A stretch of DNA of 56,758 nt. Source: a virus. Below are positions 1 through 56,758 of this stretch, one piece after another (the first letter of the stretch is position 1; every line of letters begins with the position of its first letter). Made by a program: the position numbers and the translations under genes. The notes below the pieces were generated by a model that saw only the letters and a list, made by a program, of their open reading frames with translations, did no database searches and was not told where the DNA came from. The DNA lies in IMG/VR virus record IMGVR_UViG_3300046824_000124, positions 1 to 56,758 of that record; one strand, written 5' to 3'.

Positions 1-134
1 CGACGGACTTCCAACGGACATCCTAGAGCCTTCCAACGGAATTCCACGGAATTCCACGGAAGAAGATGGAGCGCCTCGGAATTCACAACGCAAAGAAAAA
101 GAAAAAGAAAAAGAAGAGAAAGAGGGATTAACTC
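1..134. repeat. Terminal redundancy, left copy (circular contig joint)
   Basis: The first 134 bases repeat at 56631-56758. The two copies are identical except that this one carries an extra AAAAAG-type hexamer in the A-rich tract near 95-115. Because the initiator gene reads in frame through the joint, the overlap most likely marks a circular or circularly assembled genome and not a true terminal repeat. A real short direct terminal repeat is possible, but less likely inside a coding sequence. Confidence 0.93.
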
Positions 135-505
135 TTGCGCCGGTTTCGGCGCGAAAGAGTGATCCCCTGTGGGATGCATTTGTTCGGGAAATGGGCAGTG
201 CACCGGAGACGCAAAGCGAACGCGGTGCATGGAACAAAGCCGCAAAGGAACTCCGCGACGTCGGTGCAACCCCTGAGCAGGTGCGGCAACGCTGCACTGA
301 GTACCGGGCGCGATGGCCGAAGACTGACCTCACCCCTCCCGCCCTCGCAAGGCACTGGGGCGCACTGGCACGCCCAAGCCCCAACGGGAAGGGCAGGTCA
401 CAGCAGATCGACACGCTCACGCAGACGGTGGTTACGGGACGATTAGCGAGAGAGAGAGCAGAACGTGAAGCAGCAGCGAGAAACGCGGAAGCGCGCGGCG
501 ACTAA
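1..505 (+). CDS. Replication initiator (replisome organiser), C-terminal part
   Basis: This is the continuation of the gene that starts at 56263. The frame is open from base 2, and the 6-base length difference between overlap copies keeps it. Joined, the protein is about 288-290 residues: an N-terminal winged-helix-like part encoded at the window end, a lysine/glutamate-rich linker (KEKEKE) encoded by the A-rich tract, and a C-terminal part containing a W-x-K-A-A-K-E-L stretch and an Arg/Glu-rich tail. It overlaps the helicase-loader gene by about 40 bases, so the two are probably translationally coupled. Lambda O and phage DnaD-like initiators share this arrangement of initiator, then loader. 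Function is inferred from context and the N-terminal half. Confidence 0.75.
   Translation, partial: DGLPTDILEPSNGIPRNSTEEDGAPRNSQRKEKEKEKEEKEGLTLAPVSARKSDPLWDAFVREMGSAPETQSERGAWNKAAKELRDVGATPEQVRQRCTEYRARWPKTDLTPPALARHWGALARPSPNGKGRSQQIDTLTQTVVTGRLARERAEREAAARNAEARGD
8..120 (+). other. Candidate replication origin (iterons plus A-rich tract) inside the initiator gene
   Basis: CTTCCAACGGA occurs at 8-18 and 30-40, followed directly by two tandem ATTCCACGGA units at 41-50 and 51-60 and a partial GGAATTCAC at about 78-86. Immediately downstream is a purine tract of repeated GAAAAA units (about 92-120). Iterons next to an easily melted tract within the initiator's own gene is the lambda ori/O arrangement. 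The assignment is inference from layout; a second copy lies in the overlap at 56638-56750. Confidence 0.5.
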
Positions 506-1415
506 GGGGCGACTGGCGACGAGAGATTTCGACGCCGCGGTTGTCGGTGGTCCGCGCGGCTTCTCCGCAAAGGAGTGGGTCGCACAGAAGGCTACCGAGG
601 CACAGGCACGCATGGACGCCCTGGCAGCAGCGGGACAGCCATTCGTGCCGAAGTACCGCAAGACCCACAACCCCGCCGAGGAGAGGCAGCGTGCGCTTGA
701 CGCCGCGTTACCCGCCGATTGGCAGCGGATGACACTGGAAACGTTCAACGGCTACACAGAGGAACTGCGTGCCGCCGCGCTCCAGGTTGCCGACTTCATT
801 GAACGCCCGATGGGTTTCCTGTACCTGTACGGCGACGTTGGCACGGGCAAGAGCCACCTTGCAGCGGGCGCGGCTATCCGCCTGATTGATCGCAAGTACA
901 TGGTGCGTGCCTACCGCGCCGCCGATGTCGCCACGATGATTCACCGCGCCGTGTTTGAACACAACCTCGAAACGGTGATGGATCGCCTGAAGAACGTGCG
1001 TGTCCTCGTCCTCGATGACCTGGGCGCGGAACACCTGAGCGAGTTCATGGCGAACCAGTGGTATGACCTGCTCGACTACCGCTACCGCACGGTCAGCCCG
1101 ACGATCATCACGGCGAACCTGCACCCTGATCGTCTCGATATGCCGCGCCTTGCCTCTCGCCTCAAAGACGGGCAGTGGGGTTCGGTTATCGGCATTGCCG
1201 CGAAGGATTACCGCGCCTACGCCACGCCCCCGAAGATGCACACGGCGGCAGACGACTACGCCCCGCCCTCGGAGTGGGAGAAGACCTGCGGGACGTGTGG
1301 CGGCACCGGCCTTGTGCGCCGTGACCTCCCCACGCATCACGCCGATTTCGGCAAAGCGTTTCTCTGCCCTGAGTGTCGGGGCGGCGGGCCAGCACTGAAG
1401 AACGGAGTTCACTGA
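465..1415 (+). CDS. DnaC/IstB-like helicase loader with C-terminal zinc ribbon
   Basis: A 316-residue AAA+ ATPase expected to load the host replicative helicase at the phage origin. Walker A GDVGTGKSH is at about residues 123-131 and Walker B VLVLDDLGAE at about 180-189, followed by a sensor-like IITANL. The last 45 residues hold CGTCGGTG and CPEC, a DnaJ-type zinc ribbon that ordinary DnaC proteins lack. It starts at a GTG preceded by a GAGAGAG purine stretch, overlapping the initiator gene. It heads a chain of tightly packed small genes. Confidence 0.88.
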   Translation: MKQQRETRKRAATKGRLATRDFDAAVVGGPRGFSAKEWVAQKATEAQARMDALAAAGQPFVPKYRKTHNPAEERQRALDAALPADWQRMTLETFNGYTEELRAAALQVADFIERPMGFLYLYGDVGTGKSHLAAGAAIRLIDRKYMVRAYRAADVATMIHRAVFEHNLETVMDRLKNVRVLVLDDLGAEHLSEFMANQWYDLLDYRYRTVSPTIITANLHPDRLDMPRLASRLKDGQWGSVIGIAAKDYRAYATPPKMHTAADDYAPPSEWEKTCGTCGGTGLVRRDLPTHHADFGKAFLCPECRGGGPALKNGVH

Positions 1416-1588
1416 TGCAAGACACCACCCTGCTAGAGCGCATCGCGGATCAGGCCGCGGTCATGGTCCGCTGCCGGGAGCACTACGCCGCCACCGGAGA
1501 CTTCGTGGCGCAGCGTGATTATTTGGCATCTATCAGGATGCTCAAGGCGCTGCTCGAACGCAGAGCCGGGAAGCCGGAGGGGGAGTGA
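1415..1588 (+). CDS. Small hypothetical protein (57 aa)
   Basis: The start ATG overlaps the stop of the helicase loader (TGATG), implying coupled translation; this start is preferred over an in-frame ATG 42 bases upstream inside the loader gene. The protein is helical, with one Cys and a basic C-terminus ending RAGKPEGE. That tail is encoded by the first copy of a junction sequence (about 1564-1588) that also carries the GGAGG for the next gene. No family recognised. Confidence 0.7.
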   Translation: MQDTTLLERIADQAAVMVRCREHYAATGDFVAQRDYLASIRMLKALLERRAGKPEGE

Positions 1589-1800
1589 TGGCACGAAAGA
1601 CGACGAAGCGCGAGGTCCACAAAGCACTCGGAGCGATTCTCGCGCTCTACTACCACGACGTTACGCCCGTGAGCGATAGCGTCATCCTCCTCAACGTGAA
1701 CGGTGCCGACTTCCGCATCACCGTCAGCATCCCCCGCGCGCTGCATGGTCGGGGTGGCCCGAAGAAGCGGGCGGGCAAGCCGGAGGACACCAATGGATGA
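1588..1800 (+). CDS. Small hypothetical protein (70 aa)
   Basis: Overlaps the previous stop by one base (TGATG), with GGAGGGGGAG just upstream. Predicted alpha/beta: an N-terminal basic helix, a middle segment with VILLNVNG and FRITVSI strands, and a C-terminal tail RAGKPEDTNG encoded by the second copy of the repeated gene junction. Function unknown; probably an early accessory protein. Confidence 0.68.
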   Translation: MARKTTKREVHKALGAILALYYHDVTPVSDSVILLNVNGADFRITVSIPRALHGRGGPKKRAGKPEDTNG

Positions 1801-2005
1801 CCTTGTAGCCATCGCAGCGCGGGCACTTGCCGAGCGGGATGCCCGTATCGCCGCGCTCACCCAGGCGGCGGATGCCCTCCTGTTTGAGTTGTCCGTTGAC
1901 CCAGCGCCCGATCCCACGGGACATGTGGCGCAATGCGCGGACGCCTTGCGCGCCCTCCTGACCGCTGCGGAGCGGGCGGGGAAGCCGGAGGACACCGATG
2001 AGTAG
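1793..2005 (+). CDS. Small hypothetical protein (70 aa), coiled-coil-like
   Basis: ATG at 1793 lies 8 bases before the preceding stop and directly after a GGAGGACACC ribosome-binding site that forms part of the repeated junction. It contains LAERDARIAALT, encoded by a 35-base stretch (1826-1860) that is repeated exactly in the next gene (2070-2104). The C-terminus is again AERAGKPEDTDE. It is a likely product of local duplication with the next gene. No function assigned. Confidence 0.65.
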   Translation: MDDLVAIAARALAERDARIAALTQAADALLFELSVDPAPDPTGHVAQCADALRALLTAAERAGKPEDTDE

Positions 2006-2276
2006 GCGCGAGGACTTTCTCAGAGAAGTGATGCGACAAGGGCAGGAGATCGCCACCCTCCGCGCCGCCCTTGCCGAGCGGGATGCCCGTATCGCCGCGC
2101 TCACGGAGTTGCTGCGGGAGACGTATCCGTACCTGCCACTTGCCGTATCACTCGCGGAGGAGTTGGCGGAGATGTTTCCCGACATCGCCCGTCCGTATGA
2201 TCGGACCTACCCCTGCACCAGCGACCAGTTCACCCACACCTACCACTACCCGCACGGCGACGAGGGGGATGCATGA
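1998..2276 (+). CDS. Hypothetical protein (92 aa) with His-rich C-terminal motif
   Basis: ATG at 1998 follows the third copy of the GGAGGACACC junction and overlaps the upstream stop. Residues 25-36 repeat the LAERDARIAALT segment of the preceding gene. Residues 71-91 carry a YxCTSD...HT...YxHGDxGD pattern that recurs at residues 41-61 of the unrelated structural-region protein at 16239-16472. The Cys/His/Asp content suggests metal binding, but this is untested. Function unknown. Confidence 0.7.
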   Translation: MSRREDFLREVMRQGQEIATLRAALAERDARIAALTELLRETYPYLPLAVSLAEELAEMFPDIARPYDRTYPCTSDQFTHTYHYPHGDEGDA

Positions 2277-2497
2277 CCACGACGATGCCGTGGAGCTTCC
2301 CGGCGGCGCGCCTGATGCAGCAGGTACTGAAAGCCTGCCAACTCCCGCCCGATGTCGAGGCGGTATCGCAGGGCTGGTTCGTCCAGGCAGCGGAGATATT
2401 GGCGCGGCAGGGCGGGGCGGATCACGTCACGGGCGAGCATATCGCACAGGTGACGCGCGATCTCCTCGCATCGCTCAAGGCGGAGGACACACCATGA
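2273..2497 (+). CDS. Hypothetical protein (74 aa)
   Basis: ATGA overlap with the gene before. Mostly helical, acidic towards the C-terminus, ending KAEDTP, encoded by AAGGCGGAGGACACACC, a diverged fourth copy of the junction that provides the next gene's ribosome-binding site. No recognised family. Confidence 0.7.
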   Translation: MTTTMPWSFPAARLMQQVLKACQLPPDVEAVSQGWFVQAAEILARQGGADHVTGEHIAQVTRDLLASLKAEDTP

Positions 2498-2661
2498 AGA
2501 TCAAGCGCACCTGGCGCCTCACCCCCACCCTCCGCCTCGCCATCCTCCACGATGACCAGGGCCGCGTCTGGAAAGCGCCGCTGCATCTCAAGGACGGGCG
2601 CTGGTGGTATCGGCTCATCGACGTGACGCCGTATGTGCGGGGGGAGCGGGGTGACGTGTGA
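2494..2661 (+). CDS. Small hypothetical protein (55 aa)
   Basis: Overlaps the preceding gene by ATGA and is preceded by GGAGGACACACC. Predicted all-beta with basic residues (KIKRTWRLT, WKAPLHL, RWWYRLIDV). Last gene of the small-gene run before the reversed endonuclease unit. Function unknown. Confidence 0.65.
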   Translation: MKIKRTWRLTPTLRLAILHDDQGRVWKAPLHLKDGRWWYRLIDVTPYVRGERGDV

Positions 2662-2713
2662 CCGGACAGTTCGTAGTGGGCGCAAACGCGCTGTACGCCC
2701 CGCTAACGCCATC

Positions 2714-2770
2714 AAAAAGAAAAAACACGACCACAGAGTGCTTTGCAGGGGGTAACGACGCTCTCCGTGG
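2714..2770 (-). terminator. Candidate terminator of the reversed endonuclease unit
   Basis: Read leftward: CCACGGAG (2763-2770) can pair with CTCTGTGG (2731-2738), with one G-U pair, and is followed by TTTTTTCTTTTT (2714-2725). The loop is long (about 24 bases), so efficiency is uncertain. It sits just after the endonuclease stop codon. Confidence 0.5.
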
Positions 2771-2783
2771 CGCTGAAGTGGCT

Positions 2784-3308
2784 CTACGGGCGCGCCCTCG
2801 AAACGTCCCCGACCTGATTGAGTTCCTTGCTTCGCAGGAAGAAGGCATCGCACATCGCCACGTACTCATCGGAGAACGACTTATTTGCCACGCGGCGCAC
2901 CGTTCCATGCTGGTTCGGGAAGTCGCGGTATCCAGTGATCTTCGTTCGGTACTTCGTGTTGTCGGCTTGGAGGTCACGGAGCGCAAGGACATTCAGTGCG
3001 GCTTCCCGCTTCACGCGGAGGTAAGGCAGGAGCGCACGCAAGATTTCCTCAGCCCGCTTGTCACTTGCCTGATACCGATAGAGCGGACGGCCTTGCGCGC
3101 TATGTGGTTTCTCAGGGTAGTACCAGCCACCGAGCGTTTCCGCGATGAACTTGATTGCCGGTTCGTCAACCATGTGGATGTGAATCATCGCATGGTATCC
3201 GCGGGTCTGCCTGTCCTGCCGCTCGTTGATCGACGTGCGCTTCACGCGAATGCACGCCTCTCCGTCGAAGATGCCCGCGATGTACGCGAGGTCTGTTGAT
3301 CGTGTCAC
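2784..3308 (-). CDS. LAGLIDADG homing endonuclease
   Basis: 174 residues with a single LAGLIDADG-type motif, YIAGIFDGEAC (residues 9-19), so it would act as a homodimer cutting a long recognition site. The rest has the usual alternating basic pattern (GWYYPEKPHS, LRVKREAALNVL). GTG start with GGGAGGTG upstream. It is antisense within a rightward operon and has its own -10/-35 and terminator, making a self-contained selfish unit. No intron or intein boundary is visible. The neighbouring gene, a methyltransferase, is broken. Confidence 0.88.
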   Translation of the reverse strand: MTRSTDLAYIAGIFDGEACIRVKRTSINERQDRQTRGYHAMIHIHMVDEPAIKFIAETLGGWYYPEKPHSAQGRPLYRYQASDKRAEEILRALLPYLRVKREAALNVLALRDLQADNTKYRTKITGYRDFPNQHGTVRRVANKSFSDEYVAMCDAFFLRSKELNQVGDVSRARP

Positions 3309-3334
3309 GTTACACCTCCCAGTGTGTCTACGTG

Positions 3335-3363
3335 ATTATACCATCGAAAGGGGGTGAGGCCAA
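3335..3363 (-). promoter_or_regulatory. Sigma70-type promoter for the LAGLIDADG gene
   Basis: Leftward TTGGCC (3358-3363), 17-base spacer, TATAAT (3335-3340), then about 27 bases to the GTG. The -10 is a perfect consensus. The -35 overlaps the ATG of the opposed methyltransferase fragment. Confidence 0.6.
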
Positions 3364-3491
3364 TGGGTAGTGATGTTCAGCCAGTGTATGAGCATGCGGG
3401 AATCTCTCTGTATCAGGGCGATTGTCGGGATGTTCTCTCGCGGTTGCCGGATAACTCCGTGCAATGTGTTGTAACTTCGCCGCCTTATTGA
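3363..3491 (+). pseudogene. N-terminal fragment of DNA methyltransferase, ends in its catalytic motif
   Basis: ATG at 3363 follows a strong AAAGGGGGTGAGG site. 42 codons read a normal methyltransferase start (ISLYQGDC...DVL..LP..SV) and reach TSPPY, the catalytic motif, where TGA (3489-3491) stops the frame. The +1 frame then continues at once with FGLRDYGVAGQIGLE, exactly what should follow TSPPY. The stop is in the context TAT TGA C TTC. Either an inactivating insertion of about 4 bases, a sequencing error, or recoding at a weak UGA-C stop. Confidence 0.75.
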
Positions 3492-3513
3492 CTTCGGACT
3501 GCGGGATTACGGT

Positions 3514-4464
3514 GTGGCGGGACAGATCGGCTTAGAGCAATCGTCCGCCGAATACGTGGCCGCGATGGTCGCCGTGTTCCGCGAGATGCGCAGAATCCTC
3601 CGCGACGATGGGACTCTCTGGTGCAACCTCGGTGACGCTTTCGGGCCGAACAAGCAGTTGCAGATGATTCCCGCTCGCGTTGCGCTGGCACTTCAGGCTG
3701 ATGGGTGGGTGCTTCGATCCGATGTGATATGGGCGAAACCGAACCCGATGCCCGAAAGCGTCACGGATCGCCCCACGCGGAGCCACGAATATATTTTCTT
3801 GCTCTCGAAGGCGGCGCGGTACTACTACGATGCCGAGGCGATTGCGGAACCCGTGAGTGCGTCGTCTGACTTCGGGAAGCCGCGCCCGATTACGCCCATG
3901 TCCTCGAGCATTGGGCCGCATCGCGCACGTCTCGGCAACGGCTCCGTTGGTTCCGCGACTGGCCGCAACAAGCGCGACGTATGGACGGTCGCCACCGCGC
4001 CCTATCCCAACGCGCACTTCGCCACCTTCCCGCCCAAACTGATCGAACCCTGCATCCTCGCGGGCACATCAGCGAAGGGCGCGTGTCCCGCGTGTGGTGC
4101 GCCGTGGCGAAGAATCGTGGAGAAGTCAGCGTCACCGCACGATGGACACACCGCGAGCGCCTACGCGACGGGGAGCAACGGCAATCGCATCTCATTGGCA
4201 CGTCAGGCAGCGCGCGAGCGAGGCGGCGAATACGCGAGTGCCACCGTCACGCTCGCCTGGGAACCATCCTGCACCTGCGGGCGCACCGATACCGTGCCAT
4301 GTACGGTTCTGGATATTTTCGCAGGCGCAGGCACAACCCTGCTCGTGGCGAAGAACCATAACCGGCAGGCGGTGGGTATCGAACTGAACGAATCCTACTG
4401 TCGCCTGATCGTGGACAGGCTCGCGCAGGACGTGCTCCCGTTGGAGGTGCTGCATGACCGCTGA
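3514..4464 (+). CDS. DNA methyltransferase, main body (beta-class, N4-cytosine/N6-adenine type)
   Basis: The open frame after the break, shown from a GTG at 3514. It carries the rest of an N6_N4_Mtase domain: LRDDGTLWCNLGD, WAKPNPMPESV, a Cys pair CPACG and CTCG that may bind zinc, and the AdoMet motif DIFAGAGTTLL near residue 270. Alone it lacks the TSPPY catalytic motif, which is encoded in the preceding fragment (3363-3491) one frame away, so activity requires a frameshift or repair. It overlaps the next nuclease gene by 11 bases. Confidence 0.8.
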   Translation: MAGQIGLEQSSAEYVAAMVAVFREMRRILRDDGTLWCNLGDAFGPNKQLQMIPARVALALQADGWVLRSDVIWAKPNPMPESVTDRPTRSHEYIFLLSKAARYYYDAEAIAEPVSASSDFGKPRPITPMSSSIGPHRARLGNGSVGSATGRNKRDVWTVATAPYPNAHFATFPPKLIEPCILAGTSAKGACPACGAPWRRIVEKSASPHDGHTASAYATGSNGNRISLARQAARERGGEYASATVTLAWEPSCTCGRTDTVPCTVLDIFAGAGTTLLVAKNHNRQAVGIELNESYCRLIVDRLAQDVLPLEVLHDR

Positions 4465-4843
4465 CGCCCGCGACACCACCACGACCCGCACCACTCCCGC
4501 CCAACAGATGATTCGCCGCGCCGAACGCGAGCGCCATGAAACCGCCCTCGCCACCGTCCTCCATCAAGCGGGGCTGCCCGAACCAGTCCGGCAGTTTCGC
4601 TATATGCCGGGGCGCAAGTTGACGGCGGATTTCGCCTATCCCCATGTGCGGCTGCTGATCGAAGTGCAGGGCGGTTCATGGGGCGCGGGTCATAGTCGAG
4701 CAGATCGGTATGCAGAGGATCGGGTGAAGGTGGCGGAGGCGCAAATGGCGGGCTGGGTGGTGATCGAGGTAACGCCGGTGATGATCGGGGATGGACGGGC
4801 ACTTGATTTGATCGAGCGCGCGTTGAAAGGGGAGGGCGCATGA
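4454..4843 (+). CDS. PD-(D/E)XK family endonuclease (DUF559/Vsr-like)
   Basis: 129 residues. D59 in TADFAYP and E70-V-Q72 in LIEVQGG form the metal-binding core, followed by GSWGAGHSRADRYAEDRVK and a GWVVIEV strand, typical of small DUF559 or very-short-patch-repair-like nucleases. The N-terminal third is helical and Thr-rich. It overlaps the methyltransferase end by 11 bases and the next gene by ATGA, so is cotranslated with both. It could serve in recombination, repair, or as the nuclease of a restriction-like pair. Confidence 0.72.
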   Translation: MTADARDTTTTRTTPAQQMIRRAERERHETALATVLHQAGLPEPVRQFRYMPGRKLTADFAYPHVRLLIEVQGGSWGAGHSRADRYAEDRVKVAEAQMAGWVVIEVTPVMIGDGRALDLIERALKGEGA

Positions 4844-5532
4844 ACATGCCCGTGGAGGCCACTCAGAGCCACGGAGAGACGTTTTCGGGTGTACGGACGC
4901 AATCCGGGTTGCGCGGCATTTGCGCGCTCACAGCGTACGTGGCATGCGTGTACGGCGCCAACTTGGCGATCAGCACCTTCGGCATCATCCGCCTTTGGCC
5001 GCTGCCGCTTTATGCGCCCGCTGGCGTCCTCTTCGTCGGGGTGGCGTTCAGCGCGCGCGATTGGCTCCAGGAGACGTTGGGGCGCCGCTGGACAATCCTC
5101 GGCATCCTCATTGGTGCTGCCCTCTCCGCCTTCCTGTCGCCTGCGCTCGCTGTAGCGTCTGCTACGGCTTTCCTCGCCAGTGAGACCGCGGACCTCCTGG
5201 TGTACTCGCCGCTGCGCGCGAAGCATCGAGCATGGGCGGTGACGCTCTCGAATACCGTGGGGGCTGTCGTGGATTCGGCCTTGTTTCTCTGGCTGGCCTT
5301 TGGGTCGCTCGCCTTCTTCTGGGGGCAGGTGATTGGCAAGGAGTTGATGGTCGCGCCGGCGCTGATCGTCCTGGCACTCATCCGATGGCGCAAGCGGATC
5401 CGTGAAGAGCAACGGGACCTGCACGTGGTGAAGCGGATCACGGCGTTGATGGAAGCGGAGCGGGACACGGTGCTGGACGACTTGGAGCAGCAGGTGGACG
5501 CGGCGATTGCGCGGCGGAAGGCGGGGGCATAG
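4840..5532 (+). CDS. VUT-family transporter (queuosine-precursor, YhhQ-like)
   Basis: 230 residues with about five hydrophobic segments between residues 25 and 185, then a cytoplasmic basic/coiled tail. The run APAGVLFVG, RDWLQETLGRR, ASETADLLVYSPLR and SNTVGAVVDSALFLWLAFG is the pattern of VUT proteins, which import 7-deazaguanine precursors (preQ0/preQ1) in bacteria. No queuosine biosynthesis or DNA-insertion (TGT/DpdA) gene is seen in the window. Starts by ATGA overlap with the nuclease. Substrate is inferred from family. Confidence 0.82.
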   Translation: MNMPVEATQSHGETFSGVRTQSGLRGICALTAYVACVYGANLAISTFGIIRLWPLPLYAPAGVLFVGVAFSARDWLQETLGRRWTILGILIGAALSAFLSPALAVASATAFLASETADLLVYSPLRAKHRAWAVTLSNTVGAVVDSALFLWLAFGSLAFFWGQVIGKELMVAPALIVLALIRWRKRIREEQRDLHVVKRITALMEAERDTVLDDLEQQVDAAIARRKAGA

Positions 5533-5805
5533 ATGGAATCTACGAAGGTCTGCTCCCGCCCCACCTGCCCCCACCACGGCGTCCCCCAGCCCCTCACCGC
5601 GTTCCGCCCCGAACCTACCTATGCCCTCGGCGTCTACTGCTGGTGCCGTGACTGTGTCCGCATCTACCGACAGGAGCGGCGACGGGCGCGATTAGTAGAG
5701 TGTCAAGCACGGGATCGTGCTGCCTATGCACGCCGGCGGGAGCATCATCGCGAGCGGAAACGACGGAGTGAGATCAGGCGAGCGCTTCGGAAAGGGGAGG
5801 GCTGA
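5533..5805 (+). CDS. Zinc-finger protein (endonuclease VII/HNH-associated type)
   Basis: 90 residues. C-x4-C near the N-terminus (CSRPTC), the usual PLTAFRP spacer and C-x2-C (CWCRDC), then a long Arg-rich helix with repeated RRxxRxRxR. Such zinc knuckles plus a basic helix head many phage HNH or endonuclease VII proteins, but no nuclease core follows here. It starts directly after the transporter stop (TAGATG). Probably nucleic-acid binding. Confidence 0.68.
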   Translation: MESTKVCSRPTCPHHGVPQPLTAFRPEPTYALGVYCWCRDCVRIYRQERRRARLVECQARDRAAYARRREHHRERKRRSEIRRALRKGEG

Positions 5806-5806
5806 C

Positions 5807-6508
5807 ATGGCAGCACGGGCACTGATGGATGCGGGAGTGCAGAAGGAGGCGAGTGACATGGTAACGGCAACGCGGAATGGCAAGGAAACGACGGGGCAGG
5901 CAACGGGAGATGCACGGATCGTGCTGTTGCCCGCGCGCAACATCCAGCGCTGGGAGGTGCGGATCGTCGGGGAAACACCGCTCATCACGCATCGCTTCGG
6001 TGAGGACGCCATCCAGGCGATTCAGGACGCGCAGGGAGGCGCGGCGAAGACGAAGAAACCACCCCGTGACCCGCGGCGTGAGTTCGAGCAGGGGATGTAC
6101 CGATTGCCGGACGGTGGCTACGGCTTCCCGGCGGCGGGCGTGAAACTGGCAATGACAATCGCGGGTCAGCGCGAGGCGGGTGAGAAGCGCACCGAACTGA
6201 TGGGGCGCATCTCCATCGCGTCGGAACATCTGGAGATCATCAGCGACCGCCCACCGGAGATGCGCACGGACCGCGTGCGTCTCTCGGGCATGGCGGGGGT
6301 GACGAGCCTCGCCTACCGCCCCGTCTTCTGGCCGTGGAGCATGCTCGTGCCCATCCGGTTCAATGCGAACACGATCCAACTCGATCAGGTACTCAACATC
6401 CTCGACATCGCCGGGTTCTCGGTCGGCATCGGTGATTGGCGCGTGGATCGCAAAGGCACCTTCGGGCAGTTCAGCGTCGATTACGACTCAATCAGGCAGG
6501 TCGCCTAG
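5807..6508 (+). CDS. Conserved-looking phage protein of unknown function
   Basis: 233 residues from ATG 5807 (site GGGGAGGG). A second ATG at 5858, behind AGAAGGAGG, gives 216 residues and is equally credible because the first 17 residues look unstructured. The body starts WEVRIVGETPLITHRF and ends GFSVGIGDWRVDRKGTFGQFSV, an alpha/beta domain of a type frequent in phage early regions. I do not recognise a defined function. It is followed by the 541-bp hairpin-rich noncoding tract. Confidence 0.75.
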   Translation: MAARALMDAGVQKEASDMVTATRNGKETTGQATGDARIVLLPARNIQRWEVRIVGETPLITHRFGEDAIQAIQDAQGGAAKTKKPPRDPRREFEQGMYRLPDGGYGFPAAGVKLAMTIAGQREAGEKRTELMGRISIASEHLEIISDRPPEMRTDRVRLSGMAGVTSLAYRPVFWPWSMLVPIRFNANTIQLDQVLNILDIAGFSVGIGDWRVDRKGTFGQFSVDYDSIRQVA

Positions 6509-6567
6509 ACCCGCGCGAGGCGCGGCGAGGCATGGCAGTGTCATGTCGGGTCGGGCAAGTCAGGATA

Positions 6568-6756
6568 AGCCCGTGAGGGCGCAAGGTGGAGCGTGGCTTG
6601 GCATGGTTAGGTCTGTTTCTGCCTGTTACGGAATGATGGCTGGTTCCCAGCCCACCGGGGAGCAATCCCCGGATGGCTGCGATGGCAGCGCGCGGCCAGG
6701 TGAGTCGAGGCGAGGTTGGGTGAGGTTTGTTGTGGCGAGCTACGGCAGAGGACGAC
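6568..6756 (+). repeat. Hairpin array unit 1 (189 bp)
   Basis: Starts AGCCCGTGAGGGCGCAAGGT. HP2 at 6638-6652, HP3 CCGGGG-AGCAAT-CCCCGG at 6655-6672, HP4 at 6676-6689, then a linker rich in GAGG/GGTTTG. A partial earlier copy of the linker occupies 6509-6567. Confidence 0.7.
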
Positions 6757-6943
6757 AGCCCGTGAGGGCGCAGGGCCAGGCTTGTCTATGTAGCGCGTCG
6801 TTCGGTCGGGTCTGGTACGTCATGGATGGCTGGTTCTCAGCCCCCCCGCTCCTTCGGGGGCGGGATGGCTGCGAAGGCAGCGCGAGGTGGGGTCGGGTCG
6901 CGCGGGGTTTGGTTGGGCTATGTACGGCTGGGCAAGGAACAAT
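6757..6943 (+). repeat. Hairpin array unit 2 (187 bp)
   Basis: Same order as unit 1. HP2 at 6828-6842 has a C-to-T change that keeps a G-U pair. HP3 is replaced by an 8-bp stem capped by a C(TTCG)G tetraloop (6845-6864), and HP4 at 6868-6881 has loop GAAG. The linker contains a G-quadruplex-type motif (6889-6917). Confidence 0.7.
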
Positions 6944-7019
6944 AGCCCGTGAGGGCGCAAGGTAGCGCAAGGTAAGGTTAGGCGGGGCCCGTTCAGGTCG
7001 GGTTTTGCCCGGTTTTGAT
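6944..7019 (+). repeat. Hairpin array unit 3, partial
   Basis: HP1 and the GCAAGGT that follows are intact (6944-6963). The sequence then degenerates into GGTAAGG/TCGGGTTTT stretches and runs into the leader of the next gene (AAGGAG at 7037-7042). HP2-HP4 are missing. Confidence 0.6.
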
Positions 7020-7049
7020 TCGTCGTCAAGTCATCAAGGAGCAGCAACG

Positions 7050-7562
7050 ATGGTCGTCACGGTTCGGTTCCGTCCCGGTACACCCTTCAAGACCGCGGAA
7101 GCGCCGAAGGTCGAGCGCGCACTGGAGCGCGTTGCCCGCCCCGATGGCATGTTCGAACCGCAGGACGTGGTAGACGCCGCGCGCCCTGCATCCTCCGTCC
7201 TGCATCCGTACTTCGAGTGGGACGACAGCGAAGCGGCGCGTGAATATCGGTTGTGGCAGGCGCGTAATCTGACGCGGGCCGTCGAGGTGCGTGTCCTCAC
7301 CGCCGACAACGCTGAACACTGGGTGCCGAAGTTCAACAGCGTCATGGTGCAGACCGACGCCGGCGTCAATGAGCGGCGCTATGCCACCCTCGCGGTCGTC
7401 AAGCAGCAACCGGACCTGATCGCGCAGGTGCAGCAACGCCTTGAGGACGAACTACTGGCCTGCAAGCGGCGCTATGAGGCTCACGCGCACATCCCTGAGT
7501 TCCATCAGCGGTTCGCGGAAGTCTTCGACGCGGTGGATCGTCTCGCGTTGGTCGCTGACTAG
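7050..7562 (+). CDS. Hypothetical phage protein (170 aa)
   Basis: ATG 7050 follows CAAGGAGCAGCAACG; the longer open frame from 7005 has no site. Features: FRPGTPFKT, a HPYFEWDDSEAAREYRLWQARNL block at about residues 51-73, then a beta-rich part and a long C-terminal helix. The FEWDDSxAAxxYRxxQAR pattern recurs in hypothetical proteins of many phages. Role unknown; its early-operon position suggests DNA metabolism or host takeover. Confidence 0.75.
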   Translation: MVVTVRFRPGTPFKTAEAPKVERALERVARPDGMFEPQDVVDAARPASSVLHPYFEWDDSEAAREYRLWQARNLTRAVEVRVLTADNAEHWVPKFNSVMVQTDAGVNERRYATLAVVKQQPDLIAQVQQRLEDELLACKRRYEAHAHIPEFHQRFAEVFDAVDRLALVAD

Positions 7563-7619
7563 CGCGGCGTTCAGTTGTGCGTCTGAGCGGCACTAACAAG
7601 AATCACGGAGGGGGCACCG

Positions 7620-8078
7620 ATGGTGGCGATGACTGAGGAGACGCAACAGCGAAGAGATGATCGCTTCCCGACGTACAAGTTCAAACGGCTCATCGTCCTC
7701 GGTGGCTACTATCGCGCCAGCAGTGGGTATGGTGAGGTGGGCGGCGATACGTTCTTCGGCATCCCGTGGGCCGCGCTCGAACGCGCCGAACTCTCTGAGG
7801 TCGCCACCATCATGCTGCGCGTCATCGGGGATCGCGTCCGCCATCATCTGAACGTCAAGCACTTCCCTGTGTGGCTTGCCATGCAGTGCGGCGTGATTGT
7901 GGAGGGCAACGGGTCTGGCTGGCGATATGCATTTCCCGATAAGCCGCGCAAGGTGATGGACGACTATGAGACGGCGCGCATGTTCCATGTGAGCGAATCG
8001 ACGGCGCGTGAGTACCGCGATGAGATGCAGCGCGTCCTCGATAACGAATGGTGCTGGATGATGACGCGGGAGCGTTAG
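7620..8078 (+). CDS. Hypothetical protein (152 aa) with possible C-terminal HTH
   Basis: Good site CGGAGGGGGCACCG before ATG. The last 35 residues (YETARMFHVSESTAREYRDE) look like a helix-turn-helix in a Trp-rich tail. The middle has SEVATIMLRVIGDRVRHHLN. Last gene of this transcription block: a sigma70-like promoter and terminator follow at once. Could be a late regulator, but there is no family match I can name. Confidence 0.7.
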   Translation: MVAMTEETQQRRDDRFPTYKFKRLIVLGGYYRASSGYGEVGGDTFFGIPWAALERAELSEVATIMLRVIGDRVRHHLNVKHFPVWLAMQCGVIVEGNGSGWRYAFPDKPRKVMDDYETARMFHVSESTAREYRDEMQRVLDNEWCWMMTRER

Positions 8079-8080
8079 AC

Positions 8081-8109
8081 TTGACAGAAAAGGTTAGCAC
8101 GGATAGACT
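8081..8109 (+). promoter_or_regulatory. Sigma70-like promoter with duplicated TAGACTTGACA
   Basis: TTGACA (8081-8086), 17-base spacer, TAGACT (8104-8109). The 11-mer TAGACTTGACA occurs twice (8076-8086 and 8104-8114), so the -10 of this promoter abuts a second TTGACA. The pair may act as operator sites. Confidence 0.6.
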
Positions 8110-8139
8110 TGACATCAAGATACCGAAACTGTCTCTATC

Positions 8140-8165
8140 GCGCCGCCATCGGCGCATTTTTCTTG
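8140..8165 (+). terminator. Rho-independent terminator
   Basis: Perfect 6-bp stem GCGCCG (8140-8145), loop CCAT, CGGCGC (8150-8155), followed by ATTTTTCTT. It ends the early operon and would also stop a transcript from the promoter at 8081-8109 after about 50 bases. Confidence 0.8.
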
Positions 8166-8335
8166 CCCGCCCCGCCGTCTCTCCCGCGGCGTCACGCACT
8201 CCCCATGCGTTCGGGCGGGCTTCCCTTCGTACTCTGCCGTCCGATGTCATGCTCGCCGCCATACGAACAGCCGATGGCGGTCGGGATCGATTCGTGGCAA
8301 CGGCGGTGTGGGTAACTATTGGGGAGGCGAACGCC

Positions 8336-8449
8336 ATGCTGCTAGTGGCTGTGACCCTCCATCTCTGGTACGTCAAACTGCTCATCGGGCTCGGCATGGC
8401 AGCCTACGGCGTCTGGGCCATCTGGCGTGAGTGGAATCGGTGGAGATGA
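8336..8449 (+). CDS. Small membrane protein (37 aa)
   Basis: ATG behind GGGGAGGCGAACGCC; upstream in-frame sequence has no site. One hydrophobic segment (MLLVAVTLHLW...LLIGLGMAAYGVWAI) and a charged Trp/Arg tail (REWNRWR). Function unknown; single-pass membrane peptide. The 250 bases upstream hold the promoter/terminator pair and nothing else I can support. Confidence 0.55.
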   Translation: MLLVAVTLHLWYVKLLIGLGMAAYGVWAIWREWNRWR

Positions 8450-8450
8450 G

Positions 8451-8633
8451 ATGGTCACAACCGCGCCTCTGCCAACACCGCGCGTGGACCCGACGCCACG
8501 TGCTGCCCTGCGTGCCGTCCACGAGCAGCGCGTGCATGGGCAGGCGACGGTGAAGGAATGGATCATCGCCAAGCATGGAGACAGGCCACGGGATCTGTGG
8601 CTCAGGATGCTGCTTAGAGTGAGTGACGACTAG
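8451..8633 (+). CDS. Small hypothetical protein (60 aa)
   Basis: ATG one base after the membrane-protein stop, GGTGGAG upstream. Pro/Thr-rich N-terminus, then a basic helical C-terminus (EWIIAKHGDRPRDLWLRMLLRV). It converges on, and overlaps by about 20 bases, the leftward regulator gene. Function unknown. Confidence 0.55.
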   Translation: MVTTAPLPTPRVDPTPRAALRAVHEQRVHGQATVKEWIIAKHGDRPRDLWLRMLLRVSDD

Positions 8634-8820
8634 CGCGATATTCTAGCGCCTCCAGTGTGAGACTGAGGTACGGCGGGATTTCCCGCACGCCCCGCTCCCA
8701 ACGTGAGACGGTCATCACGTCCACGCCGAGCAACATGGCGAGCTTGGCTTGCGACAAGGAGAGCGCCTTGCGGCGCTCCTGAAGTTCCTGTGGTGTGATC
8801 GGTGTCATCGTTATGCCCAT
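8614..8820 (-). CDS. XRE-family HTH regulator
   Basis: 68 residues from ATG 8820 (an ATG at 8808 is also possible). LSLSQAKLAMLLGVDVMTVSRWERGVREIPPYL is a complete Cro/C1-type helix-turn-helix. The start overlaps the upstream gene by 10 bases. Last gene of leftward cassette 1. It may regulate the cassette or the converging early operon. Confidence 0.82.
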   Translation of the reverse strand: MGITMTPITPQELQERRKALSLSQAKLAMLLGVDVMTVSRWERGVREIPPYLSLTLEALEYRASRHSL

Positions 8821-9053
8821 CCCGCAGGAGAGTTCTTCTCGCTGGGAACGTCGTCGTACTTCCGGTCTTCGGGCCATTCATACACCGTGTGCATCGCGCT
8901 CTGTACCGCGCCATAGGCGGCGGCCGGGGTGAAGCGGTAGCGGTTCTGAAGTTCGCTCATCGCGGCGTACTCGGCTTCCTTGCGGCTGGTGCCCCGGTCG
9001 TTGCAGCGGTCGATGATCTGGCAGGCCATTTCGTACGGGGTCATCGGGGCCAT
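8811..9053 (-). CDS. Hypothetical protein (80 aa)
   Basis: GCGAAGGAGTACCACC before ATG. Mostly helical (MTPYEMACQIIDRC, RKEAEYAAMSELQNRY), acidic C-terminus. Second gene of leftward cassette 1. No family recognised. Confidence 0.7.
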   Translation of the reverse strand: MAPMTPYEMACQIIDRCNDRGTSRKEAEYAAMSELQNRYRFTPAAAYGAVQSAMHTVYEWPEDRKYDDVPSEKNSPAGWA

Positions 9054-9083
9054 GGTGGTACTCCTTCGCTTCGTGCGTGGTGG

Positions 9084-9302
9084 TTAGCGTGCGCCGAATG
9101 TGCGGGGGGTGCGCGGTACGCTGAGTTCGTGGTCAAGGATGGTCGCGATGGCGTCACGCTTGCTGAATGTCTTATCGATGCTCATCACCCGCCGCGTGCG
9201 TCGTGCCATCGCGATCAGGTCTTCCTTGCTTTGCTTGGCCAGTTGGTCGTAGCGCACGCTCCGCTTCTCCATGATTGCCGCGACCCGTTCCTCGTACGTC
9301 AT
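9084..9302 (-). CDS. Hypothetical protein (72 aa), first gene of leftward cassette 1
   Basis: ATG 9302 follows AGCGAAGGAGCAAGACG. The much longer antisense frame extending to 9917 is a shadow of the methyltransferase gene and is not used. Highly charged, helical protein (EERVAAIMEKRSV, KEDLIAMARRTRR). Directly downstream of the promoter at 9346-9374. Function unknown. Confidence 0.75.
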   Translation of the reverse strand: MTYEERVAAIMEKRSVRYDQLAKQSKEDLIAMARRTRRVMSIDKTFSKRDAIATILDHELSVPRTPRTFGAR

Positions 9303-9345
9303 CGTCTTGCTCCTTCGCTTCGTTGGTCCTATCTCCACTGTCATC

Positions 9346-9374
9346 AGTATAGACCATCGGCCTATAGAAGTCAA
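9346..9374 (-). promoter_or_regulatory. Leftward promoter P1 (AACCCCTTGAC class)
   Basis: Leftward TTGACT (9369-9374), 17-base spacer, TATACT (9346-9351). The -35 lies in AACCCCTTGACTTCTAT, shared with the promoters at 39630-39658 and 49970-49998. The leader (ATGACAGTG...ACGAAG...GAAGGAGCAA) resembles the leader at 49925-49969. Confidence 0.78.
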
Positions 9375-9395
9375 GGGGTTTATGGGGGCACTATC

Positions 9396-10637
9396 GTGGC
9401 AATCTCGCACCTGAAACACCTCAAGCCCGATACCCGTAATGCACGCCGCCACAATCCGCGCAACATCGGCATGGTGGAGACGAGCCTGCAAACCGATGGC
9501 TTCGGCCGCTCCATCCTCCTCGACCGCGACGGCAATATCCTCGCGGGCAATGGCGTCACTGAGGCCGCGGGAAATGTCGGGCTTGAAGACGTGATTGTCG
9601 TGCCGAGCGATGGTACGAAGGTGATCGCCATCCAGCGCACCGATGTTGAGGCGGGGAGTGAGCGGGCCGTGCGCCTCGCCATCGCGGACAACCGGACACA
9701 GGAACTCAGCGACTTCGATCCTGCCGTGATCGCGGCCCTGAGTGAAGAAGTCGATCTGTCGGACTTCTGGCATGAAGATGAGATGGACGCGCTGCTGGAG
9801 GGGATCACCGAGGATGCGGAGCCTGCTGCCGATCCAGGCGCGCAGATGGATCGCGCCGAGGAACTCAACCAGAAGTGGCAGGTGGCGCGCGGCGACCTGT
9901 GGGAGATCGGCACGCATCGGCTTCTGTGCGGTGATAGCACGGATGCGGGCGATGTGGCGCGGTTGATGGGCAGTGAGCGGGCCGATTTGGTCTTTACCGA
10001 CCCACCGTATGGCGTGTCCTATCAGATGAAGATGACGACTGAGCGAGCGATTGCCTTACACCGCCGCAAGGATCACATGGAGGTGCCGAACGACGATCTG
10101 GGTGATGAAGGAACCCGTGCGTTTATCGCGGCCGCGGTTGCGGTTGCGCCGATGCGACCGGGCACACCGTTCTATCTGTGTTCCCCGCCGGGGAACACAG
10201 AGACTTCATTCCGATTGGCGCTCGCGGATGCCGGCTTGCAACTCAGGCAGTGTATTGTCTGGGCGAAGAACATTTTCGTCATGGGCCGGCAAGATTACCA
10301 TTGGCGGCATGAGTCCATTCTTTATGGATGGAAGGACGGTGCGGCGCACTTCTTCGCGGAAGATCGCACACAAGATACGGTCTGGGAAATCAATCGCCCG
10401 CGCATTTCTGAGGAGCATCCGACGATGAAGCCGGTTGACCTCGTTGCTCGCGCCATCACCAACAGCAGTCGCGGGGGAGACGTCGTCTATGACGGCTTCG
10501 GCGGGAGCGGCACGACGCTGGTAGCGTGCGAACAGGCCGGTCGCCTCGGTCGCATGTTGGAGTTGGAGCCGAAGTATTGCGCCGTGATCCTCGAACGCAT
10601 GGCAGGAATGGGCATCACGCCGCGACGGGTAGATTGA
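9396..10637 (+). CDS. ParB/Srx-domain fused to DNA methyltransferase
   Basis: 413 residues from GTG 9396 (site TATGGGGGC); the open frame upstream has no start signal. Residues 1-120 are ParB-like (LKPDTRNARRHN, DGFGRSILLDRDGNILAGNG, IADNRTQELSDFD). Then a beta-class methyltransferase: catalytic DPPYG at 202-206, AdoMet motif FGGSG at 368-372, TMKPVDLVARAI between. Such fusions usually precede terminase genes in phages and modify phage DNA, either against restriction or to mark packaging substrates. Start of the late operon. Confidence 0.9.
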   Translation: MAISHLKHLKPDTRNARRHNPRNIGMVETSLQTDGFGRSILLDRDGNILAGNGVTEAAGNVGLEDVIVVPSDGTKVIAIQRTDVEAGSERAVRLAIADNRTQELSDFDPAVIAALSEEVDLSDFWHEDEMDALLEGITEDAEPAADPGAQMDRAEELNQKWQVARGDLWEIGTHRLLCGDSTDAGDVARLMGSERADLVFTDPPYGVSYQMKMTTERAIALHRRKDHMEVPNDDLGDEGTRAFIAAAVAVAPMRPGTPFYLCSPPGNTETSFRLALADAGLQLRQCIVWAKNIFVMGRQDYHWRHESILYGWKDGAAHFFAEDRTQDTVWEINRPRISEEHPTMKPVDLVARAITNSSRGGDVVYDGFGGSGTTLVACEQAGRLGRMLELEPKYCAVILERMAGMGITPRRVD

Positions 10638-10656
10638 CTACACATCGGACATTTGT

Positions 10657-11091
10657 ATGAAGCAACGACTGACGAGCCAACGCATCATTGACGCACTCGG
10701 GCATACAAAGGGCATGGTGTCGCTCGCGGCGCGCCGCCTGGGATGCGCACGCAGCACGATTTACGACTGGGCGGAGAAGCACCCCGAGATCAAGGACGCC
10801 ATCGAAGCCGAGCGCGAGACGATGACCGACTTGGCGGAAATCTCACTGTTCAAGCAGGTGCAGGACGGGCAGGGCTGGGCAGTGCAGTTCTATCTTCGCA
10901 CGCAGGGCAAGAACCGCGGCTACGGCGACCAGGTGAACGTGCAGCATAGCGGCGACAAGGATAATCCCATCCGCACCGAGAACCGTACCGAGGTGACGCT
11001 TGTCAATGCCGACGACTTCAACCGCGAGTTCGCGGCTCTCCTCGGTGTCGGCAATGGCACTGGCGACCCTGACGGAGACGCTGCACCGTAA
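10657..11091 (+). CDS. Terminase small subunit
   Basis: 144 residues. N-terminal helix-turn-helix (RIIDALGHTKGMVSLAARRLGCARSTIYDW) for recognising the packaging site, then a helical oligomerisation part (LAEISLFKQVQDGQGWAVQFYLRTQG KNRGYG), disordered acidic tail. Overlaps the large-subunit start by 38 bases. The position directly upstream of the large terminase supports the call. Confidence 0.85.
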   Translation: MKQRLTSQRIIDALGHTKGMVSLAARRLGCARSTIYDWAEKHPEIKDAIEAERETMTDLAEISLFKQVQDGQGWAVQFYLRTQGKNRGYGDQVNVQHSGDKDNPIRTENRTEVTLVNADDFNREFAALLGVGNGTGDPDGDAAP

Positions 11092-12379
11092 CCGCGCCTT
11101 CATCCCGCACGACCCGACGCTGAAGCAATCGCTCTTCCTCTCGCTCTCCTGCCGCGAGGCGATGTACGGTGGAGCCGCCGGCGGGGGCAAAAGCGATGCC
11201 CTCTTGATGGCGGCCGCGCAGTACGTGGATGTGCCGGGATACGCGGCACTGCTCCTGCGGCGCTCCTACCGCGACCTCGCGCTGCCAGGGGCGCTGATGG
11301 ATCGGGCGCATGCATGGTGGCGCGGTAAGGCGCACTGGAGCAGCGCGGACAAGACGTACACTTTCCCATCGGGCGCGACGATCACCTTCGGCTATCTCGC
11401 CAACGACGCGGACGTGTACGGCTATCAGGGCGCGGAGTTCCAGTTCGTTGGCTTCGATGAGTTGACGCAGTTCACGCCGTGGCAGTACCGCTATCTCTTC
11501 TCGCGTACCCGCCGACTCGCGGAAACGCCGGTGCCAGTGCGCATGCGGGCCGCATCCAATCCGGGCGGCAGCGGGCATGCGTGGGTCTATGAACGCTTCC
11601 TCGCCACCGGCCGCGCGGCGGGCCGCATCTTCGTGCCAGCGAAACTCGCGGACAATCCACATCTTGACGCAGAGACCTATCGCGAATCGCTCGCGGAACT
11701 CGATCCGATCACGCAGCAGCAGTTGCTCGGTGGCGTCTGGATCACGGACGAGAGCGCGCACCCGTACAACCGTGCATGGTGGCGCGGCACGAACCGCTTT
11801 GACGCCGGCGACGAACGCCTCCTCCGGTCCGTAGTGGCGCGCTATATCTCGTGGGATACCGCGTTCAAAGACAAGGACTCGAGCGCCTACACCGCCTGCG
11901 TCGTCGGAGATCTGCTACCGGACTACCGCCTGCTGACGCGCTATGCGTGGCGCGACAAGTTGCAGTTCCCCGACCTTCCTGCCGCCATCGAGCGGATTGC
12001 GCGGGAATGGAACACGGACGGCAAGTTGCGTGGCGTCCTGATCGAAGATCGTGCCTCAGGTACGTCCGCGTATCAGACGCTCAGTGCGACCGCAGATGAT
12101 TGGCTCAAGCGGATCCTCGTGGCGTTCGCGCCATCGGGCAGCAAGGAAGAGCGGGCGCAACAGGCGGCGGTGTGGGGCAAGCTCGGGATGGTGCTGCTGC
12201 CCTCCCCCTCGGATGCCGTGCCGTGGCTGCGGGACTTCGAAGCTGAAGTGTTCGAGTTTCCCGACACGCTGTTCAAAGATCAGACCGATGCGTGGTCGCA
12301 GAAGATCATCTTCCTCGAACATCTCCTGGCGGAAGGCTACCGCGCCCGCACCAAGCCCGCCGCTACTGAAGCCGCGTAG
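11054..12379 (+). CDS. Terminase large subunit
   Basis: 441 residues from ATG 11054. Packaging motor and nuclease: Walker A GGAAGGGKSD (about residues 36-45), Walker B FVGFDELT, coupling motif ASNPGG, and a RNase-H-like nuclease with the acidic positions in YISWDTAFKDKDSSAY and LIEDRASGTS. Supplies the ATP-driven packaging force at the portal vertex. Usual length for TerL. The start has a weak site, consistent with coupling to the overlapping small-subunit gene. Confidence 0.93.
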   Translation: MALATLTETLHRNRAFIPHDPTLKQSLFLSLSCREAMYGGAAGGGKSDALLMAAAQYVDVPGYAALLLRRSYRDLALPGALMDRAHAWWRGKAHWSSADKTYTFPSGATITFGYLANDADVYGYQGAEFQFVGFDELTQFTPWQYRYLFSRTRRLAETPVPVRMRAASNPGGSGHAWVYERFLATGRAAGRIFVPAKLADNPHLDAETYRESLAELDPITQQQLLGGVWITDESAHPYNRAWWRGTNRFDAGDERLLRSVVARYISWDTAFKDKDSSAYTACVVGDLLPDYRLLTRYAWRDKLQFPDLPAAIERIAREWNTDGKLRGVLIEDRASGTSAYQTLSATADDWLKRILVAFAPSGSKEERAQQAAVWGKLGMVLLPSPSDAVPWLRDFEAEVFEFPDTLFKDQTDAWSQKIIFLEHLLAEGYRARTKPAATEAA

Positions 12380-12387
12380 GAGAGAAC

Positions 12388-13896
12388 ATGCAATCGTTTA
12401 TCTCCCGGCTTTTCCCCGGCAATGCCGCGATGACCGCATCCTTTCAGCCCGTCTTGCAGAACGTAGACAGGCAAGGACGCCTGCTCTATTGGATAATGGA
12501 TGCGTACTACCAGGGTAACGCCGTCTATGACCGCTTGCGCCGCACCGAAGCCAGCGGTGATAACCTCGTGGCGTTGCGCAACCCCGTGCAGCGGGTGGTC
12601 GAGAGTTACGCAACCCATGTCTGGCCGGGGACGCTGCCTGATGCGCTACCCATCGAAGCCCTGAACGAGCGCATCATCGAGCCGATCCAGCAACTGTGGA
12701 CGTGGAGTAACTGGGGGGCACGCAAGCAGGTAGCGATCCGCTGGCTGGCGCTCTACGGTGACTTGTTCATCAAGGTCATTCAGACCGAGGACCGGCAGCG
12801 CGTCTTCTTCCAGTTGATCCGCCCGCACTTCGTCACAGAGATGCAGCGTGATGAGCGCGGCGTGCTGGAATATATCCGCGTCGATGTGCCGCAGGCGATC
12901 CGCCAGGGGGATCGCATCGTCCAGATGACGCACACCGAGGTCTGGACCGGCGAGAGTTACCGCCTGTGGGTGCATGACCGCCATAGCGAGCACGATCAGG
13001 TCAAGCTCGAAGACTTGGGTGCGCCGCAGGTAACTAACGCGCTGACCGACTTTGGCATCGACTTCATCCCCATCGTCCACGTGCCATTCCGCGATACGGG
13101 CGATGTGCGCGGCACGGCGGCGGTGACGCACGCGCTGGACAAGATCGATGAATCCAACCGTGTAGCGACGCGGCTGCACGAGACCTTGTTCCGCCATAAC
13201 AAGCCGACGTGGGTGGTGGGTGCGAACAGCGCGGACAAGGACGGTCGCCCGATGTCCGCGCCACGGTTCGCGGGAGCGGACGGCAAAGTGACGGGCACCG
13301 TGTCCGCGGAGATGCCCGATATTGTCTATCTCAATGGCATGGCATCGCTTGATTCACTGATTCCGAATATCAACTACGCGGCCGCGTTAGACATCCTGAA
13401 CGCCATGCTCACTGACCTCGAAGCGGACCTGCCCGAACTCGCCTTCTACCGTCTGCGGGAGTTGAGTCGCACGGGGACGCTCAGTGGCCGCGCGGTGCGA
13501 CTGCTCCTCTCCGATGCCGTCTCACGCATCCTCGAAGCACGCGGCAACGCCGAGGCGGGGTTGGCGCGTGCGGACATGATGGCACTCACCATCGGCGCCA
13601 ACGCGGGGCTGTTTCCGAACATCGGCGCCTATGACAACGGCGACTTTGACCATACGTTCAAAGACCGCCCGGTGATTCCGCTGTCAGACATTGAGGAAGC
13701 CGAGGGTGTGGCGGCACTGGACGGTATCGTCAGTGTCCAGGAGCAATTGCGGCTGCTGTCCTATACGCCGGAGCAGATCGATCAAATCATGGCGGAGCGG
13801 AAAGCGGAACAACCACCACCACCGATTCCCGCGCTCCCCACGGCGGCACCGACCCCGCAGGCGATTGCGCGCAGTAACAACGTCGCCAGTTCGTAG
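12388..13896 (+). CDS. Portal protein (SPP1 gp6-like)
   Basis: 502 residues, site TAGGAGAGAAC. DUF/gp6-type portal pattern: YYQGNAVYDRLRR, NLVALRNPVQRVVESYA, FIPIVHVPFRD, IDESNRVATRLHETLFRHNKP, then a long helical wing/crown (RELSRTGTLSGRAVRLLLSDA) and Pro-rich tail. Forms the dodecameric DNA channel in the capsid vertex. Directly after terminase. Confidence 0.9.
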   Translation: MQSFISRLFPGNAAMTASFQPVLQNVDRQGRLLYWIMDAYYQGNAVYDRLRRTEASGDNLVALRNPVQRVVESYATHVWPGTLPDALPIEALNERIIEPIQQLWTWSNWGARKQVAIRWLALYGDLFIKVIQTEDRQRVFFQLIRPHFVTEMQRDERGVLEYIRVDVPQAIRQGDRIVQMTHTEVWTGESYRLWVHDRHSEHDQVKLEDLGAPQVTNALTDFGIDFIPIVHVPFRDTGDVRGTAAVTHALDKIDESNRVATRLHETLFRHNKPTWVVGANSADKDGRPMSAPRFAGADGKVTGTVSAEMPDIVYLNGMASLDSLIPNINYAAALDILNAMLTDLEADLPELAFYRLRELSRTGTLSGRAVRLLLSDAVSRILEARGNAEAGLARADMMALTIGANAGLFPNIGAYDNGDFDHTFKDRPVIPLSDIEEAEGVAALDGIVSVQEQLRLLSYTPEQIDQIMAERKAEQPPPPIPALPTAAPTPQAIARSNNVASS

Positions 13897-13908
13897 AAAG
13901 GGACGGCC

Positions 13909-14295
13909 ATGAGCGCATCGGTGCCGCAGCACAACTACGAGGAAGTGGATCTTGCACCGGCGCTGACGACCGTCACCGTGACGATCACGAACGGCACGTC
14001 GCTCTCCGCAGCCGTTGACATCGGCAACGCGGGTATCGTGCGCGTCCTCATGCCCGCGACGTGGACGGCTGCAGTGCTGACGGCGCAGGTATCGCAGGAT
14101 AACGCGACCTTCTACGACCTCTATAACGCCGATGGCACCGAGTGGAGTGCCACCGTCGCCGCGAATCACGCGGTCGTGATGGATGTCACGGTGTGGACGG
14201 GCATGCGCTACGTCAAACTGCGTAGTGGCACGGGTGGCGCGGCGGTCAACCAGGGCGGAGATCGCATCCTGACGCTCGTGACTCGGGCGCTCTGA
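13909..14295 (+). CDS. Probable virion protein, beta-rich (128 aa)
   Basis: Almost entirely Thr/Val/Ala beta strands (TTVTVTITNGTSL, VTVWTGMRYVKLRSG) suggesting a jelly-roll or Ig-like fold. AAAGGGACGGCC site. First of a block of beta-rich proteins placed between portal and scaffold. Could be a capsid-surface or head-fibre component. No specific family recognised. Confidence 0.7.
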   Translation: MSASVPQHNYEEVDLAPALTTVTVTITNGTSLSAAVDIGNAGIVRVLMPATWTAAVLTAQVSQDNATFYDLYNADGTEWSATVAANHAVVMDVTVWTGMRYVKLRSGTGGAAVNQGGDRILTLVTRAL

Positions 14296-14296
14296 G

Positions 14297-15655
14297 ATGA
14301 GCCGCGTCTACCTCCTGCGCCGCAAGAATAAGGTCTGGGCGCTCGGTTCGGCCACCGCCGCGCAGATGAACACCACCGTCACGAACAACATGGGCCCGGA
14401 CGGCGTGACGTGGGCAAACGCCCCCGCGGTCGTGGACGGTCGCGGGAATGTGATCGTTTCGACCGAAGACAATAGCCAGAATCACCGCTTTACGTATCTG
14501 AACATCTCTGGCTCAACATGGGCAGACTCCACGCTCAGTGAGGGATTCCTGACCCGTGGCGCGATGTGGCTCGATGACACGAACCATCTCCTGCATGTCC
14601 TGTGGACGGCGACCATTGCCAACGGCGGCGTCGTCTATCGCCGCTATCAGGTGCAGTACACGGGCAACAACATCACGGACATCGTGAGCGATAACGGCAT
14701 CACCATCGGCGGCTCGTCCACGCGCACAAACGTCGTACTGGATGATGGCGCGGGCCTGACCGTCGTCGAGCATCCCGTCCTGATCGGACTACCGGACATC
14801 AATGCGATGCTAGCGGTCTGGGGCGCGGGCGCGACGACCAAAGGCGAAGTCCGCGCCGCGATGCTGACGTTCAATACCATCAACGACGGCAAGACGCTCG
14901 CCAACTGGGTCGCGCCGGTATCGAGCAGCACGACGACGCTCGGTGCGAACACGACGCCGGCGACGGGCAGTTACAGTGCCCTTGCCGCGACGACGACGAT
15001 CACAAGCGGGAATGTGCCCTATCTCGGCATCACGCGACAGGCGAACAAGAACCTGTTTCTCGTCTACTGGGATGGCGCGGCGTACAAGTGGCTGCGCGTG
15101 ACATGGAACGCAGGATCGAGCAACTGGTCGGGCGGACTCGGCACCGCGACGACAATCTATAACGTCACACGGTCGGGGTCGGACACGGGCTATAACCTCA
15201 AGTTCCAACTGATCTCCGCGCCTTCTGAGGACGCGGCGGGCACGATGTATGTCGGTCTGGCGTCGTGGAATGGCAATACGAACGGTGATACGTGGGGCGG
15301 TGCGCGGGTAGACTCCTCCGGCACGCTGACGACATTCGATATTCACGCATGGAGCGGATCGTCGGCGGGTGGATCACCGTCGCTCTATCCGACCGGCGAT
15401 CTCGCCATTGACACGACGAGCGGGCTGCTGGTCGCGACGTACATCACGCAGACGCAGGTGATCGCGCAACTCTACAACCGGACGACGCTCGCCACGCAGG
15501 GCAGCGCGGACGTGCTGCTGACGCGCGTGTTCGATATCCCGCTCATTCTGCGCACCCGCCCGAGCGCGGGCAACCTCCTCATCTACGGGCGCGATGCGGT
15601 GAACACGCCGACGCCGCCCTATCACGGGTACGCAATCACGGTGCCGATACAGTAA
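14297..15655 (+). CDS. Probable virion protein with BNR/propeller-like repeats (452 aa)
   Basis: Repeated W-containing strands with polar turns (WADAPAVVDGRGNVIVSTED type, YLNISGSTWADS, LFLVYWDGAAYKWLRVTW, YVGLASWNGNTNGDTWG) suggest a beta-propeller such as BNR-4. Starts one base after the previous stop. Likely carbohydrate-binding or fibre-like structural protein; catalytic residues of sialidases are not evident. Confidence 0.65.
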   Translation: MSRVYLLRRKNKVWALGSATAAQMNTTVTNNMGPDGVTWANAPAVVDGRGNVIVSTEDNSQNHRFTYLNISGSTWADSTLSEGFLTRGAMWLDDTNHLLHVLWTATIANGGVVYRRYQVQYTGNNITDIVSDNGITIGGSSTRTNVVLDDGAGLTVVEHPVLIGLPDINAMLAVWGAGATTKGEVRAAMLTFNTINDGKTLANWVAPVSSSTTTLGANTTPATGSYSALAATTTITSGNVPYLGITRQANKNLFLVYWDGAAYKWLRVTWNAGSSNWSGGLGTATTIYNVTRSGSDTGYNLKFQLISAPSEDAAGTMYVGLASWNGNTNGDTWGGARVDSSGTLTTFDIHAWSGSSAGGSPSLYPTGDLAIDTTSGLLVATYITQTQVIAQLYNRTTLATQGSADVLLTRVFDIPLILRTRPSAGNLLIYGRDAVNTPTPPYHGYAITVPIQ

Positions 15656-15666
15656 GGAGAACACCC

Positions 15667-16230
15667 ATGTCACACCCCGATGGCGCGGTCGGCGCAGAGA
15701 GCGCCGTGGTCGTGAAGGAGTACCACCCGACGAAGGAAGGCGTGCGTGAGGGCGACCACGGCCGCTGGCGTGCCGATGTGCGCGTGGACAAGTACCTGGG
15801 CGATGATCGCACGCTCCACCCCAATCCCTACGATACGGTGGTGGTTGAGGACTGCAACCTCATCGTCACCAACGGCGCGAACATCATGCTCAACGCACTG
15901 ATCGTCGCGGCGAGCCCACTCTGGAACGCCACCAATGCCCGCATCGGCGTCGGTGACTCCGCAACGGCGGCTACCGCAGCCGATACTGACCTCAACGCCG
16001 CAACGAACAAACTGCGCGTCGTGGTCAACAGCATCCCGACCGTGACGACCAACGTGTTGACGGCGGTGGCGACGTTCACCACGGGTCAGGCGAACTGGGT
16101 CTGGAATGAATGGGGGCTGTTCAACGCGGCCAGCGGTGCCACGAGCATGCTGAACCACGCCGTAACGAACCTGGGTACGAAGACTTCCGCGAGTGCCTGG
16201 ACGATCACCGTGACCATCACTATCACGTAG
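15667..16230 (+). CDS. Probable virion/fibre protein (187 aa)
   Basis: Site TAAGGAGAACACCC. The C-terminal part NWVWNEWGLFNAASGATSML...GTK...WTITVTITIT matches a phage structural pattern seen in tail-fibre or baseplate-associated proteins that end in a beta strand. N-terminal 60 residues are charged (GRWRADVRVDKYLGDD). Function inferred from pattern and block context only. Confidence 0.65.
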   Translation: MSHPDGAVGAESAVVVKEYHPTKEGVREGDHGRWRADVRVDKYLGDDRTLHPNPYDTVVVEDCNLIVTNGANIMLNALIVAASPLWNATNARIGVGDSATAATAADTDLNAATNKLRVVVNSIPTVTTNVLTAVATFTTGQANWVWNEWGLFNAASGATSMLNHAVTNLGTKTSASAWTITVTITIT

Positions 16231-16238
16231 GGGTGACG

Positions 16239-16472
16239 ATGAACGCCATCAGCAACCGCGATCCCGGCGACGAACACGCCGATCCCATCAACTGCGATCT
16301 CCACATCTACATCTATCCCGACCTCCCCAAGTACCAGCACGACGGTCGCACCCACCAATACGCCTGTACCAGTGACCGCTACGACCATACCCACATCTAC
16401 GCCCACGGCGATGCCGGGGATGGAGGGGATCGCGATGGACTTGAGCGCCCTACGCACAGAGATCACGAATGA
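16239..16472 (+). CDS. His/Asp-rich small protein (77 aa)
   Basis: ATG behind GGGGTGACG; overlaps the next gene by 38 bases in another frame. Very rich in His, Asp and Tyr (LHIYIYPDLPKYQHDG). Residues 41-61 share the YxCTSD...HT...YxHGDxGD motif with the early protein at 1998-2276. Metal binding is plausible. The overlap with the next gene lowers certainty, but the shared motif argues this frame is translated. Confidence 0.6.
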   Translation: MNAISNRDPGDEHADPINCDLHIYIYPDLPKYQHDGRTHQYACTSDRYDHTHIYAHGDAGDGGDRDGLERPTHRDHE

Positions 16473-16836
16473 TCCAGCGGGCCTCGGCTACGCGGGCAAG
16501 ACGGATGCTCAGGTAGCGACCCTGATGAACGCGGTCAACCAGACGGCGAACCGCGATACGGTCAACGCCGATCAACTCATCCGCGCCATCCTGCCCGCCG
16601 ACTTCGCCGCCCTGACGCAGATTCAGTTGTCGCGCCTCTCGATCATCCTCAGCGCGGAGCCGTTCGGGGTGAACGATCCGAACATCAAGCAGATGATCGC
16701 GGACCTCTTCGCGGGCAAGACGCAGACGCTGCAAGCATTGCAAGCGTTGCAGACCTACCAGACGAGCAGGGCATTGCTCCTGTTCGGGGAGCCGGTGACG
16801 ACGGGCGACGTGCAGCGGGCGCGGGCACTGACGTAG
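16435..16836 (+). CDS. Hypothetical phage protein (133 aa)
   Basis: ATG 16435 follows GGAGGGGATCGCG. Begins LSALRTEITNDPAGLGYAGKTDAQVATLMN, a helical motif often found in small proteins encoded near fibre genes of siphoviruses. C-terminal half is Leu/Gln-rich (LQALQALQTYQTSRALLLF). Role unknown, possibly assembly. Confidence 0.72.
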   Translation: MDLSALRTEITNDPAGLGYAGKTDAQVATLMNAVNQTANRDTVNADQLIRAILPADFAALTQIQLSRLSIILSAEPFGVNDPNIKQMIADLFAGKTQTLQALQALQTYQTSRALLLFGEPVTTGDVQRARALT

Positions 16837-16852
16837 GGACGGGAGAGCGACG

Positions 16853-17293
16853 ATGGCAACCGTCAACTGGTCTACCCTGCCCGCCTCATCAAACGCGCTC
16901 ACGACCGAACTGAACTCGCTCGCCAGCGGCTCCAACAAGATCATGACCTCCTCCATCGACAACACGACGGCGGGGCACCTGTTCGCTGCGGTCGAGATGA
17001 GCGTGGCGACGCAGGGATCGGCGCGCTCGGCGGGCGCGTACATCGCCCTCTACATCGTCAAATCGGTTGACGGGACGAACTTCGAGATGGGGTCGGACTC
17101 GGTGACGCCAGGGGCAAACGCGCTCGCGGGCGTCTTCCCGCTGGATGCGGCGACGACGGCGCGGCGCGTGGCGATCATCGTGCAACTGCCGCCGACGAAA
17201 TACTATTTCCTCGTCCAGAACCAGACCGGGCAGGCGCTCGCCGCCTCCGGGAACACGCTCATCTACGCACCATTCGATGAAGTCGTAGCGTAA
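16853..17293 (+). CDS. Probable virion protein (146 aa)
   Basis: Beta-rich, with TTAGHLFAAVEMSVATQG, YIALYIVKSVDGTNFEMGSD and YYFLVQNQTGQALAASGN. Pattern resembles small phage structural proteins of jelly-roll type. Part of the block between portal and scaffold. No function beyond structural is supported. Confidence 0.68.
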   Translation: MATVNWSTLPASSNALTTELNSLASGSNKIMTSSIDNTTAGHLFAAVEMSVATQGSARSAGAYIALYIVKSVDGTNFEMGSDSVTPGANALAGVFPLDAATTARRVAIIVQLPPTKYYFLVQNQTGQALAASGNTLIYAPFDEVVA

Positions 17294-17298
17294 CTGCC

Positions 17299-19350
17299 AT
17301 GGCAGGCAGTAATCGCAATACGATCTGGATGCCGCGCCCGCCCGTTGCGGCCCCGTTCGACATCAACAATGCGTCACCGCAGGCTGAGGGGCTGGTGGCG
17401 TGGATACCGGACACACTGCGGCGAAACCCGCTCGACCAGAACCCGCTCAACGTCACGAACTCCTCCAACACGGTGGCCGCGGACGCGACGATGGGGCAGG
17501 TGTACAACCTGCCCGCCGGGTACATGGAGATCACGGCCCTCAAGCGGGCGGTGGCACTGAATACGGCGTGGTCGGTCGGCTGCTGGGTGCGCTTCAACGC
17601 CGTCACGGGCACGCAGACCGTCGTCGGCGCGGCGAACCAGTCGGTCGGCACGGGGGCAGTGCATATCGCCTCGCGTTCGGCGGGGTCGATCAAAGTCGAG
17701 AAGCCCTCCGCCGCCTTGCTGGTGGATAGCGGTGTCACGCCATCAACGAACACGTGGTATCACGTCCTGTACGTCTACGATGGCACGAACCGCATCTATG
17801 TCAACGGCGTGCAGAAGGCGACGAGCGCGACGGCGGAAATCGCCAACACGCCGACCGCGATCAACATCGGTCGCTACCACGACGCGGGCTTCACGGGTGA
17901 CACGCTCAACGGGCGTGTCATCGATGTGCGCTACTACAATATCGCGGTGCCCGCCGCCGTCGTCTGGCAGATGTGGGCAGCACAGACGCGCTACGAGCTG
18001 TGGCGACCGCTCGCGCCGCTCTTCGCCTTCCCAACGGGCGGCGGCGGCACATCGGTCAGCGACTCTGACACCGGCACGGGCGCGGATGCCGTCTCGGGCA
18101 TTGCCCTCAGTCGCGCCGATAGCGCGGTAGTCAGTGAGGGCGCATCCCTCACGGATACGACGACGGCTGCGGATAGCGGCACGGTTGCCGAATCGCAGGC
18201 CATCGCGCTCGCCCATGCCGATACAGGCACGGGCGCGGATACCGCAACGACGATTGCCCTCGCCCATGCGGACAGCGGCACCGTTGCCGATAGTGCGACG
18301 GGCATCGCGCTCAGTCGCGCAGAGAGCGGATCGGGCGCCGATTCCGTATCGGGCATCGCGTTTACTGCCACCGACGCAGGAACGGTCGCTGACAGCGCGA
18401 CGATCACCGTTCCCATTTCGTCGTCAGATAGCGGCACCATCGCGGACGCAGTAACCGGCCTCGCCCTTACGGCCACCGATGCGGCGTCAGGCACCGAGGG
18501 CGCGACACTCACCGCCACACTCACCGTCGCTGATGCCGGCACCGTTACGGACACTGCCAGTGGGATTGCGCTGACCGCAGCGGATAGCGGCGCAGGCGCT
18601 GAGAGCGCCACCATCAGCGTCCCGGTTAGCGCATCCGATAGCGGTAGTGTTGCCAATGCCGTAGCGGGCATCGCCCTGGCGAGTACGGACAGCGGCGCGG
18701 TTGCCGATGCTGCCAGCCTGACCGCCACCGTCACCGCCGCCGATAGCGGCACCGTCACCGAAGGGCAGACGGTCTCCGCACCCGGCAACCCCACGGGCGC
18801 CGATAGCGGCACCGTGGCGGATGCGGCCACCATCGCCAGTGCTGTTACTGCGGCGGAGAGCGCCGTTGGCACCGACGCCGTTCAGCAGATCGCCCTGGCG
18901 CGCAACGACGCGGGCACCGGAGCAGACGCGGCAGCCATCGCGCTGAGTGCTGCCGAGAACGCGACGGCGACCGATACTGCCAGCAGTGCCGCGGCAATCA
19001 CCCATGCGGATGCCGCGACGGGCACGGACGCACTCGTCGGTATCGCGCTCGCCCGCGGTGATACGGCAACCGTTGCCGATGGTGCGATGGTCACGGCGGT
19101 CACGCTCATCACCGCGAACGATCACGGCACCGTCACGGATGCCGCGTCGATCTTCGGAAGCGTCATCACCATCGGCACGATCACGGCGGGTGTGGGCGTG
19201 GCGAATACCATCACTGCTGGCGTCGGCATCATGACAGGGCTTGAGGCCGACGCGGGCCGCATCACGACCATCAACGGCGATGCCGATACCTTGACGGACC
19301 TCGAAGCGGACACGGCACTCGTGACGACGATCACGGCGGGGGTGGGATAG
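17299..19350 (+). CDS. LamG-domain repeat protein, probable fibre/adhesin (683 aa)
   Basis: Residues about 20-235 form a LamG/concanavalin-like domain (WSVGCWVRF, WYHVLYVYDGTNRIYVNG, INIGRYHD...GRVIDVRYYN), a glycan-binding fold. Residues about 250-640 are some 20 degenerate repeats of roughly 20 residues with core DSGTVADxAxxIAL. The C-terminus has TAGVG and ITTI...LTDLEAD repeats. Ala/Thr/Ser/Asp-rich and almost without Lys, Cys or aromatics in the repeats: an extended stalk. Likely a surface fibre presenting a lectin head. Confidence 0.78.
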   Translation: MAGSNRNTIWMPRPPVAAPFDINNASPQAEGLVAWIPDTLRRNPLDQNPLNVTNSSNTVAADATMGQVYNLPAGYMEITALKRAVALNTAWSVGCWVRFNAVTGTQTVVGAANQSVGTGAVHIASRSAGSIKVEKPSAALLVDSGVTPSTNTWYHVLYVYDGTNRIYVNGVQKATSATAEIANTPTAINIGRYHDAGFTGDTLNGRVIDVRYYNIAVPAAVVWQMWAAQTRYELWRPLAPLFAFPTGGGGTSVSDSDTGTGADAVSGIALSRADSAVVSEGASLTDTTTAADSGTVAESQAIALAHADTGTGADTATTIALAHADSGTVADSATGIALSRAESGSGADSVSGIAFTATDAGTVADSATITVPISSSDSGTIADAVTGLALTATDAASGTEGATLTATLTVADAGTVTDTASGIALTAADSGAGAESATISVPVSASDSGSVANAVAGIALASTDSGAVADAASLTATVTAADSGTVTEGQTVSAPGNPTGADSGTVADAATIASAVTAAESAVGTDAVQQIALARNDAGTGADAAAIALSAAENATATDTASSAAAITHADAATGTDALVGIALARGDTATVADGAMVTAVTLITANDHGTVTDAASIFGSVITIGTITAGVGVANTITAGVGIMTGLEADAGRITTINGDADTLTDLEADTALVTTITAGVG

Positions 19351-19665
19351 ATGGCGACCTTCAGTGCCACGCTCGGTGACGTCGTGCGGATCGGCAAAGC
19401 GCCGACGCCTATTCTCATCAAAGACGTGAGCGGCAATCTCGTTGATCCCACTACGATCACCGTCACGGCCCTGCGACCGGATGGCACGATGGCATCGCCG
19501 CCGCCGACCGCGGTGCATGAAAGCCTGGGCACCTATCACGTGGATTACGAACCGCCCGTGGAGCGCACGATGGCGGGGCTGCACCGCATCCGCATCGTCA
19601 CGGCCGGCCCGGACGCCGCGTTCGAGTTGGCGATCTGGATTGATCCGTCGCCCTTTGCACCATAG
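19351..19665 (+). CDS. Probable virion-associated protein (104 aa)
   Basis: Starts right at the stop of the LamG protein (TAGATGG). Ig-like/beta protein: DVVRIG, VDPTTITVTALRPDG, GTYHVDYEPP, IVTAGPDAAFELAIWI. Such short beta-sandwich proteins are common next to phage fibre genes. Function unknown. Confidence 0.7.
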   Translation: MATFSATLGDVVRIGKAPTPILIKDVSGNLVDPTTITVTALRPDGTMASPPPTAVHESLGTYHVDYEPPVERTMAGLHRIRIVTAGPDAAFELAIWIDPSPFAP

Positions 19666-19677
19666 GAGTATGACGCC

Positions 19678-19836
19678 ATGAACACGACACACGCCGGCGT
19701 TGCCTTCCTGATCGCAGCCATCGCCTTCGTGATTATCGGCATCGCGAAGCTTGTCCCGCCGCGCAACAATTGGACGGGGGCGGTGACGGACTTCGCGTTG
19801 GCGGTCCTGAGCGTCGGGCTGCTCCTGACGCAGTGA
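19678..19836 (+). CDS. Small two-pass membrane protein (52 aa)
   Basis: ATG behind GGAGTATGACGCC. Two hydrophobic segments (AGVAFLIAAIAFVIIGIAKL and FALAVLSVGLLL) joined by a PPRNNW turn. Overlaps the next start (TGATG). An unexpected membrane protein among virion genes; could be a small holin-like or superinfection-related protein. Confidence 0.6.
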   Translation: MNTTHAGVAFLIAAIAFVIIGIAKLVPPRNNWTGAVTDFALAVLSVGLLLTQ

Positions 19837-19955
19837 TGGCACTCTACATCATCCCCTACCGCTGGATAGAACGCGGCAAGCAATACGTGCTGTATCTGCC
19901 GTTTGCACGCCGTGAGGACGCGGACCGGTTCCGCGAACAAGTGGGTATTCACTGA
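19836..19955 (+). CDS. Very small hypothetical protein (39 aa)
   Basis: ATG overlaps the stop of the membrane protein. Sequence IIPYRWIERGKQYVLYLPF then a charged helix (REDADRFREQVG). Translational coupling and a stop just before the scaffold leader make it plausible. Function unknown. Confidence 0.5.
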   Translation: MALYIIPYRWIERGKQYVLYLPFARREDADRFREQVGIH

Positions 19956-19970
19956 AAAGGAGCCATCGTA

Positions 19971-20585
19971 GTGAGCACGACAACAACCGACCCGACCACC
20001 CAGACCGGAACCGTGCCGGGAACCAACGAAGGTGGTCAGACGGGGAGCGCACCGCCAGCTCAGCCACAAGGCGGGGACGACAAGACCTTTTCCCAGCAGG
20101 CCGTCAACGCACTCATCGGGGCGCGGTTGAAAGAGGCGCGCCAGCAATGGGAGAAGGATCAGAAGGACGCCGCCGAAACCGCCGAGGCGGAAAGGCGCGG
20201 CGACTATGAGACGGCGCTCGCCAAAGAGCGGGAGAAGGCCGCCGCTGCCGAGCGCGAGCGGGACGAAACGAAGCGCCTTGCGAATGAGCGCATCATCCGC
20301 AGTGAGATCCGCTCCATCGCCACTGAACTCCGCTTCGCGGACCCCGCCGATGCCTACCGCTTTGTGGACATGGCCGCCGTGAACGTTGATGACGCCGGCG
20401 AGCCAACGAACGTCAAGGCGCTACTGGAGAAGCTGGCGAAGGACAAGCCGTATCTCCTCGGTGGCGCACCGCAGGGCGGGGCACACATCCCCGGCACGCC
20501 GAACGCCTCGCAGATGACACAAGATGAGTTCCGCGCTCAGGAGAAGGAGCGCGCGCTCCGCTCCGGCAAGTACGCGGCACTCTGA
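19971..20585 (+). CDS. Scaffold protein
   Basis: 204 residues, GTG start after AAAGGAGCCATCGTA. Disordered Thr/Gly/Pro N-terminus, long charged coiled coil (residues about 40-110: LKEARQQWEKDQKDAAETAEAE type), then helices and a basic C-terminus. This is the phage scaffold (DUF4355-like) pattern; it lies two genes before the major capsid gene. Directs procapsid assembly and is later released. Confidence 0.85.
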   Translation: MSTTTTDPTTQTGTVPGTNEGGQTGSAPPAQPQGGDDKTFSQQAVNALIGARLKEARQQWEKDQKDAAETAEAERRGDYETALAKEREKAAAAERERDETKRLANERIIRSEIRSIATELRFADPADAYRFVDMAAVNVDDAGEPTNVKALLEKLAKDKPYLLGGAPQGGAHIPGTPNASQMTQDEFRAQEKERALRSGKYAAL

Positions 20586-20632
20586 ACCCACTGATGTAAA
20601 CGATAGATATCAGAGCAAAAGGAGTCTTCATC

Positions 20633-21028
20633 ATGGCTGAGATCACGCGCGTTGGCATCCCGTCACTCGCTTCTCTCCTCCTCCCGGCGAACTGCAAGCA
20701 TACCGGCCTGTACGCGGGCGAGGCGCTACTCGCGGGTGACGCCTGCTATATCAAGGCGGCCGACAACAAGGTCTGGAAGAGCACCGGCGCTGCGGCGAAC
20801 GCAGCAGCGGTCGTGGACGGCTTCGCGGCCCTTCCCGCACCGGTGGGCGAGGCAGTGACGTTGGTCTTCAACTGCACGATTCAGTACGGCGGCGTGGTCG
20901 CCGCGACCCCGATGTACCTCTCCGGCACAGTGCCGGGCGGTCTCGCGGATGCGGCATCCACGGGCGGTACAACGGTCATCGCCAAGGCGGTTGACACCAC
21001 GCGCATCTACGTGCAGAAGAGTTATTGA
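20633..21028 (+). CDS. Capsid decoration protein
   Basis: 131 residues, site AAAAGGAGTCTTCATC. Small beta protein with AGEALLAGDACYIKAADNKVWKS and YGGVVAATPMYLSGTVPGGLAD, the pattern of head-decoration proteins of the DUF2190 kind. Between scaffold and major capsid, as expected. Stabilises the expanded capsid. Confidence 0.72.
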   Translation: MAEITRVGIPSLASLLLPANCKHTGLYAGEALLAGDACYIKAADNKVWKSTGAAANAAAVVDGFAALPAPVGEAVTLVFNCTIQYGGVVAATPMYLSGTVPGGLADAASTGGTTVIAKAVDTTRIYVQKSY

Positions 21029-21041
21029 GTGAGGTATGGCG

Positions 21042-21140
21042 ATGAGTGATCGGGACATCTACCTCGTCATCCGTCGCGCCATCCTCGCCGTCCTCGGTGC
21101 GTTCGACAAGCGGTTCAACGTCACCACGACAGAAAAGTAA
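21042..21140 (+). CDS. Amphipathic micropeptide (32 aa), paralogue of 24411-24518
   Basis: ATG 21042 with GAGG seven bases upstream (ATG 21036 also in frame). Core I-R-R-A-I-x-x-V-L-x-A-F-D-x-x-F is shared with the 35-residue peptide encoded at 24411. Predicted single amphipathic helix and a Thr-rich tail ending in EK. Sits just before the major capsid gene. Function unknown. Confidence 0.55.
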   Translation: MSDRDIYLVIRRAILAVLGAFDKRFNVTTTEK

Positions 21141-21249
21141 ACAACCCATCGGCCACCGATCCCTCGCGGGACGCTCGCCATGACATGAGGGCCACCGTCG
21201 CGTTATGCGCGCTCGCTCCTCTCGGTTCACCACCAGAGGAGCATTGCAC

Positions 21250-22311
21250 GTGCCAAACTATGGAACCTTTACCAGCCTGGATACCCTGGCAACACTGAGC
21301 AACACGACGGTGGCACAACTCGGCGAGGACACGGCATTCGCGGCTATCGACGCCGCGCTCGCCGCGCACAACGCTATCATGCAGGATCTCCTGTCGTCGC
21401 TTGTGGATCGGACGACGGACCGGTTGCGCCGCTACGGTGGTCCCGCCAACATGGCGATGGACGAGATCGATGAGATGGGCACGCCGGACGCGCAGAAGGT
21501 GGCGGCCGGGAGCAATGTCGGCTTCCCCCTGCGCCTCTACGGCGGTTCGCTCCAGTGGACGCGCAAGGCGTTCCAGAACATGATGGCGAACGAGTTCGCC
21601 GCGCAGGTGACGGGCATGATGGATGCGGACAAGAACGTCGTTATCCGCCAGATCAAGCGCGCGATCTACACGCCGACGAATAACACGACGTACGTGGACC
21701 GCCTGGTGGACGGCGTGGTGCTCCCCCTGCGGGCGCTCGTCAATGCTGATAGCCAGCCCTTGCCGCTCGGCCCGAACGGTGAGGTATTCACCGCGTCATC
21801 GCACACGCACTATCTGGCCAACGCAACCTATACCGCTGCGTCCCTGACTTCGCTCATCTCAACGGTGACGGAGCACTACGGCAACGGCAACATCATCGTC
21901 TGCATCAACCAGGCGGACGAGGCGGCCACCCGCGGCTTCACGGGTTTTGTCGCCTACATCGACCCGCGGCTGATGAACCTGACGACGGCGATCACGGCGC
22001 GTGACTCGCTCGACAATCTGGTGAACATCTACAATCGGCGCATCGGCCTCTTCGCGGGCGCGGAAATCTGGGTCAAGCCGTGGGTACTCTCCGGCTATCC
22101 GTTCTGCTACCTCGAAGGGCAGCCGAAGCCGCTCGTCATGCGCACCCGTCCCACCGGCGGCGGCGACCTGTCGCTCGTCTTCGAGGACGAAGAGCATCCC
22201 CTGCGCGCACGGACGTATGAGCGCGAGTTCGGGATCAGTGTATGGAATCGCACTAATGGCGCGGTTCTCGATAATGCGCACGGCTCGTACACGGCGCCGA
22301 CCATTACCTAA
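21250..22311 (+). CDS. Major capsid protein
   Basis: 353 residues from GTG 21250 behind AGAGGAGCATTGCAC. Order scaffold, decoration, capsid supports the call. Contains GFPLRLYGGSLQWTRKAF, a QIKRAIYTPT segment, IIVCINQADEAATRGF and the C-terminal ARTYEREFGISVWNRTNGAVL, typical of HK97-fold capsid proteins of siphoviruses that lack an encoded maturation protease. No protease gene is seen. Confidence 0.88.
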   Translation: MPNYGTFTSLDTLATLSNTTVAQLGEDTAFAAIDAALAAHNAIMQDLLSSLVDRTTDRLRRYGGPANMAMDEIDEMGTPDAQKVAAGSNVGFPLRLYGGSLQWTRKAFQNMMANEFAAQVTGMMDADKNVVIRQIKRAIYTPTNNTTYVDRLVDGVVLPLRALVNADSQPLPLGPNGEVFTASSHTHYLANATYTAASLTSLISTVTEHYGNGNIIVCINQADEAATRGFTGFVAYIDPRLMNLTTAITARDSLDNLVNIYNRRIGLFAGAEIWVKPWVLSGYPFCYLEGQPKPLVMRTRPTGGGDLSLVFEDEEHPLRARTYEREFGISVWNRTNGAVLDNAHGSYTAPTIT

Positions 22312-22361
22312 GCATGTCCTACGGATCGCTGACTAGCGACAACACAGAACGGAGCAGAATC

Positions 22362-22565
22362 GTGGCAGAGCGGAAAGAACAGCAGCCCCAGGTGCAGCCG
22401 CAGGACGATCAGTTCCAGCGCGTCTCACGGGCAACCGCCGAGGCGCAGCAGGAAGCGGAGAAGTTGCAACTGGACGAGACCGAACCGGGCGGCCGGTATG
22501 TGGTTGGCGATCAGGTCGTCAACAGCGAAGGCGAGCCCGTCAAGGACACGAAGAAGGACGAGTAG
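22362..22565 (+). CDS. Small hydrophilic head-region protein (67 aa)
   Basis: GTG 22362 after CGGAGCAGAATC; an ATG at 22314, 2 bases past the capsid stop, would add 16 residues but has no site. Gln/Glu-rich helix (QPQDDQFQRVSRATAEAQQEAEKL) then RYVVGDQVVNSEGEPV, like the small proteins found between capsid and connector genes. Function unknown. Confidence 0.65.
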   Translation: MAERKEQQPQVQPQDDQFQRVSRATAEAQQEAEKLQLDETEPGGRYVVGDQVVNSEGEPVKDTKKDE

Positions 22566-22570
22566 CCACA

Positions 22571-23005
22571 ATGCCCGCACCACTCAGCTATACCGAAGCC
22601 GAGCTTGCCGCCTACATGATCGCGACCCTCGCGGACGTGGCGACGGCGTTGGGATTGACCGCTGCCAGCACGCAGATCACCGAGGCGGTCTATGCCACTG
22701 AGATGGCGTGTGTGGTCACGGACATCGTGACGGCGACGGATATGGCGATGGTGCGGGCCATCGGTGCGCGTGAGGCGTGGCGCGTGGCAATGCGATCAGC
22801 AGCGTCTCGGTATGACGCCGCCATCGCCGGTGGCCCCAGTGCCCGCCGCTCGCAACTCTATGCCCAATGCCGGGATAACTATCTTGCTGCCGTGACGGAC
22901 GCGGGCGCATATGACACCGTAGGCAACGTGATTGGTGTCGCCAGCGTCACCTATGCACCCGATGTCTACGGGCCGCTGAATGCAACAACGGATGAGTTTG
23001 GATGA
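22571..23005 (+). CDS. Head-tail connector (adaptor) protein
   Basis: 144 residues, helical with acidic and small residues, overlapping the next gene by ATGA. Position just after the capsid gene and before a head-closure/gp10-like pair is that of the gp6/gp15-type adaptor that binds the portal. Call rests mainly on gene order. Confidence 0.65.
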   Translation: MPAPLSYTEAELAAYMIATLADVATALGLTAASTQITEAVYATEMACVVTDIVTATDMAMVRAIGAREAWRVAMRSAASRYDAAIAGGPSARRSQLYAQCRDNYLAAVTDAGAYDTVGNVIGVASVTYAPDVYGPLNATTDEFG

Positions 23006-23370
23006 GCGCCTTCTTCGATGCCGCAACAATGGCGGACCTGACGGCGCTCGATCTGTCCGCTATGCCCTCCACGGCGACCATCTCCCATACCGCCCCCGGC
23101 ACCGTCAATCCTGACGGCAGTACCGAGCCGGGGACGGTGACGACCACCGATGTTCCCGCTCGCTTCGTGGATACGGTGACGAGCATGCGCGAGACATTGA
23201 TTTCCATGAAGGTGACGGCGCAGGTGGACGGCGTGCTGAACATCCCGCTCGGCACCGATGTGACCACGGACGACACCGTGACGATGGGCGGGGTGACGTT
23301 CCAGATCGTCGGCACGAACGAGAATGTCTCGTACCGCACGAGCATCGCGCTCGCGGTGAGGAAGTCATGA
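23002..23370 (+). CDS. Head-closure / head-tail joining protein
   Basis: 122 residues, beta-rich: DVPARFVDTVTSMRETL, DTVTMGGVTFQIVGTNENVSYRT. Gene order (adaptor, this, gp10-like, terminator) and the small-barrel pattern fit the SPP1 gp16-type stopper. ATGA overlaps on both sides. Moderate certainty. Confidence 0.65.
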   Translation: MSAFFDAATMADLTALDLSAMPSTATISHTAPGTVNPDGSTEPGTVTTTDVPARFVDTVTSMRETLISMKVTAQVDGVLNIPLGTDVTTDDTVTMGGVTFQIVGTNENVSYRTSIALAVRKS

Positions 23371-23675
23371 CCTTCACCGAGATTGACCGCATCATCGCCA
23401 ACCTCGAACGCGCCGACGCCATCATTGCCAAGTTCAGCGATCTGATCCTGGCGGAGATGCAGCGGCTGGTGCCCGTGAAAACCGGCGCACTCAAACGCAG
23501 CATCGCCGCGCATCTGGAGGGCATGGTGGCGGAGATCACGGCGGGTGAAGGTCTCACGTATGCGGCACATGTCGAATACGGCACAAGCAGCGCCGCTGCC
23601 CACCCATTTTTCAGGGTGGCTGTCGAAAGATATGCCGATGCCTTCCGCGCGGAAGTGCAGCAGTTGCTCGGATAG
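23367..23675 (+). CDS. HK97 gp10-like tail completion protein
   Basis: 102 residues with the family signature VPVKTGALKRSI (residues about 34-45), then YAAHVEYGT and HPFFRVAVE. Completes the tail and joins it to the head. Cotranslated with the upstream gene by ATGA overlap. Confidence 0.88.
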   Translation: MTFTEIDRIIANLERADAIIAKFSDLILAEMQRLVPVKTGALKRSIAAHLEGMVAEITAGEGLTYAAHVEYGTSSAAAHPFFRVAVERYADAFRAEVQQLLG

Positions 23676-23684
23676 GGGCGCACG

Positions 23685-24146
23685 ATGCCGATTACCAGTG
23701 CCACGCGCGCCCTTGATGTGGACGCCCTTATTGACGGCGCTCGCGCCGCCCTGCTCGCCAACAGCACCATCGCCACGGCGCTCAATACCGCCGCGAACCC
23801 GAAGCGGATCGCCAATGAGGTGATCGCGCCGGGAGTCACGGCGCCGTACATCGTCCTCAACCTGCCCTCGACCGTCTATGCATCACCCTATGGCGAAGCG
23901 GTCGTCAACGTCCTCATGGATGTGAGCGTCTACACCGATGGCGAAAGCACGACGCTCGTGCGCTCGCTCCTCAAGGCGTGCATCACGGCACTCGTGGACA
24001 CGGTGTGGACGGCGACGGGCTTTGTCATCTGGTCCGTCTCGCTGGAGGAGGACGGTGCGGGTATTCGGTCACTGACGGACGTTCTCAATGGCGTCATCAC
24101 GAGGGGGCGTCAGGTCACGTTGCGCATTCGGGCGCAAAAGGTTTAG
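23685..24146 (+). CDS. Tail terminator protein
   Basis: 153 residues. Alpha/beta pattern with PYIVLNLPS, YGEAVVNVLMDVSVYTDGES, and a C-terminal LRIRA strand fits the gpU/gp17-like terminator ring proteins. Position between gp10-like and tail-tube genes supports this. Family match not certain. Confidence 0.7.
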   Translation: MPITSATRALDVDALIDGARAALLANSTIATALNTAANPKRIANEVIAPGVTAPYIVLNLPSTVYASPYGEAVVNVLMDVSVYTDGESTTLVRSLLKACITALVDTVWTATGFVIWSVSLEEDGAGIRSLTDVLNGVITRGRQVTLRIRAQKV

Positions 24147-24163
24147 CACAGGAGGCACACGAC

Positions 24164-24364
24164 ATGGCTGAGAGCACGACGAAAGCACAGACCGCCGAGG
24201 AGAAGCCCGTCGCGGTGGCGAAGGCGACGACGCCGGAGGAGGAAGAGGTGCAGCGCATCCACGATGAGCGGATGAAGAATGCCGACAAGCACGCCGCGAT
24301 GGCGGCCCGCACCGCCGCGAAGGCAGCGGCCGCACAGTTCCGCCCCGTGAAGGCAGACGAATAG
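24164..24364 (+). CDS. Small charged Ala-rich protein (66 aa)
   Basis: ATG behind ACAGGAGGCACACGAC. Alternating Lys/Glu/Ala helices (TTPEEEEVQRIHDERMKNADKHAAMAA type), no hydrophobic core. Comparable to the small hydrophilic protein after the capsid gene; perhaps an assembly cofactor of the tail tube. Function unknown. Confidence 0.65.
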   Translation: MAESTTKAQTAEEKPVAVAKATTPEEEEVQRIHDERMKNADKHAAMAARTAAKAAAAQFRPVKADE

Positions 24365-24410
24365 CGGCAGAACGGTTGCCGGATGATGGCGAGTGAGGAG
24401 GCGTGCATGC

Positions 24411-24518
24411 GTGGAAGATAAGAAGCGCCTCTGGCTCGGCATCAAGCGCGCCCTCGGTGTCATCATCAGCGCGCTCGATGTCTTCTTCGGCACCGATAGA
24501 CCCACCACCGACAAGTAA
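24411..24518 (+). CDS. Amphipathic micropeptide (35 aa), paralogue of 21042-21140
   Basis: GTG 24411 with GTGAGGAGGCGTGC upstream. Core I-K-R-A-L-x-x-I-I-x-A-L-D-x-x-F aligns without gaps to the peptide before the capsid gene, and both end in a Thr-rich lysine-terminated tail. This copy precedes the tail-tube gene by about 100 bases. Function unknown. Confidence 0.55.
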   Translation: MEDKKRLWLGIKRALGVIISALDVFFGTDRPTTDK

Positions 24519-24621
24519 CACCACCCCCTAGGCCGCACGGATCATCCGTCCCGCTGATGGGCAGGAGCCGCCGCATGGTGCGCCCGCTCTTTGTGATTCA
24601 CCTCACAAGGAGCAACACCCC

Positions 24622-25317
24622 ATGCCAGCAGCGAATCTTGTACCGATCACAGGCGCGGACGGGTACGTGGCGATGATCAACAGCACGTCCGTTCCCGTGA
24701 CCGCTGAGACGTTGTCAAACATCACGACGATGCCCGGTGGCAACCTCGTCTACCCGGCAAAGCAGATTTATCAGGTGACGGCTCGGGCGCACAAAGTGAT
24801 GGATCCGAGGGCCACACCCGTGGTCTACGTGGGCGGCGTCTCGCAGTCCCCGACGCTGTACCGCATCTTCTGGGGCGCCGGGATCATCTTCTTCTTCGCG
24901 CCACGCGCTGAAGCGACGCCGGCCGTGACGATGGACTACAGCTACATGCCGACCGCTAGCGCGACGGATGTGGTCGGTGTGCTCCACGTGAACAACTGGC
25001 AACTCAACATGAGCGCCAACCAGATCGAGGGTGATGAGTACGGCACGATCATCGCCCCGTCCTACCGCGGCAAGCTCGGCGGCACGTGGCAGTTCGACGC
25101 ACTCGGTGCGAGCAGCAAGATTGACCTCTTTAATCTTATGCTGACGCAATCATTTTTCACCTTCGCACTATATGAGACGATCAGTGGTAATCGTCTCTGG
25201 GTAGTGTATGGTGACTTGACGTCGAACCCGATCAACGCGCCCTCGCAGGGCATGGTGGCGGGCACGATCAACGGCGGCATGCGATACACCCCGACATTTC
25301 TAAACGAAGCACTATAG
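24622..25317 (+). CDS. Major tail (tube) protein
   Basis: 231 residues behind ACAAGGAGCAACACCCC. All-beta with long loops: VYPAKQIYQVTARAHKVMD, VYVGGVSQSPTLYRIFWGAGIIFF, NNWQLNMSAN, KLGGTWQFDAL. Located between terminator and tail chaperones, the tube position. Probably the most abundant tail protein. Confidence 0.82.
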   Translation: MPAANLVPITGADGYVAMINSTSVPVTAETLSNITTMPGGNLVYPAKQIYQVTARAHKVMDPRATPVVYVGGVSQSPTLYRIFWGAGIIFFFAPRAEATPAVTMDYSYMPTASATDVVGVLHVNNWQLNMSANQIEGDEYGTIIAPSYRGKLGGTWQFDALGASSKIDLFNLMLTQSFFTFALYETISGNRLWVVYGDLTSNPINAPSQGMVAGTINGGMRYTPTFLNEAL

Positions 25318-25412
25318 GTTGGTGTTTCGATGATCGCGCGATGTGCGGGCGGGGTGGCTCTCAACCCTCCACCTCGTCGGCACACCGCACAAAAACCAGA
25401 AGGGTTGAGACA

Positions 25413-25868
25413 ATGGCAGGCAAGACCATCGAATCCACCGCACCGACGACCATCGAAGAAGTGCGCGCTCTCGTCATGCAGAAGTACCGCGCCGTGCCGT
25501 TTGACCATCCCGCGGGCTACGGCCGCATGGAGGTGGCGAAACTGAAGCGCCACGAGTACCAGGCGATCACCGAGGCAGTGCGCCGCACGGATGGCACATG
25601 GGATCTCGAACTGCAAGACCGGATGGCGGTTGCTTTCGGCCTCGTGGAGCCGAAGCTCGCGGCAACGCCAGAGCAGGCGATGGAGGAACTGAAGGAGTAC
25701 CCGAACGATTTCATCCAGCCCATCGCCAAGAAGGTCTGGGATTTGACCAACGATTACCGCAATGAGGCGGAAAAGAAGGGTGCCGGCGCGGACGTGCTCC
25801 CTTTTACCAAGACGAGTTCAAACGGTACGGCCTCGCCGCCGCCACCGGACGCCTCATCGTCGAAGTAA
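25413..25868 (+). CDS. Tail assembly chaperone gpG-like (unshifted product)
   Basis: 151 residues from ATG 25413. Helical (FDHPAGYGRMEVAKLKRHEYQAITEA) with a Ser/Pro-rich end. Coats the tape measure before tube polymerisation. A CCCTTTT slippery site near its end lets a minority of ribosomes shift -1 into the longer product. Confidence 0.82.
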   Translation: MAGKTIESTAPTTIEEVRALVMQKYRAVPFDHPAGYGRMEVAKLKRHEYQAITEAVRRTDGTWDLELQDRMAVAFGLVEPKLAATPEQAMEELKEYPNDFIQPIAKKVWDLTNDYRNEAEKKGAGADVLPFTKTSSNGTASPPPPDASSSK

Positions 25869-26161
25869 ATGCCCTCACCGATGAGGAGATTGACCGACAG
25901 TGCGACTTTTACGAACTGTTTTGCTCTGGCGACCCCTCACCCGCCAGCCCCGTTGACCACCCCGCCCGCGTCTTCGGGCTGATCCTCAAAGAGATGCGTG
26001 AGAGCGCCAGGAAGAGCGAGACGACGGCACTGCCGGATGTCATCCCGTGGGAGCAATTCCGCGCCCTCCAGGCTGCCATCCCGCCCGCCGAAGTCCATGA
26101 GCCCGACCCCGAACGCGCCGCGACGATTGACCAGATCGTGGCCGCATCCCTCGCTACCTAG
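25413..26161 (+). CDS. Tail assembly chaperone gpGT-like (-1 frameshift product)
   Basis: About 249 residues: the first 131 codons of the gpG-like protein, a -1 slip at C-CCT-TTT (25799-25805), then 118 codons in the -1 frame (25805-26161) starting YQDEFKRYGLAAATG. That frame has no start codon or ribosome-binding site of its own at its beginning but is coding-like to its TAG. The C-terminal acidic part recruits tube subunits in known systems. Followed by the tape measure, as in lambda. Confidence 0.8.
25799..25805 (+). promoter_or_regulatory. Programmed -1 frameshift site CCCTTTT
   Basis: In the zero frame it reads CTC CCT TTT ACC, so the heptamer is phased X-XXY-YYZ. Slipping back one base re-pairs CCC and TTT and continues TAC CAA GAC GAG in the frame of the gpT-like extension. 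Confidence 0.82.
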
Positions 26162-26175
26162 CATCGGAGCATTGC

Positions 26176-29100
26176 GTGCCTGACTCGATTTTGCGTAGCA
26201 GAATTGAAATCGTTGGTGTGCGCGAAGCCCTCGCGGATTACCGCGACCTGCGCACCGCCATGCAACAGGTAAGCACCACTGGTGCGACGGCGCGTGTCTC
26301 GCTGGATGACACCACGGCACGCGCACGACTCGCGGAGTTTCGGGCGGAAACACAGCGATTGAACGCCGTCAACACGCGCCTGAAGGTGGACGCAGACACG
26401 CAGCCCGCCGTACTCAAGTTACGTGCGGTGGATACTGAGACGAAGAACCTCGTCGCCCGTCGCAACCTGATGCGGTTGGAGCTCGACAACACGCCCGCCC
26501 TCTTGTCTTTGCGGCAGTATGAAGCGGAGACGAAGCGGATTCAGGCACAGCAGCGTGGGAGCGGCGGTGGTGGCGGAAGCATCCGCGGCGCGATTAGCAG
26601 TGAGGTGGGTGGCGGCATTGCGGGCGGCGCCGTGGCCGGGGGTGCCATCCTCGCGGGCGGGCTAGCGGCGAAGGAGATCAAGGATACCGTCGCCGCGTCC
26701 ATCGACCTCAATAGCAAGCTTCAGCAAGCCAATATCACCTTCACGACTTTCCTCGGCAGCGAGCAGGCGGCACAGGAGCATTTGCAGGAGTTGCAGCGGT
26801 TCGCCGCGACAACGCCGTTCCAGTTCCCCGACCTCGTGGATGCCTCCCGTCGTCTGCAAGCGATGGGCTTTTCCGCCAAAGAGGTCATTCCCGATTTGCG
26901 GGCGATTGGCGGCGCGGTGTCGGCGCTCGGCACAGGCACGGAGGGCATCAATCGCATTACGCTCGCCCTCGGGCAGATGCAGCAGAAGGGCAAGGTCACG
27001 GGCGAGGAGTTGCGGCAGTTGCAGGAGGCGGGCATTGACGCCACCGGCTACATTGCCAAAGCCCTCGAAACGACCACGGCCGATGTGCTGGCGAAATCCG
27101 AGAAGGGGCAGATCAGCGGTCGAACGGGCGTCAACGCTATCATCAGCGGACTGGCGGCTGATCCCCGGTTCGCCGGACTCCTTGAGGCGCAGAGCCGGTC
27201 GTTCGCGGGCGCGATGTCCAATATCCAGGACTCGGCGCAGATGGCACTGGCGCAGGGACTGAAGCCGCTGTTTGAGGCGCTGAACGATGGCGCCACAGCA
27301 TTAGCGAAGTTCACATCCTCTGAGACCTTCACGAAGGGTGCCGAGCAGTTCGCGCAAGTGCTGCACGAGGATATTGAGGCGATCAAGACGCTCTCGGCAG
27401 AGGCGAAGAACATCGCTGATCCGTTCCTGCCGCTGATCGACACCGCGACAAAGTACACGGTCAATCTCCGTACGGTTGCGGAAGCACTGAATGCCGTTGC
27501 GGCGATCACCAACCAGATCCACGGCCAGCCCTATGAGTCGGTCGGGTCAGCGAACGTGGACACCTCCTCCGTCAACGCGCTGATGGGCGGCGGGGCGGGG
27601 GCGCGCTTCCTGCAAAACAATGCCGCGTCGAGCGTCATCTCCGGTCTGACGACACAGGTCCGTGAGGGCGCGATCACCGCGGATCAGGCGCAGAAGCAGT
27701 GGGACGCCCTGGTACAAACCTTCGGCGCGCTCTACGGCAACGTTGATGCCGTGTCTGCCCTCTTCTCCACGAAACTTGCCCAGGCAACGAAGGACGCGAC
27801 TGCGAATGCCGCCAAGCTCCGTGATGAGCAGGAGCAATATCAGGCTAATCTCAAGGAGATGGCGAAGTATCAGGGCTTGGGTGCCAACCCCGAGGACATC
27901 AGCCGTGCCATCTTCGGCGTGACGGGCACGGGTGATGCGGCAACGACGGGGCAGATCAAGCGCGCCCAGGACGCCCTCAATGCCCTCGATCAGCAGCAGA
28001 AGCAACTGGAGACGGACACGCGCTCGGCGTGGCAGTCGATGGCGCAAGCGGTCGCGGGGTTCAGTTCCTCGCAGGGATTGCGCGGTATCGCTAACCTCTC
28101 CACCGACTTGCAGAAGGCGAACGCGGAACTGGCGCGTGTGGGGCAGACCTCCACCGCGACCTCGGGGCTGGCGAAGATCGCGGATCAGTTCCAGGCGATT
28201 GCCGATGCCGAGGATGCCGCGTCATCGTCCCTCAAGGGCTATCAGTTGACGCTCACTGAGACGGACCGCCGCATCCAGCAGTTGCAGGCATTCCGTGGGC
28301 AGATCGTGGAAGCGGTGCAGCAGGCAGACAAGGATCGCGGCGCGGGTGTCGCCACGCCACAGGAACTCGACCTGCTCAATAAGTATCAGCCGATCCTCAC
28401 CAATATCGACACGCAGATCCGCGGCTTGCAGAGCAACAAGATTGGCGATCTGCTCGGCATCGCGGACGCCTATCCCGATCTGAAGGCATTTGACGACACC
28501 TCACGCGATCTCGTGAGTCAGTACGGGGGCGGGAAGAACCTGCAACTGACGCTGCAAGCGGACACCAAAGATGCGTCGGACGCGATCAACGCCATCGTCA
28601 ATCCGCCAAAGCCGTACGAGACCACCGTTCGCGTGAACTACATCAACGTGGATGGCAGCCCCGCGGGCACCGGTCCCGTCCTTGGCCCGCCATCACCCGG
28701 CGGTGCTGGCTATGCGCGGCCGACGACAATCCGCTCTACGGGTGGCGGTCCGTACGGGAATGACACGCTCACGCAAGGTGGTGCGGGTGGCGGAGGGCTT
28801 GGCTATCAGCCGCTCTCGCAGGCGCAGTACGGACAGATCGTGTCGAGCGGCCCGCTGGCGAACCCGCAGGTGTACGCCGGCGTCATGGCGGCTGCGCAGA
28901 AGTACGGGGTCGATCCGCGGTTGCTCCTTGCCTTCGTAAAGAATGAGGGCGTTGCGCCCTCGCTCGCGGCCGTCAACAACTTCGGCGGCATCAAGGGCAC
29001 GGGCGGGCCGGCCGCGCCCGCGAATGAAGGCGGCACGTATGCTGCCTACTCATCGCCGCAGGCATTCTTCGAGGAGTTGGCGCGACTCATCACGCAGGGC

Positions 29101-31455
29101 GATAAGACCTATGCGAGTGGATTCGCCAGTGGCGACCTCGGCGCTATCCGCCAGCACTATGTCGCGGGCAATGCGCCGCCGTCGAGCGCGCAGCAGGCGA
29201 ATATCGCGAACACGGTCTCGAACTATAACCAACTGACGCAGCAGTATCCCGGCGGCGGCACCGATGATGTGCCATCTGGTGTCGTCTCGAATCTGCGGCA
29301 GCAGATCGTCCAGAAGGCGCTCCAGAGCGTCGGACAGGACAAACTCGTCAACCTCTGCGAGCAGTTCGTAGAGGAGACGGTGCAGGCGATCACCGGGCAG
29401 CGTGGTGCCACAGGGAAGAATGAGCTCAGCGCCAATGCCGCCCTCGCCACCGCGAAGCAGAAAGGGCTCGTCACCACTAATCCGCAACCGGGCGATCTTG
29501 TCTACTACGGCGACGCGCAGGCGGGACATGTCGCCATCTACATGGGCAACGGCAAGCAGATCAGCACCTACGATAAGGGCAACGTCAACGACCCCGAGGC
29601 GCGCAAGATTCACATCGAGCCCGTTGGCGCCGGCGCACAATACGTCCGCGTCCCCGGTCTCTCCGATGGTCCCGCGGGCAGCAACGTCGTCGGCAACGCG
29701 GCACTCGCGGCGGCGGGCGGTCTACCGCATCCGGTGGATATCGGCGCGACGACGGCAGCGGCAACCAGTAGCCTCGGCACGACCAATCTCACCTCGCCCA
29801 TCTCAGGTGCGGCAGGCGGACTCCACGAGGCGGGACAGGCGGCACGTGAGGCGGATAGCGCGGTCGGCAAGTTGCTTGCCACGCTGAATAGTCAGGATCT
29901 CTCTGCCTCACTGAGCAAGTTTCAGGAGATGCGCGGCGTCTTTGACCAGATCGCGCAGGCAAAGTTCCCGAACGAACCGATCCGTGCAGCGGACGACGCC
30001 TTACAGCAGGGTATCGGCTTCCTCGGCGCGTGGGCGCAGGCATTGCAGGCAATCCGTGGACAGACGGACGGGCTGGCGGCCGCGCAACAGAAGATCACGG
30101 AGATTGTTGGCGGGCCGATGGCGGCGAACCTCAATAGCCAACTCGATCACATGAACACGCTGTCACAAATCCATTCGCACATTACCGACCTCACGCAGCA
30201 GCGCAAGGAGTTGGAATCCCAGCACAACGCAACACTGGCATCACGGCAGCAGCAGGACAGCGGCATTCAGCGGGCGCAACAGCAGCAGCAGTTCATCCAG
30301 GGCGAGCAGGATCGGGCCCGCCAGCGCCAGCGGCAGGCGCAGCAGAACGATATTCAGGATCAGCAGAACGCCGCGAACGATGCCTGGACGAACGAATCCC
30401 GCATCTGGGATGATCGCATCGCCCGCCTCCAGCATTACGGCACCGACCGCTTCCGCCAACTCTCGAACGAAAAAGACGCCCTCGAAGCACTGAAGAAGAG
30501 CCAGGACGCGCTCAATCGCTCGCAGGAACTCAACCTTGCGGGCAATCTCGGGCTCGCCTTCGCGCATGGCGGTCCGAATGCCGCTCGTGACGCCTCAGCC
30601 CGCCTCTCGATCACGCGCCTGTCTGATGCGAATGCGGCCGATCAGCGGAATACCCGTCTCGATGCCGTCAATGACCTCCTGGCGAAAGAACAGAAGGTCG
30701 CAAGCGATCAACTGTTCGATCTGGAGCAGCAGCGCACGGCGGCCTCGCGGGCGCATGAAGACCGCATGACCGCCATCGAGCGTGAGAGTGAGGCAGAACA
30801 GCGGGCGGCGGCGGCACAGGACGACGCCATCGCGGGACAGCGGGCGGCACAGCAGGAAGCGGACGCCGAACGCGCCAACGCTCTTGAAGATCAGCGTGCG
30901 GCCGAGGATGCGGCCTATCAGCAGTCGCTCGATTCCATCGATGCGCAGATTCAGCAGTACCAGGCACTCGCGGATACGGAGCAACAGGCACTCGACGCGC
31001 TCACACAGGCATTCAATCTGATGACGCAGGGCGGTAGTCAGATCGCGCAGATCCTCGGCAGCGCCGTCTCGTCGGCGGGTGCGGCACAGGGCTTCCTTGA
31101 CGCGCAACCGGTCGGCGGTGGCTCCATCCGCCGTCTCGGTGGCAAGGCGGCAGGCGGCTTCATCCCCGTGGGCGGCAGTGCCCTCACGGGTGACGCGGCG
31201 GGCGGCGTGGCGACGCCGTTCACGGAAGAAGTCAAAGTGACGCCGCAGGGCGCGGTCGTGACGCCGCTCGCCAATCGCCCGAGCGCATCGGGTGGCGGGG
31301 ACATCACCATCAACATCGGTGGCGACACCATCCTATCTGCTCAAGCCCTCGCGGATATTCGCCGCTACATCGAACAGAAGAAGCGCGAGGCCATCACGGA
31401 AGCGCGGCAGGCCGTGCCGCTCACGCTGCGCGGTCAGGGAAGGGTGGGGCACTAA
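26176..31455 (+). CDS. Tail tape measure protein with two peptidoglycan hydrolase domains
   Basis: 1759 residues from GTG 26176. Residues about 175-305 are the tape-measure N-terminal domain (AQEHLQELQRFAATTPFQF, GKVTGEELRQLQEAGID). A long helical, Gln/Ala-rich ruler follows. At about 895-1000 a glucosaminidase/lysozyme-like domain (YGVDPRLLLAFVKNEG...NNFGGIKG), at about 1040-1155 an NlpC/P60-type domain (CEQFVEE, PGDLVYYG, GHVAIYMGNG). C-terminal coiled coils and a Gly-rich hydrophobic end. Sets tail length and likely digests the wall during DNA entry. Confidence 0.92.
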   Translation: MPDSILRSRIEIVGVREALADYRDLRTAMQQVSTTGATARVSLDDTTARARLAEFRAETQRLNAVNTRLKVDADTQPAVLKLRAVDTETKNLVARRNLMRLELDNTPALLSLRQYEAETKRIQAQQRGSGGGGGSIRGAISSEVGGGIAGGAVAGGAILAGGLAAKEIKDTVAASIDLNSKLQQANITFTTFLGSEQAAQEHLQELQRFAATTPFQFPDLVDASRRLQAMGFSAKEVIPDLRAIGGAVSALGTGTEGINRITLALGQMQQKGKVTGEELRQLQEAGIDATGYIAKALETTTADVLAKSEKGQISGRTGVNAIISGLAADPRFAGLLEAQSRSFAGAMSNIQDSAQMALAQGLKPLFEALNDGATALAKFTSSETFTKGAEQFAQVLHEDIEAIKTLSAEAKNIADPFLPLIDTATKYTVNLRTVAEALNAVAAITNQIHGQPYESVGSANVDTSSVNALMGGGAGARFLQNNAASSVISGLTTQVREGAITADQAQKQWDALVQTFGALYGNVDAVSALFSTKLAQATKDATANAAKLRDEQEQYQANLKEMAKYQGLGANPEDISRAIFGVTGTGDAATTGQIKRAQDALNALDQQQKQLETDTRSAWQSMAQAVAGFSSSQGLRGIANLSTDLQKANAELARVGQTSTATSGLAKIADQFQAIADAEDAASSSLKGYQLTLTETDRRIQQLQAFRGQIVEAVQQADKDRGAGVATPQELDLLNKYQPILTNIDTQIRGLQSNKIGDLLGIADAYPDLKAFDDTSRDLVSQYGGGKNLQLTLQADTKDASDAINAIVNPPKPYETTVRVNYINVDGSPAGTGPVLGPPSPGGAGYARPTTIRSTGGGPYGNDTLTQGGAGGGGLGYQPLSQAQYGQIVSSGPLANPQVYAGVMAAAQKYGVDPRLLLAFVKNEGVAPSLAAVNNFGGIKGTGGPAAPANEGGTYAAYSSPQAFFEELARLITQGDKTYASGFASGDLGAIRQHYVAGNAPPSSAQQANIANTVSNYNQLTQQYPGGGTDDVPSGVVSNLRQQIVQKALQSVGQDKLVNLCEQFVEETVQAITGQRGATGKNELSANAALATAKQKGLVTTNPQPGDLVYYGDAQAGHVAIYMGNGKQISTYDKGNVNDPEARKIHIEPVGAGAQYVRVPGLSDGPAGSNVVGNAALAAAGGLPHPVDIGATTAAATSSLGTTNLTSPISGAAGGLHEAGQAAREADSAVGKLLATLNSQDLSASLSKFQEMRGVFDQIAQAKFPNEPIRAADDALQQGIGFLGAWAQALQAIRGQTDGLAAAQQKITEIVGGPMAANLNSQLDHMNTLSQIHSHITDLTQQRKELESQHNATLASRQQQDSGIQRAQQQQQFIQGEQDRARQRQRQAQQNDIQDQQNAANDAWTNESRIWDDRIARLQHYGTDRFRQLSNEKDALEALKKSQDALNRSQELNLAGNLGLAFAHGGPNAARDASARLSITRLSDANAADQRNTRLDAVNDLLAKEQKVASDQLFDLEQQRTAASRAHEDRMTAIERESEAEQRAAAAQDDAIAGQRAAQQEADAERANALEDQRAAEDAAYQQSLDSIDAQIQQYQALADTEQQALDALTQAFNLMTQGGSQIAQILGSAVSSAGAAQGFLDAQPVGGGSIRRLGGKAAGGFIPVGGSALTGDAAGGVATPFTEEVKVTPQGAVVTPLANRPSASGGGDITINIGGDTILSAQALADIRRYIEQKKREAITEARQAVPLTLRGQGRVGH

Positions 31456-32439
31456 GTGGGTGTCATCAGCCAGATCGAGCAATACAAAGTCTCCCCGACC
31501 GTCGTCCTCTACTCAGCGCCGCCGATTGGTGTGCAGAATGACCTCTCGTTTGCGCGGCGCAGTGGCACGTACACGGTGCGCGCGGTGGACGGCGGTCGTG
31601 ATCCCTACGGCAACCTGCCCGCGCCGCTGGATATTCGCCATTTCCCGTCCACGTGGATGGTGATTCCGCCCGGTCCGGTGGGGCACGGCAACTATGACCA
31701 GTCGCGGGATGCCCTGCTCGGCGCGGTCGGGCACGGGTTTCCGGTGACGCTCGTCTATCTCACCGATGGCGGCACCGAGCGGATCGCCCGCGCCAAGTTC
31801 ATGGGCATCAGTGACGTGGTGACGCCGCAATCGCCCTTTGCGCATACGTTTACGGTAACGTGGGAAATCGCGGACTGGACGGACCGTGACTCGCGCTCCA
31901 CCAACTCTATCGGCGTCGGGTCGCCGGTGATGGGGAGTGCGCCGACGCTCATCATGGGCGGTATTGTCTATCCACTCACCGATGGCAGCGGGCAGAACTT
32001 CATCGCCATCTACACGGACGGATCGGACGGGAAGCCGAAGACGACGAAGCCGGACCGGAGGTGCATCATCACCGTCAAGGGGCCGTTCGGGAGCGATCTC
32101 GTCGCGAACGGCGTCGGCGGTTATGCGCTCGGCGGCTTTACCGTCTTCAATACCACCGCGCACATCGTGGACTCCGCGGGAAATCTCTCATCGGTCGGCT
32201 TCACCGTCTACCGCAAACTCGGCAGCGGTGACACGGTGGTCGTGGACGCAGGCCGCAAGCGCGCCACCATCAACGGGCAACTGCTCGCCTTCGGGACGGA
32301 CTTCGTGATTCCTGATTGGCAGGTGGAATGGTTCCGCATCGAGCAGGGCGCCGCCAACTCCATCCTCTTTTCCGTCAATGGCCCGTCCTTTTCCACCGGC
32401 GGGCAGGCGTTGGTAGATTTTATTGGCCGGTATCACTAA
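31456..32439 (+). CDS. Distal tail protein (Dit-like)
   Basis: 327 residues, GTG start abutting the tape-measure stop. N-terminal beta region (RSGTYTVRAVDGG, PSTWMVIPPG, VTWEIADWTDRD) and a C-terminal galectin-like part (GFTVYRKLGSGDTVVVDAG, WFRIEQGAANSILF) as in Dit hub proteins of siphoviruses. Forms the hexameric ring at the tail tip. Confidence 0.78.
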   Translation: MGVISQIEQYKVSPTVVLYSAPPIGVQNDLSFARRSGTYTVRAVDGGRDPYGNLPAPLDIRHFPSTWMVIPPGPVGHGNYDQSRDALLGAVGHGFPVTLVYLTDGGTERIARAKFMGISDVVTPQSPFAHTFTVTWEIADWTDRDSRSTNSIGVGSPVMGSAPTLIMGGIVYPLTDGSGQNFIAIYTDGSDGKPKTTKPDRRCIITVKGPFGSDLVANGVGGYALGGFTVFNTTAHIVDSAGNLSSVGFTVYRKLGSGDTVVVDAGRKRATINGQLLAFGTDFVIPDWQVEWFRIEQGAANSILFSVNGPSFSTGGQALVDFIGRYH

Positions 32440-32467
32440 TTCATATTGAGAGAAGGGCGGTTGCGCG

Positions 32468-34024
32468 ATGCCAGTCCCCGTCTTTAGTCCGCTCGTTGAC
32501 GGGCCCGTTGGCTCCGGTGGCTCACCGTACGCGGCGGCCACGTGGAATACACGCTACTCGCCACTCTATGACCAGATAACGGCTCACCTCACCAACACCA
32601 CGGTGGGCTCGTGGACGCCGCAGAACCATCAGACGAACGCCATCGTGCCAACGGGCAACCTGTCGATGGTGACGGCACGGCAGTTGCAGCCAGGGACGCA
32701 ACATCTCGCCAACGACATGTTCGCGCGGATGTGGAACGAGATCGTGGACGGCGACCAGACGCCGGCGAACTTCGTCACGAAAACCGTGCCCGTGACGCTC
32801 ACGACGATCAACACCCTCCTCGGCACCCGCGACCTCAATGCCTCCGTCAACTCGATCATGCTGCGCGGTACGCACGCGGAAACGAATCTCGGCGCGCTGT
32901 CCGTCGTCGCCACGCAGACGGGCGTGCCGACGATCCTCGCGAAGCCAATCACCAGCCAGACCTCGCCCGTCATCATGACGCAGAACGCGGCGGGCAGCGT
33001 CAACCTCTTCTATGTGGACGTAACCGGTGCCGTGTTCTCCGCGGTCGGCTTCACGGGCGATTTGACGGGCAACGCGACGGGTGTCAAGGGTGTCACCGCG
33101 CACAACCTGCTCATCGGCGCGGGCGCGGGGGCGATGTCATCGCTGGCACCGGGCACCGCGGGCTACGTCCTCACCTCACAGGGGGCGTCGCTTGACCCGA
33201 CCTGGAGCGCGCCGACCGGCACCGGCGGCGGCTCCACCCCGGCCACGCTCACCACCGGCGGCACGGGCGATGCCGCGCTGATCGATTTGACGACGCCGCT
33301 CGTGCAGAACATCGTCAACGCCATCTCGGTTTCGGGCGGCAGCAGCCTCCTGATCGCCGCCAGTGCCGCGAACAAGGTCGGCATCTCGGTCGGCGGCCGG
33401 TGGCGCACGAACACCGCAAACGTGACGACGAACAGCGCCTCAGGCGCGGCGGGCAACCGCTACCTGATCGCGGATCTCTCGGGCGCGGTCAGTGGCGGCA
33501 ACGGCATCGCGTTCACGCTCAGCACCTCCACGACGCTCTCGAACCAGTATCAGATGCTGATCGCGGCGGTGCGCTGGGATGGGACGACGCTCCAGTACGA
33601 TCCCGCGACAACGGATTTCACGAACATCTTTCCGATGATGAACTCAACGGGGTGGCAACCCGCCGTGCTCGCGCAGGACTTTACTGCCGCCGCCCTCACC
33701 GGGACGGGCTTCCAGAACCTCACCAATGCCGTGACAACGACGCTCTATTTCCCCACCGCGGTGCGAGGCATGATTTGGTGGACCTTCGCGCTGGCACAGG
33801 GCGCAGCGGTGCAGGACGGCTATCTCTATCTCTCCGTGGATGGCGGTATCGTCGGGCAGAACACGCAGTTCAACGGCGTGCCCGCCAATAAAACGCTCAC
33901 CCTCGCGGGACAGGCGCGGGTCTCGCTCGGCGCGGGCGCGCATACCTTCGTCATGCAAGCAAACTGCGCGACAGCGGGTCCAACGGTCGGCGTGGTCAGC
34001 GTCAATGGCCTCTTCTATCGCTAA
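32468..34024 (+). CDS. Tail fibre / receptor-binding-type protein (518 aa)
   Basis: Helical-beta N-terminus (MVTARQLQPGTQHLANDMFARMW), a middle with ATGVKGVTAHNLLIGAGAGAMSSLAPGTAGYVLTSQG, a repeat widely used in phage fibres, and a beta C-terminal domain (WTFALAQGAAVQDGYLYLSVDG, GAHTFVMQANCATAG) that could be a jelly roll. Directly after the Dit-like gene. Probably a tip or side fibre. Confidence 0.75.
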   Translation: MPVPVFSPLVDGPVGSGGSPYAAATWNTRYSPLYDQITAHLTNTTVGSWTPQNHQTNAIVPTGNLSMVTARQLQPGTQHLANDMFARMWNEIVDGDQTPANFVTKTVPVTLTTINTLLGTRDLNASVNSIMLRGTHAETNLGALSVVATQTGVPTILAKPITSQTSPVIMTQNAAGSVNLFYVDVTGAVFSAVGFTGDLTGNATGVKGVTAHNLLIGAGAGAMSSLAPGTAGYVLTSQGASLDPTWSAPTGTGGGSTPATLTTGGTGDAALIDLTTPLVQNIVNAISVSGGSSLLIAASAANKVGISVGGRWRTNTANVTTNSASGAAGNRYLIADLSGAVSGGNGIAFTLSTSTTLSNQYQMLIAAVRWDGTTLQYDPATTDFTNIFPMMNSTGWQPAVLAQDFTAAALTGTGFQNLTNAVTTTLYFPTAVRGMIWWTFALAQGAAVQDGYLYLSVDGGIVGQNTQFNGVPANKTLTLAGQARVSLGAGAHTFVMQANCATAGPTVGVVSVNGLFYR

Positions 34025-34036
34025 AGGAGGGTAGGA

Positions 34037-35110
34037 GTGGCCTTTACACGCATCGACCAGACGGACGGCTCCGTGACGCTCGGCGGCGGACACTGGGGCA
34101 GCGCCGTCGTGGATACGAACGCGGTCAGCGGCAGTTACGCGAAGACGACGACCAACGGCGACACGGCGACTATCGTCATCCCCTCCGGCCCGTCCACAGT
34201 GATCCTCCAATGCACGCGACTCTCGACGGGCGGCACCCCGACCATCGTCAACTCCACGACGGGCAGCACGCCGGTGACGTGGGATCAGACGAGCGGCACG
34301 AGCAACGCCGCCGCAGCGTGGGTGATCTCCAAGTCGTGCTCGCCGCCCATCGCCCTCAATCCTGCCGTGGCGAATACGATTGTGGTGACGGCGGCCGGCG
34401 GCGGCGCGACCCTGGACGCCTACGAGAAGTACACGCCATCCGCGATCACGGCGGGACGCCTGACGGTGGCGGGGCACTCGATCCCCGCAGGCGCGATCAT
34501 CGCCTCTCCGACGACGAACCGCTTCACGGCACTGGCGGCGGCATGGCTCGGCATGACGGAGGACAACACGGGCGCGGCGACTGGGGCGACAATCGCTGAC
34601 AACAACCAGGCCGCGTCTCCGGTGCCGCTCTGGACGATCATTCATGTCGGTACGAACTGGGATCAGCGCACACCCGAGATCGCTCTGTGCATGATTGGCA
34701 TCAATGACATTTCCACCCTGCTCGCCAGCGATCCGACAGCCGGGTACTATCTCGCGCTCTTCAAGCAGCGCCTGCGGGAGTTGGTCTGGCGGATGAACTA
34801 TAGCGTGCCGGGGGCGCTCGTCGCACTGGTCGGCATGACGCCGAACACGAATATCGGCGGCGCGGTGACGGTGGCGAATATCGTGGCGTGGGATCGCGCT
34901 ATCCAGCAAGTGGCGCTCGAACCGACGATGACGAACTGCATGTACGTCAATGTCTGGGACGCGCTCAACAACAATGGGTATACGCAGACCTCGGTGTTGA
35001 GCGATGGCACGCACCCGACGATTTACGGGCATGAGTTGATGGCGCGGGCGCTCTTCAAGCAACTGTCGGCGCGGCGGTCACTGCCGCCTGCGGTGCGCCT
35101 GGTGGCATAA
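34037..35110 (+). CDS. Tail-associated SGNH/GDSL esterase
   Basis: 357 residues, GTG behind TAAAGGAGGGTAGGA. SGNH-hydrolase blocks are visible: catalytic Ser148 in AGHSIPAG, Asn223 in GINDI, and Asp323-Gly-Thr-His326 with DGTHPTIYGHELMA. The first about 140 residues are a beta domain, likely for assembly or glycan binding. Such tail esterases deacetylate capsular or wall polysaccharide. The nucleophile motif is GHS rather than the canonical GDS. Confidence 0.85.
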   Translation: MAFTRIDQTDGSVTLGGGHWGSAVVDTNAVSGSYAKTTTNGDTATIVIPSGPSTVILQCTRLSTGGTPTIVNSTTGSTPVTWDQTSGTSNAAAAWVISKSCSPPIALNPAVANTIVVTAAGGGATLDAYEKYTPSAITAGRLTVAGHSIPAGAIIASPTTNRFTALAAAWLGMTEDNTGAATGATIADNNQAASPVPLWTIIHVGTNWDQRTPEIALCMIGINDISTLLASDPTAGYYLALFKQRLRELVWRMNYSVPGALVALVGMTPNTNIGGAVTVANIVAWDRAIQQVALEPTMTNCMYVNVWDALNNNGYTQTSVLSDGTHPTIYGHELMARALFKQLSARRSLPPAVRLVA

Positions 35111-35123
35111 GGGGGAAACAGCG

Positions 35124-35456
35124 ATGGCACAGACAGACACCTATCCCGCGATCTCCTTTGAGGAGGCGCGGCGCCGGCAGAGTGCGGAGGAGTGCGCCAC
35201 GGACGTCCCCGACGCGCGGCGGCGCATCAGCGACAGAGAACTGGCGTACTGGCGCAAGGCAACGGCGCGGTCACAGGCGACACAGACGGCGATGGAGGAG
35301 GCGCAGGCGGCCTATCTGAAGGCGCACGCGGCGCGCGTCAGTTTCGCGACCCATCTCGCGGAATGCTACGGCATCGACCTGAACGCCGAAGGTATTGATG
35401 AGGAGACGGGCATCATCGGCCCGCTCGTGCAACCCGCAGAAACACCCGAGGACTAA
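35124..35456 (+). CDS. Hypothetical tail-region protein (110 aa)
   Basis: Helical, charged (DVPDARRRISDRELAYWRKATARSQATQTAMEEAQ type) with an acidic tail. Lies between the esterase and the tail hub gene. Could be a chaperone for fibre assembly; no family recognised. Confidence 0.72.
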   Translation: MAQTDTYPAISFEEARRRQSAEECATDVPDARRRISDRELAYWRKATARSQATQTAMEEAQAAYLKAHAARVSFATHLAECYGIDLNAEGIDEETGIIGPLVQPAETPED

Positions 35457-35459
35457 CGC

Positions 35460-38393
35460 GTGGCAAACGTCTATCTTACGCTGCATAACGCCGATCTGAC
35501 GGGCATCCCTGGCCTCGCGCCCATCGATGGCATCCAGTCGATGACCGTGCGCATGGAGGCGCTGGACGAATCGCCGCAGCATCAGGTCGTGCTCTACGGC
35601 ACCGAGCGTACCAATGTCGCGGCGATGGTGCAGGCCACCGCTATCGCGCCCGTGCGCGTGGCGATCCACGAGGCGGGTATCGGCATCCTCGCGTGGGGAC
35701 TGATCGCCACCCCCGAGCATCAGGTGGACGACGGCGGCCATCTCATCACGCTGACGATGGACGACATCACGCACGAACTGGCGTGGACCACGACCTCCCT
35801 CGGCTATGCACGTGCCGCCGAGATCGGGCAGGTCGTCACCGAGATCGGTTCGCTTCCTCCCACGGGCAAAGTGACGCCGTTCGTCATTGGCGGCGCAATC
35901 GCGGGCTATACATCGGTGGACGCGCAATCTACTCGTGTGTACGGGACGGACGGGGCGCTCCTCAGCACCTCCGCGGGGCAAGGGCCGGCGACGGGCTGGA
36001 GCGCGTCATTTGTCGATCAGAACACGATTGTCCCCTCCTCCGCGCCTGTGCCGTGGCTTGTCGATCTCTCGGGCGGCTCCATCGTCGCCACCGGGAACAA
36101 CCTGCGCAAACTGGACGGGCAGCCTGCGAGCTTGACGACCGCGTACACCGCCCTCGCGCAGTATCTCAATCACGATCTTGTCTCCGGTGCGGTGGTCAAC
36201 TCCGATTGTGACCTCACGTGGCAAGCGGCAAATGCCACGAGCGATTATCTGCTCGGCCTCAGGGACGCGACGGGCATCGGCCTCGCCAACCTGAAGTACA
36301 GCTTTCATGTGCTGGCGGACGGCACGTGGCAGATTGTGGAAGCGGGCGTCCCGGTCGCGGGAATGAGCGGCGGGTACACGACGAACGACTCGTTCATGAC
36401 CCGCGTCATCAACACGACCACGACGCCGCAGGTGGCGTACTACCATAACAACCTCGGCATCTACGTATCCGCCGTCACGCCGACGTTTCCGCTCAGTCCG
36501 CTGGCACTGATGAATCTGGCGGGCAGCGAAGTGGCGAACGTCATCATGCGCCGCTCCGTGCGCCCCTCGCAGGTATGGACGGGCATCACCCTGACGCAAA
36601 CGGGACTCTTTGATGCCTTGCGACAGGCGGCGAAGCAGACGCTCTACCACGTGCGGCAAGGACGCGACGCCTTCCTGAACGGGAACCGCACCATCGAGTT
36701 CGGCCCCTTCGGCGCGCTCTCCAACCTCCACCTGATCTGGGCGGGCGCGGGCGATGATCTGGATCTGATTGCCGAGAATCCCGATGTGCGTGTCATCGAG
36801 AGCATTCGAGTCACGCAGGACCGCACGAAGCTGGTAAACACGGTGACGCCGATTGGCGGCGGCGGGAATGCGCCGTTGACGTTAGAGCGACTTTGGAAAC
36901 TCCGCTACGATCCCCAGTATCCCAATTACGGCAAAGTGGGGAACGTACCGGGCTCGGTGTTTACGGAGTTCGACTCGAACTATCCGGTGGAGCAGCAGTT
37001 CACCCGCGATGGACGGAGCGAATACTACGTGCGCGACCTCGCCGCCTATGCCGCGATGGGCAATCAGGAGATCCGCGGCACGTACAATGACGCGCAGTTC
37101 ACCACGGGCACCAACGACGCGCCCGTTGTGCAGGAGATCGCCGCTCGCGGCCTCTATGCGGCCGTGGTGTCAAAGATGATCCGTGAGAGTAAACCGTCCT
37201 GGACGATCACGGTGGTGACGGACGGGCGTGGGCGGGTGCCGCGTGCCGGGGATCGGCTGACGATTGACTGGAAGGAAATCGCGGCGGACGATGACGGCAC
37301 ATTCATCGCCCTTCGCCCTGGCGATGTGCCCGAGATGAAGACGCCGTACATTACGGCGGTGGATCGCGTCTACGACGACACGGGCGGCGCGCACGATCAA
37401 TGGACGCTCTCCACGACGGGCATTACGCTCGATGATGGTACCGAGACAGCGGCGGATTCCGTGGCGCAGTTGGATGCGGTGACGCTCGCGGTGAGGCCGG
37501 GGCAGTTCTACGATTCGATCACCCGTGACGGTGACGTTGACGCCTCCACGAGTCCCGATCACTCGCTGATCGTGCGCTTTCGTGCGCCGGCGGCACTCTT
37601 CCGCTGGACGCAGGTATCGATTGATTGCTTCTTCCGCCCCTTGCGGCAGCAGGTAAAGACTGCGTCGGGCGGGCTGCATCATCACAGTGTGCAGATCACG
37701 ATTCCCGATCATGACCATGCGCCGCCTGCGGGATTACAGACCGATTCGGCACAGATTGGCGGGATGCCCGTCCACGTTCACGAGACAGCGGTCGCGGGTG
37801 CCGGAATCAGCATGACCGTACCCGCGCTCAATACGCCCTTCCAGCCGGATCGCTACCTCGTCCTTTCCGGCGACGGCGCACAAAACTCGTACCTGCACGC
37901 GAACGGCGGACACAGCGGTACGATCCTCACGAGCAGCCCGATGACAGGCGCCAACCTTCAACCGACCGAGCACCCGCACCCCGTCAGCGGCGTCGGCGGC
38001 AAGATCACGACGCCGCATCAGTTCGCGCCAATCTCGACCACGACCGTCCAGACCTCCAACGATGGCGTACATACGCACGACATCCCGACCGAACTGCACG
38101 ACACCACCAGCCCCACCCTCTGCTTCCTCTCCATTGATAGCGGCGATGGCGGCTTTCAGCCTGTCAGTGCCGCACTCAAAGATACACGATCCGGCAAAAC
38201 CGGACCGTGGTCGGGGGATTTCAGCATCAACGATGTGTCGAAATACTGCGGTAGCGCGGGGAAGTTGCTACAGTTCAAGTTCGCCTCAGGGATGAACAGC
38301 AATAACGGCGTGGGCAACTTCGACGTGCTGATTACGTTTCAGGGCGAACTCGGTGCCGCCGGCGTCGGCTTCACGATTGATTCATTCCACTAG
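35460..38393 (+). CDS. Tail hub/tip protein with HxH metal-binding C-terminus (977 aa)
   Basis: GTG start 3 bases after the previous stop. First about 480 residues resemble a siphovirus tail-associated (Tal/hub) protein: SMTVRMEALDESP, VRVAIHEAGIGILAWG, HLITLTMDDI, LFDALRQAAKQTLYHVRQG. From about residue 735 the chain is rich in HxH pairs (HHHS, HDH, HVH, HPH, HTH), like fibre tips of T4 gp12/gp37 that wrap around bound metal ions. Ends the tail module, meeting the leftward cassette 2 only 5 bases later. Confidence 0.8.
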   Translation: MANVYLTLHNADLTGIPGLAPIDGIQSMTVRMEALDESPQHQVVLYGTERTNVAAMVQATAIAPVRVAIHEAGIGILAWGLIATPEHQVDDGGHLITLTMDDITHELAWTTTSLGYARAAEIGQVVTEIGSLPPTGKVTPFVIGGAIAGYTSVDAQSTRVYGTDGALLSTSAGQGPATGWSASFVDQNTIVPSSAPVPWLVDLSGGSIVATGNNLRKLDGQPASLTTAYTALAQYLNHDLVSGAVVNSDCDLTWQAANATSDYLLGLRDATGIGLANLKYSFHVLADGTWQIVEAGVPVAGMSGGYTTNDSFMTRVINTTTTPQVAYYHNNLGIYVSAVTPTFPLSPLALMNLAGSEVANVIMRRSVRPSQVWTGITLTQTGLFDALRQAAKQTLYHVRQGRDAFLNGNRTIEFGPFGALSNLHLIWAGAGDDLDLIAENPDVRVIESIRVTQDRTKLVNTVTPIGGGGNAPLTLERLWKLRYDPQYPNYGKVGNVPGSVFTEFDSNYPVEQQFTRDGRSEYYVRDLAAYAAMGNQEIRGTYNDAQFTTGTNDAPVVQEIAARGLYAAVVSKMIRESKPSWTITVVTDGRGRVPRAGDRLTIDWKEIAADDDGTFIALRPGDVPEMKTPYITAVDRVYDDTGGAHDQWTLSTTGITLDDGTETAADSVAQLDAVTLAVRPGQFYDSITRDGDVDASTSPDHSLIVRFRAPAALFRWTQVSIDCFFRPLRQQVKTASGGLHHHSVQITIPDHDHAPPAGLQTDSAQIGGMPVHVHETAVAGAGISMTVPALNTPFQPDRYLVLSGDGAQNSYLHANGGHSGTILTSSPMTGANLQPTEHPHPVSGVGGKITTPHQFAPISTTTVQTSNDGVHTHDIPTELHDTTSPTLCFLSIDSGDGGFQPVSAALKDTRSGKTGPWSGDFSINDVSKYCGSAGKLLQFKFASGMNSNNGVGNFDVLITFQGELGAAGVGFTIDSFH

Positions 38394-38398
38394 CGCGG

Positions 38399-38770
38399 TT
38401 ACGGTAGCCACGCCACGGTCGCGGGTGCGGTCGGCGCGCAGTCGAGCAGATTGGCAAGGTGCGTGGCTGCACCAAGTGCCGCGCTCTCCTCGCGCTCCTC
38501 TGCCGTGAACGTGCCGCACGCAGTCGGCGCACTTGCCTGATAGACGCCGTGCCAGTCAATGCGTGTGGGATGCTGGGCGTTGATGCCCCGCTTCGCCGCC
38601 GCAAGGTCGGGATAGTAGGCAACCTGCGCCAGCGATGCATCGGCACTCGTGACCACCGCCCATTGATCGGGATGCCAGACGGCAACCGATACCACGGGCG
38701 CATCCGCCATCACGGACGGCGCGGTGAGCATGACGGTCAGGGCAGCGAACAGGACGGCGACGAGGCGCAT
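38399..38770 (-). CDS. Secreted protein with signal peptide (123 aa)
   Basis: ATG 38770 after GAAAGGAAACCACC; a longer frame to 38821 is less likely because the signal peptide begins exactly here (RLVAVLFAALTVMLTAPSVMADA, cut after about residue 23). Mature part has AVWHPDQWAVVTS, two Cys that could form a disulphide, and an Ala-rich end. Last gene of leftward cassette 2. Possible lysogenic conversion or superinfection-exclusion factor; function unknown. Confidence 0.72.
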   Translation of the reverse strand: MRLVAVLFAALTVMLTAPSVMADAPVVSVAVWHPDQWAVVTSADASLAQVAYYPDLAAAKRGINAQHPTRIDWHGVYQASAPTACGTFTAEEREESAALGAATHLANLLDCAPTAPATVAWLP

Positions 38771-38817
38771 GGTGGTTTCCTTTCGGGGCAATTGCAGATC
38801 ACGGACTGGTAGTGTGT

Positions 38818-38991
38818 TCATTTGGAACGCTCCTTGTCAAGCAGGTGACGGACGCCTGCCGATACATTGTCATTACCGAGGTGCTTCAGGCGTTCAACCT
38901 GTGCTTGTGTGAGTGAGATCGTGATGCGGATGAGTCGTTCGGAGAGGAGCGGGGGTCGTCCCGCTCCCTCACGCTTTCCGCCTTTCGGCAT
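38818..38991 (-). CDS. Small ribbon-helix-helix-like DNA-binding protein (57 aa)
   Basis: ATG 38991, site TTGGAGAAACACA. The basic N-terminus PKGGKREGAGRPP, a strand RITISLT and two helices (QAQVERLKHLG, VSAGVRHLLD) fit the RHH fold of small repressors and antitoxins. Leftward cassette 2. Probably regulates this cassette or another phage promoter. Confidence 0.72.
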   Translation of the reverse strand: MPKGGKREGAGRPPLLSERLIRITISLTQAQVERLKHLGNDNVSAGVRHLLDKERSK

Positions 38992-39049
38992 TGTGTTTCT
39001 CCAATCGCGAGAGCGGGCGACCGGTGCCGCCCGCGTCGTGTAGTGGGTG

Positions 39050-39277
39050 CTACGCTGCGAGCCGCTTGACGAGGCGACGTGCATTCTTGAGGGTGCCAGC
39101 GTCACCGATGCATTCGACGCCGCAGAAGATGAAGTAGGCATTGCGGTCATGCTCGGAGCGGCTGATCGTGTAGTTGCCGCTCGTCTCAACGTCGATGACG
39201 CAGAGGGTGAAGGGGATGTGTACGCGGTCGTACACGCGGGTCATGAAGCGGTCGGTGGTACTCTGTGTGCTGGACAT
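39050..39277 (-). CDS. Hypothetical protein (75 aa)
   Basis: Site AAAGGGAGTAGTCC before ATG. VYDRVHIPFTLCVIDVETSG and a C-terminal basic helix KNARRLVKRLAA, with CGVEC in the middle. Second gene of leftward cassette 2. No family recognised. Confidence 0.7.
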   Translation of the reverse strand: MSSTQSTTDRFMTRVYDRVHIPFTLCVIDVETSGNYTISRSEHDRNAYFIFCGVECIGDAGTLKNARRLVKRLAA

Positions 39278-39298
39278 TGGACTACTCCCTTTGTCTAC

Positions 39299-39329
39299 GC
39301 CCCGCCATCGCTGCGAACTTTGGCGGGGC
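39299..39329. other. Intergenic hairpin in leftward cassette 2
   Basis: GCCCCGCCA (39299-39307) pairs perfectly with TGGCGGGGC (39321-39329), loop of 13 bases, in the 64-bp gap between two leftward genes. The flank GGGGCTCTTCGTTT also occurs, slightly changed, in the gap at 49665-49724. No U-run follows in the leftward direction, so it may protect or process mRNA and not terminate it. Confidence 0.6.
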
Positions 39330-39341
39330 TCTTCGTTTCGA

Positions 39342-39578
39342 CTACGCGATAGTGATGGTGGCGATCACGCGCGGTCCGCACATCGCGGAGGTGGAACGCG
39401 CGTATGCGACATACCGCAGGGTGTCGTCCGCGTCGCGCTCGACACGAACATACCCACGACTGCCCGCGCGTAGTGCAGCAATCCCGTTCGCCATCGTAAC
39501 AGCGGCACTGTCGGCTTCCTCTGCGCTCGCACACTCATACGTGCCCTGGGTCGGGTCGGTCGAGGTCACGCGATACAT
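39342..39578 (-). CDS. Hypothetical protein (78 aa), first gene of leftward cassette 2
   Basis: ATG 39578 is set six bases after AAGGAG; an ATG at 39593 is also in frame, and the AAGGAG lies within its codons. Beta-alpha-beta pattern (YRVTSTDPTQGTYECASAEEADSAAV, YVRVERDADDTLRYVAYARS). Small stand-alone alpha/beta proteins of this type are often host-takeover or anti-defence factors, but nothing specific is recognised. Confidence 0.7.
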   Translation of the reverse strand: MYRVTSTDPTQGTYECASAEEADSAAVTMANGIAALRAGSRGYVRVERDADDTLRYVAYARSTSAMCGPRVIATITIA

Positions 39579-39598
39579 GGGGGGCTCCTTCATCGTTC

Positions 39599-39617
39599 GG
39601 GGGATTCCGTATCCCCC
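39599..39617 (-). promoter_or_regulatory. Leader hairpin of cassette 2
   Basis: GGGGGAT/ATCCCCC 7-bp stem with a 5-base loop directly before CGAACGATGAAGGAG. The same leader layout, with a 4-bp G/C stem, precedes the first gene of cassette 3. Confidence 0.6.
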
Positions 39618-39629
39618 TTCTATGTTTAG

Positions 39630-39658
39630 ATTATCTCATACAGATTCATAGAAGTCAA
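39630..39658 (-). promoter_or_regulatory. Leftward promoter P2 (AACCCCTTGAC class)
   Basis: Leftward TTGACT (39653-39658), 17-base spacer, GATAAT (39630-39635). Upstream AACCCC and downstream TTCTAT match P1 at 9346-9374. Confidence 0.8.
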
Positions 39659-39677
39659 GGGGTTGAGCAGAGCAATT

Positions 39678-39770
39678 TCACTGCCGATTCCACGTGGCGA
39701 CGATCACGGCAACGACCACCGCCAGCAGGATCAGCGGCAGCAGCACCCACGGATTCGATAGATCGGGCAT
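39678..39770 (-). CDS. Very small membrane protein (30 aa)
   Basis: ATG 39770 with GGAAGGAATGGGG upstream (ATG 39776 is in frame but too close to it). PDLSNPWVLLPLILLAVVVAVIVATW is one clean transmembrane helix. It lies upstream of promoter P2 and points the same way. Function unknown. Confidence 0.5.
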   Translation of the reverse strand: MPDLSNPWVLLPLILLAVVVAVIVATWNRQ

Positions 39771-39877
39771 CCCCATTCCTTCCCGTAGCGGCAACGTACG
39801 TCAAATGAACGGCAAAGTCAGCGGGATTCGTTCCATGATGCACGAATAGACCCGTGTGCAATGAAGGGGAGTGCGTA

Positions 39878-40300
39878 ATGGAGACGGCGCTAACGCTCCT
39901 CGTCACGGTGGGAATCGGGGGAGTGATGGGACTATTCACGCGCATCATGCTCAGTCACGGGGTGCGCATCGTGGCAGCGGCGACGGACAATCCATACGTC
40001 GTGACCATGCTCGTGGGCGCGGTGACGGCACTGTTCGGCTCACTGACCTGGGTGGCGAAGCTCCTCCTCCAGCGCACAGACAAGGCGCACGCCGATCTGA
40101 TTGCCAGCATGATCGCGGCGCACATCGATGCGATGGCCGGGAAGGACGCGGTAATCGCGGCAACGGAGGCGCGATGCGACGAGATGGAACAACGCGCAAG
40201 TCGGTACGAAACCCTCGTTCTGCGCTCTATCGACGCGGCGAAAGAGGCGGCGCACGTCGCCACGGCGGTCGTGACGAACTCGAAGCGAGGAGCGCCGTGA
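39878..40300 (+). CDS. Membrane protein with coiled-coil tail, holin candidate (140 aa)
   Basis: ATG behind AAGGGGAGTGCGTA. Two transmembrane helices (about residues 4-26 and 38-62), then a soluble helical tail (ADLIASMIAAHIDAMAGKDAVIA). First gene of the rightward lysis/accessory region. Two-pass topology suits a holin or holin-associated protein; no family recognised. Confidence 0.65.
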   Translation: METALTLLVTVGIGGVMGLFTRIMLSHGVRIVAAATDNPYVVTMLVGAVTALFGSLTWVAKLLLQRTDKAHADLIASMIAAHIDAMAGKDAVIAATEARCDEMEQRASRYETLVLRSIDAAKEAAHVATAVVTNSKRGAP

Positions 40301-40500
40301 ACGCGATCCTGATGACCGCCCTGACCCCCGAGGAGCGGCTACGGCTGCGCGCCATCGAGGAGAAGCGCCGCCGTGATGCGCGCGAGCAGCGGCTTGTCAA
40401 AGAAGTGGCGCAACTCGAAGAGACGGTGCAGGCGATCAAGGCGCTGCTGAGTGATGATGACACAGGGGAGGCGGGCGATGCTGCTCCAAACGCTCGCTAG
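40297..40500 (+). CDS. Small coiled-coil protein (67 aa)
   Basis: GTG overlapping the preceding TGA (GTGA), site GCGAGGAGCGCC. Strongly charged helix (LTPEERLRLRAIEEKRRRD, VKEVAQLEETVQAIKALL). No membrane segment. Overlaps the next gene by 23 bases. Function unknown. Confidence 0.68.
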   Translation: MNAILMTALTPEERLRLRAIEEKRRRDAREQRLVKEVAQLEETVQAIKALLSDDDTGEAGDAAPNAR

Positions 40501-40918
40501 TGTAACCGTGAATGTCACCCTGCCGACCGCGCTCTGGACCCTGAGTGCGGCGACCGGCCTCGGCTTTTCGCTCACGGTGCTCCCGCAATACGTCGCCAAA
40601 CTGAAGACCGCGAAGCGCCTTTCCGCGCGCAACCGCAAAACGGCGGTGGCGCTGGTGCGAGATTACATCGCATCGGAGGCCAACCGCACCGTTCAGCACG
40701 CCCTGTCGCTCGTGGTGGGGATCGCGGCAGTCTTCGTGCCGCCCGCGCCGCCACGGGACGAACCCCTGCCGTACGCACTCGTGGTCTTCGGGAGCCTCGT
40801 GATCCTCGTGCTGATGACGAACAACATTCTCGCCACCGTCAACAGCGTGCGTGCCTATGTCGCGTGGCGGCGGCGGTACGGGGTCGTCGTCACAGCACGG
40901 GAAGAACAGCAGAAATAG
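40478..40918 (+). CDS. Multi-pass membrane protein (146 aa)
   Basis: ATG 40478 with CAGGGGAGGCGGGCG. Hydrophobic N-terminus (about 1-35), a basic amphipathic middle (KLKTAKRLSARNRKTAVAL), and two transmembrane helices (SLVVGIAAVFV, ALVVFGSLVILVLMTN). Adjacent to a two-pass membrane protein, perhaps a holin/antiholin set. No family recognised. Confidence 0.65.
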   Translation: MLLQTLASVTVNVTLPTALWTLSAATGLGFSLTVLPQYVAKLKTAKRLSARNRKTAVALVRDYIASEANRTVQHALSLVVGIAAVFVPPAPPRDEPLPYALVVFGSLVILVLMTNNILATVNSVRAYVAWRRRYGVVVTAREEQQK

Positions 40919-40920
40919 TC

Positions 40921-41013
40921 ATGCACTTCACCGACGTGCTTCTTCTCGGACTGGCAACGGGGTGCCTCGTGTGGGGGCTGTGGGACTGTTGGAAACGGAG
41001 GCACCGACGATGA
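40921..41013 (+). CDS. Very small membrane peptide (30 aa)
   Basis: ATG two bases after the preceding stop, next gene overlaps its end (ATGA). DVLLLGLATGCLVWGLW is one transmembrane helix followed by a basic tail KRRHRR. The ribosome-binding site is weak, so coupling is assumed. Confidence 0.48.
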   Translation: MHFTDVLLLGLATGCLVWGLWDCWKRRHRR

Positions 41014-41693
41014 GCATTACACCGTATGCCCTCGGACGCACGCCCGGTAACTATCCACTCAACGCCAACTACCCGATGCGCGCCCTCATGGACGTGTTGC
41101 CGCCGCGAGCGCGTAGATCACCGTGGGCGGGCGGGCCACTGCTCGATCAGGGGGCCGTGGGTCAATGTGTCGGCGCAACGGGCCGCGAGTGGCTGACCTC
41201 CTCGCCCGTTCTCTATAAAGCGCCGCATCCGACGATGGAGGAATCCTACTTCGGGGCAAAGCAGTTTGACGGCTTCGGTGATCCCACACCGGATCGCGGC
41301 TCTAATAGCAACGGGTTAATGAAATTCTATCAGAGCATCGGGCTGGTGGACTCCTACTACTGGACAGACAACGCCGAGCAAGCCGCCGAGTACGTCCTGA
41401 CACGGGGCTGTGTCCTGCTCGGTACGCCGTGGGACAACAGCATGTTCTATCCCGATGCCACGGGACAAGTCCATCCAGACGGCAACGAAGTCGGGGGACA
41501 CGAGATAACAATCGAATGGTTCTATAAGACGAAGAAGCTCTTCCTCATTCGCAATCACTGGCGCAATCAGGACGGCTCGTGGTGGGGAAACGTCAAATCT
41601 CACCCCGGCTATTTCACGATCTCGCTCGCTGATCTGGATGGCCTGGTCGGTCGCGGGGCCGATCTTTGCGCCGCCGTGGAGCATCCGCTGTAA
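41010..41693 (+). CDS. Papain-like (C1-type) cysteine peptidase homologue
   Basis: 227 residues. LLDQGAVGQCVGAT holds the oxyanion Gln and Cys53; His164 in GGHEITIEWF and Asn182 in IRNHW complete a C1/papain triad in the right order and spacing, with the glycine-rich turns of the right-hand domain. No signal peptide. Embedded among membrane and endolysin genes. Might cut wall cross-links, phage precursors or host proteins; which of these is unknown. Confidence 0.78.
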   Translation: MSITPYALGRTPGNYPLNANYPMRALMDVLPPRARRSPWAGGPLLDQGAVGQCVGATGREWLTSSPVLYKAPHPTMEESYFGAKQFDGFGDPTPDRGSNSNGLMKFYQSIGLVDSYYWTDNAEQAAEYVLTRGCVLLGTPWDNSMFYPDATGQVHPDGNEVGGHEITIEWFYKTKKLFLIRNHWRNQDGSWWGNVKSHPGYFTISLADLDGLVGRGADLCAAVEHPL

Positions 41694-41704
41694 AGGGGTG
41701 TGCG

Positions 41705-41950
41705 ATGCCCGATCCTATAGTGCTCTCCGCGAACGAACGCGATGTCCTTGAGAAACTGAGTACACGACCGGGCCAGTTTGCCATGCCGCGTACGGAGCGA
41801 GCCCTACGTGTCACACGGGCTGTTCTCACTGCCTTGCAGATACGCGGCTTTATCCGCAATGCGGGCGGCGGGGATCGCTGGTCAATCACGGCTGAGGGAA
41901 GCAGATGGTTGGCGAACAATCCGAGCACCGGCAAGAAGGGGCAACCATGA
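41705..41950 (+). CDS. Small winged-helix-like protein (81 aa)
   Basis: ATG 41705 behind AAAGGGGTGTGCG. ANERDVLEKLSTRPGQFAMP, RVTRAVLTALQIRGFIRN and GDRWSITAEGSRWL read as a winged helix of the MarR kind. Possibly a regulator of the late accessory genes. Confidence 0.68.
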   Translation: MPDPIVLSANERDVLEKLSTRPGQFAMPRTERALRVTRAVLTALQIRGFIRNAGGGDRWSITAEGSRWLANNPSTGKKGQP

Positions 41951-42216
41951 GCGACAATTTCATTCAAGCCAACATCAAGGAGTCCGAGACCGTCACCACC
42001 CACCAGATCGTGCCGAACATCGACAACCCGCACATAGTCTGGGAAGGAAGCGCGCCCGAAGCAACCGCCACCGTGGACTATCTGAAACGACGAGCACCGG
42101 CGACGGACACGTTCACGGTGGTAAAGGGCGAGCCAGACCCTGCGTACGGGCCATATGACATGCGGCGGCTTGTGGAGCGCACACCGGACGACGTAAAGGA
42201 GAAGGGCAATGGTTGA
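41947..42216 (+). CDS. Hypothetical protein (89 aa)
   Basis: ATGA overlap with the preceding gene. IKESETVTTHQIVPNIDNPHIVWEGSA then charged helices. Hydrophilic; no recognised domain. Overlaps the next gene by 8 bases. Confidence 0.68.
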   Translation: MSDNFIQANIKESETVTTHQIVPNIDNPHIVWEGSAPEATATVDYLKRRAPATDTFTVVKGEPDPAYGPYDMRRLVERTPDDVKEKGNG

Positions 42217-42406
42217 TGATGCAGGAAAGAAGATTGTCGAGTCGTTCGCGGACATCGACGCGAAGATCAAAGAGGCGCGTCACGGTGCGCGGGGCGGCGG
42301 CACGGATGCGGCCCTGAACAGTCTCGTGCAAGCAGTGGACATGCTGCGGGATAAGGTCGTTGACCTTGCCATCCGCGTGGACAATCTGGAAGCGGCAGGC
42401 GACTGA
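42209..42406 (+). CDS. Small coiled-coil protein (65 aa)
   Basis: Site AAAGGAGAAGGGCA before ATG. C-terminal heptad pattern (LNSLVQAVDMLRDKVVDLAIRVDNL) after a helical N-terminus (KKIVESFADIDAKIKEA). Function unknown. Confidence 0.68.
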   Translation: MVDDAGKKIVESFADIDAKIKEARHGARGGGTDAALNSLVQAVDMLRDKVVDLAIRVDNLEAAGD

Positions 42407-42407
42407 G

Positions 42408-42617
42408 ATGTATCCACAGCCATACGAGTGCAAGGAAGACGCGCACACATGGGTACGCGAGCAGGTAGCAATCGCGGTGCCCGAAGAAGGTCCGAAGATT
42501 CACCGCTTTGAGGCTGAACGGTGCTCGACGTGCGGCGCGATCCGGCGTGCGCGCGACGCCAACGGCGACCTCATCCCAGAAATCGGTGGAGACGACGAGG
42601 AATGGCATGAAGCGTAA
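42408..42617 (+). CDS. Small zinc-binding-type protein (69 aa)
   Basis: ATG one base after the previous stop (TGAGATG). Contains C near the N-terminus with a nearby His (YECKEDAH) and CSTCGAIRR, a possible Cys3His site, then an acidic end. Overlaps the next gene by 11 bases. Function unknown. Confidence 0.65.
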   Translation: MYPQPYECKEDAHTWVREQVAIAVPEEGPKIHRFEAERCSTCGAIRRARDANGDLIPEIGGDDEEWHEA

Positions 42618-42837
42618 GGTCGTCATCGTCACATGGCGGGACTCCCGCATGTACACCACGCAGGTGAGCGGCGACGAGGTTGAGGGTGTGTGCGAGATCG
42701 TCTCGGCGGGCATCCTGATCGAAAAGACGAAGGAGTGCGTCGTGATCGCCCGTGACGATATGCAGCACGACGACCAGTGGCGTGGCGTGTTGGTGATCCC
42801 GCGTGAGAACGTGGTGATGATAAAGGCGGTCAAATGA
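42607..42837 (+). CDS. Hypothetical protein (76 aa)
   Basis: All-beta pattern (VVIVTWRDSRMYTTQV, VCEIVSAGILIE, ECVVIARDDM, GVLVIPRENVVMIKAV), like a small barrel; comparable single-domain proteins are frequent in phage accessory regions. ATGA overlap with the next gene. Confidence 0.68.
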   Translation: MKRKVVIVTWRDSRMYTTQVSGDEVEGVCEIVSAGILIEKTKECVVIARDDMQHDDQWRGVLVIPRENVVMIKAVK

Positions 42838-43259
42838 TGTCCGCGCCTGCCATGCCCACAACGATGAACGCATTCCGTGCGGCGGTGCTGGAAATGACGG
42901 ACGGGGATACATTCCGTGCTCGCGTCTGGGTACTCCCCGACATGTATTGGGAAGGGAAGATTCGTCTGTCGCGGGTGAACGCCCCCGAACGCGGGACGAC
43001 CGCGGGCATGGACGCGATGCTCTTCACGCAGCGATGGCTCGCGGGGCAACCGTGGCCGATCAACACCGCACTCAAGTACGGCATCACCCCCGCCCCACAA
43101 TGGCCCTTAGTGATTGTCGTCAAGGGGACGGATAACTTCGGTGGGCGGCTCGATGCCGAGGTGTACCGCGTGCTGGACGGGCGCAACCTCTCCGATGATC
43201 TGCTCGCGGCGAACATTGCAGCGCCGTACCGGGGGATGATCGCCACACCGATGCATTGA
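42834..43259 (+). CDS. Staphylococcal nuclease-like (thermonuclease) protein
   Basis: 141 residues. SNase signatures are present in order: TDGDTFRARV (metal Asp), KIRLSRVNAPERGT (Arg and Glu of the active site), DNFGGRLDAEVY (second Arg) and DGRNLSDDLLAANIA. Could degrade nucleic acid or act as a binding module. No signal peptide. It lies between small unknown genes and a methyltransferase. Confidence 0.8.
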   Translation: MMSAPAMPTTMNAFRAAVLEMTDGDTFRARVWVLPDMYWEGKIRLSRVNAPERGTTAGMDAMLFTQRWLAGQPWPINTALKYGITPAPQWPLVIVVKGTDNFGGRLDAEVYRVLDGRNLSDDLLAANIAAPYRGMIATPMH

Positions 43260-43272
43260 AAGGGACAACGAC

Positions 43273-43419
43273 ATGTCGCTGCTCTGGGTTCTCATCATCA
43301 TCCTGATTCTGCTCGCGTTGGGCGGGGGTTACTACTTCTCGAATCTCCTCTATCTGCTCCTCATCATTGCCGCCATCGTCCTGATTGTGGAACTCGTGAA
43401 CAGGAACCGCGTGCCATGA
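43273..43419 (+). CDS. Small two-pass membrane protein (48 aa)
   Basis: ATG behind AAAGGGACAACGAC. SLLWVLIIILILLALGGG and LLYLLLIIAAIVLIVELV are two transmembrane helices, a DUF3309/Lmo0937-like pattern. Holin or membrane-stress role possible. Overlaps the next gene (ATGA). Confidence 0.65.
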   Translation: MSLLWVLIIILILLALGGGYYFSNLLYLLLIIAAIVLIVELVNRNRVP

Positions 43420-43625
43420 GAACCGCCCGCCCCACCCCTACCGCACCCCGCCCCGCGATCCCCACGCGCCGCGAGCAGGTGGCAATCCTCGCCAAAGCCG
43501 AGGCGTGCCTCGCGGGCGCGCAGATGCATGGACGGGATGAGAAGGGGGAGCGGTTGCTGCGGCTGGGTGTGCGGGAGTTGGCGTTGGTCGTTCGGGCCCG
43601 GTGGATAGAGGGGGAGTGGCGATGA
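43416..43625 (+). CDS. Small hypothetical protein (69 aa)
   Basis: Pro/Thr/Arg-rich N-terminus then helices (REQVAILAKAEACLAGAQMHG, ERLLRLGVRELALVVRARW). Overlaps both neighbours by ATGA, so tightly coupled to the methyltransferase that follows. Function unknown. Confidence 0.65.
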   Translation: MRTARPTPTAPRPAIPTRREQVAILAKAEACLAGAQMHGRDEKGERLLRLGVRELALVVRARWIEGEWR

Positions 43626-44248
43626 GCGATTGGCAGGTGATCGAAGGTGATTGCCTCGATGTTATGCGCGGGATGGCGGATGCGAGTGTGGACGCGATTG
43701 TGACTGATCCGCCCTATGGCCTTGATGTCGCGGATTGGGACGACCATGTCCCATACCATCTCTTATCGGAGTTCCTGCGGATTAGTCGCGGCATCGTCGT
43801 CTGGTTCGGTGCAGCATCCATGCTCGCTGAACAATCCGCAATATTCAACCCGAAGCCTGAACGCGTTTTGATCTGGGCACCAGCATTCACCTTATCGCAC
43901 ACGCAGAGCGATTTGATCCATTATCGCTGGCACCCGATCTATGTGTGGCGAATCACGAAGCAGAAGAGCAACCCCCGATGGGACATCTTTGACACGCCCA
44001 CTGAATGCGGTAACTGGTGGGAGCACAAATGCACGAAGCCCGTGCGGTTGATGAAATCGCTCCTCGGATTAGCAATCGAAGGCGGCACGGTACTTGACCC
44101 CTTCACGGGTAGCGGCACAACGGGGGTGGCCGCCGTAAACCTCGGCATGAACTTCATCGGCATTGAGCGCAACCCTGAATACGTCGCTATTGCCCGCAGG
44201 CGCATCGCAGACGCCGCCGCACAGCCTCGATTGGAGGGTGTCGCGTGA
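43622..44248 (+). CDS. DNA methyltransferase (N6_N4_Mtase family)
   Basis: 208 residues. Catalytic DPPYG at 29-33, AdoMet motif DPFTGSGTTGVAA near 155-167, KPVRLMKSLL between. Compact form without a separate target-recognition domain. No cognate nuclease is adjacent, so probably self-protection of phage DNA. Third methyltransferase of the genome; ATGA overlap with the endolysin gene. Confidence 0.9.
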   Translation: MSDWQVIEGDCLDVMRGMADASVDAIVTDPPYGLDVADWDDHVPYHLLSEFLRISRGIVVWFGAASMLAEQSAIFNPKPERVLIWAPAFTLSHTQSDLIHYRWHPIYVWRITKQKSNPRWDIFDTPTECGNWWEHKCTKPVRLMKSLLGLAIEGGTVLDPFTGSGTTGVAAVNLGMNFIGIERNPEYVAIARRRIADAAAQPRLEGVA

Positions 44249-46296
44249 CAATACGCATGGGGATTCATTCTGCTCTCTCGGGGGCGAGCCCACGATTCGA
44301 ACAAGTATCCGCCGCACTCGGGGCGGATTTATTCTTGTGGGTGGCCCTCGTCCGCAAGCCCGATGGCACGACCGCGCCCAACAACGTCACCGATGCTCTT
44401 GCACGGCCAAGCGGCACTCACGTCCTCAGAGTGCCGACACCGATGCCCGACGAGCATCCCGACGACTGGATGCGGCACATCGTCCCTATCCTCGACCTCT
44501 GGGTAAGCGCGGGCATTCCACCAGGGGCGCTCATCGTGCAGCCGGGGAACGAACCCGACACGAAGGGCGTGGACGTGCCCGTGCCGTGGCATGTGGATGC
44601 ATGGCTCGCGGATGCGCACATGTACCGCGATGCCCTGAAAGCACGCTACCCGCGACTGCCGCTCCTCGCGCCACCACTGACGAGCATCCACACGCCCGCG
44701 ATCACCGGCGACTACCTGAACGGATACGAGGCGGCCGCCATTCACTGTTATTTCAGTGTCGATAATCCGGGCTGGCGTCAGGGGCGTGACGGCGGCGCGG
44801 CGTGGCGATGCGCTACTGATCTCGGCGTGCCCGTCTACGTGACCGAGGTGAACAGCAACCCGACGAGCAGCGATGAAATCCTTGCCTGGGCGCATGAGAT
44901 CGACAGCGACCTTGTGCTCGGCGCGTGCTGGTTTCTGCCCGACGCCAGCGGGACAGAGTTTGACCACTATAACGTGACGCCAGAGCAGGCGACGGCGGTG
45001 CGGGACGGGTTGCCTATCCCTTCCCCTTCCCCCCCCGATCCCAATCCGCCGCCGCCTCCGGGATACACGGGACAATCTGCACCGATGAACGGCGTTACCA
45101 CGGCAGCCGTGGGCTGGTCGGCAAAGGCGCCGCGTGAAGTGATCGACGCCTACAACCGCAACGCGCCGACGATCGGCTACGACCCGAACCTTGCCCTCGG
45201 ACAGAGCGCATTGGAGACGGGCTGGTGGACCTCACCCGCCTATCACAACCGTCACAATATGGCGGGCGTCGGCATCACGGGCGATAACGTGCTCGGCCCA
45301 ACCTGGGACACCATCGAGCAGGGCGTCCAGGCGCATCTCGCGCTCCTCAACTGCTACTACGGTGACGGCACCGATCCGTGGGGGCAGCTCACGCGGTTCG
45401 GGTTCGGTGGCTTCACGCTCGGCAAGACTGATCTGAACGGAATGAACGGCGTCTGGGCAGTGCCGGGGCTGACGTACGGCGATGACATCGCCCAGGTGGC
45501 GAACGCGGTGACGGGCGGCGTGGTGCCGGAACCGGGGCCGCAACCGACGCCTGCGCCGCAACACTATCAGATCGTCACCCCCGTTGATTGCCCTGTGGCG
45601 CAAGGCAGCGATGGCGGGTTCAGCCACGGTGGCAATGTCCCCGGTTTCTACGCCATCGATTACGGTTGCGAGCGCGGGACACCATGCAGAGCAGCCGCTG
45701 ATGGCACGGTGGGCGTGATCTACACCGCCGACTGGAATCCGATCAGCGCCCGCACCGGCCCGTCCATCTGGATCGACCACGACAACGGCTACAGCACGTT
45801 CTCCTGCCACATGTCGCGCATCGACGTGGCGACGGGAGGCCGCGTCACGCAGGGGCAGATCATCGGTCTGACGGGTGATCCCGCGATTGATGGCGGCTAT
45901 GGTTCGGGGGCGCATCTGCACTTCGAGACGTGGGACACAGCAACACACCTTCGCGTCAAAATGGAGGACTTAGAGGCCGCTGGCATTGCTGGCCCATACG
46001 ACTCGACACCCGTGGAGGAGGCACAAGATATGCTCGTAGAGACAGGCTATGACGATGGCATCCTTCGCCGCCAGTGGGACGGGCTAAAGACGGCAACGCA
46101 GATCAAGAAGGTCGGCGGGTTTGACCGTGCTCGTGGCATTGACCAGAAGTGGGAGTCTGAGATAAAGGCAGGGCGACCGCTGGGCTTTGCCATCTCTAAC
46201 GAGGAGAAGGATGCCGCCAGCGGGCGCGTGGTAAGGTTCTTCAGCAACGGGCGCATCACCTTCTTTCCCGCTGATGGCTCGGTGAAGGTCAACTAG
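44245..46296 (+). CDS. Endolysin with three catalytic domains (GH-A glycosidase, glucosaminidase, M23 peptidase)
   Basis: 683 residues. Residues 1-255: TIM-barrel glycosidase of clan GH-A type with acid/base Glu103 in GNEPD and nucleophile Glu201 in YVTEVN. Pro-rich linker about 258-272. About 285-430: GH73-like glucosaminidase with Glu324 in SALETGWW. Second Pro linker. About 450-580: M23 metallopeptidase, ligands His461, Asp472 and HLH at 557-559. C-terminal about 90 residues of unknown fold. No signal peptide, so holin-dependent release is expected. Confidence 0.87.
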   Translation: MTIRMGIHSALSGASPRFEQVSAALGADLFLWVALVRKPDGTTAPNNVTDALARPSGTHVLRVPTPMPDEHPDDWMRHIVPILDLWVSAGIPPGALIVQPGNEPDTKGVDVPVPWHVDAWLADAHMYRDALKARYPRLPLLAPPLTSIHTPAITGDYLNGYEAAAIHCYFSVDNPGWRQGRDGGAAWRCATDLGVPVYVTEVNSNPTSSDEILAWAHEIDSDLVLGACWFLPDASGTEFDHYNVTPEQATAVRDGLPIPSPSPPDPNPPPPPGYTGQSAPMNGVTTAAVGWSAKAPREVIDAYNRNAPTIGYDPNLALGQSALETGWWTSPAYHNRHNMAGVGITGDNVLGPTWDTIEQGVQAHLALLNCYYGDGTDPWGQLTRFGFGGFTLGKTDLNGMNGVWAVPGLTYGDDIAQVANAVTGGVVPEPGPQPTPAPQHYQIVTPVDCPVAQGSDGGFSHGGNVPGFYAIDYGCERGTPCRAAADGTVGVIYTADWNPISARTGPSIWIDHDNGYSTFSCHMSRIDVATGGRVTQGQIIGLTGDPAIDGGYGSGAHLHFETWDTATHLRVKMEDLEAAGIAGPYDSTPVEEAQDMLVETGYDDGILRRQWDGLKTATQIKKVGGFDRARGIDQKWESEIKAGRPLGFAISNEEKDAASGRVVRFFSNGRITFFPADGSVKVN

Positions 46297-46787
46297 GCAT
46301 CATCAGGAAAGTTGAGCGCGGCATATTCGCCATGCACTTGACGGGCGGCGACATCGTAGGCGCGAGCGGCCTCTTCGCGCGTGCCATAGCAACCGAGATG
46401 GTGTGCGGCATGGTCGTATTGAATCTGTGCTCGCCACCGATTACCAGACCGGAAGACGCCGCGAAAGCCTGTGGTGTTCATCGTGAGTCGTGTGCGATTC
46501 GCATTGTTCTGCGTCCGCGTGGCCTCGCGAAGGTTGCTCCGCACATTGTTGAGACCGTTGCCGTCCCAGTGATCGGTGTCTTTATCCAGGGGCGTGTTGA
46601 GGATCATGCGATGCATGAAGACGCCGCGCGTGCCGCCGTCAAAATAGGTGATTGCGTAGTACGTCTTCCGCCCCTTGTTCACGTTCCACACATACTGTGA
46701 GACGAGCGGATAATCTTCCTTGTCCACGGTGGCGAAGAAGCCGACATACTTGCGACTACGAAGGGGAATCTGTACAGTTTCACTCAC
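46293..46787 (-). CDS. HNH homing endonuclease with AP2 DNA-binding domain
   Basis: 164 residues from GTG 46787, behind TGGAGGTCTGCC; upstream in-frame sequence is not needed. HNH core with HWDGNGLNNVRSNL plus QNNANR, then an AP2-like domain (TGFRGVFRSGNRWRAQI, YDVAARQVHGEYAALNF). Antisense between the endolysin and holin genes; its TAG and the endolysin's TAG share the palindrome CTAG. A second mobile nuclease gene in this genome. Confidence 0.88.
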   Translation of the reverse strand: MSETVQIPLRSRKYVGFFATVDKEDYPLVSQYVWNVNKGRKTYYAITYFDGGTRGVFMHRMILNTPLDKDTDHWDGNGLNNVRSNLREATRTQNNANRTRLTMNTTGFRGVFRSGNRWRAQIQYDHAAHHLGCYGTREEAARAYDVAARQVHGEYAALNFPDDA

Positions 46788-46894
46788 GGCAGACCTCCAT
46801 CTGTCGTCGTCGCGCCCCACCGCTGGAACGGTGTTAGGGGCGCATTTCCTCTCCTGATTATAACCGATTTCCGCTGCTATAGGAAGGAAATGCC

Positions 46895-47194
46895 GTGCCT
46901 TGGTATCAATCCAAATACGCAAAAGCGGCGCTGGTCGCGGTCGCCACGGGCGCCATCTCCGCCATCATCATCTACCTCGGCATCATTGATGACGTGTCGC
47001 TCACGGGGCGGCAGATCATAAAAATAGTGGGGCTCGCCTTTATGGCGCCGTTCGCCACCCTCGTACGCTTCCTGCCCTCATTCCAGGACATCTTCAGCAG
47101 CGCGCCACAGGTCAATGCAGAGAACGTCGAGCAGATGACCGTGCTGCCGCCCGCCGATGCGCCCCCGACCGTGATGCCGCGGTCCACCAAATAA
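46895..47194 (+). CDS. Holin candidate (99 aa)
   Basis: GTG start with AGGAAGGAAATGCC. Two transmembrane helices (AALVAVATGAISAIIIYLGII and IIKIVGLAFMAPFATLVRF) and a hydrophilic Pro-rich tail. Follows the endolysin on the same strand once the inserted HNH gene is ignored, the usual place for a holin. Family not recognised. Confidence 0.68.
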   Translation: MPWYQSKYAKAALVAVATGAISAIIIYLGIIDDVSLTGRQIIKIVGLAFMAPFATLVRFLPSFQDIFSSAPQVNAENVEQMTVLPPADAPPTVMPRSTK

Positions 47195-47223
47195 CGCCTA
47201 CCACTTCCTTCCTTCCATTGCCC

Positions 47224-47275
47224 GCCCCTGCCACCGGATCGGTCTCCCCGCCGACACCGGAGCAGGGGCATTTTC
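47224..47275. terminator. Terminator between convergent holin and cassette 3
   Basis: GCCCCTGC (47224-47231) pairs with GCAGGGGC (47262-47269), with an additional inner TCGG/CCGA stem, followed rightward by ATTTTCACTT. Ends the rightward lysis region. The leftward side has no U-run. Confidence 0.68.
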
Positions 47276-47510
47276 ACTTCCTGTCGGTCAGCTGCATCGC
47301 GGTGGTTGCAATCTCGTCCGCGATAGCGACAGCTTCCGCAGCATAGGTTCGCGCTTCCCGCAGTTGGGCCCGCAGTTCTCGTATCTCCGTATCCTTGTGG
47401 GCTGCCCGCTCCCATCTCGCGGCAAGCGGTAGGAGGATCAGGAGCGCGACCCCGACGAGGATGCCGAATGCAATCAATACCGTCGATGCGGAGAAGACCA
47501 CATAGCCCAT
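47274..47510 (-). CDS. Membrane-anchored coiled-coil protein (78 aa)
   Basis: N-terminal transmembrane helix (TVLIAFGILVGVALLILLPLA) then a charged coiled coil (HKDTEIRELRAQLREARTYAAEAVAIA). The topology resembles an inner-membrane spanin, but it is in the leftward cassette and its neighbour has no lipobox, so that role is not claimed. Last gene of cassette 3. Confidence 0.65.
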   Translation of the reverse strand: MGYVVFSASTVLIAFGILVGVALLILLPLAARWERAAHKDTEIRELRAQLREARTYAAEAVAIADEIATTAMQLTDRK

Positions 47511-47719
47511 TCGTTACTCCCTGTCTCCAGCAGCGGTTCAATCACGTGCGATACGACACGCTCCTCGAAGGTCACGAAGCCGTTAGGTGCCACGGTGATG
47601 ACGACGGCGCTATCCGGCCCGGTGGGCCGCACATGGACGTTACCGGGTGTATCGGCGCCGACACGCACGGTCGTCAGCAGCATCACGAGCAGCGCCACGG
47701 CGAGCGAACGGCTATTCAT
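47474..47719 (-). CDS. Secreted small protein with signal peptide (81 aa)
   Basis: NSRSLAVALLVMLLTTVRVGA is a signal peptide; the mature part is beta-like (VHVRPTGPDSAVVITVAPNGFVTFEERVV). No Cys. Overlaps neighbours at both ends (ATGA at the start, 37 bases at the end). A periplasmic or exported factor; possible superinfection exclusion. Confidence 0.65.
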   Translation of the reverse strand: MNSRSLAVALLVMLLTTVRVGADTPGNVHVRPTGPDSAVVITVAPNGFVTFEERVVSHVIEPLLETGSNEWAMWSSPHRRY

Positions 47720-47973
47720 CGCCCTGCCTCTTCCTGCGCCGCCGCCTCGGACAGCGCCCTCTGCGCCTCCATATCCCGCAGGTGCTCAAGTGTCGCGTGG
47801 TACTCCCGCATCGTCACGAGATGCAGCACCTGCTCGCTGGACAACTTGTTCACGCCCGACAGGAACGCCATGTACGGCTCTATGAGGCGCATGCGCTGTT
47901 CGGGTGTGAAGGCGAGATGTTCGGCAACAGCGGCATCGATCTCGGCTTGGAGGTCGGCGTTATTGGTTGCCAT
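47716..47973 (-). CDS. Hypothetical helical protein (85 aa)
   Basis: ATG 47973 behind GGAAGGAGCGCGTG; the longer frame to 48144 is not used. All-helical (DLQAEIDAAVAEHLAFTPEQRMRLIEPYMAFL). Overlaps the upstream gene by 14 bases. Function unknown. Confidence 0.68.
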   Translation of the reverse strand: MATNNADLQAEIDAAVAEHLAFTPEQRMRLIEPYMAFLSGVNKLSSEQVLHLVTMREYHATLEHLRDMEAQRALSEAAAQEEAGR

Positions 47974-48460
47974 CACGCGCTCCTTCCGGTGGCGGGGCTG
48001 TCGGTTCGTTGATGGCGGACAGGGCGGCACGTCGAATGATGTCCCTGATGCTGTAGAGGCCGTGGCAGTAGTGGTGGGTGAGGTGTCTTCTCGCCGTATC
48101 GTCCACTCTCGCCAGCACTTCCCGCAACTGCACCAGCGGGTCACTGTCCGTGGGTGTTGCGGTCAGGACGGCGAGCAATCGAGACTCTAGGTCGCAATCC
48201 CACCCTTCGGCCCATGACCAGAAGGCGCTCATCACGGAATCGCTGTCCATCGGTGCATGTGCCTGCATCCAGATGCTCCAAGTGCGGATGAATGTCAGGC
48301 TGTTGAATGCGTCTGTGCTTGCCTCCCGCAACTGCACCAGCCCGCGCACGGCGGTATCGCGTTCGGTGCGGAGCGTGGCGGTCTCTGCTGCAAGCTCTTC
48401 CAATCCCTCGAAGATCGCCTTGGATACGGTGATAAGTTCCTGCTCTCGCTTCTCACTCAT
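47960..48460 (-). CDS. Hypothetical helical protein (166 aa)
   Basis: ATG 48460; a GTG at 48472 overlaps the GGAG and is less likely. Helical with Trp-rich FIRTWSIWMQAHAP and FWSWAEGWDCD, later LVQLREVLARVDDTARRHLTHHYCHG. The LVQLREx block occurs twice, suggesting an internal duplication. No family recognised. Cassette 3. Confidence 0.68.
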   Translation of the reverse strand: MSEKREQELITVSKAIFEGLEELAAETATLRTERDTAVRGLVQLREASTDAFNSLTFIRTWSIWMQAHAPMDSDSVMSAFWSWAEGWDCDLESRLLAVLTATPTDSDPLVQLREVLARVDDTARRHLTHHYCHGLYSIRDIIRRAALSAINEPTAPPPEGARDGNQ

Positions 48461-48490
48461 CGTGCCCCGCACTCCTTCCCGCCCGCGGCG

Positions 48491-48790
48491 TCATTCCCGC
48501 TCCACCGCTCTGATTGCCGCCCGAATGTCCCGCAACAGTTGCATCGTCATATCCTCGCCATCCCCGACGCGGAACGCAGGGAGCGCTCCCTGCTCGGAGA
48601 GCCACGACATGAACGCCTCCGCACCCATCGCGCATTCAAGGAGCGCAGGGGCGGTCAGGAAGAGGCGTGCATCGTCCTCATTCGGGATCATCGCCGCGAC
48701 GACGCGCCCCTGCCCATTGACGATGCCAAGGTGCAGGCCGCTTGGGCCGCCTTTCGGTGCTAGGATCCAGGGTTGCTGTGTGATTGCCAT
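48491..48790 (-). CDS. Hypothetical protein (99 aa)
   Basis: ATG 48790 overlaps the stop of the upstream gene (ATGA); no site of its own. WILAPKGGPSGLHLGIVNGQGRVVAAMIPNEDDARLFLTAPALLE resembles phage proteins built around an NExDARLxxxAPxLL motif, also seen in the protein at 53746. Function unknown. Confidence 0.7.
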   Translation of the reverse strand: MAITQQPWILAPKGGPSGLHLGIVNGQGRVVAAMIPNEDDARLFLTAPALLECAMGAEAFMSWLSEQGALPAFRVGDGEDMTMQLLRDIRAAIRAVERE

Positions 48791-49128
48791 CAAAACGGCT
48801 CGCTTTCAGGATGATTCCAATCCACAACTACCGCCTGCCCGTCCCGCCCCTGGTGGGCGGTGTGGCGGTACATCTCGTCCAGATCGGCGTTGATGTCGGC
48901 ACGTGCCTCTGCTTCGTCGCGCATCTCGCGCTCGATGATCGCGTTCTTCACCACATCCTCGCGCTGTTGCCACGTCAGATGTTGGAAGCACATGGTATCG
49001 TCGGTGGAGATGCCGCCAATCCAGCCGCCGAAGATGCCCACCGAGTAGTCGGCGGGCTCCCAGTCGAGGACGATCGTAATCTCGCGGCCACAGACGGGGC
49101 AGATGGCGCGCTCGGTGTCGTCGTTCAT
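48790..49128 (-). CDS. Zinc-ribbon hypothetical protein (112 aa)
   Basis: GGATGAGGAGTAACCG before ATG. N-terminal CPVCGREITI zinc knuckle, then GIFGGWIGGIST and a long charged helix (REDVVKNAIIEREMRDEAEARADINADL). Cassette 3. Function unknown. Confidence 0.7.
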   Translation of the reverse strand: MNDDTERAICPVCGREITIVLDWEPADYSVGIFGGWIGGISTDDTMCFQHLTWQQREDVVKNAIIEREMRDEAEARADINADLDEMYRHTAHQGRDGQAVVVDWNHPESEPF

Positions 49129-49131
49129 CGG

Positions 49132-49359
49132 TTACTCCTCATCCACTGGCCGCGCCACAGCCACAATGCCATGCACCGCCAGCGCGGCCACGAAGTCCCG
49201 CGCATCCCGTGGCGTGAAGGTCTCCGAACGGTAGGCGACCAACTGCTGCTCATCGGTGACGGTGGCGAGGCGAAGCAGACGTTCGAGGACGGCGTTGCCG
49301 CGTTCGGCATCGCCGCTGAGTAGGCGTTCATTGAGAGCGGCGAGTGCTTGGTCGTTCAT
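49132..49359 (-). CDS. Hypothetical protein (75 aa)
   Basis: Site GAGGGAAGCATACC. Two helices then SETFTPRDARDFVAALAVHGIVAVARPVDEE. Third gene of cassette 3. No recognised family. Confidence 0.68.
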   Translation of the reverse strand: MNDQALAALNERLLSGDAERGNAVLERLLRLATVTDEQQLVAYRSETFTPRDARDFVAALAVHGIVAVARPVDEE

Positions 49360-49390
49360 GGTATGCTTCCCTCGTTCGTATTGTGGCGGT

Positions 49391-49412
49391 GGGCGGGGAT
49401 GATTCCCCGCCC
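49391..49412. other. Intergenic hairpin in leftward cassette 3
   Basis: GGGCGGGGA/TCCCCGCCC, 9-bp perfect stem with loop TGAT, in the gap 49360-49421 between leftward genes. No U-run, so a processing or stability role is more likely than termination. Confidence 0.62.
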
Positions 49413-49421
49413 GTTGTCGTC

Positions 49422-49664
49422 TCAGCCAATCAGGTGTGCGCCGGCGGCGATACGATCAACCCTGAGCGAGATCCGTGTGCCGCGGATAGAATCCCATCCG
49501 AAGATGAGGTCCGCGCCGCTTGATGTGGTCTGCAACCGCTCCGGCAAGACGACGCGGGCCTTCGGGGTGACGCCTTCGGTGCGGTAGGTCATGACGATGG
49601 CCTTGCGCTCATCGAGCGCCTTGTGAATCGTTGAGTACAATGCTACGGTATCGTGGATGGACAT
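49422..49664 (-). CDS. Hypothetical protein (80 aa)
   Basis: ACAAGGAGCCTAGTCC before ATG. DTVALYSTIHKALDERKAIVMTYRTEGVTPKARVVLPERLQ and IRGTRISLRVDRI read like a WYL-type small barrel, but too short to be sure. The 60-bp gap upstream resembles the gap at 39278-39341. Confidence 0.68.
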   Translation of the reverse strand: MSIHDTVALYSTIHKALDERKAIVMTYRTEGVTPKARVVLPERLQTTSSGADLIFGWDSIRGTRISLRVDRIAAGAHLIG

Positions 49665-49724
49665 GGACTAGGCTCCTTGTCTGTCTGCCCTGTCGATGGT
49701 GGAACATCGGTGGGGCTTCTTCGT

Positions 49725-49922
49725 TTACGCCGCTTGCCGGATGCCGTAGTACGTCTTCGTCGCGCGCTCCTCGGTCGTGAGATTGCAATTCATCTCGAAG
49801 GTGCGATCCATGAGCGCCTCGTATGTCTTCTTGCTCGTCGCTTCCACCGTCTCGATGATCGTGTCATCGCGGCGACCGGCATGTGCGAGAACGATTTCGT
49901 ACCGGAGTGTTTGCTTTGCCAT
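49725..49922 (-). CDS. Hypothetical protein (65 aa), first gene of cassette 3
   Basis: ATG 49922 after GAAGGAGCAAACGAG. Alpha/beta: TLRYEIVLAHAGRRDDTIIETVEATSKKTYEAL then FEMNCNLTTEERATKTYYG. Directly downstream of promoter P3. Sequence unlike the first genes of cassettes 1 and 2, although leader and promoter are related. Confidence 0.7.
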   Translation of the reverse strand: MAKQTLRYEIVLAHAGRRDDTIIETVEATSKKTYEALMDRTFEMNCNLTTEERATKTYYGIRQAA

Positions 49923-49944
49923 CTCGTTTGCTCCTTCATCGTTC

Positions 49945-49957
49945 GGGGCATCTCCCC
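49945..49957 (-). promoter_or_regulatory. Leader hairpin of cassette 3
   Basis: GGGG-CATCT-CCCC next to CGAACGATGAAGGAG, matching the leader layout at 39586-39620. Confidence 0.5.
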
Positions 49958-49969
49958 TTCACTGTCATT

Positions 49970-49998
49970 ATCTTACACCTATCTGCTAGATTTGTCAA
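49970..49998 (-). promoter_or_regulatory. Leftward promoter P3 (AACCCCTTGAC class)
   Basis: Leftward TTGACA (49993-49998), 17-base spacer, TAAGAT (49970-49975), with GATAAT three bases on. Shares AACCCCTTGAC with P1 and P2 and ATGACAGTG in the leader with P1. Confidence 0.72.
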
Positions 49999-50010
49999 GG
50001 GGTTTTGGGC

Positions 50011-50039
50011 TTGATTTTCTCACGGATATACGCTACGAT
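50011..50039 (+). promoter_or_regulatory. Rightward promoter for the excisionase-like gene
   Basis: TTGATT (50011-50016), 17 bases, TACGAT (50034-50039), diverging from P3 only 12 bases away. The near-repeat CTGCTAGA flanks the pair (49983-49990 and 50063-50070). Confidence 0.5.
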
Positions 50040-50070
50040 ACGGGCAGATACGTGAAAGGTGTCTGCTAGA

Positions 50071-50289
50071 ATGTTTGACATGAAGATCGGGCGAGAAGAG
50101 TTCTACACTTTAGTTGAGGCCAGCGAGATCGTCGGTCTGAGCGCGAACACGCTGCGGGCGCAGATCAAGAACGGCGTCATTCCTGCGCGGCTCGTCGGCA
50201 AGACATACGTGGTGCGACCGAAAGACTTGGATCGCTATGTGCGCGATCACAAGGGCAAGCGCGGCCGCCCGCGCAAGAAGGACGCCTGA
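50071..50289 (+). CDS. Excisionase-like HTH protein (MerR/HTH_17 type)
   Basis: 72 residues from ATG 50071 (AAAGGTG upstream; a GTG at 50059 adds 4 residues). FYTLVEASEIVGLSANTLRAQIKNGVIPARLVGKTYVVRPKDLDRYV is a complete helix-turn-helix/wing domain of excisionase type, followed by a basic AT-hook-like GKRGRPRKK tail. It faces the integrase gene 40 bases away. Candidate recombination directionality factor or regulator. Confidence 0.8.
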   Translation: MFDMKIGREEFYTLVEASEIVGLSANTLRAQIKNGVIPARLVGKTYVVRPKDLDRYVRDHKGKRGRPRKKDA

Positions 50290-50328
50290 GCATCGAGACT
50301 ACGGATCGTTCGGTAAGCCTTCTAATCG

Positions 50329-51750
50329 CTATCCCTGATGCCCACGCACGAACACGCCGTCATTCCAAACGATGCTATACCGGGGCGGGTGTTTCCTCCA
50401 GAAAGCGGCAGCCCCGCCCTGTTTCCCCTCAGTCGGCTCTACCTCCACCTCAACCCGCGCGATGAATGCCTCCACCAATGCCCGCAGATGCCCGATCCGC
50501 CGCTGCTCCCACGCGGCGCGCACCTCCTCATCCAGTCGGGCGCGGAGGTCGAGTAACGGCTTCACGGCGGCCAGATCGGGGATCGGCGGGAGGGCCGTCA
50601 GTTGCGCGTCTATCCCCGCCAACTCGCGCTGCTGCTCCTGCTCGATGCGAGCTATCCGTGCGGCGTCCAGTTCGCCGCGGGCGCGCATGCGATCTGTGGC
50701 GATCTGCTCGCGGATGAGCGCGTCCCGTTTGCGCACGAGACTACTGCGCCGACGCTTGGCGGGATCCTCGCGGATCTGTGCCCGTAGCTCGCGCTCGATC
50801 TCCGTGCGCTCCTCTGCGGTGATCGCAATCGAGGCTAACTGCTCCACCGCGTAGCCATCTGCGACATCGGCATCGACGGAGTAGCGCGGGAGGCGTCCCT
50901 CGGCACCCGGTGTTGTGTACCAGCGTCGTGGCGACCGCTTGTCCTTCGCCTGGTACATCCGCCGCTCCGTGCCCTTCACATAGAGAAACCCTGTCAGCAG
51001 TGCGGGTCCGAACGGTTCACGTCGCTTCGTCCGTTTGCGGGCATCCAGGATCGCCTGTACTGCGTCGAACGTCTCCCTACTCACGATAGCAGGATGCGCG
51101 TGCGGCACGACGATTCCGGCCCAATGTGACTCACCCAGATAGGCGCGGTTACGGAGCCACTGACGCATGCTGCACGTGTTGGCGTTGAACGCCACCGCCG
51201 TCAACTCGACGTTGCGTGTGGCGAGGAACATGTCGAATGCGCGCTGCGCGTCGCCGGCGTCCTCAGTCGGCTCCAGTCGCCCCTCACTGCTGAGGCGATA
51301 CCAACGCGGCGTGCGGCCGAGCCAATAGCCTTGCTCCGCCTTCCGGCTCATATTCGGGCGTACACGTTCCGCCAACTGCTGCGACTCATACGCGGCGAGC
51401 ACGCTCATAATGTCCCGGACCAGTTCATTGGAGAGATCAGGTTGCGTGACGGAGATCAGGGTGATGCGGTGGCGTTTGATGTGCTCGAAAAAGCGGAACA
51501 ACTCGGCCTTATTGCGCCCGATGCGGTCGAGTCGCCAGACGAGCACGACGTCTCCCGGCTGCAAGATGGCGAGCAATCGCTGATAGGCGGGCCGGTCGTC
51601 GCGGGTGCCGCTGAGGATGTCGACGAACTCATGCTGGATAGTTTCGCCGCGAGCCTTTGCGCCAGCGTGGATGGCGTCACGCTGCGTATCGAGGGAAACG
51701 CCCTGCTCCTGGCGCTGTGTGGAAATACGCAAATAGGCATACGCAGTCAC
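50329..51750 (-). CDS. int: Large serine integrase
   Basis: 473 residues from GTG 51750 (an ATG at 51789 adds 13 unlikely residues encoded by repeats). Resolvase domain 1-150 with nucleophile Ser10 in YLRIS and arginines in WRLDRIGRN (72-80). Recombinase domain about 165-245. At 250-290 the usual zinc ribbon is recognisable (LLTGFLYVKGTERRMYQ) but every ligand cysteine is replaced. Coiled coil about 320-410. Catalyses attP x attB integration and, with a directionality factor, excision. Downstream gene 50071 may be that factor. Confidence 0.92.
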   Translation of the reverse strand: MTAYAYLRISTQRQEQGVSLDTQRDAIHAGAKARGETIQHEFVDILSGTRDDRPAYQRLLAILQPGDVVLVWRLDRIGRNKAELFRFFEHIKRHRITLISVTQPDLSNELVRDIMSVLAAYESQQLAERVRPNMSRKAEQGYWLGRTPRWYRLSSEGRLEPTEDAGDAQRAFDMFLATRNVELTAVAFNANTCSMRQWLRNRAYLGESHWAGIVVPHAHPAIVSRETFDAVQAILDARKRTKRREPFGPALLTGFLYVKGTERRMYQAKDKRSPRRWYTTPGAEGRLPRYSVDADVADGYAVEQLASIAITAEERTEIERELRAQIREDPAKRRRSSLVRKRDALIREQIATDRMRARGELDAARIARIEQEQQRELAGIDAQLTALPPIPDLAAVKPLLDLRARLDEEVRAAWEQRRIGHLRALVEAFIARVEVEVEPTEGKQGGAAAFWRKHPPRYSIVWNDGVFVRGHQG

Positions 51751-51813
51751 GGCTTGCGTATTTCCACACAAGAATACGCAAGCTGGCATACGCGGTCACG
51801 GCTTGCGTATTCT
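51721..51813. other. Two tandem dyads at the integrase 5' end: candidate attP or operator
   Basis: Dyad 1: GGAAATACGCAA (51721-51732) / TTGCGTATTTCC (51754-51765). Dyad 2: AGAATACGCAAGC (51771-51783) / GCTTGCGTATTCT (51801-51813). Each has a further ATACGC between its arms, giving six copies in two clusters of forward, forward, reverse. Segments 51736-51762 and 51785-51811 are direct repeats with one mismatch. The integrase start lies inside dyad 1. Position suits attP; symmetry about a single base instead of a dinucleotide suits an operator. Confidence 0.62.
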
Positions 51814-52215
51814 CTCCAACGCCTCCATCGGTTCCCTGTTTGCACCGGATGCAGCGATCGCTCAGGGAACGGCAGAAATCTCCATAAAACGCGCATCCTC
51901 TGGATAGCCATCGGTGGCAATCTTCCCGCTGAAAATCTATCTATTGCCGTCATGCCGTGATCCATGCATCTATGTACAGGCGTAGCAAATAGCAAGGAAA
52001 CGCCGTCGCGGCCGTGGCTGTGTACCTGGCGTCCGAAGCCGCAGTCACTTCCCATTGGTGCAAATCTTGCCAATGGCAACTTCTTGCGGGACTCAGATCG
52101 TTCACCCATAATCCCGCCGCGACAACGGACGTGGCGGGACAGCAACGAAGGGTGCGAACTATGCAGCGGATGGCAGGGATTCCGGCGTGTGCGGACGAAG
52201 ACAAACTCGAGAACA
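51814..52215. other. 400-bp intergenic region without a supported gene
   Basis: Open frames here lack sites and coding-like sequence. GC is lower than around it. Visible structure: CCATTGG (52052-52058) / CCAATGG (52070-52076), and GCGGGA/TCCCGC around 52087-52118. It would hold the integrase promoter and perhaps part of attP. No tRNA or terminator recognised. Confidence 0.5.
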
Positions 52216-52680
52216 TCACGCATTTTCCGGTGGCAGATCCGGTTCGGATTGGTCCCTTTGCCCGCCTATGGCGCGCCTTCGCCTCTGAGATGCCTGATCC
52301 ACCTGACGCTCGACGCGTAGTCCCCATTCGTGGACGAACCGCGCGTAGGCGACGATATGATCCGCCGCGAACGGTTCCCGCAGATAGGGAATAGCGAGCC
52401 TCAGCGTCGCCATGATCTTTTCGTCACCGCCATGCAGCAGCGGCGGTACGTGACCCGCCCAGGTCAGCAGCGCTTCCACCGGCACGTGAATATGCGATGC
52501 CAGTGCGCGCAAGGTCTCCGGTGACGGCCGGTGTGGATGCGTCTCCGAGAGGATATTCCCAATCGTGCTACTCGCGATACCGGCCCGCTGTGCAAGATCG
52601 TTCTGTGAGATGTGCTGGTCAATGAGCGCCTGACGGATCGCCTGTCGAATGCGCTCAATACCCGGCGCGGCCTTCGGCAC
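52216..52680 (-). CDS. XRE-family phage repressor (CI-like)
   Basis: 154 residues from GTG 52680, seven bases after GGAGG; a TTG at 52686 is too close. ISQNDLAQRAGIASSTIGNILSE is a clear helix-turn-helix (residues about 24-46), followed by helices including VEALLTWAGHVP and a polar C-terminus. No LexA-like self-cleavage domain is visible. Divergent from the Cro-like gene across a 126-bp operator region, so the likely lysogeny repressor. Confidence 0.82.
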   Translation of the reverse strand: MPKAAPGIERIRQAIRQALIDQHISQNDLAQRAGIASSTIGNILSETHPHRPSPETLRALASHIHVPVEALLTWAGHVPPLLHGGDEKIMATLRLAIPYLREPFAADHIVAYARFVHEWGLRVERQVDQASQRRRRAIGGQRDQSEPDLPPENA

Positions 52681-52795
52681 GTTCAAACCCTCCGTTCAAT
52701 GCCCCACGTCCAAGTCTGCAACGTTGAACGCTTACGCGCAAGCAGTGTTGACAAATCGTCCAATACGCGCTACAGTCACTTTGACGCATTGAACG
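52680..52795. promoter_or_regulatory. Lysogeny operator region with CGTTCAATGC sites
   Basis: CGTTCAATGC (52693-52702) and its exact reverse complement GCATTGAACG (52786-52795) bracket ACGTTGAACGC (52721-52731); CGTTCAAA at 52680-52687 is a fourth half-match. They flank and overlap the divergent promoters of the repressor and Cro-like genes, as lambda operators do. Confidence 0.68.
52748..52776 (+). promoter_or_regulatory. Early rightward promoter (PR-like)
   Basis: TTGACA (52748-52753), 17-base spacer, TACAGT (52771-52776). An operator copy covers the expected transcript start. Drives the early operon. Confidence 0.7.
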
Positions 52796-52806
52796 GGGAG
52801 GCAAAT

Positions 52807-53088
52807 GTGCGGTATCCTTTCTTCGACATCATCGCAAAGGCTGGTTTGCAGCAGCGCGCATTGGCGCGACTGATGAACCAAGACGAGAGCGTGGTAACGC
52901 GCGTGAAGAACGGGCGGGCGCGACCCACCTATCAGTTCATGGACGGAGCAGTACGCGCGCTGCGCGAGATCGGGTTGCGCAAGGCGGATGGCAGGTTCTT
53001 TACGGTGGACGATCTTTTTTTTCCTCCACTGTCCAATGCGTTGAGCGAATCGTGCGATACGGTGACGCCGGAAATGGTGGCACTGTGA
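52807..53088 (+). CDS. Cro-like regulator (93 aa)
   Basis: GTG 52807 after GGGGAGGCAAAT; the longer frame to 52612 runs back through the operator and repressor gene and is rejected. IIAKAGLQQRALARLMNQDESVVTRVKNGRARP is a helix-turn-helix, then a helical segment and VDDLFFP. First gene of the early operon, divergent from the repressor. Confidence 0.78.
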   Translation: MRYPFFDIIAKAGLQQRALARLMNQDESVVTRVKNGRARPTYQFMDGAVRALREIGLRKADGRFFTVDDLFFPPLSNALSESCDTVTPEMVAL

Positions 53089-53441
53089 TGGATGCTGACC
53101 TCGCCAATCCCACCGTCCACGCCGCCCTGATGGCCTTCTACGCGGACGGCTCCCACGTAACTCCGTCACACGATAACGCACAAGAGGGGCGAAATGCTGG
53201 TTTTGTACCGGGAAGGAAGGAGGTGAATACGACAGATGGCACGCACACGGTACGACGGTCTCCGCGACGAGACCGACGGGCTCATGGATCGCACGGCACG
53301 GCTGTTACGGCTGCGCGATTACGTAGACCGGGAGATCGCGGTGCAGCACACGCGGACACGCACGGCGCTAATCCGCGAGGCGGAACGGCGCAAGGACGGC
53401 AATCCGCGGCGACTGGCGGCAATGCTGGGATCGAACGCTGA
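53088..53441 (+). CDS. Doubtful early protein (117 aa)
   Basis: ATG overlaps the Cro-like stop (TGATG). The first about 35 residues (LANPTVHAALMAFYADGSHV) look protein-like. The rest, overlapping the next gene in another frame, is Arg/Gly-rich and looks like a shadow. Possibly a real small gene whose proper end is disrupted. Confidence 0.35.
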   Translation: MDADLANPTVHAALMAFYADGSHVTPSHDNAQEGRNAGFVPGRKEVNTTDGTHTVRRSPRRDRRAHGSHGTAVTAARLRRPGDRGAAHADTHGANPRGGTAQGRQSAATGGNAGIER

Positions 53442-53463
53442 TACGTCCGACCCAGCCCTCTGA
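53236..53463 (+). CDS. Small helical protein (75 aa)
   Basis: AAGGAAGGAGGTG lies 12 bases before the ATG, longer than usual. Highly charged helices (DRTARLLRLRDYVDREIAVQH, TALIREAERRKDG), typical of early phage accessory proteins. Preferred over the overlapping frame. Function unknown. Confidence 0.62.
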   Translation: MARTRYDGLRDETDGLMDRTARLLRLRDYVDREIAVQHTRTRTALIREAERRKDGNPRRLAAMLGSNADTSDPAL

Positions 53464-53491
53464 CATGGAATCTGGCTGAGGAGATTGTAGC

Positions 53492-53749
53492 ATGTACAGA
53501 CACCTTGTCAATCACATCACCGCCGAGAGCACCGCCACCATCCGCGCGGCGCTCCTCGACTGCCACACCCACGGCACCCCCGCCATCATCACCTTCACAT
53601 CGGAGGGTGAGGACTGCGGCGTGCTGGCGGAAGTCGCGGACACCGGGCCGGAGGTCGTCACATTGTTTCCGTTCCAGGCGGGAATGCTAGTAGCGGTGGC
53701 GTGGCGGGCGATTACGTCAGTTGAGGCGTGGACGGGAGGCATTGCATGA
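53492..53749 (+). CDS. Hypothetical protein (85 aa)
   Basis: GGAGATTGTAGC before ATG. Beta-rich (TPAIITFTSEGEDCGVLAEVADTGPEVVTLFPF, MLVAVAWRAITSVEAW), a compact barrel-like domain. ATGA overlap with the next gene. Unknown role in the early operon. Confidence 0.7.
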   Translation: MYRHLVNHITAESTATIRAALLDCHTHGTPAIITFTSEGEDCGVLAEVADTGPEVVTLFPFQAGMLVAVAWRAITSVEAWTGGIA

Positions 53750-54042
53750 CCGCTTTCACGCCAGGGCCGTGGCAACTCGACCTCTGGCCAAAACTCCGCA
53801 TGGAGCATGAGCCTGTCATGAGCGCGTGCATCGTGGAGCAATCAGGCGGCGTGGTCGCAGGGCTCAACGGCTGGGACGAAATGAACGAAGCCGATGCTCG
53901 TCTCATGGCGGCCGCGCCCGATCTGTACCGCGTACTCAGTGGCGTTTATCGCGCCCTCATCGGAACATCCGTTATCTCTGGTAGAGCAGAAATGATCGCG
54001 GACATTGCACTCGTCCTTATGAAAGCACGCGGTGAAGCATGA
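53746..54042 (+). CDS. Hypothetical protein (98 aa) with NEADARLMAAAPDLY motif
   Basis: Starts FTPGPWQLDL and contains EMNEADARLMAAAPDLYRVL, a widespread arrangement in small phage proteins of unknown function. Coupled by ATGA overlaps to both neighbours. The gene at 48491-48790 carries a looser version of the motif. Confidence 0.78.
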   Translation: MTAFTPGPWQLDLWPKLRMEHEPVMSACIVEQSGGVVAGLNGWDEMNEADARLMAAAPDLYRVLSGVYRALIGTSVISGRAEMIADIALVLMKARGEA

Positions 54043-54329
54043 GCAACAACCGTGACGCCGAGCGCGAGTTCTTCCGCAAGGTGGACGAGGGCACCGCGAC
54101 GGCCGAAGACATCATCAACCCCAACGACGACGTGCTGCGCCTCCTCGCCGCCGCATGGTTTGAGAAGCCCGTCCTGTGCGTCACATCGGGTGATCTGGAG
54201 ATCTATCGGGCACGGTGGGCGTGGCTGATCGAGCAGGTATTGAGACGAGCGGAGGAGAAGCATGGACTCGCACCGGCGGCATCTCCGCTCGGTTCCTATT
54301 TCATCTACGGCGGGGAGAGCAAGCGATGA
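54039..54329 (+). CDS. Hypothetical protein (96 aa)
   Basis: ATGA overlap at both ends. Helical, charged N-terminus (AEREFFRKVDEGTATAEDIINP) and a Trp-rich middle (ARWAWLIEQVLRRAEEK). No recognised domain. Confidence 0.7.
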   Translation: MSNNRDAEREFFRKVDEGTATAEDIINPNDDVLRLLAAAWFEKPVLCVTSGDLEIYRARWAWLIEQVLRRAEEKHGLAPAASPLGSYFIYGGESKR

Positions 54330-54643
54330 GTGATCGCTGGACCCTGACCTCCGAACAGACAGCCATCCTTGCGCACGACGCCCTGCTTGCGGCACGGGGC
54401 GCAAAGAAGGCGCAGATGGCACCTGCCGATCCCATCCCCGCCCTGCATGCCGGGGGCGCTTTGTACGAGCCCTCTCAGGCCGCGCCACGACACAACGGCA
54501 TCCTGTTCGCGGTGATCGTCGTCCTGACGCTCCTGGGGGCGTTGGCAGGCCTGGTGAGGCGGTTACGAGAGCCGCTTGGCATGGCGGCATTCGCCCTGAT
54601 CGTCGCGGTGGCTGCGATCATGGCAACGCGGGGAGGGCGCTGA
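54326..54643 (+). CDS. Membrane protein (105 aa)
   Basis: Soluble N-terminal half (SEQTAILAHDALLAARGAKKA), then two transmembrane helices (ILFAVIVVLTLLGALAGLV and MAAFALIVAVAAIM). Early-operon membrane protein; functions such as superinfection exclusion are possible but unsupported. Confidence 0.68.
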   Translation: MSDRWTLTSEQTAILAHDALLAARGAKKAQMAPADPIPALHAGGALYEPSQAAPRHNGILFAVIVVLTLLGALAGLVRRLREPLGMAAFALIVAVAAIMATRGGR

Positions 54644-54909
54644 TGGCAACAGAGCCAGAACCCCTCCCTGCGTGGTTGCTTCTCTTGATCCCCACAACAG
54701 ATGCGGCGCGTGCCCAGGTGGAGCGCGAAATCAAGGTCATCCGCCACCGGCACGCGCTCCTCTGGCGCGACAAACCAGTGCCCGCAGCGCGCCCACTGAG
54801 TCCTGAGCGATGCGAGGTACTGCGGCGCGGCCTGAGCACGTTCGAGTGCGACGAGCGCAGCGGCTACCGGCCGGTGCTGCACCTTGAGGAAGTGGGAGGT
54901 GAGCAATGA
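54643..54909 (+). CDS. Hypothetical protein (88 aa)
   Basis: Overlaps the previous stop by one base (TGATG). Begins EPEPLPAWLLLLIP; the following gene begins SLPAWLPEAI, so both carry an LPAW motif near the start. Arg-rich helical remainder. Function unknown. Confidence 0.68.
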   Translation: MATEPEPLPAWLLLLIPTTDAARAQVEREIKVIRHRHALLWRDKPVPAARPLSPERCEVLRRGLSTFECDERSGYRPVLHLEEVGGEQ

Positions 54910-55271
54910 GCGCGCAGTCGCTGCCCGCATGGCTACCGGAGGCCATCGCGCGCTACGAGGCGGGCGAAAGCTCGCACATCCTGAAGGCAGCGTATCACGC
55001 GGACGTCTCGCACTGGTTCGCCAAGGTCGGCATGGGATTACGTTCGAAGGCTGAGGCTGCGGCGCTTGCTAGGGAGCGTCAATGGGGCGGTATCGTCCTG
55101 AGAAGCGCCTGCCCGGAACGCATCACTGAATGGATCAATGCGGGGCGGAACGCGGCGCTGGAGGACAACATCGCGCGCCTCGCAGTGAGTAACGCCGATG
55201 ACGAAGCGCATGCACACACCGCCCTCATCATCGGGCCTGCATATTGGTCTCTACGGTGGGGGCGTCGATGA
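54906..55271 (+). CDS. Hypothetical protein (121 aa)
   Basis: ATGA overlap; GGGAGGTGAGC upstream. Helical with AYHADVSHWFAKVGMGLRSKAEAAALAR and ITEWINAGRNAALEDNIARL. No domain recognised. Overlaps the antitoxin-like gene by 4 bases. Confidence 0.7.
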   Translation: MSAQSLPAWLPEAIARYEAGESSHILKAAYHADVSHWFAKVGMGLRSKAEAAALARERQWGGIVLRSACPERITEWINAGRNAALEDNIARLAVSNADDEAHAHTALIIGPAYWSLRWGRR

Positions 55272-55516
55272 ATGCAGAGCCACGGGTAGTCACCGCGACC
55301 AACTTCCAGCGGAACATCGGTGCACACATGGATAACGCGCACGCGGGCGAAACGATCATCGTTGCGAATCACAGGCGCGTTCGGTTGGTGCTGATGGGCG
55401 TGAAGGAATGGGAGGAGCTGGTGGAGGCAAAGCGGTATCTCGGCGTGCTGCGCGAGGAAGCGGCGCGGCGGAAGAAGGCGATGAGCGAAGGACAGGGGAG
55501 CAAAGATGGTGACTGA
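55268..55516 (+). CDS. Phd/YefM-type antitoxin, no toxin partner
   Basis: 82 residues. RVVTATNFQRNIGAHMDNAHAGETIIVANHRRVRLVLMGVKEWEELVEAKRYL fits the Phd fold: DNA-binding N-terminus, then an extended acidic/basic tail that would neutralise a toxin. The next gene is a recombination protein, not a Doc/RelE toxin. May act as a repressor or as an antidote to a host toxin. Confidence 0.78.
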   Translation: MNAEPRVVTATNFQRNIGAHMDNAHAGETIIVANHRRVRLVLMGVKEWEELVEAKRYLGVLREEAARRKKAMSEGQGSKDGD

Positions 55517-56246
55517 GAGCAACGATGAAGGGAAGGTGGTCGCGTTTGACCTGTCCCGCTTCGTGCGAACGATAAAGACGCGACAGGGCGATCAACGCTA
55601 TCTGAATGCCCGCGGGCGGCTGGCATGGCTCCGGCATGATTGGCCAGCCGCCAAGATCGCGACGGCGCAGATCGAGGCAAGCGACAAGCATGCGCGCTTT
55701 CAATGCGTGATCGAACTGCCCAACGGCGCGACTGCAACGGGACATGGATCAGAGACTCTCCAGGACTTCCCGGACTTCTATGAGAAAGCAGAGACAAAGG
55801 CGATGGCGCGGGCCTGCGCGGTGCTCGGCTACGGCACCGAGGGCGCGTTAGACCTGGACGACGACGAGCCCCTTGATGGTCTACCGGCCGCCAAAGGTGA
55901 GCGCGCGGCACGGCGGATGGATGATCGGCAGCGGCAACAGGTGGACGCGCAACACGCACAGAACGTGACGCCGGCGCAGCCACCGCCCTCGAACCTCCCC
56001 GCAACCCGTAGGGCTGCACGCACCATCGGTTCCGCGCAGGATGCGCCTGCGGGACCGTCAGACGATGACGCGGTACTCAGGGACGAACTGCGGGAGTTAG
56101 GGACGCGCGGCTTCGACTTGAATCGGTTCTTGACTGGCAGGAACAAGGAACTTGACGATCTCACCCGTGGCGAGTTGGAGGGCATCCTGCCGACCGCGCG
56201 TGAGGTCGTGCGCAAGCGGGTGGAGAAGCTGACGGCGCAATCGTAA
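55506..56246 (+). CDS. Rad52/DdrA-like single-strand annealing protein
   Basis: 246 residues. First about 110 residues carry the Rad52_Rad22/DdrA pattern (KIATAQIEASDKHARFQCVIELPNGATATGHG, EKAETKAMARACAVLGYGT). Then a disordered Gln/Pro-rich linker and a C-terminal helical tail (LTRGELEGILPTAREVVRKRVEKL). Anneals complementary strands in phage recombination and repair. Directly upstream of the replication initiator. Confidence 0.8.
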   Translation: MVTESNDEGKVVAFDLSRFVRTIKTRQGDQRYLNARGRLAWLRHDWPAAKIATAQIEASDKHARFQCVIELPNGATATGHGSETLQDFPDFYEKAETKAMARACAVLGYGTEGALDLDDDEPLDGLPAAKGERAARRMDDRQRQQVDAQHAQNVTPAQPPPSNLPATRRAARTIGSAQDAPAGPSDDDAVLRDELRELGTRGFDLNRFLTGRNKELDDLTRGELEGILPTAREVVRKRVEKLTAQS

Positions 56247-56262
56247 GAATCGAGCATGGTAG

Positions 56263-56758
56263 ATGGCGTTCTACACCCCGTCGCATAGCGACCTCGCCCG
56301 ACATCGGAAGACGAAACGGTTCATGCGTGCCCTCGACGTTGGCACGGTGGCCGCAATCGGGCATCTCCACCTCTTCTGGCACTGGGTCTTAGAGTTCGCC
56401 CCTTCCGGCGACATCTCCTTCGACCGCTTCACCTGCGAGGACATCGCGGACGGCGCACTCTGGGAGGGTGACGCCCTCCCATTCCTCGAAGCACTCGTAA
56501 CCTCCGGGTTCGTGGATCGTGAGGCTGATCGCCTTGCGGTTCACGAGTGGGATACCTACGGCGGCAAGTTCCAGAAGAAGCTCGCCTACGACCGGGAACG
56601 CAAGCGTGCCAAGGGGAAATCCGCTGACGGCGACGGACTTCCAACGGACATCCTAGAGCCTTCCAACGGAATTCCACGGAATTCCACGGAAGAAGATGGA
56701 GCGCCTCGGAATTCACAACGCAAAGAAAAAGAAAAAGAAGAGAAAGAGGGATTAACTC
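56263..56758 (+). CDS. Replication initiator (replisome organiser), N-terminal part
   Basis: ATG 56263; the frame is open to the window end and continues at base 2 of the left copy. The first about 110 residues (YTPSHSDLARHRKTKRFMRAL, AIGHLHLFWHWVLEFAPSG, DRLAVHEWDTYGGKFQKKLAYDRERKRAK) match the winged-helix N-terminal domain of phage replisome organisers related to DnaD/lambda O. Binds the origin and recruits the DnaC-like loader encoded next. Confidence 0.8.
   Translation, partial: MAFYTPSHSDLARHRKTKRFMRALDVGTVAAIGHLHLFWHWVLEFAPSGDISFDRFTCEDIADGALWEGDALPFLEALVTSGFVDREADRLAVHEWDTYGGKFQKKLAYDRERKRAKGKSADGDGLPTDILEPSNGIPRNSTEEDGAPRNSQRKEKEKEEKEGLT
56631..56758. repeat. Terminal redundancy, right copy
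   Basis: Identical to bases 1-134 except that one hexamer (AAAAAG) of the A-rich tract is missing, so 128 bases long. The coding frame is unaffected: two residues (KE) fewer. Confidence 0.93.

What the first reader, a model, noticed from the sequence alone, without database searches (positions are those of the whole stretch)
6509..7049. Tandem array of hairpin units in a 541-bp gene-free tract of the early operon
Three copies of GCCC-GTGA-GGGC (6569, 6758, 6945) are spaced 189 and 187 bases apart. Two full units each add three further hairpins in the same order. Linkers are diverged and C-poor, so the copies are old, yet the stems persist. No gene explains it. It could be a structured RNA, a decoy RNA, an origin or packaging element, or a recombination site. 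Seen directly: the stems and spacing. Inferred: an RNA function.
Basis: partly seen in the sequence, partly recalled or inferred. Interest (0 to 1): 0.82.

Follow-up and report, generated by a model that had tools for sequence, protein, structure and literature searches.

The report
VIPR guide-RNA array with hairpin tails
The gene-free stretch of this phage is an array of about six guide RNAs for VIPR, a recently reported CRISPR-like phage weapon in which a protein uses five-letter repeats to find rival DNA, and here the guides are set off by two alternating kinds of RNA hairpin that relatives lack.

Summary
The hairpins and their spacing are real, but they are punctuation. The "diverged, C-poor linkers" are the informative part: six runs of 10-11 pentamers GGY-NN (pyrimidine at position 3 in 61 of 62; NN composition flat), the only such tracts in the 56.7-kb window. 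They lie on the same strand directly after gene 5858-6508, whose product is a Cas7/Csm3-like RAMP and a homologue of SUSP1 Vipr (PDB 36pp). This is a VIPR locus (Viral Interference Programmable Repeat; preprint PMC13142463): Vipr, a guide-RNA (vrRNA) array, and an accessory gene (7050-7562). Most likely the array is transcribed, cut into roughly 80-110-nt vrRNAs, bound by Vipr, and used to repress rival mobile DNA through NN dinucleotides read with a 1-nt skip. Expression, processing and targets of this array are inferred; no convincing target was found. Unlike nearly all held members of its Vipr/accessory clade, whose guides abut at a bare GGCA|GGC junction, this array is punctuated by alternating tails: a 4-bp GUGA-tetraloop hairpin and a three-hairpin element with compensatory changes. 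New variant of a known kind. In passing: three guides in relatives match a conserved motif of other VIPRs' vipr genes.

The parts
5858..6508 (+). vipr gene: RAMP (Cas7/Csm3-like) protein, phrog_4652; ATG at 5858 preceded by AAGGAGG
   Evidence: phrog_4652 E 4e-23; matches SUSP1 Vipr PDB 36pp alone E 1e-6 and by profile E 4.5e-41; AlphaFold2 pLDDT 93.8; Foldseek best Csm3, E 1.8e-7, prob 1.00; VIA Z 12.9
6519..6568 (+). guide tract A, 10 GGY-NN pentamers; NN = GC GA AT AG CA CG CG AA AG AA
   Evidence: pentamer HMM, phase table
6569..6580 (+). hairpin type 1 (GCCC-GUGA-GGGC, GNRA tetraloop), copy 1
6585..6634 (+). guide tract B, 10 pentamers; NN = GG GT TT AT TA CT TC CT AC AT
6635..6692 (+). 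three-hairpin tail (type 2), copy 1: 6638-6652, 6655-6672 (GCAA loop), 6676-6689
6694..6748 (+). guide tract C, 11 pentamers; NN = CA GA GA GA TG GA TT GT GA AC AG
6758..6769 (+). hairpin type 1, copy 2
6774..6823 (+). guide tract D, 10 pentamers; NN = CA TT TA AG GT TC CG CT AC AT
6825..6884 (+). three-hairpin tail (type 2), copy 2: 6828-6842, 6845-6864 (UUCG loop), 6868-6881
6886..6935 (+). guide tract E, 10 pentamers; NN = GG CG CG GG TT TG TA AC TG AA
6945..6956 (+). hairpin type 1, copy 3
6961..7015 (+). guide tract F, 11 pentamers (NN = AG AA AA TA GG CC CA CG TT CC TT); its second half overlaps a terminator-like hairpin 6981-7009, so it may be a degenerate or terminal unit
7050..7562 (+). 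candidate vap (VIPR accessory) gene, phrog_15946; predicted fold weakly winged-helix-like (PadR/LmrR), so possibly DNA-binding
   Evidence: phrog_15946 E 7e-20; homologues in 48 of 53 genome vipr loci and in about 25 pattern-found viral loci, mostly next to vipr; AF2 pLDDT 93.9; VIA Z 5-6

Best explanation
A VIPR locus. Vipr (5858-6508) is a single-domain RAMP. The intergenic tract 6509-7049 is transcribed with the operon and carries about six vrRNAs, each a variable tract of 10-11 GGY-NN pentamers. Vipr subunits would bind the repeated GGY and present the NN pairs, which together read a DNA target of form NNxNNxNN... with one skipped base per step, blocking transcription of rival phages, satellites or prophages. 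The hairpins between tracts (the GUGA hairpin and the three-hairpin element, alternating) most likely act as 3' tails and processing or boundary marks of the individual vrRNAs; a terminator-like hairpin ends the array. The gene at 7050-7562 is the accessory (vap) protein. Shown here: homology and fold of Vipr, pentamer code, uniqueness in the genome, strand and gene linkage, clade membership, stem conservation between units. Inferred: transcription, cutting into units, RNP assembly, target repression, tail function.
For: The pentamer HMM finds tracts only at 6515-7017 (+) in 56.7 kb, none in Markov controls. Phase 3 is pyrimidine in 61/62, phases 1 and 2 are G in 51 and 52 of 62, NN is flat 37/24/32/31. 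Homology of the upstream gene to SUSP1 Vipr and Csm3 fold. Positive control: the same detector finds exactly the four SUSP1 vrRNA tracts. Array-first test: of 120 viral contigs pulled by GGCNN x8 alone, 74 encode a Vipr homologue, 73 of 74 on the same strand. Gene-first test: 51 of 53 bacterial-genome Vipr relatives have a same-strand tract, none on the opposite strand. Window Vipr sits in a 100/100 clade holding all 29 vap-bearing rows. In that clade two guides (L185, L223) match the conserved vipr motif under the 1-nt skip rule, with 3 and 6 mismatches to their own vipr genes. Mechanism: PMC13142463.
Against: No convincing target was found for any guide of this window. Some pentamers depart from GGY (TGT, GTC, CGC, GCT), so some guides could be decaying or use a looser consensus. 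No RNA data. No relative shares the hairpin tails, so their function rests on two or three copies. The source paper is a preprint whose supplement (type list, array figures) could not be read.
Confidence: 0.94

Rival explanations
1. A degenerate, no longer functional VIPR array: real by descent, but guides decayed.
For: Pentamers are looser than in most relatives (about 18% lack G at position 1, 16% at position 2); tract F overlaps a terminator-like hairpin; no target found.
Against: Pyrimidine is kept in 61 of 62 third positions and the reading phase is unbroken within each guide; the two tails are largely identical with compensatory changes in the middle stem; vipr is intact with an ideal ribosome-binding site. 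Deviating pentamers also occur in experimentally shown SUSP1 vrRNAs (TGTAT, AGTGT).
Confidence: 0.12
2. A structured non-coding RNA unrelated to guides (regulatory, decoy or packaging RNA).
For: Stable repeated hairpins; no Rfam family.
Against: Does not explain the pentamer code, its adjacency to a RAMP gene, or the same code beside homologous genes in over 120 other loci.
Confidence: 0.03
3. A protein-coding pentamer repeat (ORF 6363-6965, 200 aa, overlapping vipr in another frame).
For: An open frame crosses most of the array.
Against: Fixed letters follow a 5-nt, not 3-nt, period; the one-base phase shifts between guides would break any reading frame that followed the repeat.
Confidence: 0.01

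Closest known systems
VIPR of Escherichia phage SUSP1 (type II, PMC13142463; PDB 36pp)
   Same: Homologous Vipr; GGY-NN tracts on the strand of the gene; constant 3' tail after each variable tract; phage-encoded.
   Different: SUSP1 vap1 shows no resemblance noted here to the gene at 7050 (not compared directly); SUSP1 has three tracts downstream and one upstream with its own tails; the window has about six tracts with two alternating tail kinds and lies in a different Vipr clade.
VIPR arrays of the window's own Vipr/vap clade (e.g. Mycobacterium phages Saal and Quico, Gordonia phages, L036, L092; most of L185-L237)
   Same: Same Vipr clade (100/100) and same accessory gene family; guides next to vipr on the same strand.
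   Different: They use one continuous tract with GGCA|GGC 4-nt slip junctions (guide lengths 5n-1 nt) and no hairpin tails; the window has hairpins at every boundary.
Pseudomonas phage vB_Pae_LESphi2 VIPR
   Same: Three GGY-NN tracts separated by 59-61-nt structured spacers that include a GGCUG...CAGC hairpin.
   Different: Other Vipr clade, no gene-7050-like vap found, array upstream of vipr, different tail sequence, no GUGA hairpin.
Class 1 CRISPR arrays
   Same: RAMP protein, array of variable guides separated by hairpin-bearing constant elements.
   Different: Guide is a gapped pentamer code rather than a contiguous spacer; constant elements are 12 and about 58 nt, of two kinds; only one RAMP gene beside the array.

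Membership tests
VIPR | Vipr protein: RAMP/RRM fold related to SUSP1 Vipr | tested here: met
   PDB 36pp E 1e-6 alone, 4.5e-41 by profile; Csm3 fold Z 12.9
VIPR | Adjacent tandem repeats of GGY/NN (YNNGG), 9-16 per guide | tested here: met
   Six tracts of 10-11 pentamers
VIPR | NN positions hypervariable while GGY is fixed | tested here: met
   Phase composition, NN flat; guides differ between units while tails are constant
VIPR | Invariable structured 3' tail after the variable tract | tested here: met
   Two alternating constant elements; compensatory changes in one stem. Pseudoknot not tested; that they are tails of processed RNAs is inferred
VIPR | vipr-accessory (vap) gene, DNA-interacting | tested here: inconclusive
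   Gene 7050-7562 co-occurs with vipr in 48 of 53 genome loci; DNA-binding fold only weakly suggested (Z 5-6); which vap number not checkable
VIPR | Discrete vrRNA transcripts of about 100 nt bound by Vipr | not testable with these tools
   No RNA data
VIPR | Targets matched by NN with a 1-nt skip | tested here: inconclusive
   No convincing target for the window; in the clade, L185 and L223 guides fit the rule
CRISPR-Cas class 1 | Constant repeats separating contiguous spacers | tested here: not met
   Variable parts are GGY-NN pentamers, not contiguous spacers
Known Rfam structured RNA | Match at or above a family's gathering score | tested here: not met
   No match at gathering score; weak hits far below cut-offs

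The most novel reading that the evidence does not exclude
A VIPR array that has independently become CRISPR-array-like: a polycistronic guide array in which two alternating hairpin types replace the bare slip junctions of its clade, one (GUGA hairpin) acting as a cut or boundary repeat and the other as a Vipr-anchoring tail, so that two structurally different vrRNA classes are made from one transcript.
Probability: 0.35. Interest if true: 0.75.

Novelty: new variant of a known kind. Interest (0 to 1): 0.62.

Why it matters
VIPR was described only in 2026 as a RAMP system thought to predate CRISPR. An array whose clade otherwise uses tail-less, directly abutting guides but which carries alternating hairpin elements shows that guide-array punctuation is evolvable within one Vipr clade, the step one would want to see on a path towards CRISPR repeats. 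The locus makes a direct test possible: how are vrRNA units cut, and can one Vipr use two tails? The clade survey also gives an independent check of the 1-nt skip rule and evidence of VIPR-against-VIPR targeting.

Tried and rejected
Rfam: no family. DNA similarity in phages: only short chance-level matches, though one beside the gene homologue in Saal gave the lead. Vipr alone in viral contigs: none by exact peptide patterns. Hairpin pattern GATGGCTGGTTCNCAGCCC in viral contigs: two hits in unrelated contigs without pentamer tracts. Covariance model of the three-hairpin tail over 141 sources: only the window's two copies are convincing. Targets: seeds of 8 NN from guides B-E in viral contigs gave 3-27 hits, about chance; the best (guide C, 21 of 22, L170 and L176, which share an identical 9.9-kb stretch) lies in a 57-aa ORF and is not convincing; other guide C hits lie in phage structural-type genes of one family. 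A first skip-rule test was biased because its database held loci fetched with skip-1 patterns and counted one target motif many times; redone without them, one guide stands out (L223, 10 NN perfect, skip 1) while other rules reach at most 8. Host identification through the terminase failed. A Pfam, NCBIfam or defence label for Vipr or the accessory gene: none.

Full report
Observation. The 16-mer AGCCCGTGAGGGCGCA occurs three times exactly; simulated sequence of the same composition never repeats a word longer than 11 nt three times. The middle hairpin of the triple element is CCGGGGA-GCAA-UCCCCGG in one unit and CCCGCUCC-UUCG-GGGGCGGG in the other: paired in both, with four pairs changed on both sides and a different stable tetraloop. 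The other stems do not vary. Folding energy of the whole tract is not unusual (z -1.5), so energy alone would not have shown the structure.

What the linkers are. Read from the hairpins outward, the linkers are pentamers. A hidden Markov model of GGY-NN finds three tracts in the whole window on both strands, all at 6515-7017 on the plus strand; six simulated genomes gave none. Split at the hairpins they are six runs of 10-11 pentamers: position 3 is a pyrimidine in 61 of 62, positions 1 and 2 are G in 51 and 52 of 62, and the last two positions are flat in composition (37 A, 24 C, 32 G, 31 T). The phase of each run was chosen by eye, but five phases in six runs is a small choice against p about 3e-21 for position 3. 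Between units the tails stay constant and the NNs change. The linkers are therefore variable guides on a fixed frame, not decayed spacers.

The gene beside it. The upstream gene (phrog_4652) has homologues in Mycobacterium, Gordonia and Pseudomonas phages with long GGCNN arrays beside them. A literature search for pentanucleotide repeats in phages found the VIPR preprint (PMC13142463): a RAMP protein, Vipr, with guide RNAs of 9-16 YNNGG repeats plus a constant tail, recognising double-stranded DNA through NN dinucleotides with a 1-nt skip and repressing competing elements. The window protein alone matches the solved SUSP1 Vipr (36pp) at E 1e-6, a 60-sequence profile at 4.5e-41, and its AlphaFold2 model (pLDDT 93.8) has the Csm3/Cas7 fold (Foldseek E 1.8e-7; Z 12.9 over 157 residues). 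On SUSP1 itself the detector recovers exactly four tracts, one upstream and three downstream, as published.

Linkage tested both ways. From the array side: 120 viral contigs retrieved only for eight consecutive GGCNN include 74 with a Vipr homologue, 73 with array and gene on one strand, median distance 70 nt. From the gene side: of 53 Vipr relatives in bacterial genomes, from Alphaproteobacteria to Lachnospiraceae, 51 have a tract on the gene's strand and none on the other. The gene at 7050-7562 has homologues in 48 of these 53 loci and in about 25 of the pattern-found viral loci, so it is best read as the accessory (vap) gene; its predicted fold has a weak winged-helix resemblance (Z 5-6).

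How this array differs. A maximum-likelihood tree puts the window in a 34-row clade (100/100) that holds all 29 rows with this vap. In that clade guides normally abut in one continuous tract at a GGCA|GGC slip, giving guide lengths of mostly 34, 39, 44, 49, 54, 59 or 64 nt (5n-1). Among held vap-bearing loci the window is the only one with repeated hairpin spacers; L206 has one lone 12-bp hairpin, and L070 and L234 have single weakly folding gaps. Structured spacers do occur in other Vipr clades (LESphi2, L009, L069, L100, L018). A covariance model of the window's triple hairpin finds no other convincing member in 141 sources. So the tail set is private to this phage as far as searched, and its alternation (guide, GUGA hairpin, guide, triple hairpin) is a new arrangement for the clade. 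Whether the preprint's supplement lists it could not be checked.

Mechanism. Most likely the operon transcript is cut near the hairpins into vrRNAs of about 80 nt (guide plus GUGA hairpin) and about 110 nt (guide plus triple hairpin), Vipr coats the GGY frame, and the complex represses DNA matching the NNs. Cutting, binding and targets are inferred. No target was found for this window: seeds from guides B-E gave chance-level hits, and no held sequence matched more than six consecutive NNs once those fetched loci were set aside.

Does the clade follow the skip rule? With 653 guides against 3.2 Mb (both strands), without the loci fetched by guide patterns, the best perfect run is 10 NNs under the 1-nt skip and 8, 7 and 8 under 0, 2 and 3. 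The outlier, a guide in L223, spells GMGTADLRYR, a conserved motif of vipr genes, in frame with the wobble base skipped; a guide in L185 spells the neighbouring EDMVRVGM (16 of 16 in several other viprs). Each has mismatches to its own vipr (6 of 22 and 3 of 16), partly by switching arginine from CGN to AGR. A near-copy of the L223 guide in L224 has CT AG where L223 has TT CG, readable as the same Leu-Arg in other codons. This agrees with the preprint's statement that some vrRNAs target other VIPRs; the vipr-rich database favours finding such cases, so it is support from few events, not a survey.

Verdict. A real feature, now explained: a VIPR vrRNA array, new variant by its alternating hairpin punctuation.

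Noticed in passing
[quoted passage not shown] the L185 and L223 guides mismatch their own vipr genes partly through CGN-to-AGR arginine codons. The window's own Vipr is divergent at exactly this motif (RTDRVRLSGMAGVTSLAYR).
   Followed up: partly
vap-clade loci, e.g. L036:6300-6610, L092:8570-9250: Guides abut at a GGCA|GGC slip, giving lengths of 5n-1 nt; 141 of about 160 slips are of this one type.
   Followed up: partly
L003:3884-4030 (Mycobacterium phage Saal gp51): The annotated vipr start (TTG) lies at the end of the vrRNA array; the Quico homologue starts well downstream, so Saal gp51 is probably over-extended.
   Followed up: no
window 3-60 and 56633-56690: The same tandem-repeat array stands at both ends of the window, so the record probably has direct terminal repeats and is a complete phage genome.
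   Followed up: no
window 9432-10637: ParB-like N-terminal part joined to an N6/N4 DNA methyltransferase.
   Followed up: no
window 2784-3308 (-): Homing-endonuclease-like gene (PADLOC HEase, E 8e-6) in the early region on the opposite strand.
   Followed up: no
window 4840-5532: Queuosine-precursor transporter-like gene (Pfam Vut_1; below NCBIfam cut-off) just upstream of vipr.
   Followed up: no
L206:3766-3826: A lone perfect 12-bp inverted repeat interrupts the vrRNA array of a Muribaculaceae locus.
   Followed up: no
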